DNA of 64,000 nt, taken from the NCBI RefSeq assembly GCF_000313135.1, contig NW_004457442.1:63945-127944 (forward strand), read 5' to 3'. The notes under the pieces were generated by a model. It saw nothing but the letters and a program-made list of their open reading frames with translations. It had not been told where the DNA came from and did not search any database. This DNA comes from Acanthamoeba castellanii str. Neff (taxonomy: Eukaryota > Discosea > Longamoebia > Acanthamoebidae). Of the stretch, positions 1 through 64,000 are shown piece after piece; positions within the stretch are counted from its first letter, which is position 1, and every line of letters begins with the position of its first letter. The translations under genes and the position numbers were made by a program.

Positions 1-34
1 GTACCCCTCTCTGCACACGCGCGTGCTTTTACCG

Positions 35-3000
35 TCAGCGCGGCAGCTCACAGCCGCCCATTAGGAGTGGACCAGGGATATACCGCGATAAAGAGAGCAG
101 AGGGCAGTAGGCTTCTTCCAATAGGCGCAGGAGGTTATGAAATCCTTGATGAAGCTCGCGATAGACTGGCTCCCTGCAACGATCAAAATAAATAAGCAGG
201 CGAACAGGAAAAACAAAAAACAAAAAAATGTTGATGTGGGGCGTGTACCACTCGGGAAGGAGGAAGACGGGGAAGTCGCTGGACCGGATCACCTCGAGGA
301 GCAGTTCGCGTAGCGTGTCCTCCTTGCCCACGAACCACTTCAACCGCGCAAGGGCCGCATAGGCCGGTGCGATGATCTTGGCCCTGCACTCCAGCAAACC
401 CACCGGCCACCTGATCAGCGCCAACCCATCAGCCTGAACTGGCGAGAACCCACCTGCGCAGGTCGTCGTCGACCACCAGAAACCCGGAGCACGCACTCGA
501 ATCGAGTCGCCTGCCTTCGCTGGAGTAGTGGCGTGGCCCGAGGGTGAAGAATGCGTGAGGAATGCGAGGGTCAAACCAGAGAAGGGGAAAAAAGAGGGCA
601 GAGGTGGGCACCGTAGCAGCACCCGGTAGAGGGAGTGGTGGTCCGGGGGAAGGACTGGCGGCCACGCGTACTTGGCGCCCTTGGGATTGCCCGCGGCAGG
701 TGCGGCGGCGGTGTCGCCCGTGTCTTCCGCCGCGCGCGCGTCGCCAGCGGACTCTTCATGATCGCCCTCCCACGGGTGGTCGACTGGGTGCCATGGGGTC
801 AGCCATGATGGAAAAAAGACTTCGCCGGACCAAGGGAAACGTGAACGCGTACAGACAGATTCCCAGCGGTGTAGGTGCGCGATGTCGCGAAGAGCACTCG
901 GCGGCAGGTCCTCGAGTTTGCCGTCCAGATGCCTCGCACCGCTCAAGAGCGCTTGTCCGGCTGACGAAGCATCTGCACGCATCACAGACCATCAGCGACA
1001 GTTAGTAACGCGACCGCATGCCCATACGAGCGCACACGACACCACACACACACGACACACACACACGACACACACATGACACCCACACGACACACACTAC
1101 ATACACACCTTGCGAGGGAAGGTGCTCGCAAGCGTCGATCGCGGTAACGGAGACCATGAAGGTGTAGCACAGGCTAGTGTCCTCTGGCAGCTGGTACCCG
1201 CGCTCGTGCCAGATCTCCCAGAAGTAGTCGCCCAGCGTCTTCGCTTCGGATTCGTGGTCGCTGCCAGTCGCCGACCTCTTGGCCCGCCCGCTGCCCGTTA
1301 GGCTTTGGCCGGTCCCCTCCCAGTTTGTCGGGTCGACCTTCCGTGCGCGGTTGACGAAGCTGGCGAAGGCTTGCCGGGGCTTGATGAGCGTCTCCTCCAT
1401 GACCTCCCAGTAGTTGTAGTGCGTCCGGCTCTTGAATGCCAGGTACTCAAGGAATGTGCATTCTTCCTTCTTACCAGCATTCGGCTCAAGCGTTTCCGGC
1501 CGAGGCGTCGCGGTGGAGGGCATCGGCACCGTCACTCGCAGCACCGCGTCGCTGCAGTCGGCCAGCTCCGACGAGCAGACGCGCCATTGTCCGTCGTAGT
1601 GGAAGAGCGACACGAACCGGGCCTTGTCGGAGATCATCAGCTTGAACACTCGCCCGCGGTGAATCCCTCCGCGCGCGTCGCTGTGAAGGAGCCCGGGTCC
1701 CAGCAGCGCGTCGGCCTCCTCCAGATTGGACGGCCGGACGTCGGTCATCTTGGCTGGCGGGTAGCACACGAGCCTCGTCGGCTGGCCAACACTATTGTCC
1801 GTGGTCGGCGTATTCTCCAGCGACATCTCGATGAGCAGGCCGGACGAGCATTCCTTCACAACCGGGTGGTCGAGCGCCTTGAAGCTGTCGGCATGCAGCA
1901 TCACCAGCGCGGGACACGTTTCGTCCCTCGTGATGTCAATGTTCAGCTCCTGGTGGCGGCCATTAGTCTGATATTAGCTGATGTCAACAGAGGGGGTTGG
2001 ACGAGGTTTGAATACCCGGGAGAGTGAGCGGAGGCCGTGGGCGGCGATGTAGGCAAAGGTGGCCAGGCGGGGACCTTCACTGTACGGTGTGCGGAGGTCT
2101 GCCGGTATGGGCAGGGGCTCGGTGAGCGCGATGACCTGGTCCTTGAGCTCCCTAAAGAGTGGTCCGTACTTGCGCTTGTAGTCCTCCCACCTCGTCGAGG
2201 GATTGGAGGAGATCTGCGTCGTATCGTGCGTGTGCGTGTGCGTGTGCGTGTGCGTGTGCGTGTGCGTGTGCGTGTGCGTGTGCGTGTGCGTGTGCGTGTG
2301 CGTGTGCAGTTGAGTGCGAAAACACGACAAGAAGTGCGCACGGGGCCAAAGTACGGACCTCAGGCCAGTAGTGGTTGGGTGCTTGCAGGTCGGTGATGGC
2401 GCCGTCCCGTAGGATCTGGAGCGCGTAGTCGAGCGTGCGAAGGGCGTGCATGTAGTTCTTCTTCCCGCGCTTGGCGTCACCTGGGGAAATGGAGCAGTCA
2501 ATCACGCATGTCCGCCACCCTAGTCTGCCCGTGTACAGTCGGCAGGATGGCTCACCTTTCCATTTGTTCTTCTTGCGCTGCTGCTTGACGTCTCCCAGCA
2601 CAACCCGCCGGAGGTCCGCCTTCCTCAGCTCGAACGGCACGCGCACGTCCTCTCGCCACACGCACTCCTTCGGCAGAAACAGTGCCTGCCGCAAACGAAA
2701 GTAGAATTATTTATTTGTATTTATTTGTATTATTAATATTTAATATTTGGTGTTCGTAAAAATAGGATAAAAAATAAAGAAATGACAAAAGGTACCGTAG
2801 AGACCCAGACTACGTTCTCTTGGACGAGGCTGCAGAAGAAGGTGAGGTGGAAGACGGTGATGCTCAAGTTATGGCTTTCGAAGTCGAGGAGGCGACTGCC
2901 GGGTTTATCGTCACTGCCGTCGGTGCTCTCAATCACGGCCATAACGTCATAGTCCGACTCTGGCGTAGCGAGGCCGTGGGCGCGCGAGCCGAAGAGGTAC

Positions 3001-3092
3001 ACGTTCACCACCCGGTGAGCGTAGGGCAGCGTCGCTGCCAGCAGCCGCTCGACCAGCGCCAGGTCAGCCTGCTTTGGCCTTTCGCACTCCAT
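35..3092 (-). CDS. RlaP-type nucleotidyltransferase fused to a T4 Rnl1-like RNA ligase
   Basis: Nine exons (3092-2796, 2685-2556, 2480-2359, 2213-2016, 1949-1109, 972-612, 510-454, 383-249, 173-35) join with matching phases into 759 aa. The first part is a polymerase-beta-fold nucleotidyltransferase: GSR at residues 35-37, then the SDYD acid pair at D47 and D49, followed by a helical part like the RlaP family (RNA-ligase-associated polymerase). From about residue 250 it resembles T4 RNA ligase 1: SLFHYDGQW after the place of motif I, FWEIWHERGYQLP, then GFLVVDDDLRRAKIIAPAY (the motif IV/V region) and the helical Rnl1 C-terminus. The usual KxDG nucleotidyl-lysine motif is not visible; SDKA stands where it should be. 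Family knowledge points to repair of broken RNA ends; this role, and whether the ligase half is active, are inference. The start at 3092 is the only ATG between the tRNA gene and the nucleotidyltransferase motifs. Confidence 0.82.
1024..1101. repeat. CA-rich microsatellite in an intron
   Basis: Imperfect CACA/CACGACA tract inside the intron between exons 5 and 6 of the RNA-ligase gene. It would add low-complexity residues if read through, and the phases on either side show that it is spliced out. Confidence 0.8.
2221..2306. repeat. TGTGCG hexamer microsatellite in an intron
   Basis: About fourteen tandem copies of a GTGTGC-type hexamer fill the intron between exons 3 and 4 of the RNA-ligase gene. 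The acceptor GCAG lies directly next to it at 2215-2214 on the minus strand. Confidence 0.9.
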
Positions 3093-3598
3093 CTTGGCCT
3101 GCCACGGCAACTGCACCGAAAAGCTGGGCGTCAAGGCCGTGAACTTGAACTTCCAAAAAGCATAACTTGCAAAAACAACTTGCAAAAAGTATGTATGAGG
3201 ACGACGTGACTTGAACACGCAACCTTCTGATCTGGAGTCAGACGCTCTACCAATTGAACTACGCCCCCTTGCCGAAATGAAACCCATTTCACTGTTGATA
3301 AAGGGAAACCGAAGGTTATCTTCCATCTGCACCGTGGGGCTTGCATCTGATAGCAAGACCTTTTCCGCTCAAGTTCGTGTCCTCAAGTTGGTCACAACCA
3401 AAACAGGCCACCAATCCTTCAGATGAACTTTACGCAACGGCCGGAGAGAAAGGGCGGGAAAACGGAGTTTCTTACACACTTCTCCGTTCCTTGCTTTTTC
3501 CTCCGGGCGGTGGCCGTTTCTCCGCCGCAGTGGTTTCTGGCGGCGTTCATCTCTCGAAGATCTTTGTCACGCACCCGAGTCTCACACACATCACACAC
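3093..3598. other. Divergent intergenic region containing tRNA-Trp
   Basis: About 500 bp between the start codons of the minus-strand RNA-ligase gene and the plus-strand NAP/SET gene. It must hold both Pol II promoters, and it holds the tRNA-Trp gene. Apart from the tRNA I see no clear TATA box; short CACACA runs lie just before the NAP start. Confidence 0.6.
3196..3268 (-). tRNA. tRNA-Trp (anticodon CCA)
   Basis: 73-nt cloverleaf read on the minus strand. Acceptor strands GGGGGCG (3268-3262) and CGTCCTC pair in 7 of 7 positions with two G-U pairs. The anticodon stem is TCTGA/TCAGA with loop CTCCAGA, giving anticodon CCA. The T-arm is GCGTG-TTCAAGT-CACGT and the discriminator is A. There is no intron. 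A run of five T on the minus strand (3188-3184), eight bases after the discriminator, is a good Pol III terminator. The gene sits in the divergent intergenic region between the RNA-ligase gene and the histone chaperone gene. Confidence 0.95.
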
Positions 3599-4902
3599 AT
3601 GGACGCTGCCAAGGGAGGAAAGAAGGGAGGCAAGAAGGGTGGTAACCAGCCCCAGCAGCAGAAGAAGGGCCAGGCGCAGCCCCAGCAGAAGAAGGGTCAG
3701 GCCGCCCCGGCCGCCGCCGCCAAGGGCCAGGCCAAGCCTCAGCAGAAGGGCCAGGCCGCCCCGGCCGCCGCCGCCAAGGGTCAGGCTAAGCCCCAGCAGC
3801 AGAAGAAGGGCCAGGCCGCCCCGGCCGCCGCCGCCGCCGCTGCTCCCGCCAAGCAGCAGCAGAAGAAGAAGGGCCAGGCCGCCGCTGCCGCCCCCAAGGA
3901 GGAGAAGGCCGTCGTGGCCCAGCCTCCCGCCAAGAAGGCCAAGGCTGATGAGGAGCAGCAGGCCGAGATCGCCGAGCTCAGCGAGGCCGCCCAGAAGGAG
4001 CTCGCCGAGATCACCGAGGCGTTCAACAAGATGGCCGATGAGGAGATGAAGGCCGTCGCCAAGATCACCCGCGAGTTCAACGGCAAGCGCAAGCCTCTTC
4101 TTGAGAAGCGCAAGCAGGTCGTCTCCAAGATCCCCGGCTTCTGGCTTCAGGCTGTACGCACCTCCAACTCCATGCTTTGTTTTTAAAATCGTTGCCTAAT
4201 CGCTGTACGACCTTTGCAGCTTGCCAACACTCCCGCCGCTGGTCTCATCAACGACAAGGACGCCGAGGTGTTCCAGTACCTCAAGGACATCAGCGTCATC
4301 GAGCCCACTGACGATGAGGCCGACAAGGCCAAGGCTGATGATGATTTCAAGATTGTCTTCGTACGCGCCTCCCTCACCCCTCTTGAGATTTAGCCTCTCA
4401 CTTGCGTAGAGTGCGCATTTGCTGATGTTGTTCGTTTCTTCTTCGCCTGCCGCAGACGTTCGACAAGAACCCGTTCTTCGCCAACAAGCAGCTCTGGAAG
4501 GAGGTCAAGTATGTTGGTGAGGATGAGAACAGGGAGCTCAAGGTCACCGGCTCGCCCATCAACTGGAACAAGGGCAAGAACCCCAACGAGAAGAAGGCTC
4601 CCGCCAAGGAGGAGGCCGGCAAGCAGAAGGGCAAGAGGGCCATCGAGGAGGTCGATGAGGACGACGATGATGAGGGCACCTTCTTCGACTGGTTCACCTC
4701 CACCGAGGACGAGACCGTCGAGCTCGGCGAGTGGTTCAGGGACAAGTTCTGCCCTCAGGCCGTCGGCTACTTCATGGGCGACGTCTCCGACGATGAGGAC
4801 GACAGCGACCTTGACGAACTTGACTCCGAGGAGGAGGCCGAGTTTGCCCGTCTCGCTGGCCTCAACGGTGGTGATGACGATGACGAGGATGGCGACGAGT
4901 AA
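3599..4902 (+). CDS. SET/NAP-family histone chaperone
   Basis: Three exons (3599-4153, 4220-4360, 4456-4902) join in phase 0 into 380 aa. The first ~110 residues are low complexity: repeated KKGQA, QPQQ and poly-Ala blocks, basic overall. A long helix follows (AEIAELSEAAQKELAEI...), as in the SET/TAF-I dimerisation helix. The chaperone core then has KIPGFWLQAL, a DKDAEVFQYL segment, FFANKQLWKEVKY and a WFTSTEDET-type strand, and the protein ends in an acidic tail rich in Asp/Glu (GGDDDDEDGDE). This layout is that of SET/TAF-I proteins, which bind histones and act in nucleosome assembly and chromatin regulation. The basic Ala/Lys/Gln-rich N-terminus is longer than in animal SET. Donors are GTACGC in both introns. 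Confidence 0.9.
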
Positions 4903-5153
4903 ACCACACAAGTCTCCTCTCCCTCTTCTTCTTCACTTTACGACGATGTCTACAATACACCTTCACCACCTACACGCTCAAGCAGTGTTCCCAGCTTTAT
5001 TGCAGCCCATCGCTTGGTGTCGTGTTAAATGCTGTGTAGGTGATAGGCCGGGTGATGATGTTGATAGTGTTGGTGCGGTACGGAGGCTCCGCCCTGTCGG
5101 GCAACCGGGTTGTGAGGTCTCCCCTTTTGGCGGCGAAGTCGATTGAACCTTAC

Positions 5154-5184
<31 letters not shown>

Positions 5185-5369
5185 CTCCGCACCACGCTTG
5201 TGGAAGGCGCCTGGAGCTGGCAAGGCCCCTTCTGCAACCTCTCTTCCTCTCTGAAAGAAGGCAAAGACCAACAACAACAACGTGCAAGGGTGTGGTTTAC
5301 TGGTGTGGTGTGTATTATGGAATAACATAGATTTACATTATTGGTCTTTAAAAGACGCATGCACACGCC
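4903..5369. other. Convergent 3' intergenic region
   Basis: About 470 bp between the stop codons of the NAP/SET gene and the giant surface-protein gene. Its main content is the 18S-like fragment at 5036-5189. I see no coding exon in the rest. Confidence 0.6.
5036..5189 (+). pseudogene. Relic of the 3' end of 18S rRNA
   Basis: The segment around 5142-5189 contains GAACCTTACC, then TTTAGAGGAAGGAGAAGTCG and TAACAAGGTCTCCG. These are the near-universal bases at the 3' end of eukaryotic 18S rRNA. Upstream bases back to about 5036 (GGTGATAGGCCGGG..., GGAGGCTCCGCC, TTTTGGCGGCGAAGTCGATT) look like the arms of helix 44. Homology stops at 5189, before the TAGGTGAACC that normally follows, so this is a short fragment and not a working rDNA unit. 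It lies between two convergent genes. Confidence 0.7.
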
Positions 5370-8300
5370 TTAGAGAGGGTACGTGGCGGGGTCCTTCAAC
5401 ACCGTCGGTCGGGTGCACTTGTAGACGATGGCTGCCACGGCGCCGAGGACGAGCAGGAGGGCCACCAGGACGATCAGGGAGCCGCCGAGAACCGAGGTGA
5501 GCACGATCAGGAGCGTGTGGTCGTCCGGCTGCGGCTCCTCGGAGTAGACCGAGCAGGAGAATTCGAACTCGACGGTGAAGGTGGTGTTGACGAGGTTCTT
5601 GTTGGAGAGCAGCCGGTAGGTGCCCGGCTTGAGGAAGGGCGGCGTCGAGGTGGTCGTGCCGCGCTCCAGCAGCAGGTCCGGCACGGGCTGCGGGCCGCTG
5701 AAGGAGATGACGTGGTCCAGCACGTCGCGGTTCTCCAGCACGAGCACATCGCCCACAGCCACCCGCTTGCCGTTCCACCACGTCGACGAGTCCACCGTTT
5801 GCGGCTCCACCAGCCGCACGCGGTGCTGGTGCGCGCCGCGCGGGTAGTGCGCCGTGTTGTAGGCCACGCGCGTGACCAGCTCCGGGCGGTGCGGCTCGTA
5901 GTAGTAGGTGGTGGCGAACCACCCGTGCACGTCGTTGAAGGGCATGATCGCGCAGCAGTGGTGGTACTCGGTCGTCGACGTGGACGTGGACGTGGACGTG
6001 ACGTTGCGCGCGGACTCAGCCGTGTAGACGCAGCGACCGCACACGTCGACCTGCTTGGTGTTGTAGCTCACGCGGAGCGTGAAGCTGACCGACGAGCTCT
6101 CGACCGAGGTGATGCGGTAGAGGCCGGGCTCCTGGATGATGATCTCGAGGGTGTTGCCCGGGCGGAGCGCGGCGTAGTCCCAGCGCGTCTGGATCTGCTT
6201 CACGCGCGCCACGTCGGCCGGCACGTCGAGGCGGTACATGATGAGCGTGTAGGTGTGGCCCGCCTGCAGGTTGGTGATGGCCAGCTTCTCGCCGGTCTCG
6301 AGCGTGTCGCGCAGGATGATGGCCTCAAAGTCTTTGATCGTCGCCGTCGTCTGCGCGAAGGGCAGGAAGCAGCACTGCGTGTTGTTGCCGCCGCACACGC
6401 CGCAGAAGTCGCGCTTGGTGTCCGACCACGGGATGCCGTCGCAGCCCGCGCACTGCGTGTTGTTGCCGCCGCACACGAAGCACTGGTCCAGCTGGCCCGC
6501 CGGGCACGAGCACGCCGGGTCGGTGATGACGTGCTGGCCGAAGCACTGGCCGGCGCAGTCCTTGTCGGCGTTGAAGTCGCGCCTGGTGGTGCCCAGCGCG
6601 CACACCTGGCAATCGTCCAGCACGGCGGTGCCGTTGCACACGCCGGCGCAGTCCTGCCACGAGTTGGGCTCGAAGCCGTCGCCCGGCACGTAGCACACGT
6701 TGCAGTCGTCCCGCGTGGCGTTGCCGAAGCACCGCCCCTGGCAATCCTTGTCGGCATTGGGCGCCACGCCGGTGGAGCCCTCGACGCACTTGCCGCAGTC
6801 GTCGACGTAGGCCGAGCCCTTGCAGACGTTGTTGCAGTCGACCGTGTAGCCGCTGCCGTTGTAGTAGTTCTCGGGGGTGGCGCACACACCGCACGGGTTG
6901 TAGCGCGCGGTGCCGTTGCACACGCCCATGCAGTCCTTGAACTCGTTCACGTCCCTGCCGGACGAGCCGCCCACGCACACGCCGCACTCCACGGTCGCGC
7001 TGCCGAAGCACAGGTTGGCGCAGTCCAGCTCGTTCGCCGCGCAGCAGGTGCCCCGCTTGTCCACGACTCCGCCGCACGAGGTGGCCTGCCGCTCGGACGC
7101 CGTCATCGCGGCCGCACCGCTCGTCTCGTCCTGGTCGAACCGCTTCGCGGTCGTGCCGTTGAAGCCGCACACCTCGCTCTCCGTGATGGCACACACGCCA
7201 GCGCACGTCTTTGTCATCGGACCCTAATCATACGACACACACGGCACACACACAGTGAGAATGAAGGGAGCGAATGAAAGAATGAATGAACGAATGAATG
7301 GCGTACGTCGAGTCCGGAGGAGCCGCCGACGCAGCGCAGGCATTCATTGATCCGGGCTGTGCCGGCGCACACGCCAGCGCAGTCGATCTTGGCGGTGCCG
7401 AGGCACACGCCGGTACAGTCGCGCACGGCGTTGCCGTTGCAGGTGCCCGCGCAGTCCATGCCGTGGGAGATGTCGAGGCCGGTGTCGCCGCCGACGCAGT
7501 GGCCGCACGGGTTGAGCTTGCGCGGGCCGCCGCACTCGCCGGCGCAGTCAGCCAGGTAGGCGTGTGTGTCGCGGTCGGCGCCGCACTGGCCGCAGAACTC
7601 GGGCGTGGAGCCGTTGCACACGCCCATGCAGTCCTTGGCGAAGCCCGCAACGCGGCCGGTGGAGCCGCCCGTGCAGAAGCCGCACTCGTCGATCTTGGCG
7701 GTGCCGTTGCACACGCCGGCGCAGTCCTTGGCCTTCTCCGGGTCGTAGGCGTCGACGAACGGGTCGTAGCACACGCCGCACACGTCGCGGCGCGCACGGC
7801 CGCGCGGGGTGCCCTTGCAGTCGAGGCACGAGGTGCCGTTGCCGCCGCACACGCCGCACACGTCCTTCTGGAGGTCGGACGGGTCGACGATGATGGTGCC
7901 GTGGAGGGCCGGGTTGTTGGAATCGTGCCACACGTAGATGCCCGGGCTGAAGAACCGGTGCGGCGCGCTCGCGGCCCCCGGTGCCATCACGGCCGGGTCG
8001 CCCTCGGCCGTACGGGCCAGCTCGGCAAAGTCGTACGTGGCCCACCCGCGGGCCGCGCCGAAGCCCGAGAACATGGCCACGCCATAGGAGGTGGTCATCT
8101 GCATCGACGCCGCCGTGCCCACCTCGGGCGCGCCCAGCTCGCCGTCGCCGAAGCTGGCCTCGCCATTGTCCTCCGGCTTGTTCTCCTCGGGCTTGGCCGC
8201 CGCGCCCTCCGAGGCGCCCTCCTTGGGCTTGGCCTCGGGCTTGGCCGTCTTGCCCCCGGTCGTGGTCCCGCCCTTGGCACTGGCAGCCTTCTTGGCACCC

Positions 8301-11300
8301 TTCCTCACCACACGCTTGCTGCGCGCATTGGGGCACAGACACCGCACCTCGTCGAGCGCGGCCTCGTCGTCATGACCACCCTGCTGCTGGTAGTCCTCGA
8401 AGTAGGACAGCAGCTCCCGCTTGCGCTGGGCCGCGGTCTGCTGCACCTCGGAAGCGACGGTCGAATTGGCGGCATCGTCGTCGGCGAGCAGCGCGCTGAG
8501 GTGGTCCAGCTGCCGCTTGCGCGAGTCCAGCATCGACAGCGCGAGCTTGCGCAGGGAGAACGCCGGCTGCAGCTCCGTCGCCGTCGGTTTCGAGCTGGGC
8601 AGCGCCTTGCCGCGGTTCTTTGCGTTGCTGCGGCGGTGGTGGCTCTTCAGCTGGGCCGTCGCATGGCGGCGCTGCTCCTCGAGGACGGCCTGGCGGCGCT
8701 CTCTCTGGCGCCGCGCCGATTGGTCGGTCGAGAAATCCTCCTCGTCGGCAAAGTCCTCGTCATCGTCGTCGTATTCCGGCTCGGCGCAGCAGATGCCGTT
8801 CATGGCAAAGTCCTCCACCTGCTCCTCGTCGTCCTCGTCGCCGCCGCCAAAGTAGTGGCTCTCGCTGCGGCGCCTCTCCTGGTGTGCCTCGCGCATGCCA
8901 CGAAGGCGCGCCTCCGATACGCGGCGCATCGGTTCGTCCACGCGCCTGCAGGTGGGTGAGTGTAGTGATGCCGCGCGAGTTGTTAGTTGAAAGAAGATCA
9001 TCGTCATCGTCATCATAAGAGATCAAAAGAACAGCGCACCAGCCGGGGAAACGGGAAAGGCCTAGCACATCGTCGCCGTCGGCGATGCCGAAGTGGTCGG
9101 CCGTGGCGGGCATGGACGACGACGGCGACGAGGAGGAGGAGCGCTTGAGGTACTGGGAGGTGGCGTCGGGGACGGGGGTGGGCACGGCGGGGTCGGTGCC
9201 GTCGGGCTCGGTGTGGTCCTTGATGACGAGCATGGAGGTCATGTACTTCTGGACGTAGGCGTTGACGGTGTCGTCGTCGAGGGTCATCGGGGGCACCTCG
9301 CCCTGGATGTCGAAGCCGCGGTTCTTGAGGGTCTCGAGCTCGAATGTGGGCGCGCCGAGGTAGTCGTAGACGCCGCCGGTGATCTTGACGTTCCAGTCGA
9401 GCATGTTCTCCCACACGACCATGTCGCCCACCTTGACGCGGCGGATCTTGCTCGAGGCGTCGTCGCCCAGGCGCACGTACTGGACGCTGGCCTGCGACGG
9501 GCGGCGCACGCAGCACGTGGAGCCGTCGCCGCCGCACTTGCCGCAGATGTCGACGGTCTTGCCGGAGAGGGGCACGCCGTCGCAGCCGGCGCAGAGGCTG
9601 TTGTCGCCGCCGCACACGCCGCACACGTCGACCTCGCCGAAGCAGGCCACGTTGACGGTCTGGACGACGTGCGAGATGATGTTGTCGGGCGTCGTGTCGA
9701 AGCCCGAGTGGAGGATGACGGCGTGGATCTCCTGCTGGCCGTAGAGGGCCGTGTTGCGGGTGTCCCAGTAGGCCGAGAGCGTGTAGCGGGTGGTGCTGAT
9801 CACGGAGCCGCGGATGCGCGGGACGGTGATGGTCGAGATGAGCCGCCCGGAGCCGCCCACGGCGCCGTGCCACAGCTGTACGAGCACGTTCTGGCGCGTG
9901 AAGGTGTCGCCCAGCACCGTGACCGACACGTCGTAACCCTGAGTATACTTCTTGCCGACGCCGCCCTTGACGGCCTTGACGCCCACCGTCTTGTCCAGCG
10001 CCACGTTCTGCAGCGTGTAGCCGTCGTCGCGCAGGTTGTGGAACACGAGGCTGTAGCCGTGGTTGTTGTCCTCGTGCGTCTCGTTGATCTCGTCGTCATC
10101 GTCGAGCGTCGCGTGGATGTTGTTGGTGCCGTCGAACTTGAACAGGAACGGCACGTCGCGCTGGCCCTGCGCCGGGATGATGTTGATCCGCGTCGCACCG
10201 ATGAGCGTGCGGCCCGGGAAGAGGCACGTCAGGTCCAGGCAGTTGTCCGGGCTGCCGCGCCACAGCGACACGCTCACATCGGAGGCCTGCACCATGGCCT
10301 TGTTCCGCACCGTCACCGTCACCTGCACCACCTCCCCGAGCTTGGGGAACGGCGGCGACGCCACCATCTCCTTCGTCAGCATCGTGCGGTCCCTCTTGAA
10401 CGTCGTCCACCCTATATATAAATATAAAGAATATAAATTAGAGCATGTTGATGACGTTGTTGATGATGACGAGAAAGAAATGGAGAGGCGACACGTACAC
10501 CAGGGCAGGTTGAAGGTGGGATCGGGCTTGCTGTACTTGCGCTGCCACCAGTTGGAGACGCCCGGGTAGTGGCCGGGCTCGGCGCTGTAGTCGACCTTGA
10601 GGTACTCCTGGCCGGCCATGGTGCGGGCGATGTAGACGTAGGGCTGCACGCGGTAGGCATGCTCGGGTGAGATGGCCTCCAGGTAGCTGTGCACCGACGC
10701 GTCCCGGTTGATCGACGCTGAGCTCGTCGCCGAGTCCATGTTCTCCGCCGACTCCTCCTTGCCGCCCGCATAGCCCGTCGAGACTGAGATGCCGATGGGC
10801 AGCTTGATCTGCGGACCCACTCCCATGAACGCCCCGGAGAACTGACCAACCGACCGACCGACGATGGTGTGTGAGCCATTACACATAACACAACGCCAAC
10901 CCACAAGAACGCGGGGGAGAGGGGTAGGCGTACGATGTAGTCGACGCCGACGCTGACGCCGACGGAGCCGCTGGCGGCCTTGCGGTCGGCCGAGTGGTTG
11001 AGGATGACCTTGTTCTGGGAGCGGCCGGACTGCTGGTCGACCCACTGCTCGTGGGCGTTGGCGCCCATGGTGACCTTCTCGCCCACCATGATGCGGTTGA
11101 CCGGGTTGAAGTCGCTCGGGGCGCGGGCCGGGTAGGTGAGGAGGTTGAAGGGCTCGTGGTCGGGCGTGAACCACCAGAGGTCGCGGCCGTCGGCCTTCTG
11201 CACGCAGCGCTCGCCGCAGCTGGACGAGAGCCAGATGTCGAGGGTGCCCACCTGGTTGCCGTTCTGGTCGACGATGGGGTACTTCCACAGATCCTTGTCG

Positions 11301-14300
11301 GTGGAGATGTAGAGGACCGAGTCGTCGCCGGAGGCCACCATGTCGCGCGCGACGGCGATCTGCTCGGTCGTGGCCGAGCCCGTGTTCTCCGAGCTGGACT
11401 TGAACTTCTGCCAGGCGAGGTCCACGTTGCCGAACACGACGGCGATCTTGGCGTTGAGCTGGAACCCGTGCGCGTTGGTCTCGGCGCTGGCCGTCTCGCG
11501 CGTGACCTCGAACGACGACACGACGCCCTCGATGTTGGACAGCTGCGAGAAGGAGCCCGCCCCGTGGAAGGTGCCCGGGTTGACGATCACGTCGGCCCCG
11601 TCGAGCACGTCGTAGTGCGTGGGCGGCGCGTTGAGCACCGCGATCAGCTCCGGCACGCCCTCGAAGCGCACCGTGCTGGGCTCGCCCACGCGGAAGCCGA
11701 GGCCGTAGAGGTTGCCCACTGTGAGGGCCATGTTGTTGACGGTGGACGTGTCCAGCTCCTCGCCCTCCTGGTAGTGCGGCCCGCGGTAGCAGTGGCGGCC
11801 GTTCACGGCGAACGGGTCGTCCACGTTGGGCTGCGCCGTGAGGCTGGTGAGCATCACCTTGTGCACCGTCGAGTCGGCCGTCGACGTGTACTCGACGGCC
11901 ACCAGCAGCTCGTTGGCGTAGGTGTCGTCCACGTTGCCGATCGCCATCCGCAGCTCGCGGCTCCGCGTCGGCGCGGCGCTCGCGTCGACGGGACCCAGCG
12001 GCAGCTCGTACTCGAAGCGGCCGAAGAGCTCCATGCAGTCCAGGCGGCGGCACTTGGTGCCCGTGCCGGGCGCGTCGATGCGGAAGATGTGGGCCTTCTG
12101 ATCGGTGGTGAAGCCCAGCACCACCTCGGCGTCGCCATCGTCGTCCAGGTCGCCGGAGACCATGCGCAGGTTGATCCGCTGCGCAAAGGCCGGGTCGGCG
12201 CCCCACAGGGCCGGGCTCGAGGACGGGTAGGCGGTGAGGACCTTGGTCTGCTTCATCGGGAACTCGTCCTCGGTCTGGTCGATGGCGTACAGGTACACCC
12301 GCACCTCGCTGTCATCGGCCACGCCCAGCGCCAGCTCGCTCGAGCCGGAGCCCTCGTAGTTGGCCAGGTTGACCGTCACCGCGTGCGGCCGCCGGACCGA
12401 GCGCAGGCTGTTCTGCGACACCGGCGACAGGCCCGTCGTCTCGTTCTGCTGATAGAGCGTCCACGCCACCGTGCTGCTGTCCTCGATCCAAGCCACCGCC
12501 AGCTGCAGACATTGAACGTGAGAACGATGACCACGCAGAGAAGAGAGAGAGAGAACTTACCATGTCGAAGCCGAACATGCCGACGTCGCCGGCGGCGAGC
12601 GAGTAGGAGAAGCCGAGGGAGTCGAGTCTGGCCCCGCTCGGGAGCAGGACCGGGAAGGATGGGCTGCCGGGGATGGGCAGGGGCATGGCGGTGTCGAAGA
12701 GGTTGCGCATGATGGCGGTGCGGTCGAAGCAGCCGCAGGCCTGGAGGTTGGTGCGGCTGAGCTTGTTGTTGCCGGCGCCCCAGACCCCTTCGTCGTCGAT
12801 GGCGAGGTCCCACAGGAAGACCTGCAGCGCGCCCGTGGTGCCGTCGATGAAGCCAAAGACCAACTCCGGGTAGCCGTCGTTGTCAAAGTCGCCAGTCTGC
12901 ATCTCGATCTGGCCGCCGAGCACGACGGGCGAGCCGCCAATGGTGAGGCTCTTGTAGACGGCGGTGGTGGGCCGGTTGGCCTCAATGTAGGTGAAGGCCG
13001 CATGGAGGGCGCCGCCCTGGTAGCCGAAGAGGGTGATGGTCTCGTCCTTCCAGTCGTTGTCAAAGTCGGCGCTGGCGCTGGCCATGAGCATGCGCTTCTC
13101 CACGGGCGGCGCGTCAGTGGACTTGAACGCGGCGTTGGAGTCGGCGCACTTGGCCTTGACCATGAGCGCCTTCTTGGGCCGCACCGTGCTATAGGTGCAC
13201 GTGGGCGCATCGTTGGCACGGCGCGGCCGGAAGAAGGGCTCGGCCACGTGCCGCACGTGCGTGTTCTTGTAGTAGTGGTCCTCCGTGCCGGGGTAGGACC
13301 AGGGCAGCTCGCGCTCCTTGGAGTGGTGCTCCCTGTCGCGCCTCTTAAGACTCGTCGAACCATCGCTGCGCTTGGACTGCGAGCCGGCGCTGTCCTCATC
13401 GGTGAGCAGCGAAGCCTGGTCGGGGCACGGCGGCAGCTCGCCCGGGCACAGATAGGGCTCGCCGATCTCGTCGGCGAACTGCGTGTCGATCGCCGCGAGC
13501 TCGCACGACGTGTGGCCCACGCACACCGACGCCACGCGCTGCTCGACGATGGTCCGGGTGGCCTCGCAGTCATCGTACACGGTGACGCTGTTCTCCTCGC
13601 ACGAACCGTCGAGCTTGCCGAAGCGCGCCCACAGGATCTCCGAGATTACACCGCCCTGCGGGCACTCCAGCCGCAGCACGTCCTCCTCGTTGGCCGCCCG
13701 CGCGTAGAGCTGACCTCCGCCATAGCCACAGATCGAGTTATCGACCTCTGTGTGTATTGGAATGTTTGGCATGTCAACGTAAGGATCTCGTGTTAACCAT
13801 CATGTATACATATGATATTAATATAATTCGATAAAAGGAGAGGCGCGTACGAGAGCTTTTCAGGCAATACTCCGATTGGATGTCGATGTACCACTTGGCG
13901 ATGTGGCCACGCGACGCTGGGGCGTTCACGGTGAGCACCCAGTCGGCGAGCGCCGGCAGGCCCTTGAGCGAGGCCAGTTTCGGCACGGACGCCATGGTGT
14001 ACTGCAGCGTCGTAGGCGACGGCACTCCACTGCCAAGCGGCGCCGAGTCTGACGGACAGATGCCAGCAGCATCAGGCGTCAGAGTGCAGTGTGACAAACA
14101 ACATCAAGGAGGGAGAGGGGGGGGGACGCACTCGTGGTGGCGACTTTGAGGACGATGTCGGTGGTGATGTTCTTGGCGCGCGGGCTGGTGTTGGGCATGC
14201 CCTTGCGCGTGAGGGTGAGGCTCACCGAATCCGGGTTGCGGTGCACGAGCTCAACGTAGACCGACAGCGACGTGATGCAGTCGCCATCGGAGAAGCCCAG

Positions 14301-17073
14301 CCCCGTCAATGGGAACTTGCCCGGCACGTTGCCCTTGCTCTGCCACGGCGTTACGGTCTTGGCCAGCGCTCCTGATTTCCGTCGACACATGAGAAGAGAG
14401 AGCAAGAGGGAGAGAAAGAAAAAAAAGAAATTGGGGGGGGGGGAGTGGCAAGCGAACCGGCATCGAGCTCGTCGGTGTGAGCATCGCAGAAGGCAGGTTC
14501 GTTAAGGCCCTGGCCGCGGATGACGTGGACCGAGCCGAGGGTCACCTGCGAGAGAGCGGTCTCTAGGCCGAGACTCACCGTCTGCCGCTGCGTGAACCAT
14601 CCGCCCTTCCAGCGCTGGAACAGCGGACCCAGCACATTGGCACGGTCCTTGGCTCCCGTGTTGGGCGAAACCTACCCATGTACGTGACCAAGCCAACGTC
14701 AGCCAAGCTAATATTAAAATAAAAATAAAAATAAAAATAAAAATAAAGATAAAGAAATAAGAAAACAAAGAGATTCCGGAGGAGTGGCCCAAATAAATGC
14801 GTACCAGCTGAGCGAGGGTCTTGTCGAACATGGGGATATCGGTTCGGTCCTTGAGCTTGTCGGCCCAAGCGATGGATGAGGGCGCCCGCGAAGGCACCGG
14901 AAGAGCCACCTCGCCGAGACCCTTGACGTCGTAGATGACCTCGGCCTTGTTGATGGTGACCAGCGCCAGCGAGGACGGGTCGGTAGTGTACACGTTGCCC
15001 TTGAATCGGCCGGCGAAGTCGAACGACATCGTCAGCTCGTAGTAGGCGCACTGCGGGTTGTCCGGCTTGCGCCGACACTCGCTGTACCGGAACGCCTTGG
15101 CGTCGCCACCCTTGATGCCGAACTGAAATTGTGTGTGCATGTGGGTTAGCACGGCATCGCCACCGTGATGAACAGAAGGCTCGCGAAGGGGGGTATCATC
15201 GTACGAGAGGCTCGGTGGAGGGACCATCATGCCAAGAGAGCGAGAAGAGGTCGGCGTCCTCGCCTCCGACGCGGTTGTTGCCGTCGGCGTCGGCCAGCAC
15301 GACGCGCAGGGTCTGGTCTCGGAAGACGCGGATCTCGCCGTCGGCGTCATTGCTCACCACCTGCACGGTGGAGCTGGCGGGCGAGAACGGGCCATAGAGA
15401 AGGAAGCGCCGGGAGTCCCGAGAGCTGATGTCCTGGTTCGTGGCCTCGCGGCGCCAGATGAGGGTCACCATGGCCTCGCGCTTGTCGGCCGTCGGGCGCG
15501 AGAAGGTGCCCTGGGGGACGATGCACAGGCCCCGGAGGGTCAGCGAATCTGCTTGGGAGATGGGCTGGTTGTCGTAGGGCACCAGCGGGCCGCTCCACAC
15601 CACGTCGCGGACTGTCTCGATGCGGTCGCCCGAGGGGGCGATGCGCTGGGTGTTGCCGCTCCAGCTGACCTCGCAGATGGTTTGGATGGACGGGTCGCTG
15701 TCAGGGTAGGCACGGCCAGACACCGCGATCACGATCTCCTTGGTGTAGTCACCTCCAATGGGCGACACCGCCTGCAGGATCGGTTCGCCGTCGGGGTATT
15801 CTGAAAAGGGAAAAAGCGGTTCAAGTTAGTTCTATAGGAAGCCGAGTGTAGTGTTTCTAGGGAACGACGCACTGTTCTGGCACTGGGCGCCGTAGTAGAG
15901 GTAGTTGGCGCACACGCACTCCAACGCGATGGCGTCCTTGGACCACCAGCAGGTGCCGTTGTTCTGGCAGGCCGCCGCACAGGTGGGGAAGGCGACCGTG
16001 GCAGAGCGAGAGACGCCGTACACGGTCTGCACCTGCACCTGGGTCTCCAAGTTGGACACCTTGTCGGTCTCGGGCAGGGTGAGCGTGCACTTGATCTGGT
16101 TGCCTGATGGAATGGAGTGTGATGTGTTAGTGCCACGAACCCGGTTGGATAGAGGGGGTTTGAAGCCAGCCACGTACTGGAGATGGTCATCGACGACTCG
16201 ACGCAGGACATCTGGGGGCCGAAGATCTGCACCACGGGCTTCTCGTCCGGGTCGGGGTTGAGCTCTCGGCCCTCGATGGTCAGCTCCAGCTTGCTGCCCG
16301 TCGTGACCTCAATTTTTGTCGACGTTATGCGTGGCGCGCCCGGCTGTTTCCGGAAGGTGGTCCCAGGAAAGGGAATGCTCAGTAAAATAAAAGTGGTGTT
16401 CTTTGATCCCATTCGCCAACGTTGTCGTGGCAACTGGGTGACGGGGCGGTGATGGGGGTGAGGCAGGTACGTACCGCGGTGTCGGAGGTGAGCCTGGTAA
16501 TGGTGCCGCTGGCCCGCATGTAGCACGCGCCGTCGTCGTCGGGCATCTGGAGGCCCGAGGTCCAGCCGAAAGAGGAGCCCTCGGCCATGTTGCCGATGGT
16601 GTAGCGCTGGATCTCGGACCCCCGCTGGCCCTCGTCGTCCTGGCCCAGGTTCCAGGTGCAGGGGTCCCCGTCGGCGTCCTTCTCGTACATCTCGACCTCG
16701 ACCTGGATCTCGCTCTTGGTGGTGGAGAAGTTGATGTCCCACCCGGGCGAGAAGTCGGGGTTGATATCGTCGAAGGTCTGGCGCCAGAAGCACTTCTTCG
16801 AGCCCGTCGCCCCGATCTCAAACTTCCACACATACTCCTCTCCCGTATTGTCGTCGAGGCTGCGATCACAGAGCGATGAAGCGGGCTTGGTCAATAATCT
16901 CAGGCTACTTAGAAACTGAGAGAGGGGAGGGCGTACTTAAGGCAGCGGCCGGTGGTGTAGAGGCGGTCGACGCGGAAGGCGTAGTCCCCTGCCTGGCAGG
17001 TGGGCACGAAGAGCACGACCAGCGCACTACACAGCAGGAGAAGTGAACCCGCCACCCATTCGATTCGGCCCAT
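5370..17073 (-). CDS. Giant type I surface protein: SUEL lectin, FG-GAP and Cys-rich repeats
   Basis: Fifteen exons (17073-16937, 16859-16475, 16343-16178, 16103-15873, 15800-15205, 15122-14805, 14671-14458, 14371-14132, 14048-13851, 13747-12561, 12502-10934, 10841-10499, 10411-9040, 8945-7307, 7223-5370) join with consistent phases into 3,482 aa. Order: signal peptide (1-~28); an IPT/TIG-like segment (~175-230); an EGF-like Cys cluster ending in CQN (~280-306); a SUEL/galactose-binding lectin domain (~830-930, with ARFGKLDG and spaced Cys); FG-GAP/VCBS calcium-type motifs (DFDNDWKDE, GDFDNDGYPELV, GDLDDDGDAEVVL) spread over ~1030-1400; a charged Lys/Arg-rich stretch (~2330-2500); about sixteen Cys repeats of the DCAGVCNGTA...CGVC type with many N-glycosylation sites; then one membrane helix (~3433-3463) and a short tail. 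It is probably a cell-surface adhesion or recognition protein; the ligand is unknown. Confidence 0.85.
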
Positions 17074-18094
17074 GGTGTGGCCGCGTGCGTGTAGGTGATG
17101 GCTACGGGCTTTGTTTCCGCCCCAGGCGTCCGGCAGTGTGTGAAGGTGAAGTGATGAAATGAGAGTGGGCCTCTCTGGCTCTTTATGTCCCCTGACCAGC
17201 CTAGACTCGGTCGCCGGCTACGGTGAATAAGGCACTATTGGCAGTTGCCTGGGTCCGAGAGTAACTCTGGGCCCTGGTTACATAACTCCGGGCCGCGGTC
17301 GGCAGTTCCGTTTTGAGTCCAACCCGATCACACGGCCGACGCACTCGTTCGAGAGTGGGCGGACCACATCTGCGCGAGGGGACAAGGACAACGGGGGGGG
17401 GTGGCCGTCGCCCGGCGGGCACGGAGAAAAGGTGAGGAAGAAAGGCCGTTGCTGTGCGGCACAGCGAGCACAGAGAAGGTGAGAAAGGTAAGCAGTCGCC
17501 GGCTACGCCGTTGTCGCGGCTCTCCGCAGAGAGCAAGGGGCGTGCGATCCCGCACACAAACTGGCCAGCTTGCAAACAACAGCACAGAGCACGACACACA
17601 CAGGGGGTCTCGGGGGTCGGTTTTGATGGTCGTGCCCTTGATCTCCTCCCGGATCTTGATAAGTTCGCGCTCCTCCCTCTGGACTCGCTCTCGGTGGCTT
17701 TTTCATCAACGTGCACGCACTCAGAGTGGGAGGTGGCCCTAATTGCGCACGTACACACAGTCAGTTATTTGGGGGGGGGGAGTGGCGCGGCGAGAAAGGC
17801 GAGCGCGGGTCCTGCTGCTGGACACGTTGCGCGATCTTGTTGCGACGGGTAGATCCCCGGCAACGGCACGCCGAAGCTGCACCCCATCAACATATAAACT
17901 TATGGAACATGCAGAAGAAGCAACAATGTGTTCAATACTAAAACAAAATCAATAACGTAATGGTGGGCTCTCAAGGATCTGTGGTGGGTAGGTGGTACAT
18001 CGTTGCACATATCGTCGTCTTTGGGCTGGTGGGCAAACCAAGAAATGGGCGACCATGAACGCTTCTGAGCAGTAATGGTGTATTCGGTTCAAGA
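17074..18094. other. Intergenic region with one exon-like stretch
   Basis: About 1 kb between the start of the giant surface-protein gene and the 3' end of the methyltransferase gene, both on the minus strand. Most of it shows no coding structure. A minus-strand stretch at about 17697-17600 reads ERVQREERELIKIREE then IKGTTIKTDPRDP after an AAAAAG acceptor-like site. Its amino-acid make-up looks coding, but I could not link it to a start, a second exon or a family. Poly-G tracts occur at 17393-17401 and 17769-17778. Confidence 0.35.
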
Positions 18095-20521
18095 TCAGGG
18101 GAGCATGTACACCACCTTGTTCCTTCCCTCCATCTCCAGCTGTTAGATTGGGGTGGAGGGAGAGCGAGTCAGTACCGGCCCACCGCGAGCGGGGTATGGG
18201 GCGAGGACGGTACGTACGTAGGCGAGTTGGATGCGCGGGTCCCGCTCCATGAGGTACCGAATGAAGTCGTCCGTCACCACCACCAGTCGCCCGTCCTTCG
18301 TTCGTCTGTCGTCCGAACCACAGGTCCCCCGCGTAAGAGTCGGTTGGTGGTGGCTAGTGGGTGGTAGTGGTGGGTAGTACCTGTCGGGGAACTGCTCGGG
18401 GAAGACACAGCAGGGCACCACCGCGAAGCACTTGTTGTGCGCCAGCGCAAAGTCCACGATCTGCGCCCCGCCCGCCCACGACCACCACCAAAGAGCCAAG
18501 TCAGCCACCGGTCAGTGCATCGTGGCTGGTGGAGCGGAGGGCAGGTACGGGCTCGGTGGCCTGGTCCGAGTGCAGGCCCACCACCGCCGAGCAGTCCCGG
18601 AGAATAGCGCGCGCTGCCGCGGGTGCGAGCCGTTCCACCTCGGCCACCGTCGCCGGCTGCTGCGGCGAGGCAGCAGCGGTCTCCTCACCGCCCCCGTTTC
18701 CTTCGTCCGTTGGGGTCCACAGCCCAGGCTCGAACCACGTGCAGATCTGGCGGAACGCCGGCTTCTTCTGTTTCTTCAACTGTCTGCACACGACCACACC
18801 ATCGTCAACACCACATCCCGCATACGCGTATCACCGCACATGCATCACGCACACGCACCACCGCACCCGCACCACCACACGATGAATGAAGATGGGCGCT
18901 GGTACTTTTTCTGCTTTTTGTTGAGCTTGGCAAGGCGAGGTTCGATGAGGGTGGTGGGGATGTCGTGGCCGGTGCACTGCAGCTGGAAGGAGAGGTAGCC
19001 CTTGCCTCCCGCCACGTCCACCACTCCGCTCCCCTCACGCAACCGCTCCGCCCCGAACGTCTTTACCAACCACTCCCGGAAACTGCAGCGCAAGACACAG
19101 CACACGAGACACATCGCACGCGCACGACACACGCACACAACACACGCCCATACGTGAGCGTTGTGGCAAGTAGTAAGCGATGGGTGGAGGAGGGGGAATA
19201 CATTTTGGCGCGGGCGGATCGAGGGAGCTTGTCCTCGAACGGGTCGGAGGGGTCGTGCTCCTTCTGCCTGATCTCGGCCTTCTCCCGCCGGTGTTCCTCG
19301 ATACGCTCCCGCTCCGCCTCGCTCACAAACGCGTGTCGGTATTTGCACCGCTCGCCCTGATACGTAATTTCGCGATTAAGTTGGCGCACACAGCGAGCAA
19401 CATACGACACGATACGACACGGAGGAAGAAGACGGTGGTACGTGTTCGCACTTGCCCTTCCACCAAAACTTGCACAGCGGGGGTATCGCACTGCCGTCTG
19501 TCGGAAACGTGTGGCCGCGCGAGGTTGGTAATTGTCCGTAGAGCAGAGAGCAGAGCAGAGCAGAGAGGTGTACCGGCAGAGACCGCGCGCTCAGGGACGA
19601 TGGCCGAATGGCGGGACACGTACGTCGGATTCTTGCTCTCATCGGGCGAACGCCTGTGTCGTGCGGTTGTGCATGTGTTGTGTGTGCCGTGCGTGTTGTG
19701 TGACCAGCGAGTGTGAGTAATGGAGCGAATGACAAGAATGGTCAGCAATGGGAGATCAGCTCGAACCGGCGTGGGGTGAAGTGTTTGCCCCGCTTATTGG
19801 CCGGACAGCAGGCGTCGCTGCCGCTGGCAGCCGTGGCCGTCTCCACCCACTGCTTCACCAAGCGCAGGTTCGTCACCGTTATGCTCAGCGTACCCGCCGT
19901 CGTCCGCTCCGGAAAGCCCTCCGCCTCTATCGTGTTGCGTGTTGTGTGTCGTGTCGTGTCATGATTAGTTGGTCATCGGACGTTCACACATTGGTGTGAG
20001 GCACGCACCGACGACGTCGCCCGGTTTGACGTTCTTCGTGGTCCACCAGAAGCTGCGCTCCCGCTCCTTCTCCCTCTCCTCCGCGACATGATCGCCATCA
20101 GGGGCAGGACCCTGCCACGCGGGGAGGATGAAGCGGAGCTGGAGGACGGCGTCCTCGCCCGGCGCGAGGCTCTGGAGGTCGAAGAAGGCCAGGCGCCGGC
20201 CCAGCAGCCGCTTCACCACCACCCGCCCCTCGGCGCACACCCGCTCCTGGCGCTCCTCTCCCGGCTGCAGGTCCTCGAACGGCGCCAGCAGCCGATGGAA
20301 CGTAGACGCTGTCCGGCCTTGCAGGGCGCAGGTCTCCTGATCCTCCTGCCCAATTTGATTGAATTAAATCAGAATTTGTCTTTTAAAAGAAATGATCTTC
20401 TACGCCTAAGCTGCTTATCTATCGATCTCGGTTCACACGTGCGACCTCGACAACCTCGGGGAACTTGCGGCAAGATGTAATACGATACCCCCTCCGGCAC
20501 AGACACAATCTCGCGTTCCAT
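18095..20521 (-). CDS. OB-fold, CCCH zinc finger and SAM methyltransferase fusion
   Basis: Ten exons on the minus strand, starting at ATG 20521. Exon 2 onward: 20345-20009, 19926-19767, 19490-19442, 19356-19202, 19082-18906, 18783-18549, 18470-18382, 18305-~18218, and a last exon ending near 18095. The N-terminal part is a tRNA-anticodon-type OB fold (GRVVVKRLLGRRLAFFDLQ ... VKPGDVVEAEGFPERT). Splicing then builds a perfect C-x7-C-x5-C-x3-H zinc finger (CKFWWKGKC-EHGER-C-KYR-H) followed by a charged helix. The C-terminal half has SAM motif I (VVDVAGGKGYLSFQL), GLHSDQATEP and FAVVPCCVFPEQF, as in the METTL25-like group. It is likely an RNA-binding methyltransferase; the substrate is unknown. 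The end of exon 1 is uncertain (GTATCG or GTTCCC donor). The last exon looks frame-shifted or unusually spliced. Confidence 0.75.
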
Positions 20522-20709
20522 GAGAAAACAACATACAATGAAACAAAATGTTTATCATAAAAACTCGCCACAGCGAAATTTCTGTACGGTCACGTTTTGT
20601 GCTCGCGTCTCGCCTGCCACGGTGGCGACAGCCGCGATACGATCAGATCAGCTGACGGTGAACTAATGTGCACGTGGAGAGGGCGACGGCGGCCACGTCG
20701 CACGAGCAA

Positions 20710-22077
20710 TCACCAGTTGTCGTGCTTGTGTGCCTGGAGCCACTCGCGTGCGATGGTCCGCGCCCCTCCCTCGCCCGGGTAGCAGCCGTGCAGCCACCGG
20801 CCGTTTCCTCGGTAGCGGTGGGCTCGCACGTAGTTCTTCTCTACTGACCGTCGATACCTGCAGGCAAGTGCTGGTTAGCGAACAATGCCAAGTATGTGCG
20901 TGGTGATGTAGATGATAGAGTGCGTCGCAGGTGAGGTACTGCTTGGTCTGCGTGCTCTTGCCCTTGAGTGTGGCCTTGTTGACCTTCATCACCTTGAACG
21001 TCATGTAGAGCAGGTTGTCATTGGTCTCTGCGTCGATTGGGAGCAGCTTCGTAGACCTCCTGAACTGCGCTCGACCCTGTGTAGCGATCCGTTACCGTAG
21101 TGATATGAGCACACAACGCCTGGGTGTGCGGTGGTGCGTGTGCGTGTGCGGTGGTGCGTGTGCGTGGGCGGACGCGGGTGTTCGTGCCGTGAAGAGGCCG
21201 ATGAACTGCTTGTGGAAATACGAGCGGAGGAAGGCGAGCGTGATCTCCCATCGCCAGCCCTCAAACTTGAACGTGTGCGGAAGCGGGACATCGCGGCTGG
21301 CCGGCAGCGGGTAGTGCATTTGGCTGGGCGTCCAACCAAAATGCCACTGCCGCCAGTGGTCAGCCATGAGGTGCCCTCCCTGCCTGTCTCGCCGAAGCCG
21401 CTCGTGGTCAGCCCGGGCGCTCTCCACCTCGTCTTCCAGGTCGCCATCTCGACGAGCTCGTCGCCTGCGCAGGTCGCAGGCGCGCAGGTCAGCATAGAGC
21501 GACCTGAAGTACTGCGCCTCCTTCCGGTCCCACTTGCGCCCGACCTTGCCTCGCGTCCGCCGTCCAGCTGTTCCGCTTCTTCGTTTCTCCCGACAGACCG
21601 CAGCGAATCGCCGCCTCTCCTCGTGAGACATTATCGCGCAAGCGTCCCCGCCTCCTCCACGGCCATCTTCGTCTTCATCAATGAGTGGACTGATTTGATA
21701 GAGAATGGCGAGGAGTTGGGCCGCTTTCATCCGCAGTCTCGAGGTCTCTAAAGCACACTCACACGAACGGCGCAGTTGTCAGCTCGCGCAGGAGTGATTG
21801 CAAACCAAAGCTAGAGAGGGATGGACAGAGGGAAGTGCGTGGACGGACCGGCCATGTGCTCGCGCTCGGACTTGGCGCAGAGCGTGCTGATGAGCGTTTC
21901 CTTGTGTCTGGCGATGAACGCCAGCACCTGTTCGTCTGCGTCGACGAGGCTCAACAGGAAAGCGATAGTGCTGAGCGCTTCAGCACGTTCAGCGTTAGCC
22001 GTGGCTGTAAACCTATGCCTTGTCCCGCGCCAAGGAGCCGCATCTCTTCCTCCAACCTCGTCTTCATCTCCCTCCTT

Positions 22078-22112
<35 letters not shown>

Positions 22113-23379
22113 GGTCTTCGTCTTCGTCTTCGTCTTCATTTTCGTCCTCGACGTAGTCCTCTTCCTCTCCATCGTCGATATTACCGTCGCTTTCGTTATC
22201 GTCATCATCACTCTGATTGCCTGTGTCGTCACTCTCTTCATCCCTGTTGTCTACTGAGTCAGAGTTAGATTCCGAGCCGTCAGCGGTGTCCCACAGGCGA
22301 CGATCTACCGTGGCGGGCTCAGGCCACTCGACCAGGTAGAGCCGGGCAAGCCTGTCGCATGTCTCGAGGCCCAGCCTGGTGTCCTCTAGCACCATGCTCA
22401 CCACGGCCAACGTGCGCATGGCCTCCCTCCGCAGGTGACTCGCCGGCCCGTCGCTCGCTTCGCCGGCCCATTGCTGGCTGTCGGCGGCGTGGTTGATCAG
22501 CACGCGATGCACCACCGCGAGCAAGGGCAGGTCCGATTCGGAGGAGAGCCGCTGCTTGGCCGCCTTCCGCGTCTTCCTATGGGGTCCGGGCTCATCGAGG
22601 AGGAGATGGGCGTGTGCGTTGGTGCACAGCACCACGAGCGCCGAGGTGAGCCGTAGCGCTGCCACTTGCAGCCTCCACCCCAGGAAGCGCTCCCTGTTGC
22701 GCTTCTTGCCTCCGACGCGCTGTTTGGCGCCTGACCTCTCGTCTTCTTCTTTGTCCTCCTTGGGCTCTTCGAAGACTCGGGCGACTGCGGCGGGTGGCGC
22801 CATGACCGGTCGCAGCTTGCTCACGATCCAGCGCCTTAGGGCCAGCAGCCGGTCTCCCGCAGTCGCCCCCTCGCTCTCCAACCAGGCTAGCGTGCGCGGT
22901 TTCCGGCGCATCGGCTCGCCTGTGCCTGCAGCTTAGCAAGTTGCCAGCTGGCGTTCCCTCACAATCAAATGCAGAGGATGTAATCAACACATCATCACCA
23001 TCACCACGTGTACCCTGGTGCTGTACTCGGTACGGCACCCCGGACAGCTCGTGCTGCAACGCGTGGATGAGTCCTTCGGCCGCTCTCTGGTTGTGCCCCA
23101 ATCGCCACCAATGCGTTACCATGACTGCACCATGCGCTGATGATGATTGAACGGGCACACCATTGGGTCGAAGGAGGGGGGATTCTGTACCTGCTGGCGG
23201 CGTAGGTCGGTCTGGGCGAGGAAGGCCTGCCACACATGGTTCGACGGCGGGGCGAGCGGCCACTCCACTTCTTCGCCGCGCTCGCTGGCACCGAACCCAC
23301 GCTCGCGGTCTCCTACTTTTGAGGTTCGGTCAACCTTCTTCTTGGTTCTCCTTGTGCCTCGGTCTGAGGCAGACGACAT
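20710..23379 (-). CDS. Unknown 715-aa protein with acidic tract and conserved-looking C-terminus
   Basis: Six exons (23379-23191, 23086-23014, 22925-21849, 21747-21207, 21059-20940, 20857-20710) join with consistent phases into 715 aa; I do not recognise the family. The N-terminus is basic. The middle is Leu/Arg-rich and helical (RLQVAALRLTSALVVL...). An acidic run of about 60 residues, Asp/Glu with few others, follows at 22250-22050. Then come more helices (AEALSTIAFLLSLVDADEQV) and a basic linker. The C-terminal ~150 residues look like a folded domain rich in aromatics: KFEGWRWEITLAFLRSYF, TNDNLLYMTFKVMKVNK, NYVRAHRYRGNGRWLHGCYP. A 23469 start would add about 30 residues; 23379 was chosen because the sequence before it is low quality. 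The gene is divergent from the U-box gene with about 340 bp between starts. Confidence 0.65.
22050..22250. repeat. Trinucleotide-rich tract coding for an acidic run
   Basis: Imperfect TCGTCA/TCTTCG triplets (densest at 22079-22140) read on the minus strand as Asp/Glu codons in the unknown 715-aa protein. It is a coding microsatellite, likely variable in length. Confidence 0.75.
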
Positions 23380-23716
23380 CTTTCTTCTTCGTTGTCCGTT
23401 TTCGTTTTCTTTCGTTTTTTCTTTATTTCCTTTCTGTCCAGCAGAGATTGATCGATGGAGGAGGACCACAGCGAGTGGCCTGCGTGCGCCAACCTGATTT
23501 TGAGGTTGAGGTACCTCTCTGCGTAAACGCCAAACGTTCGCCTAATACTAATCCCCCACTTCGGCAATTCACTGAAGGTTGTGAGGGGGTAGAAACGGAC
23601 CCATAATGGCAGGCGAGCACGGCAAGCCTAAGTAACCTGCAGCTGGTGCGCGCCAGCTCTTCTTTACTGCTGGCCTCGCTCGTCTCCGAGAGAAGAGGCT
23701 GACAAAGAAAGGGAAC
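23380..23716. promoter_or_regulatory. Divergent promoter region
   Basis: 337 bp between the start codons of the unknown 715-aa gene (minus) and the VIT-VWA-U-box gene (plus). It is locally T-rich (CTTTCTTTTTT-like runs at 23405-23430). I see no clear TATA box. Confidence 0.4.
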
Positions 23717-26700
23717 ATGAACGGTGGCGACAGCACGACGGTGACGGTGACGAACTTGGGTGGTGCCCCCAGCCCGCTGCCCGATAGGGATGGTGTGGTG
23801 ACGAGCACGCTCGCCGAGCCGACGTCGTTGTCGTCTTCTGTCCAACCGAGCCCTGATGCCGAGTGCATAGATGACGAGCCCAGGAGCAGCCCCAAGCGCA
23901 GGAGAGGCTGCGATGACGAGGCGCAGCCGACGCGAGAGAGCAACCAGGTGGCCGCCGAAGCCGCCAAGCCCACGGGTCCCGCGGCTGGAGCCAGCACTTC
24001 GGCGGCGCCGGTGGACCCGCCGCAGCCAGCAGGCGGCCCGACAGCCGCACCGGTGAGCACTCCCAGCAGCGGGTCCACGCCCGACTACGGCCTCTTCGTC
24101 GAGGACCACAAGGTGGAGCTGCAGCGCGTCCAAATCGACGTGCTCCTGCTCGACTTGTGCGTGGACGTACGCGTGCGCCAGGTCTTCGCAGTCTCCAAGC
24201 CGGCCAAGCGCAAGCTCGGAGCCAGCGACGACGGCACGACCGACAACGAGGCCGGCCCGCGGCTGGCGTTCGCGTTTCCCATCGACGACGTGAAGGCCGG
24301 CGTCTACCACTTCAGCGCCCGCCTCGGCCCCGACCAGGTCATCACGGTCAAGGTGGTCGAGAAGGACCATGGCGACGATGCCGCAAAGAAGCCCACCGGC
24401 CTCCGCAACAGGGCGCTCGCCCAGCAGCAGGCGTCGCTCATGACGGCCAAGCGCGACCGATTCGAGGTCGACCTCGGGCGGCACCGGCTGCCCTTCGCCG
24501 ACCACGCGACCGAGCCCGAGGGTCGCAGGGAGCTGCAGGTGGTCCAGGTGGAGGTCGAGCTGCGCTACATGATGGAGATCATGCTGGCCCGGTCGTCGCT
24601 GTTCCGCATCGAGACGGCCGAGGACAAGGCTAAGGTCGACGCCCAGCGCGCGGAGCAGGGCAACCGGTTCAAGTTCGTCTTCCCGGCGCTCTTCTCCTCG
24701 CCGCACTTCTGCGCCACCGAGTCGTCGCTCGCGCTGCACGTCGACGTCGAGGCCGCCTCGCCGATCTTGTCGCTCGAGTCCCTCACCCACCCTCAGCTAG
24801 CCATGACCCTCGACGGTACTTTGTTTTTCATCGAACCTTTCCATCGAACCTTTCTGGCCCTTGCAGAGATTTAACTGATTGGTTGGTGCTGGCCAGGTGG
24901 TGACGGAGGCCTCAGCGCGAGCGGCGATCTGCGGTTGGCGCGGGCGTGTCTGGACAAGGACTTCATCCTGCTGGTCGCAGTGGAAGAGCCCCACCAACCT
25001 CGCGGGTGGAAGATGTCCCTGCCGCTCCCGGTCGACACTGACGACCACCAGCAGCCGGCGGAAGACGTCTCCGCAGTGATGCTGGCGCTTTGTCCCGACG
25101 TGAGCTCCACCGCCAGCGAGCCCACGCTGGGTACGAGCGGCGATGCTGAGGTCTCGCCCCAGCAGGAGATCATCTTCATCGTGGACCAATCAGGTATCTT
25201 ACCTCCTGCCACCCCCCCTTAGTCGAGGTTGTGCCTGCGCGGCGGCTCGTACCTAATCCGAAGCCTGCCCTACTACGCGCTCATTGCAGGCAGCATGTCC
25301 GGGTCGCCCATGGAGTCGCTGAAGGAGTGCCTCAACATCGTGATCCGCAGCCTGCCGCCCGCCACCACGCTCTTCAACCTGGTCGGGTTCGGCTCGAGCT
25401 ACAAAATCCTCTTCACCGACGAACGTACGCCTCCAGCTCCCACCTCTTACCTCCCATCACACGGCAAATGCGAACACCGCTCACGCGCGTGTGCGTGTGT
25501 GCGCAGATGGCCGGCCGAAGGGGCAGGCGCTCAACCAGGAGACGTTCGACCAGGTGACCAATTACATCCGGTCGATGGGCGCCGACATGGGCGGGACCAA
25601 CATTCTCTCGGCGCTCGTGGCTGTGCTCGAGGGCCGGCACCAACCGGCGGACAGCAGCAGCTACCTGTACCTGCTGAAGCGAGACAGCGGCGCGCCGCCA
25701 ATGCTCTCCGCTGCCGGCAACTCTTCGACCCTGCCGCCGTTGCCTCCGCCCACGTGTCCGCGTCAGCTGTTCATTCTGAGCGATGGCATGATGGACAACA
25801 AGCGGGAGGACATTCTCGACATACTCCGCAAGCACTCGACCAACACCACCGCCTTCACATTCGGCATCGGCGGTGCGCACCCTTCCCCCCCTCTTCAAAA
25901 GGGCGCCTAACTCACTGCCCGCATCACATCAAAGGGACGGCTGATGTGGAGTGCATCAAGGCAATGGCGCGAGCCATGCGCGGCTCGGCCGAGTTCATTT
26001 CCCACAAGTGCGTAATCACCATCTGCTCTGCCGTACGCGCGGTTGTGCTCACTCTTAGTACACACGGGTTTAACCAGACACGACATGGAGGCCGCCACTG
26101 CGCGTCAGCTTGCTCGTGCGCTGCGGCCAGGCTGGAACGACCTTGCCGTGTCTTGGCTCGGAGATAACAGGCAAGGCCCCGACGAAGCCCAGCACGACGT
26201 CGACCAGGGCACCAACGACATGGAGCAGGAGGCGGAGGAGGAGGAGGAGCTGCCCAAGGAGTGGCTGTGTCCCATCACCGGCCAGCTGATGCAGGATCCG
26301 GCCGTCACCTCGTGCGGCCACCTCTTTGACCGAACGGCCATCCACCAGTGGCTCACCAAGGTATGCATCATGATACATTCCTTGCACCACCGCTGTACAG
26401 CTAACAGCTTGAATGTATGTCACTCTTCCTGCAGGAGTCGCTGACCACGGGCCGTTTCTGTCCCATGTGTCACAACCCGCTCTCGCTGCGCGAGGTGTTC
26501 CCGTGCTACCCCATCAAGTCGGCCATCGAGGAGCACCTCTCGAAGCGCAAAAAGTCGTCGGCGGCGGCGGGCAGCTCGACGAAGAACGGCGACAGAATCG
26601 CCGCCGCTGCAGCGCTTGGCCAGCCCTACCAGGCGCCCTTCCAGCCGCCGCCGCTCTTCGAGGGCGACACGCTGGTGGTCTACGCCTTGATGCCCTCCAC

Positions 26701-27338
26701 AACCGCATGCGACTCTGCGCAAGTCACGGCTCGCGGTCCTCGCGGAGGTGCTCCTTCCGCCTCCGCTCTCCCACCATCATCGCGCATTGCATGTGTGACT
26801 TACAGAGACCACACGCGCCAATCTATGCAGAGTCCATTAAGGAGCGGGTGGTCCTGCGCACGCCCACTTCACAGGTGTCAACGCTGTTGCATAGGCTGGC
26901 CGTGCGCGCGCTCATCAAGGACTACCAGCAGGACAACAGTACGGCGCTTGTCCCCCCCCCCACTTTATCTGGCTGTGTGCGTGTGCGAGCGTGCCTCACG
27001 GCTTTCGATACACGTAGGCGTGTGGCACTACCGCTTCGCGCGCGTCAAGGACGAGCTGAAGCGCCCGGGCGCCGCGATGTCTGTGCAGCACTACGCCCGA
27101 GCCGAGATGACCAAGCTGGCGCTTCTCTACTCTGTGGTGTCTCCGTTCACTTGCCTTTCAGCGGGTGGTATCTCGACAACGACGATTCAGCGCGCCACCA
27201 ACACTGTGCTCGCGCCAAGCTCTGGGCCGACTTACTCTCCAACCGGAGCTCCGGCAGCAGCGGCACCCGCGCAGGTGGCATACAGGTACTACTCCAACAC
27301 AAGCTGCCGCTTTCAATCTTTGATTGCACCTTACCTCA

Positions 27339-27377
<39 letters not shown>

Positions 27378-28626
27378 GCACACGCAGTCCTTCGTATGCG
27401 CCCACGTCCCCGTCGTATTCGCCGACGTCGCCCAGCTGGGAGCCGCGTGCCGATCCGCAGGGCACCGCCGATTGGATGGACGGCGTGAGCGGCCTGCCCT
27501 TCCCCATCACCACCAGCGGATCCTTCCTGTCGCCGCCCCACAAACCCAGCTCGCCCGTCTACCGCCCCACCTCTCCCAGCTATTCGCCCACGTCGCCAAG
27601 CTACAGCCCTGCGTCGCCGGCCTACTCACCCACCTCACCCAGCTACAGCCCAACATCGCCAGCCTACTCACCCACCTCACCAGCCTACTCGCCCACATCA
27701 CCTTCCTATTCGCCCACCTCGCCCAGCTACAGTCCAACATCGCCGTCGTACTCGCCCACGTCGCCGTCTTACTCGCCCACATCGCCGGCCTATACGCCGA
27801 CGGCGCCCACGAGCCACAGCCCGACAGCGAACGCCTTCGGCGCGGTTCCGGCCAGCGCGCACCCGAGCGCGATCCCAACCTACGTGCCTTCCGCTCCGGT
27901 CTACTGCCCCACCTCGCCCAACTACTCGCAAGGTTGGGTGAGCGTCCCCCTCTCCGGCCCGGCCCCAGCCGTGTCTGTCGTCGACTCCGCACTCGGTGAG
28001 CTGACCCTGTACGCCGCCAACCCTCTTCTTTGGGCATTGTGTGGGGCGGGCGCGCTAGGGGCTCATCGCTTGGCGCACACAACATCGCAGATCTACCGCG
28101 GCCCTGTTCAATCGCATCGTGAGCACGCAACAGTTCCAGGGCTGGTGGTCCGTGCGCGACCTGGTGCCCTCCTGCTTCTCCGAGTACGCACTTCGACCAC
28201 CACCACGACGATACCAACTTTGTTTTTTTAACAATTCACACTCTCACGATATCAACGATTTCTTGTGTTGTGCTGTGGTCGTCCTCCAGGCAAGACGTGA
28301 GCCTACTGGTCGCGGTGCTGCACGAGGCGTGGCGCAGCTTGCTGTCTGAGCGGACGATGTGGGCGAGCGAACAAGGAAAGGAAAAGCTGGAGGACGAGGA
28401 AGACAAGGCCCTGCCGGCCAGCAGGGACAAGACGAAGGACTGGCCCAGGATCGCTGTGACGGTGTTGGTGCTGCTGGAGCTGGAGTCGCCGGCGTTCGAG
28501 GCCAGGTTCGTGGTGTGGGAGCCGCTGGCCATCCGAGCCCGCGCCTGGCTCCGGGCGGCGTTGGGGCTGCCCTCCTCGGCCGACCTCCTGCGCCTCATCG
28601 CTTCCGTTCGGTCAACCGCACCCTAA
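23717..28626 (+). CDS. VIT-VWA-U-box protein with a Pol II CTD-like heptad array
   Basis: Thirteen exons (23717-24815, 24897-25193, 25290-25424, 25507-25872, 25935-26007, 26078-26360, 26435-26747, 26831-26938, 27018-27285, 27388-28008, 28091-28183, 28290-28626; one small intron choice inside exon 9 is open) give 1,330 aa with phases that agree throughout. Residues ~120-360 form a VIT domain. The VWA domain (~458-650) has the metal-site motif DQSGS at 463-467. A U-box (~715-788) has [15 protein letters not shown] and [16 protein letters not shown]-terminal elements follow ([18 protein letters not shown]). The next exon encodes 14 YSPTSPS-type heptads (984-997 and 1039-1122). The protein ends with the PARP4/VWA5-like tail ([14 protein letters not shown] ... 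[12 protein letters not shown]). It is probably an E3 ubiquitin ligase; a link to the Pol II CTD machinery is inferred from the heptads only. Confidence 0.88.
27340..27376. repeat. CA dinucleotide repeat in an intron
   Basis: About eighteen CA units at the 3' end of the intron before the heptad exon, close to the CACGCAG acceptor at 27387. Confidence 0.9.
27395..27811 (+). repeat. YSPTSPS heptad repeats, RNA polymerase II CTD-like
   Basis: Two heptads at 27395-27436 ([14 protein letters not shown]), then twelve uninterrupted 21-nt units at 27560-27811. Most read YSPTSPS or YSPTSPA; variants are [14 protein letters not shown] and YTPTAPT. A stray YCPTSPN follows at about 27900. The codons differ between units while the residues stay the same. 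This suggests selection on the peptide and not recent DNA slippage. The frame is fixed by the splice from 27285 to 27388, which itself yields [12 protein letters not shown]. Confidence 0.93.
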
Positions 28627-28814
28627 ATCCCCTTCTTCCATCGAAAGCCCAGACACAGCCAAACGAAACAAAAAACGAAACGAAACCAACAAACGAAGCG
28701 AAGCTAATAATTAATTGGTTAAAAAAACAGCTTCATCGCGCAACCCGGGTCGCAGAGAGAGCAGACATTGGTGGTTGGGTTGTGGTGCATGGTCGAGGTG
28801 TCTCGATTGTCCGT

Positions 28815-28946
28815 CTGGAGGGCGCGTCTAACATCACCAATCGCGGGTTCTAATCCCGCCGCCTCCATCATCAGGGGGCGTGGCCGAGTGGTTAAGGCGT
28901 TGAACTGCTAACTCAATTTACTTCGAAACCTGGCGTCGTCTTCCAG
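28815..28946 (+). tRNA. Candidate circularly permuted tRNA-Ser (anticodon GCU)
   Basis: The 3' part comes first: T-arm GCGGG-TTCTAAT-CCCGC (28843-28859), acceptor strand CGCCTCC (28860-28866) and A at 28867. After only six bases (TCATCA) the 5' part follows: acceptor GGGGGCG (28874-28880), A-box/D-arm GGCCGAGTGGTTAAGGC (28882-28898), and anticodon arm with loop CTGCTAA, anticodon GCU at 28907-28909. The two acceptor strands pair in 7 of 7 positions with one G-U. The flanks CTGGAGGGCG (28815-28824) and CGTCTTCCAG (28937-28946) can form a 10-bp helix, as expected for the joining helix of a permuted precursor. Weak points: one mismatch in the anticodon stem, T instead of a purine in the T-loop, and an undefined variable arm and join. 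Confidence 0.6.
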
Positions 28947-28958
28947 TGTAAGCGGCAG

Positions 28959-28980
28959 ACCCAAGCAAGCTTGCTTGGGT
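28959..28980. repeat. 22-bp perfect palindrome
   Basis: The sequence from ACCCAAGCAAG to its exact reverse complement CTTGCTTGGGT, with no spacer, centred on an AAGCTT site. It lies 13 bp after the tRNA-Ser flank helix. It could fold as a stable hairpin in RNA or be a protein binding site. Confidence 0.85.
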
Positions 28981-29175
28981 TGAGGCACCTGACGCGATCA
29001 CCACCCCCTTCTCTTTTGTGCGCCGTGTGATTCAACTCCTCAGTTTTTAGCTCCGATGAGAGGAGTGACCACAAATCTTGGTTGGTTGTTGTTCACCAAG
29101 ATCAAGGGCTCGATGACGGTGTAGATCAGACAAGCTGGCGGTTTTCTTTGCCTAGTGTTGGGCCAACGGGGCAAG

Positions 29176-32100
29176 TTACAAGGGAGTTTGTGCGTGCTTG
29201 TGATCCTCCGTGCGGTGGTCCACTTCCTCGATGGTGACGAGTGGTGTGTACGGCTGTCGCCCCTCCAGCAACAGCTGTTGGCCTCCTGGTTGAATATGAA
29301 AAGAAAATAGAAATGGCGCGTATGCGCAAGACACGGATTAGAAAAACAAACAAGACTATAAGTCCGGGTGATGAATGGAGGTAAGCTTACCCGGCGACGG
29401 CGATGGAGACGAAGCTTCCTCGGGCATGGGGAACTCGATGGTGGGCACGGGCCTCTGCTTCACGTCTTCGATGGCCAGCGGCTTGCCCGATTCGTCGGTT
29501 TTGATAGTGACCACCGTTCGCGCTGTAACAAAAAAAGAGGCGTGCGTGCGTGCGTGCGTGCGTGCGGATGAGAATCACGTGACCAAGTGCAGATCACTGG
29601 ACTGGGGCAAACGAAGAGCGTACCAGCGCTGATGGTGCTCTTCTTGGCGGCCCTCTTGGCGAGCTTCTTCACACCGAGCGATCGGACGTTGCTGACGGTC
29701 TGGAAGACGTCAGCGCCGACCGCGAAGCTCTGGCCCACAACCTCGGCGGCTTCCGAGCCGTACTTGTGCTGGACCACAGTCACCGTGGCTCCGCTCGATG
29801 CCGTCAGCACCGTTTTGCCGGCGTTCTCCAGCGCCTCCCAGACCGTAACTGGTGTGGTCGCCACGCGAGAAGTTAATGAAACATGAAAAACAACCGTGTC
29901 GCTATAGTGCAAACGCACGGCGCCACACCACACACACACAACACACACACAAACAAACACACACACGTACCCACGCCTCGCACGGTCGAACCGCCAACAC
30001 CCATCGCTGACTTGACGGGCGCATAGCCACCACCGTCTCCGCCCTACGGACGAGTCAGTGAGCTGGTAATACAATAGCAAGCCTGAACAATGCGCACCGA
30101 CGGGACTGCCTTGGCCACGCCCTTGCCCACGAGCTTGCCCAAGCCCTCGGCGGCGTAGACGAGCCCGTTCACCACCGCTCCGGAGGCTGATGTCACCCAT
30201 TTGTATACATTTAACATTTAATTGTTAGTCGGCGCGATCCAATCGATCGAGACCAAAAACAAGAACAGCAACGAGCGTGCGTGTCACGAGACGAACCTGT
30301 GACGGCGATGGGAGACACGCGGCTGCCGTAGTAGATGGTGCCCTTGACGAGCGGGTTGACCTTCATTTCCTCCTCGTTGGGGGTCAGCCAGCCGGACTCC
30401 TTGGCCTGCTGCACCGTCTCGGCCAGCCGATGCGCAAAGACCTCGCTGCCCTTCTCTATATAGAAACACGACAGCGCACGCGAGCGAAGGGTTGGACGGG
30501 CTGGCTGCATAGCGACCATCATTCCTTTTCAAGAAAGTGGACATCGGTACCGAGTCGCTCACTGAGGTAGGCACTGCCCGTGTCGATGGCGGACGCGACA
30601 TAATCCAAATAGCTCGCCGTTCGCTGAGAAAAATTGGTCGTCTGCGCGCCGAGAGGTCATCAGTGTCAGCTTAGCGCGCAGGTGCTTAGGAGTTCACTGA
30701 ATCTTAGCGTACCGCGTCGAACGGCTTGTAGGGAACGATGGCGCCCTCGGCGTTGGAGCTGAAGGTGACGACCTCGTTGGTGACCTGCCACGACTCGCCA
30801 TCGTCGCTGGTGATCTTCACGTCGGTCCTGTCCACCACCACCACCTTCTTGTCCTGCGCGCTCGTCTTTTCCTTCGCCCCTTCCTCCACACTCCCCTCAC
30901 CTTCGCTGCCGTCCTCCTCCTCCTCCTCTTCCACCTCCTCCACCGAATAGGGCTGCTGCGCTGCCGAATCCTGGCGGTGGAGGTCGTCGGCGTGGGTCGC
31001 GTCGCCGTACGAGTGCTTCACCTCGCACACCTCGCGCATCTTTCGCTCGAACACGTCGATGTAGATCGGAGGAATATTGCTGCACACACGCAAGACAGTT
31101 TAGAGCCAGCGAGCGAGCGAGCGAGCGAGCGAGGCGGTGGTGGTGCCGGTTGCCGAGAGAGAAGCTACGCACTTGGGAAAAATATAGGCGACGTAGTGAC
31201 CCTCCTGCTGCATGGGCAGAAGGAAGGAGAGCGGCGTGGTGCGGAGGCAGGGCAGGCCCGGGATGAGCGGAAGCTGGCACTCACCCAGGGCGAGGAACGT
31301 GAGCCGCACCACCTCCTCCCCGTTCACCTGCTCCGCTTCAAACGAGCGGAACCTGGTGGGACACGGCACACGGCACACGGGTGAAGGTGAACACCTGGGA
31401 AAGCTGCGAGAGACGCTCGTCACTGGGCCAACGTGCAACGTACAAATGCTTGTGTGAGCGCATCTCGCTGTCGGCTATGGGGACCTTGAGTATGCGTAGC
31501 GTTCCCCTCCCAACTTCCTCCTGTTCCCTGTGTGTGTGTGTGTGTCGCGTGTGTGTGTGTGTGTGTGTCAGTTACACATGTGGGGCAGTTGGTAGAGTGC
31601 TGATGTGGTGGAGAACCACGTACCCCGCATGAATATGAAGACACTGTACACCTTCGATCTGCAACACCTCCTCACACTCCCGCAGATCCTCTGTGAGCCC
31701 GAGCATGCGCAGAAAGGGGGAAAGGTTAGTAGTCAGGCGAGGCCAGTACTGGACTCGTGCAAGCACGGTACACGTGGCGTGTGGCGGCCATGCAAACGGA
31801 GGAGGGCGTACTTGCTTCCTTCTTCTCGGCCTCCTTCTCCCGGGCTTCTTGCTCCCGGAGGAACGTTCGCAGCGTCTCCGCACGGTCGGCCACCTCTGTC
31901 ATCTTCGTGCGCAGCCCCTGCTTCAGCGCTTTCTCCGATTCTGCACTCGGGATGGTCAGACACACCCGGGATGGTCAGCCAAGTCAATGCCAAATAAAAC
32001 AAAAGATATTAAAATGTCCAAATAAAGGCTTGACCATCAAATAAACGAGAATGAATGAAAAAATAAAAATGTCAAATAAAAAAGGTACCTGAAGAATAGA

Positions 32101-32281
32101 GGAGGGTGAGCTCGACGAGGCACTGGAGGGCGGCTTCGTACTGCTCCACGGCCTTGGCATAGTCGCCCCTAGTGTCGCTTTGTATGGCAGCTTGCAGCAG
32201 CAACACGCCTCGCCCCTCCAGCTCGAGCCTACTTTGCATCTTTTCTTTATCTTCCGTTTCTTCTACTACCGGGCTTTCCAT
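29176..32281 (-). CDS. Spartin-like protein: MIT and senescence domains
   Basis: Thirteen exons (32281-32089, 31940-31812, 31690-31624, 31527-31444, 31352-31173, 31079-30713, 30641-30551, 30455-30297, 30186-30098, 30043-29971, 29848-29624, 29522-29391, 29285-29176) join with consistent phases into 632 aa. Residues ~5-105 are a three-helix MIT domain (AAIQSDTRGDYAKAVEQYEA ... REQEAREKEAEKKEA). The middle has beta-rich parts (GTLRILKVPIADSE, VVRLTFLALGECQLPL) and an acidic linker. The C-terminal half is a senescence/spartin-type domain with repeated Gly/Ala helices (GLVYAAEGLGKLVGKGVAK; VQHKYGSEAAEVVGQSF ... NVRSLGVKKLAKRAAKK). By family knowledge it links ESCRT-III or lipid droplets to membrane turnover. 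The start was taken at the first ATG. Confidence 0.88.
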
Positions 32282-32593
32282 CTGTGCCTTTAAAGTTTCG
32301 CTTGCGATATATGGTTCTTGTATGTCTCGAGAGATCAATCAATCCAAATGTGCTTCGTGTCAGTCTTTGCCGTTACTTCGCCACGCGTTCGATTTGTTGT
32401 GGCTGCCGTTCGTTCTTCTCGCACGAATTTTCAACTTTAGCTCCGCCGCTTCTGTTGCCTGGCACAAATCTCAATCGGGGTTTCGAAACAGTTCTGGAGA
32501 ATTGAAACGTCTTTGACCTTCTTCGCTCTTCTCTTCCACGCGAAACTGAAAGAACGAAGACGGAGAGGGGCACCCTGGAGCGCGTCTCCTTGT
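32282..32593. other. Intergenic region upstream of the spartin-like gene
   Basis: 312 bp between the desaturase stop and the start of the spartin-like gene (both minus strand). I see no coding exon and no clear motif in it. Confidence 0.4.
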
Positions 32594-34858
32594 TCAGTGG
32601 AGGTCGGGAGCGCCACCCATAACCATGAGGTAGTGGAGGTGGGCCTTGAGGGCCACCCAGAACGAGGGCAGGACCACGTAGGGCACCTCGTACTCCTCGC
32701 ACGTCTTCCGCACGATCGGCGCGATCTCGGGATAGTGCGTCTGTGATCCTCTTGGTAAGCGCTGGAGAGGGCCGAGAAGAAGAAAGAGAAGAGAAGAGTG
32801 ACTGTACCTGCGAAATGTTGGGGAAGAGGTGGTGCACGACCTGGTGGTTGAGCGCGCCGCTGAGGAAAGTGGTGAGCCACGAGCCGTGGGCGTAATCGAT
32901 CGTGGTCATCACCTGCAGCTTCGCCCAATCCATGTCGATCATGCCTTTTCGATTCCAAACCACGAGACAGCAATTTAGCGACTGCAGTGGCGCTTAGCGA
33001 AAGTCATTGGGAGGAGTATTGTAAACGGAACCACGTACCGGTCTTCTTGTTGACCTTGGGCCAGATGGCGGGGGCGACGACGTGGTTGACTTGGAACATG
33101 AGAGCCAGGTAGTAGCTCGCCACCAAATCCGATGCCATCACGAGGGCGAAGACGTGGCCCAGGGGCAGGTAGAAGGACGGGATGACAATGCGATAGGTCA
33201 CCCAGAACAGCTTGCCCAGGATAAACATAGACCAATGCCAGGGACCGGTAGGGTTCACCCTGATATGGCGCGCGCGAGAGACGTTAGAATGAGCGCCACC
33301 CAAAACCGCTGCCCGGTAGGGGAGGGAGTGTACTAAGCATGCGTTCAATAGCGCAACAACGTATAGTCGAAGTATAGTGTCCATCATCAAGTCCATAAGT
33401 GTAACCGTTGTTCGTGAATGTACCTGATCTTGCCATTCTCACCGAGGAAGAACATGATCTGAATGTCGTTGATGCGGAACTTGGTAGCGAGCAGACCTTG
33501 AAGGCACAGCGTGAGTCCAACGCCACGCGACTACTTTGTATAGAGACGAGGAGGTGCTGCGTACCATAGAGAACGGGCGCATAGAGGTGTTGGAGCCGGT
33601 AGTGGCTGTACCACGGCTGCTCGGCCTTGATACGCCGGAAGTCCACAGGGTCATTGGTGTGCACGTCGGGATCGGCTTCGGCCACGTTGGTGAACGGGTG
33701 GTGGCCCAGAAAATGCTGGTGGCACCTGTAGTAGCGAGCTTGCTGTTGAGCAGCGGAGACTTCTAGGTAGGAGCATCGGTGGCGGAGATCGAGACGCACC
33801 ACATGTAGAACGAGCAGCCGTTGATGAAGTCGTGGATGGCGCCCATAAACCGCCAGGTCCATGGGCTCGAGGTCAGAGCAGCGTGCGATCCCTCGTGGAC
33901 CGGGATGAGCGACAAGAGCGCCATGCCCACACCAGAACCCACAGCGAAAGCGACGCCCAGAAGCAGCGAGGCCTATAGCGAGGGAGCCAAGTTGAGTTTG
34001 AGGCTCAGCCAGAGGGTTTGCAAGTGTAGGGTACGCACCTGGGCAGCGTAGACAGCACCGAGCCAAGAGGCGAGACAAACGAAAATGAGCACGACCGAGG
34101 TGAGAAGCAATCTGGTTCCCTGGGTGTGCTTAACGCCGGCGTCCTTGAAGTAGCGCTCGACGCGCTGCTTGAGCGTGAGGTAGAACTCGGACATGGGCGG
34201 GAAGGTGGGGTGCTCGGAGTCGATCAGGCTGCCCACCCGGTAGCGCTCCAGCGTCTTCGACACCCACACGGGGTGGTACGCCTCGAACAGCTGCGTCGCA
34301 TCGCGCCCCTGCGAGTTGCCAGCGCAAGAAGTGTGAACAAGAAGATCAGCCTCGAGGCTCAAGCAAGAACTATTGGTAAGGAACGTAGTGTAGACGGACT
34401 CGCACTGTACGTGTCAACGAAACGTAACGTGTTGTTTGCGTTTACTACGGTGTAGTTGGTGCGGCGTATTACTGGTGCTGCGCCAGTGGTTGAAAATAAC
34501 CCCGGCCCAACGTCCGGCAGGAAGATCGATGTGGCCACCGCACGGTAGGTATGATATGATCGATCGATGAGCTCGTATAGGAGTGTAAATTGGTTGGCAA
34601 TTGGAGCTGTTACGCGATCGCGTAGCCGAAATTTGATTTGAGATTTTGTGCGATTGTGATATGAACGAATGAACGTATACTGTGTGAGAGAGGGGCACGT
34701 ACGGCATTGAGGAGGATGGTGTCCTTGCCACCCGGATGAGCGTTCACCCACGACGTGACGTCGTACACCTGGCCGCGGATGGCCAACCAGGCGTCGCCCT
34801 CCTTGTTGTGCTCCGCCAGCTGCCTCCAGGACAGCTCCACCGACTTCATGTTCTCCAT
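32594..34858 (-). CDS. Cytochrome b5-fused front-end fatty acid desaturase
   Basis: Eight exons (34858-34703, 34308-34039, 33972-33800, 33725-33565, 33496-33424, 33259-33039, 32944-32808, 32740-32594) join in phase into 445 aa. The N-terminal cytochrome b5 domain has the haem motif HPGG at 41-44 and the second haem His in the AYHP motif at 64. Membrane segments alternate with the three histidine boxes of front-end desaturases: HEGSH (168-172), HFLGHH (204-209) and QVVHH (386-390), where Gln replaces the first His as is typical of delta-5/delta-6 enzymes. It should insert a double bond between an existing one and the carboxyl end of a fatty acid in the ER, drawing electrons through its own b5 domain. 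The exact position of desaturation cannot be told from sequence alone. It is divergent from the USP gene. Confidence 0.92.
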
Positions 34859-35258
34859 CTTCTCGATCGATTCCTTGCTACGCGCTACGTCGGGCTGTCG
34901 CAGGCAGCGGGGAAGGCAGGCAACAAAGCGAAGCCGGCAAAGCACGGAGACCAACTCGCTCGCTCTTTCGCTTTTCCATTTCGTTTCAGAAACGCAACAC
35001 AAACGAAACGAAATCGTTTCGACAAGAGTTTCCTAAATCGTTTCGGAAACGAGCTGTGCTCTGTCGTTCACCGCACGACGGGCAGTGAACTGCCTCTTTC
35101 TTCTTGGTTTGGGTACTGTGCTACCCCCTGGAAGAGAACGGCCCACCAGCTTGAGCGTTGTTTTTGATTCTCGGTTCTTTCTTCCCCTTCCGCCCTGCGT
35201 GAGCAGAACAGCCAACCGCAAATCACAAGAAAGGCCTCGAAGGGGAGTTGAACAGACC
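34859..35258. promoter_or_regulatory. Bidirectional promoter region with GAAACG palindromes
   Basis: 400 bp between the start codons of the desaturase (minus) and the USP (plus). It holds two inverted repeats built on the same core: CGAAACGAAATCGTTTCG at 35004-35021, and TCGTTTCGGAAACGA at about 35038-35052. These could be operator-like sites for a dimeric factor. No TATA box is obvious. Confidence 0.5.
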
Positions 35259-38200
35259 ATGGACGACCTTCAGCTGGAGGCCTACACCAAGAAGTGCCAG
35301 GAGCACCTGGCTGGCCTCGAGAAGCAATTGGACCTCAAAGGTTTCTAACCCCCCCCCCCAACAGTGGAAGAGAAGGTGAAGGTTGCCAGCCAAACTGACA
35401 ACAAAGAATATAAGAATTATATCAGAATTAAAAAGTACCCCTTGAAAATAATACTTTTTAATACCAAAATATTATAAGAGTAACGTGATATGTTTTCCTT
35501 CTTGCCTGTGTGATGTCCTCCTCCAGAGGGACAAGAGCTGTGGGCTATTCTGGACGAGCTGGACCAGTACCTGGCGAAGGCCATCGCCCTGAAGACCAAG
35601 AAGCTCAAGCAGAACGGCGACTGGCCCGCGCCACTCAGCACACAGGCCGGTGCCGGCGATGACGCGGCCGCGGAGGAGAGCGGAAAAGAGAAGGAGGGAC
35701 AGGCCGCAGAGGGAGAGGAGAAGGAAGAGGCGCAGGAAAAGGAGGAGTGCGGCGACGACGACGAAGAGCAGGGCAAGAGCGACGAAGTCAAGGGAGAGGG
35801 TGATGGCGAAGGCCAAGAAGAGGAGGAAGATCCCGTCGTCAGGGACGAATGGCGGCTGCTCATTCGCTTGCTGCTCAAGAAGTTCATCCCCAAGGCCTGC
35901 AAGACGGTCCTGCGCAAGAGGTCTGCCGGCCTTCCCAATCCTGTGTGCCTTGTCTGGGCCAGTGACGAGTTGTGGTCTCACCACCACCCACCACCCACCA
36001 CCCACCACCCACCACCACGCGTATGGTTGCAGGTATACGATGCAGACGCGACAGCGCATCGGCCAGTTCCTCCAGAACGTGCTGCGCATAACCGCGCTGC
36101 ACATAATCACCGATACCAAGTTGGAGCTGGTGAAGAACCTGAGCTGGCTCTTCGACCCCGAGCTCGTCTTCTACCCCGTCTACCCGAGCTACAAGATGGG
36201 TCCCGCCGGCCAGATGATCGTACAATCGCCGACCACTCTCAACGCCTACCCTTGATTGCTCCTTTATTTATTTTTCTCTCCCGTGATTGGTTCAGACCTA
36301 TTCCGACGCGCATGCGGAACAGCCGGGAGACTACGCTACGGTACTCATCGCCCGAGCAGATCGCTCGCTAGGCTCAGTCACAGCCGCTCATCATCGGCTC
36401 TCTTTCTCTCTGTGTTGCACCTGCAGCGCGTGGGCAGGATCTCGGTGTTCATGGTGGACAACCTGAACGCGTTCGGCGTGGCGGGTGGCTTCGACTACAT
36501 CGCCGCGCGCCTGTCCATCCTCGACAGGCCGGCCGAGCTGGGCCACATCATCATGCTCCTCGAACCCCTCATCATGGTACGCACAACTCTCCACAGTTCT
36601 GCTCCGTATTCTAGCAGCAGCTGTCAGTTCGTCGTCTTTGACCATTTGGCTTTCTTCTCCCCGCGTACAGGTTCGCAAGAGCTTGAAGTGGCCGTTCGCG
36701 CGCGACTGGTGGAGCAAGATCCAGCCGTTTGTTTTTGCGCGGGTGATCGGCATGGACGAGAAGGAGTTCAGAGCCGTCACAAAGGAGGAGATCAGCCGCG
36801 TGGTGCTGATCGTCGAGAAGCTTGCCAAGCTGCTCATCGACCCGCTCAACAAGGTCGCCGGACGGTACGCGCCACTCACCGCCTTTCTCCCTCGACCACT
36901 ACACCTTCAGCGTATACCAATCTCTGTGGTGCGCGTCTATGTGACAGGGAGACCTACGCCGAACAGCTGGAGAAGTTCAAGCTGGCGCTGGCCCACAAGT
37001 GCCTGCATTCGTCCAACCTGGAGAAACGACTCTTCGGCATCAACACCGTGACGACGCTCATCAACGAGGCCCAGCGCAAGGACGAGAACAAGGCCAAGGC
37101 CGCGACCTACACGTACAAGTCGAGCTTTACCGGCGCCAGTGAAATTCTCTGCATTCTTTCCTGACCTGCAACTTTGCTGACCCGCTGACCCGCTGACCTT
37201 CTCCTGCACAGCTCGCACTACTACGGCCGGTCGATGCTCAAGTCCAAGTCCACCAAGTGGCTCACCACCGCCTATGTAGTGGGCTGGCTCGAGGAGAAGC
37301 AGGTCGTGGAGCTGCTCTTTGGCAAGGGCGTCCATTTCGAGCTGATCTCGCGAAGCAAGGACATCCTCCGCGTGCTGTCCGAGTTCCGAAGGTACTCCTC
37401 CGCCGCGGTTTCGTGTTGTAGTGGTGTAGCGCTCAGTGCTAGGCTAAGCCACTGCGTTTGGTCCCCCCTTGGCACCAGGTTCGGCGAAGAGCACATCAAT
37501 CTGATGTGGAGCGCTGCTGTGGGCAAGGGCAAGCAGGAACGGATCACGGACACCATCTACGACCTGTTCGACCACCTGACCAAGGACCTGGAGCCCGAGC
37601 TTGTGGCCTTCCTCGTGCAGAAGATCAGGGACACGCGGGTGTTCGATGTCAAGACGCTCAATCTCATGAAAACTCTGACGCTGCACCAGCTTCTCGAAGA
37701 CGAAGACGAGGTACCTCACCCACCAATCTCCCCCCGCCCCAGTGCCCCTGTTGGTGTTCGCCACTTCTCACATTCGCTCACGCGCACATGTTCGCGTCAT
37801 GCAGGAGCGCTGCATTGGCGGGCTGCAGCTCTATTGGGACATCATCCAGGATGACCACTTCATCTCACGCGAGATATCTGAGGAGGCGACCAACCACTTG
37901 AAGGTAGGCCCTACCCTTCTCATTGACCCATAAGTTAATAAGAACTCACCACTTCTTCAATTCGAATTCACACAGGAAATCGTGGTGCGCAATCGCTGTG
38001 AAAAGTATCGCAAGAACTTCACGGCGATGTGTACAAAGAACATTCAGCAGAGTTCTTCGGTTCCTCAGTCGCTCAAGCTGCTCCTCGAGATTTTCGGTGT
38101 GTTGTGCCCGGTCCCCCACATCAGACACAATCAGACACGGTTACTAATCATTGATGCCGCCACCACAGACACCTTCCCGGCGTCGGGCGTGGATGAGGAC

Positions 38201-41200
38201 CGCGGCTCCCTCATCGAGGGGCTCCAGCAGGACTTTAACATCATCGACCTGTTCTTCACCGATCTCGTGACCTACAAGCAGAAGGCCCTGGAAAAGATAG
38301 AGAAGAACCGGAAGGAGAGCACGTTGCGGGACAACCAGGCGCCCAGTTCTCCCTCCTTGAGGTGCGCCTCCATGCCGCAGTGCTTGTCGACATCGGTTGG
38401 GTCTGTGCGGGACTGACTTACTTTTTTATTTTTATTCCAGGCCTGAGGCCAAGGAGGAATTGGACCTGGGCAAGCAGACCCTGGTCGGCGTGGAGCCGCA
38501 CACCAAGCAGATCAAGACGCGCCTCAAGTTCCTGTACTACATTCTCAAGCACTCCACGCTGACCCTGCCGCTGGACCACCTGAACACGCTTTGGGACTGC
38601 GTCATCGGCAACAGTCTCACTCCCAAGGAGAAGGACCTCGGTACGCGCCCTGCCGCCATGAAACGCACGCGCGCACGCACGCATAGCGCTCACTTCCCCT
38701 CGCACAGGGTTGAACTGGCTGATCAAGGCCTGCGGGAGTCGCTCTGTCTTTGACCAATCCGTGATGGAGGAGGCGACCAAGCTGATATTCGAGAGCAAGC
38801 TGTGCACCGCCCTCGACCACGCGTCGCTCAGTCTCGCCGGCCTCACCTGCTTCATGGAGTACTTCCGGTTCGTCTCTCCGCTCCCTTTCCCTCTAATGAG
38901 TCATGCTTTTTTTCTGATGGTCTCCATATGTCGCGTCTGCTGCCAGTTACCATAATTGCGCCCAGGGGAAATTGCACAAGATCATTCCGAGTTGGCCACG
39001 AGGCCAGAGCCCCACCTACATCGTGCGCAACGTTGATCTGATCGGACTGAAGGTACACACCCACTCCTGCACCGCCCACCAGCTTTGCTTGGCACTTGGA
39101 TTTAACCCACGCCTGTCCGATCTGCTTCTTTTTATCAAGGCCCTCTGGGCGCTGGTACTGCGCGTTGCCGACGAGGAGGTGGCTGTCGACGCAATCGCCG
39201 AGTTGAACGCCCTATACGACAGGGAGAAGGTACTTGGCGCCTTGGCCGTTGCTCGTTGGACGTCGCAAGAGACCGGATCTCTAACGTTTGCGTGGGGGCT
39301 GCGACGACAGTTGTCGCCCGAGCTCCAGCGCCGTATCGGGGCCATCCGCGATGACTACATATCCACGATCATGAGCCATCTCGAAACGGCCAACGCGGCC
39401 CAGAACGAGGCCAGCAACAACACAGCCGTCGTCAGGCGCTGCCTCACCCTCCTCACGGTTCGCCCTCCTCTCCCGCCCATTGCGCTACCGGTCCGGTTCG
39501 CTGAGTGGCCGCACCCATGTGCATACGCAGACGTTCTTGGAGGAGCTGGATCTGCAGCAGGCCGGCGAGGCCCTGGCCGAACCGGAGGACGAGCTGATCA
39601 CGCTGTACTTCTACGCCGCGCGGGGCCAAAACCGCTTCCTGCTGGAGGTGTCCGACGCGATCAGCCTGCGAGCGCTGAAGCGTCAGGCCGCCAAGGAGAT
39701 CAACAGGTGCGTGCGCACACATGCCCTTTATATTCTCATTGTCGTTATCGTAATCATTATTATTTTCTTTTTTTCCTGACTACTCGTCGTCTGTACACAG
39801 GTCCGTCAATCGGATTGTGTTCCAGCTGAGTGTGTATTCTTCTCGCGATGAAGACGCCGCTGTCGACGACAGCCTCTCGCTGCGTGAACTGGGTCTCACC
39901 GACAACCACACCATCTACTACGACCTGGTATGTAACACACACTGTCGCACTTCACTCTCTTTGGATTCCCCAATTCACGCTCTTCTTTGTTCGTTGCAGG
40001 TCAACGACAATATCGAGGACGATGACGACGACGACACGGACGAGGAGGAGGCGGTGACAACCGAGGCTGTGGAGGAGGTTCCTGCGGTCAAGGCCGTAGT
40101 ACACCCGCCCAGCTTTGTCCTCACCAACAACCAGGCCTACTTCAAGCTCCTCTTCGGCCTGCTTGCTCTGGACGAGCAGGTCGCCCAGATGGTGCGGCTC
40201 AGCCTCCCTTCATGACCGCTTGCGAGGGCTAACTACAAACGCGCGCTGTTCCGTTCCGCAGGCGTGGGATCTGCTGGCGAAGCTGCCGACCAACGCGGCC
40301 ATGGAGGCGAGCATCGCCTCGTTCCACACCGCCGCACAGGCGCCCGAGTGGTCGGAGCTGATCGATCCCACTTCGGCCTTTTCCCTGCTCTACGCGCTGC
40401 GCATCGTCAAGGCTGCCCTCCAGCGCGACCGAGTGACCGTACGCACCAACGTTGCACACTTTTTTCACGCCGCACTGCGCTAACATGGTCGACCTCGTGT
40501 GTGGTGGCGGCGGCATGCAGGGCGATGCCGAGTGGTCGCTGCAGCTGGTCGCGCAGGGCGGGCTGCAGCACCTGGCCGACGTGCTGTACCGGCAGGACCA
40601 GCTGCTCCGGGGCAACCTGTCCAAGCACTGCCTGCTGGCTCTCCTCGAAATCATCGAGAGCACCATCGCGCGTACGACTTGACCCAACCATTGATGGCTG
40701 GGGCTCCAGGGCACTAACCCAACCCGCTGAGGTCTCTGCAGTGCCGGGGGTGCCGGCTGCGCAGATCGATGCGGCCATCGATTCCGAGCGGCTGGTGGAG
40801 GGCCTGCAGTCGGTCATCCGTCGCTCGGCGGTCGACACGCACGCGCAGCCTAGCGAGGTGGACGGCCAGGTGGTCAAGAGCGCCTGCGCGCTGCTGGTCA
40901 CCTTCATCCGCCCCTCCACGCTCTACAAGGGTCGCGGCCGCCACCTCCTGGACAAGCTCACGTCTGCCGCCGAGTTCACCGACCTCCTCCGCGTTTCGCT
41001 GCTGGACTCGGCCGACACCGTCATCCGGGTCGAGGTCGCCGATCTGATCCTCACGCTGTACGTAGCGTGCCTCACGCTCTGACATGCGTGCGCGGGACTC
41101 ACGCAAGACTTCAACACACACAACACACACACACACCACCATGCAGTGCGGGCGGCGAGGAGAACAGGAAGTACTTCCTGGTCACCCTGTTCGACTTCCT

Positions 41201-44200
41201 GCCCAACATCGCCCCCGACTCCCAGCGATGTTCCGAGTTCTTCATCGTGCTCTCCGAGCTTACCAAGCAGTACCGCTCCACGTACGCAGCCCTCCCCTTG
41301 GCAGATCTGGGGGCCGGGCCTGTTCAACTCTAATCTAATTTCTTTTTTCGCTGGTGCCAGCAGTGAAGGCGAGGCGGATCAGTCGTCCCTGGTAGAGCCC
41401 CTCGTCCGAACGCTCACCTCGCTCATCAAGACGCACCCGATCGTTGAGAAGGCCGAGAACTCCCAGCCCGACCAAGTCCTGATCGGTAGGCCTTCACTAT
41501 TTTCATTTTCTCTTCATCTTCGTAATGATTGCTAACTGTTGGGCTGGGTCACGTGTAGGCCTTTTGCATATCTTCAAGGAACTGGCCGAGGTGCTGCCGC
41601 AGGGCATTAAGCAGAGGACGGAGGACGGCGGCAGTCTCATCGAGGAGCTGTTCCACAGGTGCCTGTTCGAGGTGCCCTCGGCGGCCTTCCACGGGTCCCT
41701 CGCGCCGCCCAAGTGCAAGACCAAGGCCAGCCGAACCGCCGCCTTCGCCCTGCTCGTCGAGCTGCTCAAAGGTATGTACCAGCCCTCAACTATTTGCGCT
41801 TCGTGTCAGCAGATGGTGGAGAACCACCACCGCCGCCGCCACCACCAGCTCGACTCAACCACATCGTGCGTGTATGTGTGTCCTGTGTGTCACTGATGAC
41901 GATGCAGGGTCGCCCGAGAACCACATGCTCGTACTGGGCCTGGTCCGCAAGTTTCACCTCAACGAGGCCAAGGAGGGCGAGATCGTGCCGCTCGGCCTCG
42001 AGTGGAACCACTCGCCCGCGGCCGGCGAGCGATCGCCCACCGGCTACGTGGGCCTCAAGAACCTGGGCTGCACCTGCTACATGAACTCCCTGCTCCAGCA
42101 GTTCTTCATGATGCCCGACTTCCGCGAGGGCATCCTCAGCATCGATTTCCCGACCGGTACGCCTCCGCACTCCTATGCGTGCGTGTGCCATGTCGTGTGC
42201 GGTGTGCGTGTTCCGTCGCTAAAGATGAACTTGCGCCAGATTACGATTTGGACAAGGCTCTCTACGCCAAGAAGAAGACTGAGGAGGAAGAAGAGGAGGA
42301 GGACGATGATGGTGATGACGCCGACGGAGCCTATGAGAGTGACGTGGTGGAGGATTCCTACGACGACGAGATGGTCATCAAGAACCTCTTCCCCAAGAAG
42401 AGGGCGAACAAGAAGAAGGGACCCGTCGTCATTGGCTCCGATGACCTCCTGGTCGAGATGCAGGTCATGTTCGGGTGCCTTCAGGAGAGTCTGCGACAGT
42501 ACTACAACCCCAAGGGCTTCTGTTTCGCCAACAAGGTGCAGCGTTAGCACCTCGCGCACGCGTGTTGTGTGTGTGTGTGTGCGTGCGTGCGTGCGTGTGT
42601 TAAGACGCCCCTCAGGGCTAGGCTCGATCACTGCTGCACATCGTTTTGCTCACGGTTGTTGATCATCAACCAGGACTACGACGGGCAGCCGGTCGACACA
42701 AGCGTACAAATGGACGTCGACGAATTCTTTAACATGCTGTGCGACAAGCTGGAGACCAAGCTCAAGGGCACTCCCCAGGTACCACCACACGTCGTGTGAG
42801 TAGACGCTTGCGCGGGGATCATCGTTGGCTGATCATTCGCGCCTGATTGCTTTCGGGTCTGCAGGAAAAGCTGCTGAAGGACATCTGGTGCGGCAAGATG
42901 AGCACGCAGCTGATCTGTAAGGGCTGCCCGCACAGGTCCGAAAGGGACGAGCAGTTCTACACCATGAGCCTCGACATCCAGAACAAGAAGGACATCCTCG
43001 AGGTGCGCCTCCATCTATTATTCTTTTATTCTATCCTATTATCATTTAATTACAATTTACAATTTATTGTTTGCGTCTCTGTGTGGTTCAGGCGCTGCAA
43101 TTGTATGTGCGAGGTGATATGCTGGAGGGCGACAACGCGTATTTCTGCGAGACGTGCAAGAAGCACGTCGACACCCTGAAGCGGTCCTGCATCAAGGAGC
43201 TCCCCAACACGATGATCCTGCATCTCAAGCGCTTCGAGTTCAACCTGGACACCATGCGGAAGGTCAAGCTCAACGACTACTGCGAGTTCCCGGACGTGCT
43301 CGACATGCTCCCCTACACGCGCGAGGGTCTGGCCCTGCAGGAGAGCCAGGAGGAGAAGGAGGAGGGCGCCAAGGCCCAAGAGTACTACTTCCTCCTCTAG
43401 ATGACGCGCACGCACACGCACACGCACACGCTCACGCACACACCACCGCGCACACTGATTGGGTTCACAGGAGCAGCCCACGTGAGTCGGTGGAGGAGAC
43501 GGACGAGGCAGCGCCGGGGCAGGAAGAAGAGGGTAGCAAGACGCCGGCACCGGCTGAAGAAGCGGAACAAGCCCAGGAGCCGCTGCCGGAGATCAGGCCG
43601 CGCGAGTACTACGAGTACGAACTCGTGGGCATCCTCGTGCACAGGGGCGTCGCCGACAGCGGCCACTACTACTCGTTCATCAAGGACCGATCGGCCAGCG
43701 GAGCAGCCGGCGAGAGCAGCTGGATCGAGTTCAACGACAAGACCGTTACCGAGTTCGCAGCCAAGGTACGGACGAACCAATTCTCCCCCTCATTACAATT
43801 AATTTATATTTATACCAAACTGATCATTATTCTTTGCATTCCTCCAAATAAATGCAGGACATACCGGCGGAGTGCTACGGCGGGGAGGAGACGCTGCTGT
43901 CCTACGACACCTTCACCCGGACCCGGCTCCCGCGCAACTTCGAGAAGACCCGGAACGCCTACATGCTCATCTACCAGCGCAAGGTGCCGCAGCCGGTCGG
44001 GTCGAGCCCGAAGGACGTCGACGCCAATGCCGGCGCCACAGCTGTGGCCGTGTCGGCCCAGGCCGAGCCGGCGCAACAGGAGCCCAAGGACCGGGGCTGC
44101 AGCAAGCTGCTGGAGCACGTGTGGAAGGACAACGTGCGGTTCCTCCACGAGAAGAAGCTGTTCGACCCGGCCTACTTCAGCTTCCTGTGGCACCTCATCG

Positions 44201-46719
44201 ATCTCAACTCAGATTCGTCTCTGCCCGGTACACCCACCACTCCGTCATGTCGTGTTTCTGTCGTGTGCCGCGTGCCATGCATCACGCGTGTGCGCGTGTC
44301 GTGTGTGTGCCGTGCGTCGCGCGTGTGCGTGTGCGTATTGTTGCTAATTAAGGGATACTTTTTTGTGGGTCGCTCGCAAAGGCTTATCGCTGCGGACCCT
44401 CCAAGTGGCGACCTTCTTCTTCCTGGAGGTGATCTCGCACGCCAAGGACCGGGAAATCCTCCCCAGATTTGGCGATCGACTGCGCCAACGGTACCTACTC
44501 CCTCGCCCTCCTGCAGTGCAACTGGTGGCGTGGGCCACAAGTCGGGCATCTGACGTGGGGGGAACTAAACACATTATTATGAATCACAGATACAAGGAGA
44601 GCGACGAGGCCAGCCGCTGGCTCGTTGCGCTGCTGATCGACGACAAGCGGATGCTCAGCCAACTGCTCTTCGAGTGCCCCGTCGAGGAGGTGCGTGCGTT
44701 GTTCATTTTTATTTTGTTATCTATTTTATTTTATTATTCTTATTATTATTATGTCTGCGCAGATCCGGTCTTCCTTTGCCGAGCTGCTTGCGTCGGTGGT
44801 GCAGACGCTGCTCAAGGACCCTCTCGAGCAGCGAGCGCTCCTTCAATCGGTGCGCTGTCTTTATATCTATCAATCGTGTTCCGTCATACCGCACACACCG
44901 CGTGTGGGCCGTGTGTGGACCAGCGGTGTGGTGTGCCATGGCTTACCTGTTCGGTTTGGGGGTGCAGGAATACGAGATGGGCGACGTGAAGGAGGCTGGT
45001 TCTCCTCTTGTCCGGCCGTTGGTCGACCGAGTCTTTGCTCTGGTACGGAGCCTAAACACGCACGCACTCGCACACGCACACGCGATTGAGAGAGGCAATG
45101 TATTGACTTTCTCGCCACAGCTTCCGGATGCCACCCGCTATTGGAGGCAGTTCAAGGAGTACTTCGGCTTCTTCCTCGAGTTCGCCAGCATTGGGCCTGT
45201 GCCGGTATGTACCATACCATGGCTTCCTGAACTGCCTCGACCCCTACTCTTTGCACCATCTGATCTTTTATTTCTCTTTCTCTTTATTTTAGAAACGCTA
45301 TTTGCTGGCCATGAACGCCATCGGTCAGTTCCTGCATGCCTACCTCGGCCCGAACTCGCCTTACATCAAAGTGCGCTACACGGCACTTACGCACACGGCA
45401 CACGGCACACGCACATGCACACGCACACACGGGACGACACTAATGCATTGCTGGTATTTCACAGGAGCGGCCCAAGTTCAAGCTGGGCAATCGCTGGGAG
45501 GATCCGGACTACTCGACCCTCATCTCGTGCGTCTCGCTGTTGGCCCGAAGCTGCGACCTGCCGCGCGACCAGGTCGTCACCAGCCACCAAGCCGCCGCAG
45601 GCGACGACGGCGACGACGGTGCGGCGCCGCAGGATGTGCTCACCGCCACCCGCTACCCTCCCACCCAGGAAGAGGGTGCGGCTTCCCCCCCCATTGCGTG
45701 TGGTGCGTGCAGCGCACGTCAGTTGTGTCTCATATGTGGGTGGCGGCGGTCGATTGATTGCCAACGTTGGCGAACAGGCGAACCGTTGATGCTGGCCGGC
45801 TGGGACTACACGTTCCTCGCCAACGAGTCCTTTGTCAAGCAGCTCGTCAAGGACGACAACAAGTATGTCGTCGCCGAGTCCGGCATCCTGCTCAGGCACC
45901 TCATCTGGGAGAACTGCAGTACGGTCCCCGCCTCGAGTCGAGTCAAATCGACTTGGCTTGGACTCACCATGCATCTCGCCGTGCGTGCTATGCGTGTGTC
46001 GTGTCGTGTGTCGTGTCGTGCTTGCAGCCAACACGGACGTGGTGATGCAAGTGATGCGAAACGCGATCGCGCGCGCGTCGTATGACATGCTCAAGCCGCT
46101 GCTGGCGGTGATGGAGCAGCTGCTGGCGCTGGAGGACTCCTACACGGCCACGCGAGTCGAGAACAACATCAAGGACCTCCTCGAAATCTTCGAGGACAAG
46201 AAGAAGCTGCCCAAGACCACCGAAATCAACATCAAATTCCTCGTACGTGTTGAGTGTCGTGTCGGTGTCGTTTGGTCGTGAATGCGGCTTCGGGCTACTT
46301 ACACTTAGTTGGATTCGCAGATCCACAAGCTGTATGAGAAGAACGCGGTGGCGCGCCATGCGCTCAACAAGCTCTACCTGAACACGTTGGAGGCCAACTA
46401 CCAGCCGCTCGCCTGGGTCGAGAGCTGGCTCAACACCCACCACCACGACATCAACGGTACACGATTCATGAAGCCGCCAGTGCGACAGCGGAAATGATGA
46501 GAAAAACTCACAGTCAGCGGGGCGTGTGATCGTCCTGCAGATCCGGGCTGGTTGCTGATCCCTGTGTCGTACGAGGACGAGAACACGGTGGAGGACTTTG
46601 ACGCGACTGCGATCGACGCCGATGCCGAGGCCGATGCCGATACTGACCCCGCTGCCGACGACCCGCCCTACCCACCTGGCAGCACCGAATTCATTCACGA
46701 CTCGATCGACCAGCTCTGA
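35259..46719 (+). CDS. USP9X/FAF-type ubiquitin-specific protease
   Basis: About 44 small exons, first at 35259-35340 (ATG), second from 35527, last ending at the TGA 46717-46719; roughly 2,500-2,600 aa. Long helical-repeat parts (for example FGEEHINLMWSAAVGKGKQE, GLNWLIKACGSRSVFDQSV) surround a ubiquitin-like domain at about 39590-39990 and the catalytic domain at about 42030-43980. The Cys box is GLKNLGCTCYMNSLLQQFF (catalytic Cys codon 42075-42077). The zinc-ribbon-like pairs are CKGC and CETC. The His box is DSGHYYSF (His codon 43664-43666). An acidic insert (EEEEEEEDDDGDD, 42276-42340) interrupts the core. By family, it removes ubiquitin from many substrates in endocytosis and signalling. 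Several of the first exons and the catalytic exons were phase-checked; I did not check all 43 junctions. Confidence 0.9.
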
Positions 46720-46978
46720 GACCACGACGTGCTTGACCTGGTAAGGATTAAAGGGTTTACATTCTTTCCTTCGCACAGCCCATCATCTGTGAGAGTATGA
46801 GTGGTCTTGAGCCGTTGAAGCTGTGCAGCGGAAGGAAATTTTCAGATTGCAATCGGTACCCAGGGGCGACTTGGTTGCGGTGGACCGAAAGGTCGCACAA
46901 CACAACTTCAACTCGAGCATTCAGACACCACACAACACCGCCAGACACTTCCCACCACCCACATCTAGAGCAACAACC

Positions 46979-47479
46979 ATGTCGTCCGCCCTGCGTCGTA
47001 GCTACAACGAAAACGTACGCAGTCACTTGGGGGCCTGGGTGAAGCTTGACTTGTGCTCTGACCAATCGTTTGTTACCACTCAGACCAAGGCCGTTTGGCT
47101 CACCCTGTTCCCTCTCATCGGTACGTAGCGTGCTGTCTTGATCAATCCCTTCGATCTTCTTCGCCCCATGGACGAAACATCACAATTGGGCTTGTGTGCC
47201 ATAGCGGGTGGCTGTGTCTGGGCGGGCTACATTGGTTTTCGCAACCTCGGCTCACACAACGACGTAACGTACGTACCTCTTTCGTTCGCCAGCTCGTTCC
47301 TCCAGAGGAATGAAGATGTGCTCACCCCCTTTTCCCTGGCCCTCACCTGCAGCATCAAGGCGAAAGGGGCCGAGCCGTATCTGGCCAGCGAGAGCCCCAA
47401 GCTCATCTCGCGCAAGTCGGCCATCAGCACAACCACCAAGTGGGTCAATGAAATGGGCGGCGAGCCCGCCCGCAAGTGA
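46979..47479 (+). CDS. Small B12D/NDUFA4-like mitochondrial membrane protein
   Basis: Four tiny exons (46979-47014, 47084-47120, 47205-47268, 47353-47479) join in phase into 87 aa. After a short N-terminus there is one membrane helix (AVWLTLFPLIAGGCVWAGYI), then GFRNLGSHNDVT, close to the GFR..NPDV signature of the B12D/MLRQ family. A polar C-terminus ends in GGEPARK. The length (about 85 aa) and layout fit the family, whose members sit in the inner mitochondrial membrane with respiratory complexes. Identity as a complex I or IV subunit is inference. Confidence 0.72.
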
Positions 47480-47658
47480 GAGCCACACCACCACACTTAT
47501 GTAGAAAAGAAATACGGAAAATGCACCCCTCTCTTTCACAGAATACCGTGTTTCCTTATTTAGGAGGTTTACCCTTTTATGTACCTTACCAAAAAACGAC
47601 TGTGTTGTTCTCTTTCACCAAACAACAACCACACCGCAGTCCAACCTTCTTGGCAGCG

Positions 47659-50499
47659 ATGAGGAACCTCGGGCAATGCCTCACCACGCTGGGGGTTATC
47701 CTGCTGTTGACTGTTCTCAATGCCTCGGCTGCTTATTCCCATCGTACCTCCCCCCGCTCGCCTGTTGGCATCTTGTTGGTTTGTAGCTCATCCCTTCGGC
47801 CAACTTGCATCATCCAGATATGGACTTCGTGACCGAGAACGGAACGCAGTGGGCAGTCAAGGTGTCGGCCAAGGACCAATCCGAACAGTTCCTCAAGCTC
47901 AAGCAGCTCGCAGAGGAGCACGGGGTAGGCGTGTCTTAATTGTGATATTTTTATTTGTTTTTTTAACTCTTCAATTTCTTCTTTTCTTTTTTTGTCATCT
48001 ATCTGCAGTGCCGCATCATTGGACCGGTCGGCAACCTTCGCGACTACTTCCTTCTTGAACACGACCCCAACCACCGAGCCAGGAGGAGCATTGCAGAGGT
48101 GCGCTACGTGCCAGTGGGTTTTAGCCCCCCCCCCACATTTTCCTGGGCTCACAACTCTCTGTGCAGGTGGACACCGCACTGGCGGTCCATCCGCACGTAG
48201 AATGGTCCGAGATGCAGGAGCTGCGCACCCATGCCAAGCGCATGGAGCTTATCACGGGTACTATTATTGCTCTTCTTGGTCATGCTAGGAGAGAGCAGGC
48301 TAACGTGTAGCGGTTCTAGACCCCTTGTACCCTGCCCAGCACCACCTGCACAACCCACACGGCAGGGACCTCCACGTCATTCCCGCCTGGGAAAGAGGCC
48401 TGTCGGGTCGCGGCATCGGTACGCTTGGCTCTCGCGCATGCAATGGGTGTCCAGTGCGTGTGTTGTCTAATCTGGGCTGGAACGTTCATCGTCGCGGGGT
48501 GCGTGGTCATGGCACAGCTATCTCCCTCGTGGACGACGGCCTGGAGTGGCGCCACAAGGACTTTGGCGAAGGGTCGCGCTTCCTTGCGGAGGGATCGAAG
48601 GACTGGAACGGACGAGACGACGATCCTACTCCTGTGCGCTCGGACGACACCCACGGCACCGGTACTACTCCCTCTGCTGTCTAGATCTATGGGCTCTTGC
48701 AGCTTGCTGACCACCGTGTGGACGCTGCACAGCCTGCGCCGGTCTCGCCTACGCCGGCATGAACGACGGCACCTGTGGCGTGGGTTTGGCTTTTGCGTAC
48801 GACCTCCGCTCGCCCGCCTTCCCTATCCAGCAGGGCAATGATCCACATTCATTGAATTGCACCGTTGATTGTACAAACACAGGGCCAAGGTGAGCGGTCA
48901 GCGACTGATTTCGGGCGGCGTGACGGATGCCATGGTGCGTGCAATCCTCCCCTCCACCACTCCCCTCCTATGAGGCGCTATTGCTCAACTCTTAAACTTC
49001 GCACAGGAAGCAGCAGCGCTCTCGTACCGCAACGATCTCAACCACATCTACTCCTGTTCGTGGGGTTCGTGACACGATTTAGGAGGATGAGTGGCCGGAG
49101 TCGTAGTAGTAACTCTTCGTTCTACTTCCAGGGCCGCCCGATGAAGGACTAAACGTGGAGGGACCCAAACACCTGATGCAGCAGACCTTTATCGAGGGCA
49201 CCACCAACGGCAGGAATGGAAAGGGCACGATCTTCATGTGGGCCGGCGGCAACGGAGGCGGTGCCAGGGACAACGTCAACTATGACGGCGTACGCGCCAC
49301 AGCAGCATTGATAACCAGTCGGGAGCGGAATGTGTGACGTGACTGACGACTGCTTTGCTTTTTTTTTCCATTCCAGTACGCCAACAGCATCTACTCGATT
49401 GCCATCGCCTCTGTCAATGGTGACGGCCGCAAGGCAGACTACAGCGAAGAGGGAGCCCCGTTGGTGGTGAGCGCCACCTCGAGCCCGCCCTACGTCACCA
49501 CCACCGGCGTCAAAGGAGGCTGCGAGTACGAACTTCGCCATACTTCCTTTGCCTCAGCGACCCTCTCCCTAACGCGCCGCACAGCCGAAGGTTCAGCGGC
49601 ACCTCAGCCTCGGCTCCCATGATCTCCGGCGTTGTCGCCCTCATGCTGGAGGCCAACCCCAACCTCACCTGGCGGGTACGTACTGTCGCGGGCACATTCG
49701 CTGCGCCGCTTTTTTATCGTTTGTTGATTTTTGTTTGCTACTTGGTCAGGACGTGCAAAACATCCTGCTGCGAACGGCTGCGAAGAATGATGAGGGAGAC
49801 ATCGACTGGGTGGTCAACGGGGCCGGTCTCCACGTCAATCACAAGGTAAACCGTCAGAACTCCTTTCCTTGCACGATCTGGCTAACGACGGATTACGCAC
49901 GCCATTTTTCTGGTAGTATGGGTTTGGGTTGTGCGATGCGGCTGAGGCCACGGCCATGGCGGCCACTGCCCCACTGCTTCCCCCGGCCACCACCCCAGTC
50001 GTGGTGACGTGGACCGGCTCCGTGGTACCAACCTGTGTCTCTGGCATGCAATTCTCTACAATTCCCTGTCTTGATGGGGTTTTGCAGTCCATTCCAGACC
50101 GCAGCACCGCGGCGGCGACCATTCCGCTGCAGACCAATGCCAACATCAAGGTGGAGCACGTCCAAGTCCGCTTTGTCGCCAGCCACCCTCGGAGGGGAGG
50201 TAAAACCACCACCGTCACCACTGCCTAACTCCCCACATCAGCCATTAGTCCTGACATTCTTGATTCCTCCCCCCCCCACAGACTTGAGCATTACGCTGAA
50301 GTCCCCTTACGGGACGAGCAGCGTGCTGGCGCTACAGCACAGGGACGTAGGCCGAGACTACGACTGGACGTTCATGTCGATGCGCCACTGGGGCGAGAGC
50401 TCCGCGGGCGTGTGGACCCTGGTGGTCACCGACATGAAGGTCGGCGCAGTCGGGCAAGTCACCGGGGTCACGTTGACCCTGCGCGGAACACAGCCATGA
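47659..50499 (+). CDS. Kexin/furin-like proprotein convertase
   Basis: About sixteen exons from ATG 47659 to the stop at 50497-50499, about 572 aa. There is a signal peptide (CLTTLGVILLLTVLNASA), then a propeptide ending near HRARRS, a likely self-cleavage site. The subtilase domain of the kexin group follows: Asp in SLVDDGLEWRHKDF (~162), His at an HGT site built by splicing (HGT|ACAG, ~202), oxyanion Asn in WAGGNGG (~303), and Ser in GTSASAPMISG (~372). The P domain starts near VVVTWTGSV and ends TGVTLTLRGTQP. No membrane helix follows, so the enzyme is probably secreted or luminal. It should cut precursors after basic pairs. The phase at each junction I followed was consistent. Confidence 0.9.
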
Positions 50500-50686
50500 A
50501 GCAGCGCCACACGGTCATTTGGTGGGCAAACCGTGGACCCAGGGTTCAATCGGTTACCCTCGCCCCCCGCTGCTCAATCGCTGTCGCGCAGCCGTCAGGC
50601 CTGAGGTGAAAAAGAGGATTGTTGGGTACATTTTTTTGATGAAGCAATGGGGCTCGACCGACCGATACGAAAGGAGTCCCGCCCGC

Positions 50687-52333
50687 TCAGCTGAGTATGC
50701 AGGAGGAGGCCGGTGAGCGCTTCGGCTCAGAGGAGATGTCGTGCATGTTGGCCTGCAGCGCGTGGGGCGCAAAGGGGCATTGGTCTCGGCGTTAAAAAGC
50801 AGGAGGCGAGCTGCGTCTGCGAGGCGGGGGCGTACGGCGACAAAGTGGAACAGCTCATCCAGGATCTCCTGCACGAATCCCATCTTGGCGTCGATGGAGG
50901 TGCGGAGATGGTCGGCCGCTGGGTTGGACCCGAGGTAGATCTTCCTGGCCCGCTTGGTCTTGAGCGAAGCCGGCAGTGGCGGAAGGCCGAACACCTTCAT
51001 CAGACCAGGCGACCAGGCGTGGCTCACGTCAGCATGACCCAGACCACTCAACTCAAAGGAGCAAAGGGCAGAGGGGCGAGAGAGGGGCTGACCTCGGAGT
51101 CGACGGCGGTGACGTTGGGTTCGCTGAAGGGGAAGTAGTTCCATACGACGACGTACTTGATGACGGGAGCGCGCTGCGGGAGCGGGTGGAAGCGCACGGA
51201 GAGCATGGGCAGGGGCGTGCGTCGAGAGCAGTTGCATCTCCAGATGTTCGGACGTGCGCGTTGTCAGCGATTTGATGACTGTCTCACACAACGAGAAAAA
51301 AGGTGAGACACTTTGACCCGCCACGGGACACGCACACGCACGACCGCACGACCGCACACACGCAGTCCTGGACACGCACCTCTGTCCCATAGGAACATCT
51401 TGAAGGACGGGAGGGGCTCCAACGGCTCGCGCCGCAGGTACACGAACGTGTCTCGGAACAGCGCCCGCGGGCACGCCTTCTTGTCATCATCGCCTGGCTT
51501 GCGCTTCGCCTCGAGGCCTTCGCCGGCATTCTCAGGTTCGACCACTTCCTCTCTGACTCACCGGGGGGGGGACCACACAGGGATCAGTGCGTGGAGAAGG
51601 GTGGGAGGCCTCATGGGCTCGAATGCGCGCACCCGTCGTCGAACGAAGTGGCCTTGGCAACGTCCCGCATCCAGGCTTCGATCCGTCGCCACAGCCGAAG
51701 GTACTGCAAGCGCCTCCCCGCCCTGTATAACTCCTATTCTCATCCACGCCACGTTGGGTTGAGCTTCGCTTTCGTTCTTTTCTCCTCCTATCGTTCTTTG
51801 GCAGGGCGTCGTACCTTGGGATTGACGCGGTGGTGGTAGAGCGACGAGGCCGGTGGTGCCGCTGCTGCGGGGTCGGTGCAGTCGGCGCTCGAGGTGATGG
51901 CGAGGAGGGCCGGTAGGTCGGCGCCAGGCGGCAGGAGGGGCGTCCACAGGCCCACGTGCCCACACGCCACGCGGTCGAACCGGCGGCACACGAGGCTCCA
52001 CCGGCACAGGTCGGCCGCGGTCGGTCGGCTCAGCTCCCACACGAGCCACAGCAGCTCTTCGGGCAGCGCCAGCAGCGGGCTCTGCTGTTGTTGGTCGTCG
52101 TCGCTGCTGTCGGCCTCGGCCTGGGCCTCGGCGGGTCCGTCCAGTAGGGCGCTGGCGGCCTGGTGGGAGGACTCCTCGGCCGCGGTGAGCCACCGGGGGC
52201 GGAAGTGCCCCTGGCCTGGGGCGGGCGGGAGCGAGGTGGTGCCGAATGGAGGGAGGAAGGAGGCCATGCAGTACCGCGCCAGTAGCACCTCGTTCTCTTC
52301 CTCAAGCAACGCCGTCAGTGGTGAGCCCAACAT
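50687..52333 (-). CDS. F-box protein of unknown target
   Basis: Six exons (52333-51815, 51703-51633, 51552-51376, 51237-51093, 50994-50836, 50752-50687) join in phase into 378 aa. An F-box lies at about residues 88-135: LLALPEELLWLVWELSRP then DLCRWSLVCRRFDRVACGH. It is the SKP1-binding part of SCF ubiquitin ligases. The C-terminal part (APVIKYVVVWNYFPFSEPN, KIYLGSNPAADHLR, GFVQEILDELFHFVA) is a compact domain I do not recognise. The exon 3 donor GTGTCC was chosen because it keeps the frame into the next exon. The final exon, starting ANMHDISSE, is less certain. Confidence 0.7.
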
Positions 52334-52468
52334 GCTTCGATTTCGGTTTCAGTCTATGTAACTGAACCGAAGAGGACGTACAACTGTGATGAACAGGGAA
52401 GAACTGCTTCTGCTTCTTCCCCCACTCCAGTAAAGCGGCCGTGTGGCTGTGCGACAAGGAGTTGGGTG

Positions 52469-53506
52469 ATGAAATTTCGTATGGAGGAGAAATTGAAAGG
52501 AAAAGAAAAAGAAATGAACAACAAGAAGGAGGCGCCGGAAGATCAGATCACCGGATTGCGTAACGTTGCAAAGATGAGCAAACGGAAGACGGGTAAGGAT
52601 GATTCGACTCCGCATGAGAACGAAGAGCTGAGCGAACGGCAATCCAACGGGAAGCGGGACAAGAAGAAGCAGAAGAAGGCACGGAGGGAGGAGATGGAGG
52701 CTTCGGCACAGACGGAAAAGAAGACCCACAAGAGGAAGCGCGTAGATGAGGAAGACGAGGAAGACACAAGTGGCTACAACGATCGCGGCCCAAAGGACAG
52801 CATCAAGCAGGGCGCCGTCAGCAAGAAGGACTCGAAAAAGAAGAAGAAGAAGAGCAAGAAGGCCAAGAAGGCCCCGAGTAGCGAAGATGATGCTGAGAAA
52901 ATGAGCGAAGCGAAGGCCAAGAAGGAGGAGAAGAAGAAGGCCAGTAAGAAGGAGAAGAAGAAGAGCAAGAAGGAAAAGAAAGCGAAGAAGAGCAAAGCGA
53001 CCACCGAAGAGAAGGAGAAGGCGAGCAACGGCGATTCAGCAAAGAAGGAGAAGGAAGTAGAGGCGGGAGCGTCATCTGCCACTTCGAATTCGAGCAACGG
53101 CGGCAGCGATCAGGGAGGAGCAGGATGGAATAATTGGGAGGCAAGCTCGTTCGGCGACGATGCGAGAAAGAACAAATTCCTGCGGCTCATGGGCGCGAAG
53201 AAGACCGAGGACAATCCATCGCAGCCACCGCAGAAGAAGGGCCTCTTTGGCAGCTTGCGTGCCTCCTCCGCACCGGAGCCGTCAGCGATCGACTCATCGA
53301 CGGAGCAGAAGATTACGCACGATCTCACCTCGCAATTCCAAGATGCCCTCCAGCGGCGCAACTGCCGAGGAGGCATCGGGCTCGATTCGGGTACCAAGAA
53401 GTCGGACCGCAGTGCCGAGCCTCAGCCTCACCCCTATGCGGGCGGCAAGGCCTCGACCAAGCTCCACATCGACGATTATCCGAAATCGATTAAATTCGAC
53501 GATTAA
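52469..53506 (+). CDS. Lysine-rich SMAP-domain protein
   Basis: One uninterrupted exon of 345 aa, unusual here. The first ~210 residues are almost all Lys, Glu, Ala and Ser with many KKEKKKSKK-type blocks, which is typical of nucleolar proteins. The segment WEASSFGDDARKNKFLRLMG (~225-245) matches the SMAP (small acidic protein) signature. Near the end is QFQDALQRRNCRGGIGLDSG, then KLHIDDYPKSIKFDD. The layout recalls KNOP1-like nucleolar proteins, but function is unknown. It is divergent from the F-box gene with about 135 bp between starts. Confidence 0.82.
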   Translation: MKFRMEEKLKGKEKEMNNKKEAPEDQITGLRNVAKMSKRKTGKDDSTPHENEELSERQSNGKRDKKKQKKARREEMEASAQTEKKTHKRKRVDEEDEEDTSGYNDRGPKDSIKQGAVSKKDSKKKKKKSKKAKKAPSSEDDAEKMSEAKAKKEEKKKASKKEKKKSKKEKKAKKSKATTEEKEKASNGDSAKKEKEVEAGASSATSNSSNGGSDQGGAGWNNWEASSFGDDARKNKFLRLMGAKKTEDNPSQPPQKKGLFGSLRASSAPEPSAIDSSTEQKITHDLTSQFQDALQRRNCRGGIGLDSGTKKSDRSAEPQPHPYAGGKASTKLHIDDYPKSIKFDD

Positions 53507-53584
53507 TCGTCACGTTCATCTTGACAAGGCACCCCCTCGCCCTTTCCTCTGTACACTTGGCCTTGCGTCTTCGATCTCGGGTGT

Positions 53585-54780
53585 CTAGGCGTTGGGAGAG
53601 GCATCGCTGCCCTCGAGATTGAGGCGTGTCGAGGCGTAGTTGGTGTAGCACTTGAACTCGTTGGAGAGCTTGTTGTGCCTCGGGCGCCACTGGCACTCTC
53701 GTATGGCGCCACAGCCCACGTTCTCCTGAGCCATCAGGTAGTCCGTCATCACCCGCCCTACACACAGGATCACCACACCGCCCGACACCGTGTAAGCACA
53801 ACCATCAAGCCAAGGGTGCATCAAGGAGAAGGAGCTCACAACGTTGAAGAGAGAGTGAGAAAAGCATACCAGTCGCGGCGAGGAAGCGAGCGCTGGGCTT
53901 AGCGAGGAGGCGCACGGTCTCCATGTACTGGCTCATGCACTCCTCGTTCAAGAACGGCGGGTCTATGAGCACCATGTCAAAGCCGGCCTTGAACTGGCTC
54001 TAATGGTGGCCGTGTTACATCAGCAGCATCATCATCAAGCAAACGGCGATGAAGGCTCAACGACGTACCGAGTTGTTGGACTCGTCGCCGAAAGCGGTTG
54101 GGTGCTTGTAGTCGTAGAAGACGAACTCGTCGGGGTACGCTCGCTCGAACCGTCTATCGTACTCGAACAGCACCAGCTCCACCTCCTCTCGCGCGCCCTT
54201 CTCGTTGAGCAGTTTCTGTTCTCACCGCACACACACACGCACCACCCACCGCACGCACACGTGTCCGTTTGAGTGAGTGCCATGGATGCCACGCATTCCA
54301 TTCATTCCCCCCGCTCGGGGCCTGACGCGGTGAAGGGGCGCACCTTGAGGGCGATGAAGGCGGTCGGGGTGGAGAGGAAGGCGACCCGCCCACCAGCGCC
54401 CGCCTGCTCCCGCACCTCTTCGGCTATGGTGCGGGCCGTCTCCTCTGTGTACTGCAGTGGGCTTGGGGTGAGCCGCAGCCCCAGTTTTGTGGAGTAGACG
54501 AAAAAAGTAAAGCAAAGAAGATGGAAGAGACGCTGGAGAAGGCTCTACGTCTTGAAGAGGAAGAAGTAGGGGAGAGTACCCAAAATTGAGAGAGCTGCCA
54601 GTCCTCCTCGACGACTGCAACTTCGGCAGGGGCCTTGGCCTGTTGGGTTTGGGCGGACAGGAACTCGTTGAGGGCCAGCAGCGCGTGGGCCGAGAGCGCC
54701 GGCATATCATCGTCGTCGTCGTCGTCCTCGTACGCGGCCCTCTTCACGTTGTTCAGCCTCGACGCCAGCGTGGCCTCCAT
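53585..54780 (-). CDS. EFM5: eEF1A lysine methyltransferase, EFM5/EEF1AKMT1 type
   Basis: Five coding exons (54780-54580, 54451-54344, 54215-54069, 53999-53870, 53757-53585) join in phase into 252 aa. Family features in order: MPALSAHALLALNEFL near the N-terminus, DWQLSQFWYTEETARTIAEE, a SAM-binding strand-loop (GGRVAFLSTPTAFIALK), FVFYDYKHP, and the DPPF catalytic motif at 203-206 if 38 more N-terminal residues are counted (165-168 from this start). The family trimethylates a lysine of translation factor eEF1A. I prefer ATG 54780 because a GTGAGA...CCACAG intron seems to lie just upstream in the leader; an in-frame ATG at 54894 would add 38 unlikely residues. Confidence 0.88.
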
Positions 54781-54908
54781 CTCCTGCTTCTGTGGCGATG
54801 TGGTAACTTGTTCCTCTCGCCGCCCCACAAATGATGGTTTAATTTTCTCACCTTTCTGGTTTTCCTGGACGCTGCGCATTGGTTCCACCTTCATCGCGGA
54901 ATTTCACA

Positions 54909-56618
54909 TTAAGGCTCTGTTGTTGGTTGCTGCTGGCCATCCACGAATGTCAGGAGGCGGTGGCGCGCGAACCAGGCCTCCAGCCGCTCCAGACCAGCAG
55001 AGGCGTCGGCGCTGCTGCTGTCCGCGTCGGCTGATGCTTGCGCTGTGGCGCCTGCGGCGGTGGCGGCGGCCTCGTCGCGCGCCCGCCGGAGGCGACTGGC
55101 CAGGGCGACCACCTGTTGGCGCGTCACGGCCTCGTCCCTGCCGCCTACCATCTGCCACAGCTCCTCGATCTTCTCCTCGTCTACGAATCGCCACTCGCCT
55201 GCAGCACTTGCGTTAGTGGTTGCGAGTTGTGTGTGTGTGTGGTGTGTCGTGTGTGTGTGTCTGTGGACGTCTACCGAGTCGCCCGGTGAGCCCGACGTCG
55301 TCGAGGTCGATGTTGCCGATGCGGACGCGATGCAGGTGGAGCAGCGGGAGGCGCACGCGTGCACACATGCGCCGGATCACGCGGTTCCTGCCCTCCCGTA
55401 TCTCGAGCGAGAGCTTCGTCGTGGTGCCTCGCGCCAACAGCTTCCTCCGCTTCTTGCTCACCTTTTCCTTCTTGTCCTCGTTCGCCTCTTCTTTCTCTTC
55501 TTCACCCCTTCCCTCGCCTCCTTGCACACCAACGTCGTCTTCCTCCTTCTCCTTCTCCTTCTTCTCTTCTCGTCGTCTCTTCGCCTCTCTGTCTCCATCG
55601 TCGCCCGCTGCGCTGCTCTCGCTCAGGCCCTTCCGCTTGTGCGGACCCTCTTCCTGGCCGCTGCAGTCCGCTGCGGGGGTGGCCGTGGCCGTGGCCGTGG
55701 TGGCGGTTGTAGTGGTGGTACTACTCAGAGACGAGTCCGTGGTCTGCGGGTGGTGGATGGTGATGTGGGCGGCCCTGGCCGGCTCCTCGCCCTTGTACAG
55801 ATCGACGCCCTGCAGCATCTGCTGTATGCGAGGATCGTCCAGCGTCAGGTCGGCCTCCGCTATCGTCAACTCGTAGATCTTGCTGATCCTGTGTTGTGGG
55901 TGGCCGCCAGTGAGCGGTCGTTGGCTAACGAGATAGGAGAGGAGGGGACGTGGCTGGTCAGGTACCGATTGCCCTTCTTGGTGATGACGTGGCCTAGATC
56001 GCCGTCGTTGGTGAACATGAGGAGGCCGGTGGTGTCCTTGTCGAGCCGCCCGATGCAGCCGAAGCCCTCCGGCATACCTACGGGTGCGCACACATGAAGT
56101 GAATGAGTGAGCCGGGGCTGTTGTCAACAATAGCAAGAGAAGAGGGCGCACCTTGCAGACAAGCGTTGAGTGTCTTCTTGCCGTAGTCGCTCTTCAGCGC
56201 CGAGATGGCTCCGCCCGGCTTGTTCAACGCCACCACCCTCGTCTTCAGCCGCTCCAGCTCTCGCTGCCTTGGCACCACCCCAAGCTATCAGCATTATTAA
56301 ATATGGTAAATCAAATACAAAATATAATCCATAAGTGGTAAATTGGACCTACCAATCGATTTCTTGGCCATCTACGAGGACGTGGTCCTCCTCGAGATAG
56401 ACGAGGGCATGCAGGGAGGGGCTGGGGTTGACGGCCGGAGCCGCGGTCTCCTCCATCACGGGGTGGGTGCGAATCTGAATGCGCGATCGGTCAGCGTAGT
56501 AAATGTTCTCGATGTCCTTGCGGCTCATGCTCGTAAATTGGCTAAGGAACTTATCGAGACGCATCGGCACAAAGTGGGCCGGCGGTAGCTTCACCATCTG
56601 CGACGCGGCCATCTTCAT
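54909..56618 (-). CDS. RsuA/RluB-type pseudouridine synthase with long insert
   Basis: Six exons (56618-56353, 56267-56152, 56077-55966, 55888-55275, 55198-54909) as five visible blocks join in phase into 465 aa. An S4 RNA-binding domain comes first (MRLDKFLSQFTSMSRKDIEN). The catalytic core follows: VVALNKPGG, then GRLDKDTTGLLMFTNDG with catalytic Asp at 140, then KIYEL, and REGRNRVIRRM near the end. Between the last two motifs sits an insert of about 110 residues of Ser/Thr runs and mixed-charge KEKEEDD blocks. A helical Ala/Arg-rich extension of about 95 residues ends the protein. It should convert uridine to pseudouridine in rRNA or another RNA; target and compartment (organelle or nucleus) are open. 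Its stop codon lies only 14 nt from the upstream in-frame ATG of the neighbouring gene. Confidence 0.85.
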
Positions 56619-56878
56619 CTCCTCCAGCAATACGACCAACAAAATAAAACCAAAGGAAATGTTGTTTTCTGTGTTTTCTTGTCAGAGTTCGGCCGAAGTC
56701 ACTGGTGGAACCATGAACCCTTGTTGTTGCTACCCTTGCCAGACCACTATCCGCGCAAGCATGTTCGGTCGAAACCCCACCAACGAGATGGAAAGGCAAT
56801 CAACCGAAACCCACATAAAAGCTCCTCTTCTCTCTGCTCTCGTCATTCACCTTTCTTCCGCTCCAAACCCAACCACCA
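56619..56878. promoter_or_regulatory. Divergent promoter region with a TATA-like box
   Basis: 260 bp between the pseudouridine synthase start (minus) and the secreted-protein start (plus). ACATAAAAGC at about 56812-56821, some 60 bp before the plus-strand ATG, is a TATA-like element, followed by a pyrimidine-rich leader. Confidence 0.4.
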
Positions 56879-57577
56879 ATGGCCCGCTTCACTCACCTGA
56901 TGCCGCTGTTTGCCTTCGCCTTGGCTTTTGTAGTCCTGACCGTGCCTCCCTCTCAGGCCGCCAAGGGCGGGCGTCCTGCGGGCCACCCTCATCACCCTCA
57001 TCATCCTCATCATTCCGGAGGATTCTTAGACACCACGTGCCGCGAGGTGCCCTTCACGCCTGAGGGCCTGGCCAGGCTAGAGCCCATCAAGGCCGCCAAC
57101 CTGGGCACCTTCAACTGCTCGGGCTCCTTCACCTACTACGACCCGTCGACCGGCCACGTGACGGCCACCATTGACCTGCCCTGGTTCAACCAGTCCACGC
57201 TCTACGAGCCCTCGTGCGGCTGCTGGGTCACCACCAGCTTCGCCTTCGGACCCACCCTCCCGCCGCTGGTCATCCGCGAGTACGGCAACGCGCTGCCGGG
57301 CCGCGCCGAAGAGGGCACGTGCCTGGAGTTCGACTGGCCCGAGGACGACGGCAACATCACCCAGTCGATCGCCTTCGGGCGCAACATGCACTTCAACGTG
57401 CACCGCGACCTGCCCTACCTGCGCCAGAGCGACGGCACGCTCACGCGCCACCAGTCGTTTTATCGGGTGGCCGGCACGCAGAACGAGCTCGTCGTGGTGC
57501 GCAAGTTCAACGAGGCCGGCTTCATCGACTGGATCGAGAACCTCGTCTGTCTCATGGTCGAGCCTCAGCTCTTGTGA
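56879..57577 (+). CDS. Small secreted protein with a His-Pro motif
   Basis: One intron-free frame of 232 aa. A clear signal peptide (FAFALAFVVLTVPPSQA) is followed by a short HPHHPHHPHH block, then a domain with six or more Cys and several N-glycosylation sites (FNCSGSFTYYDPSTG, WFNQSTLYEPSCGCW, DGNITQS). It ends in an acidic/hydrophobic helix (FIDWIENLVCLMVEP). I do not recognise the family. The His-rich block could bind metal ions. Strong codon bias and lack of introns suggest a highly expressed gene, perhaps for a wall or extracellular protein. Confidence 0.8.
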   Translation: MARFTHLMPLFAFALAFVVLTVPPSQAAKGGRPAGHPHHPHHPHHSGGFLDTTCREVPFTPEGLARLEPIKAANLGTFNCSGSFTYYDPSTGHVTATIDLPWFNQSTLYEPSCGCWVTTSFAFGPTLPPLVIREYGNALPGRAEEGTCLEFDWPEDDGNITQSIAFGRNMHFNVHRDLPYLRQSDGTLTRHQSFYRVAGTQNELVVVRKFNEAGFIDWIENLVCLMVEPQLL

Positions 57578-57783
57578 TGATCAATCATCGCCGTGACGAG
57601 AAAGCAGATCACCCCCACCAACCCATGCCCCTGTTGTCGCATCAGCAGCCTTTTCTTTTCAATACAAAAATTTGTTTTTGTTGGCGTAGAATGTATAAGG
57701 CAGCCAAGTCGTTTCGATCGAAATACACCGGGTGGGCTGGTCGGAGAAAAGTTACAAGAGAAATGTCTGTTGATTCGTGGAGC

Positions 57784-59100
57784 CTAGTACAGAGACCAAC
57801 AAGCAATGCGAGTGTCGGCTGAGCCCGACACGAGGAGGTTGTCGGTGTTGGAGAACGCCACGCAGTTGACAGGGCCGGCGTGGGCCTTGAGGATGGCCAG
57901 AGGTCGGAGCCGCTGGAAGTCCCACACACGCACGCGCTTGTCCCAGCCGCCAGTCGCGAAGATACGCTGGTCTCCGCGAATGGCCACGCTACCGACTCCC
58001 GCGTGGCCCACCTCCAGCCGCTGCTCCACCGTGACCGGCTCCATTGCTGGCTCCGAAGGTCGCAGTTGGTGGAGCACCTCGGCCGTGCCCTCGAGAGAAG
58101 CACTGTCGCTCGTGTCGCGGCCGAGTGGCAGGCCGGCGCTGAAAATGCTGATATGGGTGTCTGCCCCGCCCGACACCCCGCGCACGCCACACCCATTGCC
58201 GACCACCGCCAGGTCAAACGCGAGGGGCGGCTCGTCGTGCATGCGTTTGGCCTCGGGACCAGCCGCGGCTGCTGTCGATGCAAACGGAGCTGATGGCTTG
58301 CGGGAGTCCCAGAGGTAGAGCTGCCCATTCTCCCAGACCGAGGCCAGGTAGGGCTGGCTACCGCCACCGCCGCCGTCAGCTCCTCCTCCGTCGAACAGTC
58401 GGATGCACATACACATGCCGGTCTTCGATCGGCTGTCCAGACCCCCGATGGGTGACGGGAATCGCTGGGCCGCTGCCCGTGTACGCAAGTCCCACAGCGC
58501 CACAGCCTCACCTTCACCTCGCCTGCCTTCCTCTTCGCCGTAGACAGCAAACAAGCCCGAGTTGTCTGCAAGATATCACATGTGATGAGTTCATGGCTAC
58601 TCGCCAGGGTGGGTGGTGAGGCGGTACGTGCCGCTACTGCTTGAGCGCTCGAGAACAGAGAGCTTGCAGAAGGCGAGCGTGGCCACAGGGAAGGTCGCTG
58701 TGCTGCCACCACCGGTGCCCAGTCGCTCGGTGGCCCACAGCTTCACGCACGAGCTGTACCCGCGGCCCTGGGTCAGCAGCTGCTGCCCGCCAGCGACGAA
58801 GGCCACCTGCTGCACTCCACCTTCGCCTTCACCTTCGCCGCCGCTGGCAGCAGTGGCCCTGCGCCCGCTGGTCAGGCTGTGGGCCGTCGGCTCAACTTGC
58901 AGACGTCGCTTGGTGCGTAGGGACCACAGGCACACGGCACCACCAGCGTCGCCCGACACCAACAGCGGCTGCTGATGTGGGGCGGCGCTGGGTGGGGGCA
59001 CGCACAGGGCCACGGCATTGACGGCCGTCTCGTGGCCGCGCAGCACTGCCGTGGGCTCCGGGGGCGGCGCAGCAGCCTTTCGTCCGCTCTTCTTCTCCAT
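57784..59100 (-). CDS. GNB1L/ASTRA-associated protein 1-like WD40 protein
   Basis: Two exons (59100-58638, 58565-57784) join with phase 1 into 414 aa. WD40 repeats begin at VLRGHETAVNAVAL and end with the signature part of this family: GDQRIFATGGWDKRVRVWDF, then LRPLAILKAHAGPVNCVAF and SGSADTRIACWSLY at the extreme C-terminus. The GTAGCG donor was chosen because it restores the frame into NSGLFAVYG. In yeast and animals these proteins work with the TTT/ASTRA chaperone system that matures PIK-like kinases such as TOR and ATM; that role here is inferred from the family. Inserted Gly/Ser/Ala loops make it longer than most. Confidence 0.83.
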
Positions 59101-59178
59101 CTATTTTTAAAAATAACATGAAAGAAAGAAAGATCAAAAGTGTCAGAAAAAGAAAGAAATGAATGAAAAAAAAATAAG
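59101..59178. promoter_or_regulatory. Very short bidirectional promoter
   Basis: Only 78 bp, almost all A/T (AAAGAAAGAAAG runs), separate the start codons of the GNB1L-like gene (minus) and the S26 peptidase gene (plus). Both promoters and both 5' leaders must fit here or overlap the coding parts. Confidence 0.6.
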
Positions 59179-60332
59179 ATGGAGAGCGGAGGTGGCTCGC
59201 GGCTGGGAGCAGTGTTGCGGACGACGATTATGGTGGGCGCGTACTATGGGGTGGCCTACACCTTCTGCAACACGGTCCTGAAACCTTCGACGGTACTCGA
59301 TCCACATCTAATTCTTAGAAATCACCTGTGGGGGAGGCAGTGCTGACTGTGCCACAGACCGCTGGACCTTCGATGCACCCGACCTTCAATGCCGCCGGCG
59401 ACAGCGTGTGGGTCTATCGGCGGATTGATCCTGCCACTGACCTGCGCGTCGGGGACATTGTACATGGTGCGCCCACGCCCTACTTGTGACCCAGCCTCCA
59501 CTCAAGGAGAGGAGGGCAATCGCATTCGTGTTGTCGCGCGTTCTCACGGTTGTGGCTGGTTGATGGTGCAGCACGGACGCCTACGTATTGCCGGCTGGAG
59601 GGCAAGCAGCCGGGAGTGTTGAAGAGGATCAAGGGTCTTCCGGGGGACACCATCAAAGTCACCTTCTACTCGCCCAGCAAGGTTGGGCGAACAGAGGCGG
59701 AGGAAGAGGCGGACGAAGTACGTGACAGCCACTCTATTTAGAAAGGCGCCCTTTGTCTCACACCACGTGTACACAATTAGGTGACGATCAAGGTGCCGGC
59801 AGGCCATGTATGGGTTGAAGGCGACAATCCTGGGCAATCCACGGGTACAGCCTAACCATAGGCGACATTCAGTTCTTTGAGTTGGCTGCTGGTCTAACGA
59901 GACAACCGTGTGGCGTACAATTCACCCACAGACTCGCGGATGTGGGGACCGCTGCCACTGGCCTTGATCGAGGGCAAAGTTGTATCTAGAGTATGTTGCT
60001 AATGCTTACTTACTTACTTACGCCTTTGTAGCGGTGCACGCGGAAGATCTCGAGATTCTCACTTTCACTTCATGCATCGACCTTGTTCTGGCTAGTTGAA
60101 CCCGTTCAGCCTCCAGACCTTGGACGCACCCGGACATATCAAGCGGAAATGGGAGCGCCAGGCGAGGGACATCGCAGACAGCCGTGCCACTGGCAAGAGG
60201 TCGGGCGAGGAAGCTCTGCGTGCGATCGATCGACTGATTAAGAGTGGATCCGAAGCTTCCGACAACACCCTACTCGTCAGCGACCGTCATGGTAAGTCGC
60301 CATGTACAGTGCATCAACCCTTCTCTTGTCGG

Positions 60333-60386
<54 letters not shown>

Positions 60387-60487
60387 ACACACATCCTCCT
60401 GCCATCATCGCAGATGCTGACGTCAACGATACCGCGCTCGCACCTCCACAAGACACCGTCCAGGGCCACGAGCGGGTTGTTGCCTGA
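59179..60487 (+). CDS. Mitochondrial inner membrane peptidase (S26, IMP type)
   Basis: Seven exons (59179-59292, 59358-59466, 59572-59717, 59781-59844, 59932-59990, 60096-60291, 60414-60487) join in phase into 253 aa. A membrane helix (IMVGAYYGVAYTFCNTV) precedes the catalytic boxes: GPSMHPTF with Ser 43, KRIKGLPGD with Lys 92, then PAGHVWVEGDN, STDSRMWGPLP and LIEGKVV. These are the S26 signal peptidase signatures of the IMP1/IMP2 group, which remove inner-membrane sorting signals. After the family end there is an extra ~85-residue charged tail with no known match (HIKRKWERQARDIAD...). Introns contain a long CA repeat at 60335-60385. Confidence 0.87.
60335..60385. repeat. CA dinucleotide repeat in an intron
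   Basis: About 25 CA units inside the last intron of the S26 peptidase gene. Confidence 0.9.
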
Positions 60488-60582
60488 AGAAAAGAGAAGA
60501 AAAAGAAATGCAAGAGGGAAAATAATTAATTTGACGCAAAGAGATAAGACGAAGCCGGCCACGGGGAAAGGGAGGGCGCTGG

Positions 60583-63500
60583 ATGAATCCTCCGACGAGC
60601 AATGAAAACAAAACGCCCATGGGGTGGCCGCCCAAGAGGCTGCCCACCCCCGCGGGCAACTTCATCGGCAGCAAGCGCGCTAGCGGCAGCACCCCGCCCA
60701 CCACAGGTTGCCCCAACCGACTTGCATTTATTTAAAGTGCATTATTAATTTGTTATTGATCTGAAATATATATATTTCTATACTAATATTTATTGATTAT
60801 TCTATTATTTGGCGACGCAGACAGCGAGCCTGCCGCCGGGTCATGGGCTACGGCGCGGGTGAAGCGCACGGCGGGCAAGCTGGACGACCTGGTGGCCCGC
60901 GACGAGGCCACCAGCGACAAGGACAAGGAGTTCCTGCTGTCGAAGCTCAAGCACCTGCAGACCAAGCGCAACACCGACGCCGAGCCGCCCCAACAAGCTG
61001 CGACCACCAAGGACCTGCCACAGCCACCCGGCCACATAGCAGCGTCGCCGCCGCCTCCGAGCAAGTCNNNNNNNNNNNNNNNNNNNNNNNNNNNNNCCCT
61101 CGTCGTCATCAGGGTCACCATCGCCACAGCCGCCGCTGGCCAAGGACGCCCCGTTGCCGGTGCCACCCTCATCGTTGCCATCGCCCAGCTTTGGCCTCGA
61201 TGCGGCCGGTCGCGCTCGCGCAGGCAGTGCACAGGCACACAACAAGCCGCTGCCCACAGCACCCGTGGCCGCCACGAGCTGCAGCGGCGCAGACGCAGAT
61301 GAGGTCAAGCACCTGCGCGCGCAGCTGCAGGCTAAGGACGAGCAGATCGACGGCGCGGCGCGGCAGCTCAAGGCCAGGGAGGCCCAAATCGAGGAGCTGA
61401 AGGCGCAGGCGCGCGACGATGCCGAGCAGACGCGCGCGCTCCTCCACGCCCGCATCGAGGCGCTGCGCGAGGAGATGCAGCAGCGAGCCCGGGAAAAGGA
61501 GGACGCCGAGCGGGGCAAGGCCGAAGCCGACAAGCTGGCGGCCCTGCGCGAGCGCGAGGCGCAGCTGGAGAACGAGTGGCGCCAGCGGCTCGGCGACGAG
61601 GTGGCCAAGGCGGTCGATGACCAGCGGCGGGCGCTCGATGCCGACAAGGCCCGCGCGGTCGAGCGGGTGGAGGAGGAGTGGCGGCGCAAGCTCGAGGAGC
61701 GGGAGAAGAAGTGGAGCGATGCGGCCGGCGAGGAGGCGGCCGGTTTGCAGAGCAAGCTGCGCGAGGCCGAGGCGAGGGAGCGGGAGGCCGTGGCCCGCGC
61801 CGAAGCGGCGCTGCGCGCCAGGCTCGAGGAGCGCGAGAAGGAGCTGGAGGCCAAGGCAACTGAGGCGGGCCAGCAGGTCCAACACCTGCGCGCCCAACTA
61901 GACGCGGCCAAAAAGAACGAAAGCGACGCCGTGGCTCGGCTCGAAGGCGAGTGGAGCGCGAAGCTTGAGCTGAAGGTCCAGCAGCTGACGGCTCAGATCG
62001 AGGTGGCTAAGAAGAGCGAACGCGACGCCGTGGCTCGGCATGAGGAGAAGGACAGGGCGATTGTCCAAGCGAGCGAGCAGCTCCGGGTCCAGGCGGAGGA
62101 GGCCCAGAAGCGCGAGAGCGGAGTCGTGGCTCGGATCGCGGAGGAGTGGCGCGTCAAGTTCGCCGAGAAGGACAGCGAGCTCGAGCGGGCCAAAATGCAG
62201 ATGCAGGAGGAGTTCGAGAAGAGCAAGAGCCAAGACGTGGCGCGGCTTGAAGAGGAATGGCGCGCCAAGGTCGAGGAGAAGGACAGGCAGCTGCAGCAGA
62301 CCACCGAGAAGGCCGGCGAGGAAGTGCGGCAGCTGAGGGTCCAATTCGACGAGGCCAAAAAGAGCGAAAGCGAAGCCGTGGCCCGCGTCGTGGAGGAGTG
62401 GCGCATCAAGGTCGAGGAGAAGGACAGGGAACTGCAGCAGGCCGTCGAGAAGGCCGGCGAGGAGGTGCTACAGCTAAGGGCCCAGTTGGCGGAGGCCAAG
62501 AAGAGCGAAAGCGAAGCCGTGGCCCGCGTCGTGGAGGAGTGGCGCACCAAGGCCGAGGAGAAGGACAGGGAACGGCAACAGGCCGGTGAAAAGGCCGGCG
62601 AGGAGGTGCTACAGCTGAGGGCCCAATGGGAGGAGGCCAAGAAAAGCGAAAGCGAAGCCGTGGCCCGCGTCGTGGAGGAGTGGCGCACCGAGGTCGAGGA
62701 GAAGGATAGGGAGCGGCAACAGGCTGTCGAGAAGGCGGGAGAGGAGGTGCGACAGCTGACGATACATTTGGACGAGGCCAAGAAGAGCGAAAGCGAGGCC
62801 ATGGCCCGCGTTGTGGAAGTCAAAAAGAGCGAAAGCGACGCCACCGCCCGCATCGAGGAGGAGTGGCGCGCCAAGTTCGCAGAGAAGGAGAGGGCGCTTG
62901 GCGAGGCATTGACGAAGGCTCAAGAGGAGGTTCGGCAGCTGAAGTGCCAGGCGGAGGAGGCCAACAAGAGCGAAAGCGAAGCTGTCATCCGGGTCGCGGA
63001 GGAGTGGCGCGCCAAGCTGGCGGAGAAGGAGAAAGAGCGAAGCGAGGCCGTCGCGAAGGCCAGCGAAGACGCAGAGGAGGCCAAGAAGCGCGAAAGCGAG
63101 GTCGTGGCTCGACTCGAAGGCGAGTGGCGCGCCAGGCATGAGAAGAGTGAAGAAGAGCTCAATCGCACCATCGCGAAGGCCAGCGAAGACGTTCAGCAGC
63201 TGAACCGTCAACTCGAGGAGGCCCAAAAGAGCGAAAGCGGCGCCACCGCTCGGATTGCCGAGGAGTGGCGCACCAGGCTCGAGCAGAAAGACAGGGAGCT
63301 CAGCGAGGCCGCCGCGAAGGCCAGCGAAGACGCTCGGCAGCTGAGGGCTGAAGCAGAGGCGACCAAAAAGAACCAAAGCGATGTAGTGGCTCGACTCGAG
63401 GAGGAGTGGCGCGCTAAGCTCGAGGAAGCCAAGAACGAAAGTGACGCTGTGGCCCGGCTCGAAGGCGAGTGGCGCGCGAAGCTCGAGGAGAAGGACAAGG

Positions 63501-64000
63501 AGCTCAGCGATACGCAAGCGAAGGCCGACGAGGAGGCCCAGCGGCAGCTGAGGGTCCATACAGAGGCAGCCATAAAGAGCGAAAGCGAAGCCGTGGCCCG
63601 GCTCGAGGCGGAGTGGCGCACCAGGCTCAACGAGAAGGACCAGGCGCTCGGCCAGCAGATCCAGCAGGCCGACGAGGAGGTCCAGCGGCTCACAGCCCAG
63701 CTGCGGGAGGCCGAGCACCACGCCAACGAGGCCCAAGCCGAGGCGCAGGCGGCGCTCGAGGCCGAGAGGCAGCGGGCGCGCGAGGCCCAGCTGGCGTGGG
63801 AGGCGGCCGCCGCCGAGCGGGAGCAGCGCGCGCAGGCCCAGCTGGCCGAACTCCGCGCCGAGGTCGAGCGCCGCGAGGCTGCGGCAATCAAGTCGGGGAG
63901 CGAGAGCGCGCAGGCCGCGTGGGAGGACCGGCTGGCGCGGGCTGCGCGCGAGCACGGCCAGCTCATGGACGAGCAACGGCGGCAGCACGAGGCCCAGCTC
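60583..64000 (+). CDS. Long coiled-coil protein, 3' end beyond the window
   Basis: Two exons are seen: 60583-60706, then from 60821 to the window edge. ATG 60583 was chosen; 60619 is also possible. The N-terminus is Pro/Ser-rich and basic (GWPPKRLPTPAGNFIGSKR). From about 61295 onward the frame is one continuous Ala/Glu/Arg/Gln-rich coiled coil. Between 61900 and 63600 it is built from units related to KKSESEAVARVVEEWR then EEKDRELQQAVEKAGEEV. Well-conserved neighbours are spaced 141 nt (47 residues). This recalls golgin- or myosin-tail-like scaffold proteins, but no specific family can be named. A run of Ns at 61068-61096 breaks the frame as given. Confidence 0.75.
61068..61096. other. Assembly gap (29 N)
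   Basis: Twenty-nine unknown bases in the Pro/Ser-rich part of the coiled-coil gene, between GAGCAAGTC and CCCTCGTCG. The coding frame on both sides fits only if the true gap length is one more than a multiple of three; 29 is not. Confidence 0.95.
61920..63600 (+). repeat. Tandem ~47-residue coiled-coil units
   Basis: Repeated DNA blocks of about 141 bp, for example starting with GAGGCCAA near 62351, 62492 and 62633. They encode AKKSESEAVARVVEEWR-type starts. Outer units are more diverged and shorter or longer. Confidence 0.75.

Follow-up and report, generated by a model that had tools for sequence, protein, structure and literature searches.

Heptad repeats of the YSPTSPS type are used by RNA polymerase II (Pol II) to call in helper factors. 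For vaults and the vault-related enzyme PARP4, to our knowledge, there is no agreed function. Within a window of 64,000 nt (the whole stretch of DNA that was analysed) we studied a gene of Acanthamoeba castellanii Neff, here called the U-box/heptad gene, whose product resembles several described systems in part. With the C-terminal domain (CTD) of the Pol II largest subunit it shares YSPTSPS heptads, for which the Pfam model PF05001 scores above its cut-off on the whole protein (24.3 bits, cut-off 20.3), but it has no Pfam match to an RPB1 polymerase domain, it carries about 14 units compared with at least 32, and T stands at position 4 where the organism's own RPB1 mostly has S. The layout recalls that of PARP4 (vault PARP), in which a disordered linker and a C-terminal domain come after an ITIH-like VIT-VWA region; the catalytic PARP domain of that enzyme, however, has no Pfam match in our protein, and the U-box of our protein is absent from PARP4. 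The VWA5A/VWA5B-type proteins have the same VIT-VWA core, over which a paralogue at locus C15 and a coral VWA5A-like protein can be aligned, but the U-box insert is missing from the aligned rows and the strict heptad occurs in none of the 57 other VIT-VWA matches scanned (3 of these are exon-1 fragments that could not show one). The U-box itself aligns to that of U-box domain-containing protein 12 (PUB12, 7xed; E 2.5e-10), its closest solved chain; unlike the plant-type ligases, the protein has no armadillo-repeat match in Pfam and its U-box lies inside the ITIH-like region. The features are as follows, with window positions.

23717..28626, forward strand: whole gene (splice reconstruction; identical to protein P0001 from aa 99 on except V99M)
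23891..23908, forward strand: basic stretch PKRRRG, aa 59-64 (motif position in the sequence)
24104..24815, forward strand: VIT part, about aa 130-366 (hhalign against a PARP4 VIT-VWA profile, E 9.7e-7, probability 91)
25163..26090, forward strand: VWA domain, aa 456-661, introns included (Pfam VWA_3, PF13768, 84.4 bits, cut-off 27)
26253..26551, forward strand: U-box, aa 716-790, one intron (Pfam PF04564, 50 bits, cut-off 21.4)
26615..27163, forward strand: ITIH-like remainder 3' of the U-box, aa 812-940, introns included (hhalign against the post-VWA part of PARP4, E 3e-11, probability 97)
27395..27436, forward strand: two leading heptads, aa 984-997 (spliced translation)
27560..27790, forward strand: 11 uninterrupted heptads, aa 1039-1115 (codon comparison; PF05001)
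27791..27811, forward strand: degenerate twelfth unit YTPTAPT, aa 1116-1122 (spliced translation)
28008..28626, forward strand: C-terminal part, about aa 1188-1330, introns included (weak resemblance to VWA5A/MVPID)

Splice reconstruction yielded 12 exons encoding 1330 aa, with a start at 23717, a stop at 28624-28626, 11 introns that are all GT-AG and an unbroken frame, in agreement with the original prediction of a single, consistently spliced gene; the junctions 27285/27388 and 28008/28091 named there are also those of this reconstruction. The longest open genomic frame that holds the heptads covers 608 aa. We compared the model with P0001, a 1232-aa protein predicted from a separate 4958-nt contig that is presumably of cDNA origin, judging from the uninterrupted chain of 1232 aa and a GTG start written as M. 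The two agree over all 11 introns, including the removal of 27286-27387, and the single mismatch, V99M, lies at P0001's own start. Given this agreement, transcription of the heptad exon in the heptad frame is very probable. From the GenBank model P0002 (1216 aa), aa 658-688 and 935-981 are missing, and the greater part of the array is translated there in a different frame. Within 22000-30500 no RNA family scored above its gathering score, and NCBIfam gave one match only, far under its cut-off.

In the encoded protein the VIT-VWA region, with the U-box in one of its loops, is followed by the heptad linker and the C-terminal part. The VWA domain contains the metal-site (MIDAS DxSxS) motif DQSGS at aa 463-467, and both this domain and the U-box score above their Pfam cut-offs, as had been predicted. 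On the U-box the competing profiles score lower (zf-RING_UBOX 28.6; zf-Nse 26.5, under its cut-off of 27), and alignment A1 places it as an insertion in a loop of the ITIH-like region. The product is likely a ubiquitin-attaching protein. The predicted VIT domain found agreement in the PARP4 profile comparison given above, and VIT and VWA together matched that profile with E 1e-32 in hhalign, but Pfam VIT gave no match in the protein at E up to 1. Relatives of exon 1 were found in other Acanthamoeba: P0142, P0143 (about 89% identical) and P0157 (57%); PKRRRG, which we take to be a possible nuclear localisation signal, is also present in P0142 and P0143.

For the C-terminal part, the 'PARP4/VWA5-like end' of the original prediction held up only weakly. 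A VWA5A-leaning profile gave 5.8 bits, a score reached by 6 of 1000 shuffles, and hhalign gave E 0.0019 with probability 14. With a five-row seed profile (MVPID) the model reached 8.0 bits, while none of 200 shuffles exceeded 5.2; once the profile had been iterated on PARP4s, its signal on this part was no higher than that of shuffles. We rejected its assignment as a proven MVPID, as the iterated PARP4 profile put the model among the shuffles.

The linker is kept by selection as a Pol II CTD-like heptad array. The predicted 14 heptads were recovered as two leading units, 11 uninterrupted ones and the degenerate YTPTAPT; a stray YCPTSPN also occurs at aa 1153. The 11 uninterrupted units differ by 54 base changes yet by only 6 amino-acid changes, while 33.5 residue changes were expected and the minimum in 10,000 trials was 23. 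This deficit argues for selection on the peptide, as the synonymous changes had suggested beforehand. Y1, P3, S5 and P6 are present in all 11 units and S2 and T4 in 10 of the 11, with serine 2 encoded by both TCN and AGY codons. The regularity exceeds chance: counted over the first ten units, off-consensus residues number 5 of 70 in the heptad frame compared with 34 and 33 in the other two forward frames.

Across the genome, PF05001 scored above its cut-off at four places, namely RPB1 (located at C234), the U-box/heptad gene, a PARP4-type gene at C44 with 11 uninterrupted heptad-like units and a VWA/Sec23-24-like gene. Five further loci with single heptad-like pattern matches (C5, C59, C124:511600, C148 and C247) were dismissed, four having one isolated motif and one having none; a stretch of the C44 gene that resembled a BRCT domain by eye gave no Pfam match, and this assignment was dropped. 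Position 4 is T in 10 of 11 units of the array compared with 7 of 32 in RPB1, and the longest exact DNA common to the array and the RPB1 CTD is 16 nt; we therefore rejected a recent origin of the array by copying from that CTD.

Of 685 reported matches, 120 were listed, and these PARP4 homologues were surveyed. The strict heptad was present in 20 of these 120, in tandem in 13, whereas the two kinds of shuffles gave 0.05 or 0.26, with no tandem. The heptads lie C-terminal to the ITIH-like region in all 20 and N-terminal to the C-terminal domain in all 16 homologues where that domain could be placed; the PARP4 versions often have two to seven units and occur in amoebae, sponges, molluscs, echinoderms and lancelets. 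Seven of the 20 have single heptads only, and one of these, P0116, is accompanied in the list by seven further isoforms from its species that have no heptad. No strict heptad was found in the remaining 100 listed homologues, among them those of the 6 listed mammals and P0010, the other PARP4-type protein of A. castellanii. CTD-like arrays recur in part of the PARP4 family, in the corresponding linker, and in two further A. castellanii genes. The tail of the U-box/heptad protein is therefore not a one-off: heptads also occur in amoebal and animal VIT-VWA proteins related to the vault, as the C44 gene and the 20 heptad-bearing homologues show, although most of the listed PARP4s lack the heptad. 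In this respect the original prediction is modified. In the open-licence PMC literature we found no paper joining YSPTSPS to PARP4 or to the vault. In a phylogenetic tree, the U-box/heptad protein fell outside the clade of 10 PARP4 rows (support 100/100) and took no fixed position relative to the VWA5A rows, its branch being long and its composition unusual. We therefore rejected the reading of the gene as a PARP4 minus its PARP part, with the caution that the branch is long; given this placement, the recurring linkers do not by themselves demonstrate shared descent.

We give about an even chance to the array being a docking or phosphorylation platform that would be read like the Pol II CTD, with the U-box ubiquitylating the partners held. 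On this reading the unstructured array would serve as a CTD in short form: proline-directed CTD kinases would phosphorylate it and CTD readers would bind it. Of such readers, the CID type has 4 matches in the A. castellanii genome. This would bring the protein close to Pol II, or to those RNA-processing factors that are CTD readers as well; the U-box would recruit an E2 and ubiquitylate whatever partners the array or the VWA/ITIH-like region holds. In PARP4, the matching linker would bring the ADP-ribosyltransferase to similar partners. There is precedent in the CTD-mimicking motifs of Sen1, Trf4 and Mpp6, which bind the Nrd1 CID or have been reported for it (PMC7110113). Like the array, these yeast mimics (the NIMs of Sen1 and Trf4; Mpp6) are described as CTD-resembling stretches in disordered regions of non-polymerase proteins (PMC7110113), but each is one short motif with acidic residues upstream, whereas ours is an array of heptads within a U-box protein of VIT-VWA type.

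A possible but somewhat less probable explanation is that the array is a mere flexible, proline-rich or condensate-forming spacer joining the ITIH-like region to the C-terminal part, in which heptads arise easily and no CTD reader is involved. The closest ITIH-like paralogue in the same genome, C15, indeed carries a polyproline linker at the equivalent place, the strict heptad is absent from most listed PARP4 homologues, and the PARP4 linker is described as disordered (PMC10450202). However, a spacer would tolerate reordering, while the exact order Y1-S2-P3-T4-S5-P6 has been held despite numerous synonymous changes, serine switches between TCN and AGY among them, and the PARP4 heptads are above shuffle level.

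We consider it improbable that the tail is a decoy, titrating CTD kinases or readers off Pol II while the U-box destroys the captives. Its units are nearer to the canonical heptad than most of those in the organism's own RPB1, as seen at T4, but about 14 of them would face at least 32 in RPB1, and the short PARP4 versions fit such a role poorly. Least probable by far is an artefact of the gene model, with the heptad exon in another frame or another transcript, which the original prediction had named as its refutation. P0002, with its omitted segments and shifted frame, speaks for it; against it, every exon is joined to the next in the heptad frame in P0001, and the codon pattern belongs to this frame, the others being irregular.

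Returning to the array as a CTD-like docking platform, canonical CTD heptads in PARP4 linkers offer a concrete connection, one that can be tested cheaply, from vault-related proteins to the machinery of Pol II. In the Acanthamoeba gene such a linker is united with a ubiquitin-ligase-type domain. Because the tail is hidden in the public gene model, annotation searches would miss it. Should the arrays be phosphorylated and CTD readers bind them, these proteins would also contribute to antibody and pull-down signals that are taken to come from Pol II. More broadly, vault-related VIT-VWA enzymes (amoebal and animal PARP4, the U-box protein in Acanthamoeba) could share an old docking code of recurrent CTD-type arrays, through which ADP-ribosylation, ubiquitylation and perhaps the vaults would be coupled to the kinases and readers of the CTD and hence to transcription. 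We regard this as a rather unlikely proposal; if true, the CTD code would have a second use that does not depend on the polymerase.

As the original prediction had it, the DNA at 23717-28626 on the plus strand forms a single gene with phase-consistent splicing, and GT-AG joins give 12 exons and a protein of 1330 aa with zero frame breaks. That the heptads share one frame with the rest of the gene is borne out by P0001, whose 1232 aa are predicted from a separate 4958-nt contig of different origin. P0001 crosses all 11 introns and, apart from V99M at its own start, is identical to the spliced model over the whole stretch from residue 99 onward. It does not derive from unspliced DNA read without introns, because the longest open genomic frame with heptads is 608 aa. 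As its GTG start is written as M, we infer that an intron-blind gene finder was used and hence that the contig is probably cDNA. On the other side stands the GenBank model P0002 (1216 aa, annotated 'Ubox domain containing protein [Acanthamoeba castellanii str. Neff]'), which lacks aa 658-688 and 935-981 of the spliced model and reads most of the array in another frame, rendering it as '[14 protein letters not shown]...' and retaining the leading heptad pair alone. Within units one to ten, 5 of 70 residues deviate from consensus in the heptad frame, versus 34 and 33 in the two other forward frames. We observed that splicing of the heptad exon into another frame in P0002 hides the tail.

The array was also predicted to be under selection at the peptide level, and this proved correct: 54 base differences from the consensus unit in 11 uninterrupted units amount to only 6 residue-changing codons. 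Random placement of an equal number of changes gave a mean of 33.5 residue changes and a minimum of 23 (10,000 trials); the trial takes no account of base-composition bias, although the gap between observed and random values is wide. Y1, P3, S5 and P6 are conserved in 11 of 11 units; S2 and T4 each hold in 10. At position 7 seven units have S and four have A, and both TCN and AGY codons are used for serine 2.

The protein runs from an N-terminus with a basic stretch through an ITIH-like region enclosing the U-box to the heptad linker and a C-terminal part. Pfam recovers the expected U-box (50 bits) and CTD-like repeat (RPB1 C-terminal repeat, 24.3 bits versus a cut-off of 20.3). For the proposed VIT-VWA module it finds the VWA domain (84.4 bits) but no VIT part, which is seen by alignment to a profile of 121 PARP4 VIT-VWA sequences (E 9.7e-7 for this part alone, E 1e-32 when VWA is included). 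The segment C-terminal of the U-box aligns to the post-VWA part of PARP4 (E 3e-11). In the alignment the U-box is a clean insert, preceded by 'DLAVSWL' and followed by '[19 protein letters not shown]', and so occupies a loop within the ITIH-like region. The predicted PARP4/VWA5-like end was seen by eye as a likeness to VWA5A and to MVPID, the PARP4 C-terminal domain, and this likeness is statistically weak. Two basic motifs are possible signals for nuclear residence:

aa 59 of the window protein, PKRRRG
aa 788 of the window protein, KRKK

Downstream of the gene, stretches at 28800-28960 resemble tRNA halves by eye; over the window ARAGORN reports only a tRNA-Trp (3196-3268). Two repeat features lie elsewhere in the window:

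3646-3892, repeat array with units of about 54 bases
62217-63787, long repeat units (about 141-183 bases each) that by eye encode charged coiled-coil-like repeats

The CTD-repeat family PF05001 exceeds its cut-off at no fewer than four places in the A. castellanii genome: on contigs C234, C124 (the window gene), C44 and C32. By Pfam, the C234 gene is RPB1, with 32 uninterrupted units, of which 7 have T at position 4. Pfam also identified PARP, VIT and VWA domains in the C44 gene, whose linker, translated from our own splice model, contains RS stretches, RGG stretches and, ahead of the C-terminal part, 11 uninterrupted units of the YSPTSPT/YAPSSPT type. In the C32 gene the match to VWA_2 is marginal (27.3 bits versus a cut-off of 27), Sec23/24 matches are sub-threshold and 8 CTD-like units lie toward the N-terminal side; an intron or a sequence error breaks its frame directly after the array. 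The nearest relative of the window gene's ITIH-like region in its own genome (C15:74808-75428, E 5e-20) has a polyproline linker, and the genome scan found no PF05001 there.

about 7373-7603 within L010 (G000:C44:485000-494900), heptads of the PARP4-type gene
about 4205-4372 within L009 (G000:C32:108500-118400), minus strand, heptads of the VWA/Sec23-24-like gene

With the C44 protein as query, we analyzed the best 120 of 685 relatives for a strict heptad, defined as Y-[ST]-P-[TS]-[ST]-P-x. At least one was found in 20 of these 120 best-scoring PARP4 homologues and tandem units in 13; these counts come from no random sample, and related species are not independent. Set against these 20 and 13, shuffled sequences gave 0.05 (whole-protein) or 0.26 (60-residue blocks) proteins with a strict heptad and 0 proteins with tandem units. 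The carriers are P0036 and proteins from amoebae (Balamuthia, Heterostelium, Dictyostelium purpureum, Cavenderia), sponges (Amphimedon, Oscarella, Sycon), molluscs (Mactra, Dreissena, two Elysia), echinoderms (Lytechinus, Strongylocentrotus, Antedon, Anneissia), two lancelets and two fishes. Seven have a single unit, which is weaker evidence; for one of them, the fish protein P0116, no strict heptad occurs in the seven further isoforms listed for that fish. In 20 of 20 carriers the heptads are located on the C-terminal side of the ITIH-like region, and in all 16 where the profile places the C-terminal domain they precede it. Speaking against a general rule, 100 of the 120 homologues, including all six mammals listed and P0010, a second A. 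castellanii PARP4-type protein, showed no strict heptad. P0010 (2088 aa) joins ubiquitin-like domains to PARP-VIT-VWA according to precomputed Pfam matches. The strict heptad was likewise absent from 57 other VIT-VWA matches (P0003-P0008, P0129-P0179), three of which are exon-1 fragments of window-gene relatives unable to show one.

A tree of 31 rows sets the window protein outside the PARP4 clade (100/100). Its branch is long and its composition unusual, and the tree gives it no firm place relative to the VWA5A-like and bacterial rows. Its heptads may go back to a heptad linker in a common ancestor or may have arisen in parallel. MVPID is described as structurally like VWA5A (PMC10450202, in excerpt), and the C-terminal likeness of the window protein to both, seen in sequence, is weak. 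Bacterial and coral VIT-VWA proteins have an end domain resembling that of PARP4/VWA5A in sequence; in the bacterial VIT protein P0003 it comprises the last 110 residues.

The gene, its frame and domains, the selection and the recurrence are established by the analysis. In the working that we propose, the heptad array would dock kinases and readers, the U-box would recruit an E2 and the protein would reside in the nucleus. As candidate partners, the A. castellanii genome has four matches to CID-type CTD readers and one to MVP. The principle of CTD mimicry has precedent, because yeast has CID-binding CTD mimics, as excerpts of PMC7110113 report. The PARP-family domain review PMC10450202 describes the part of PARP4 that joins its ITIH-like region to MVPID as a disordered linker, and heptads go unmentioned in its section 21. 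In the open-licence PMC literature no paper was found joining YSPTSPS with PARP4 or vault, and papers that pair it with U-box or von Willebrand gave, in title and opening of the abstract, no sign of treating a protein of this sort. We regard the window gene as a new form within the VIT-VWA kind, and the recurrence of heptads in PARP4, undescribed as far as our literature searches go, is the more interesting part compared with the window gene itself.
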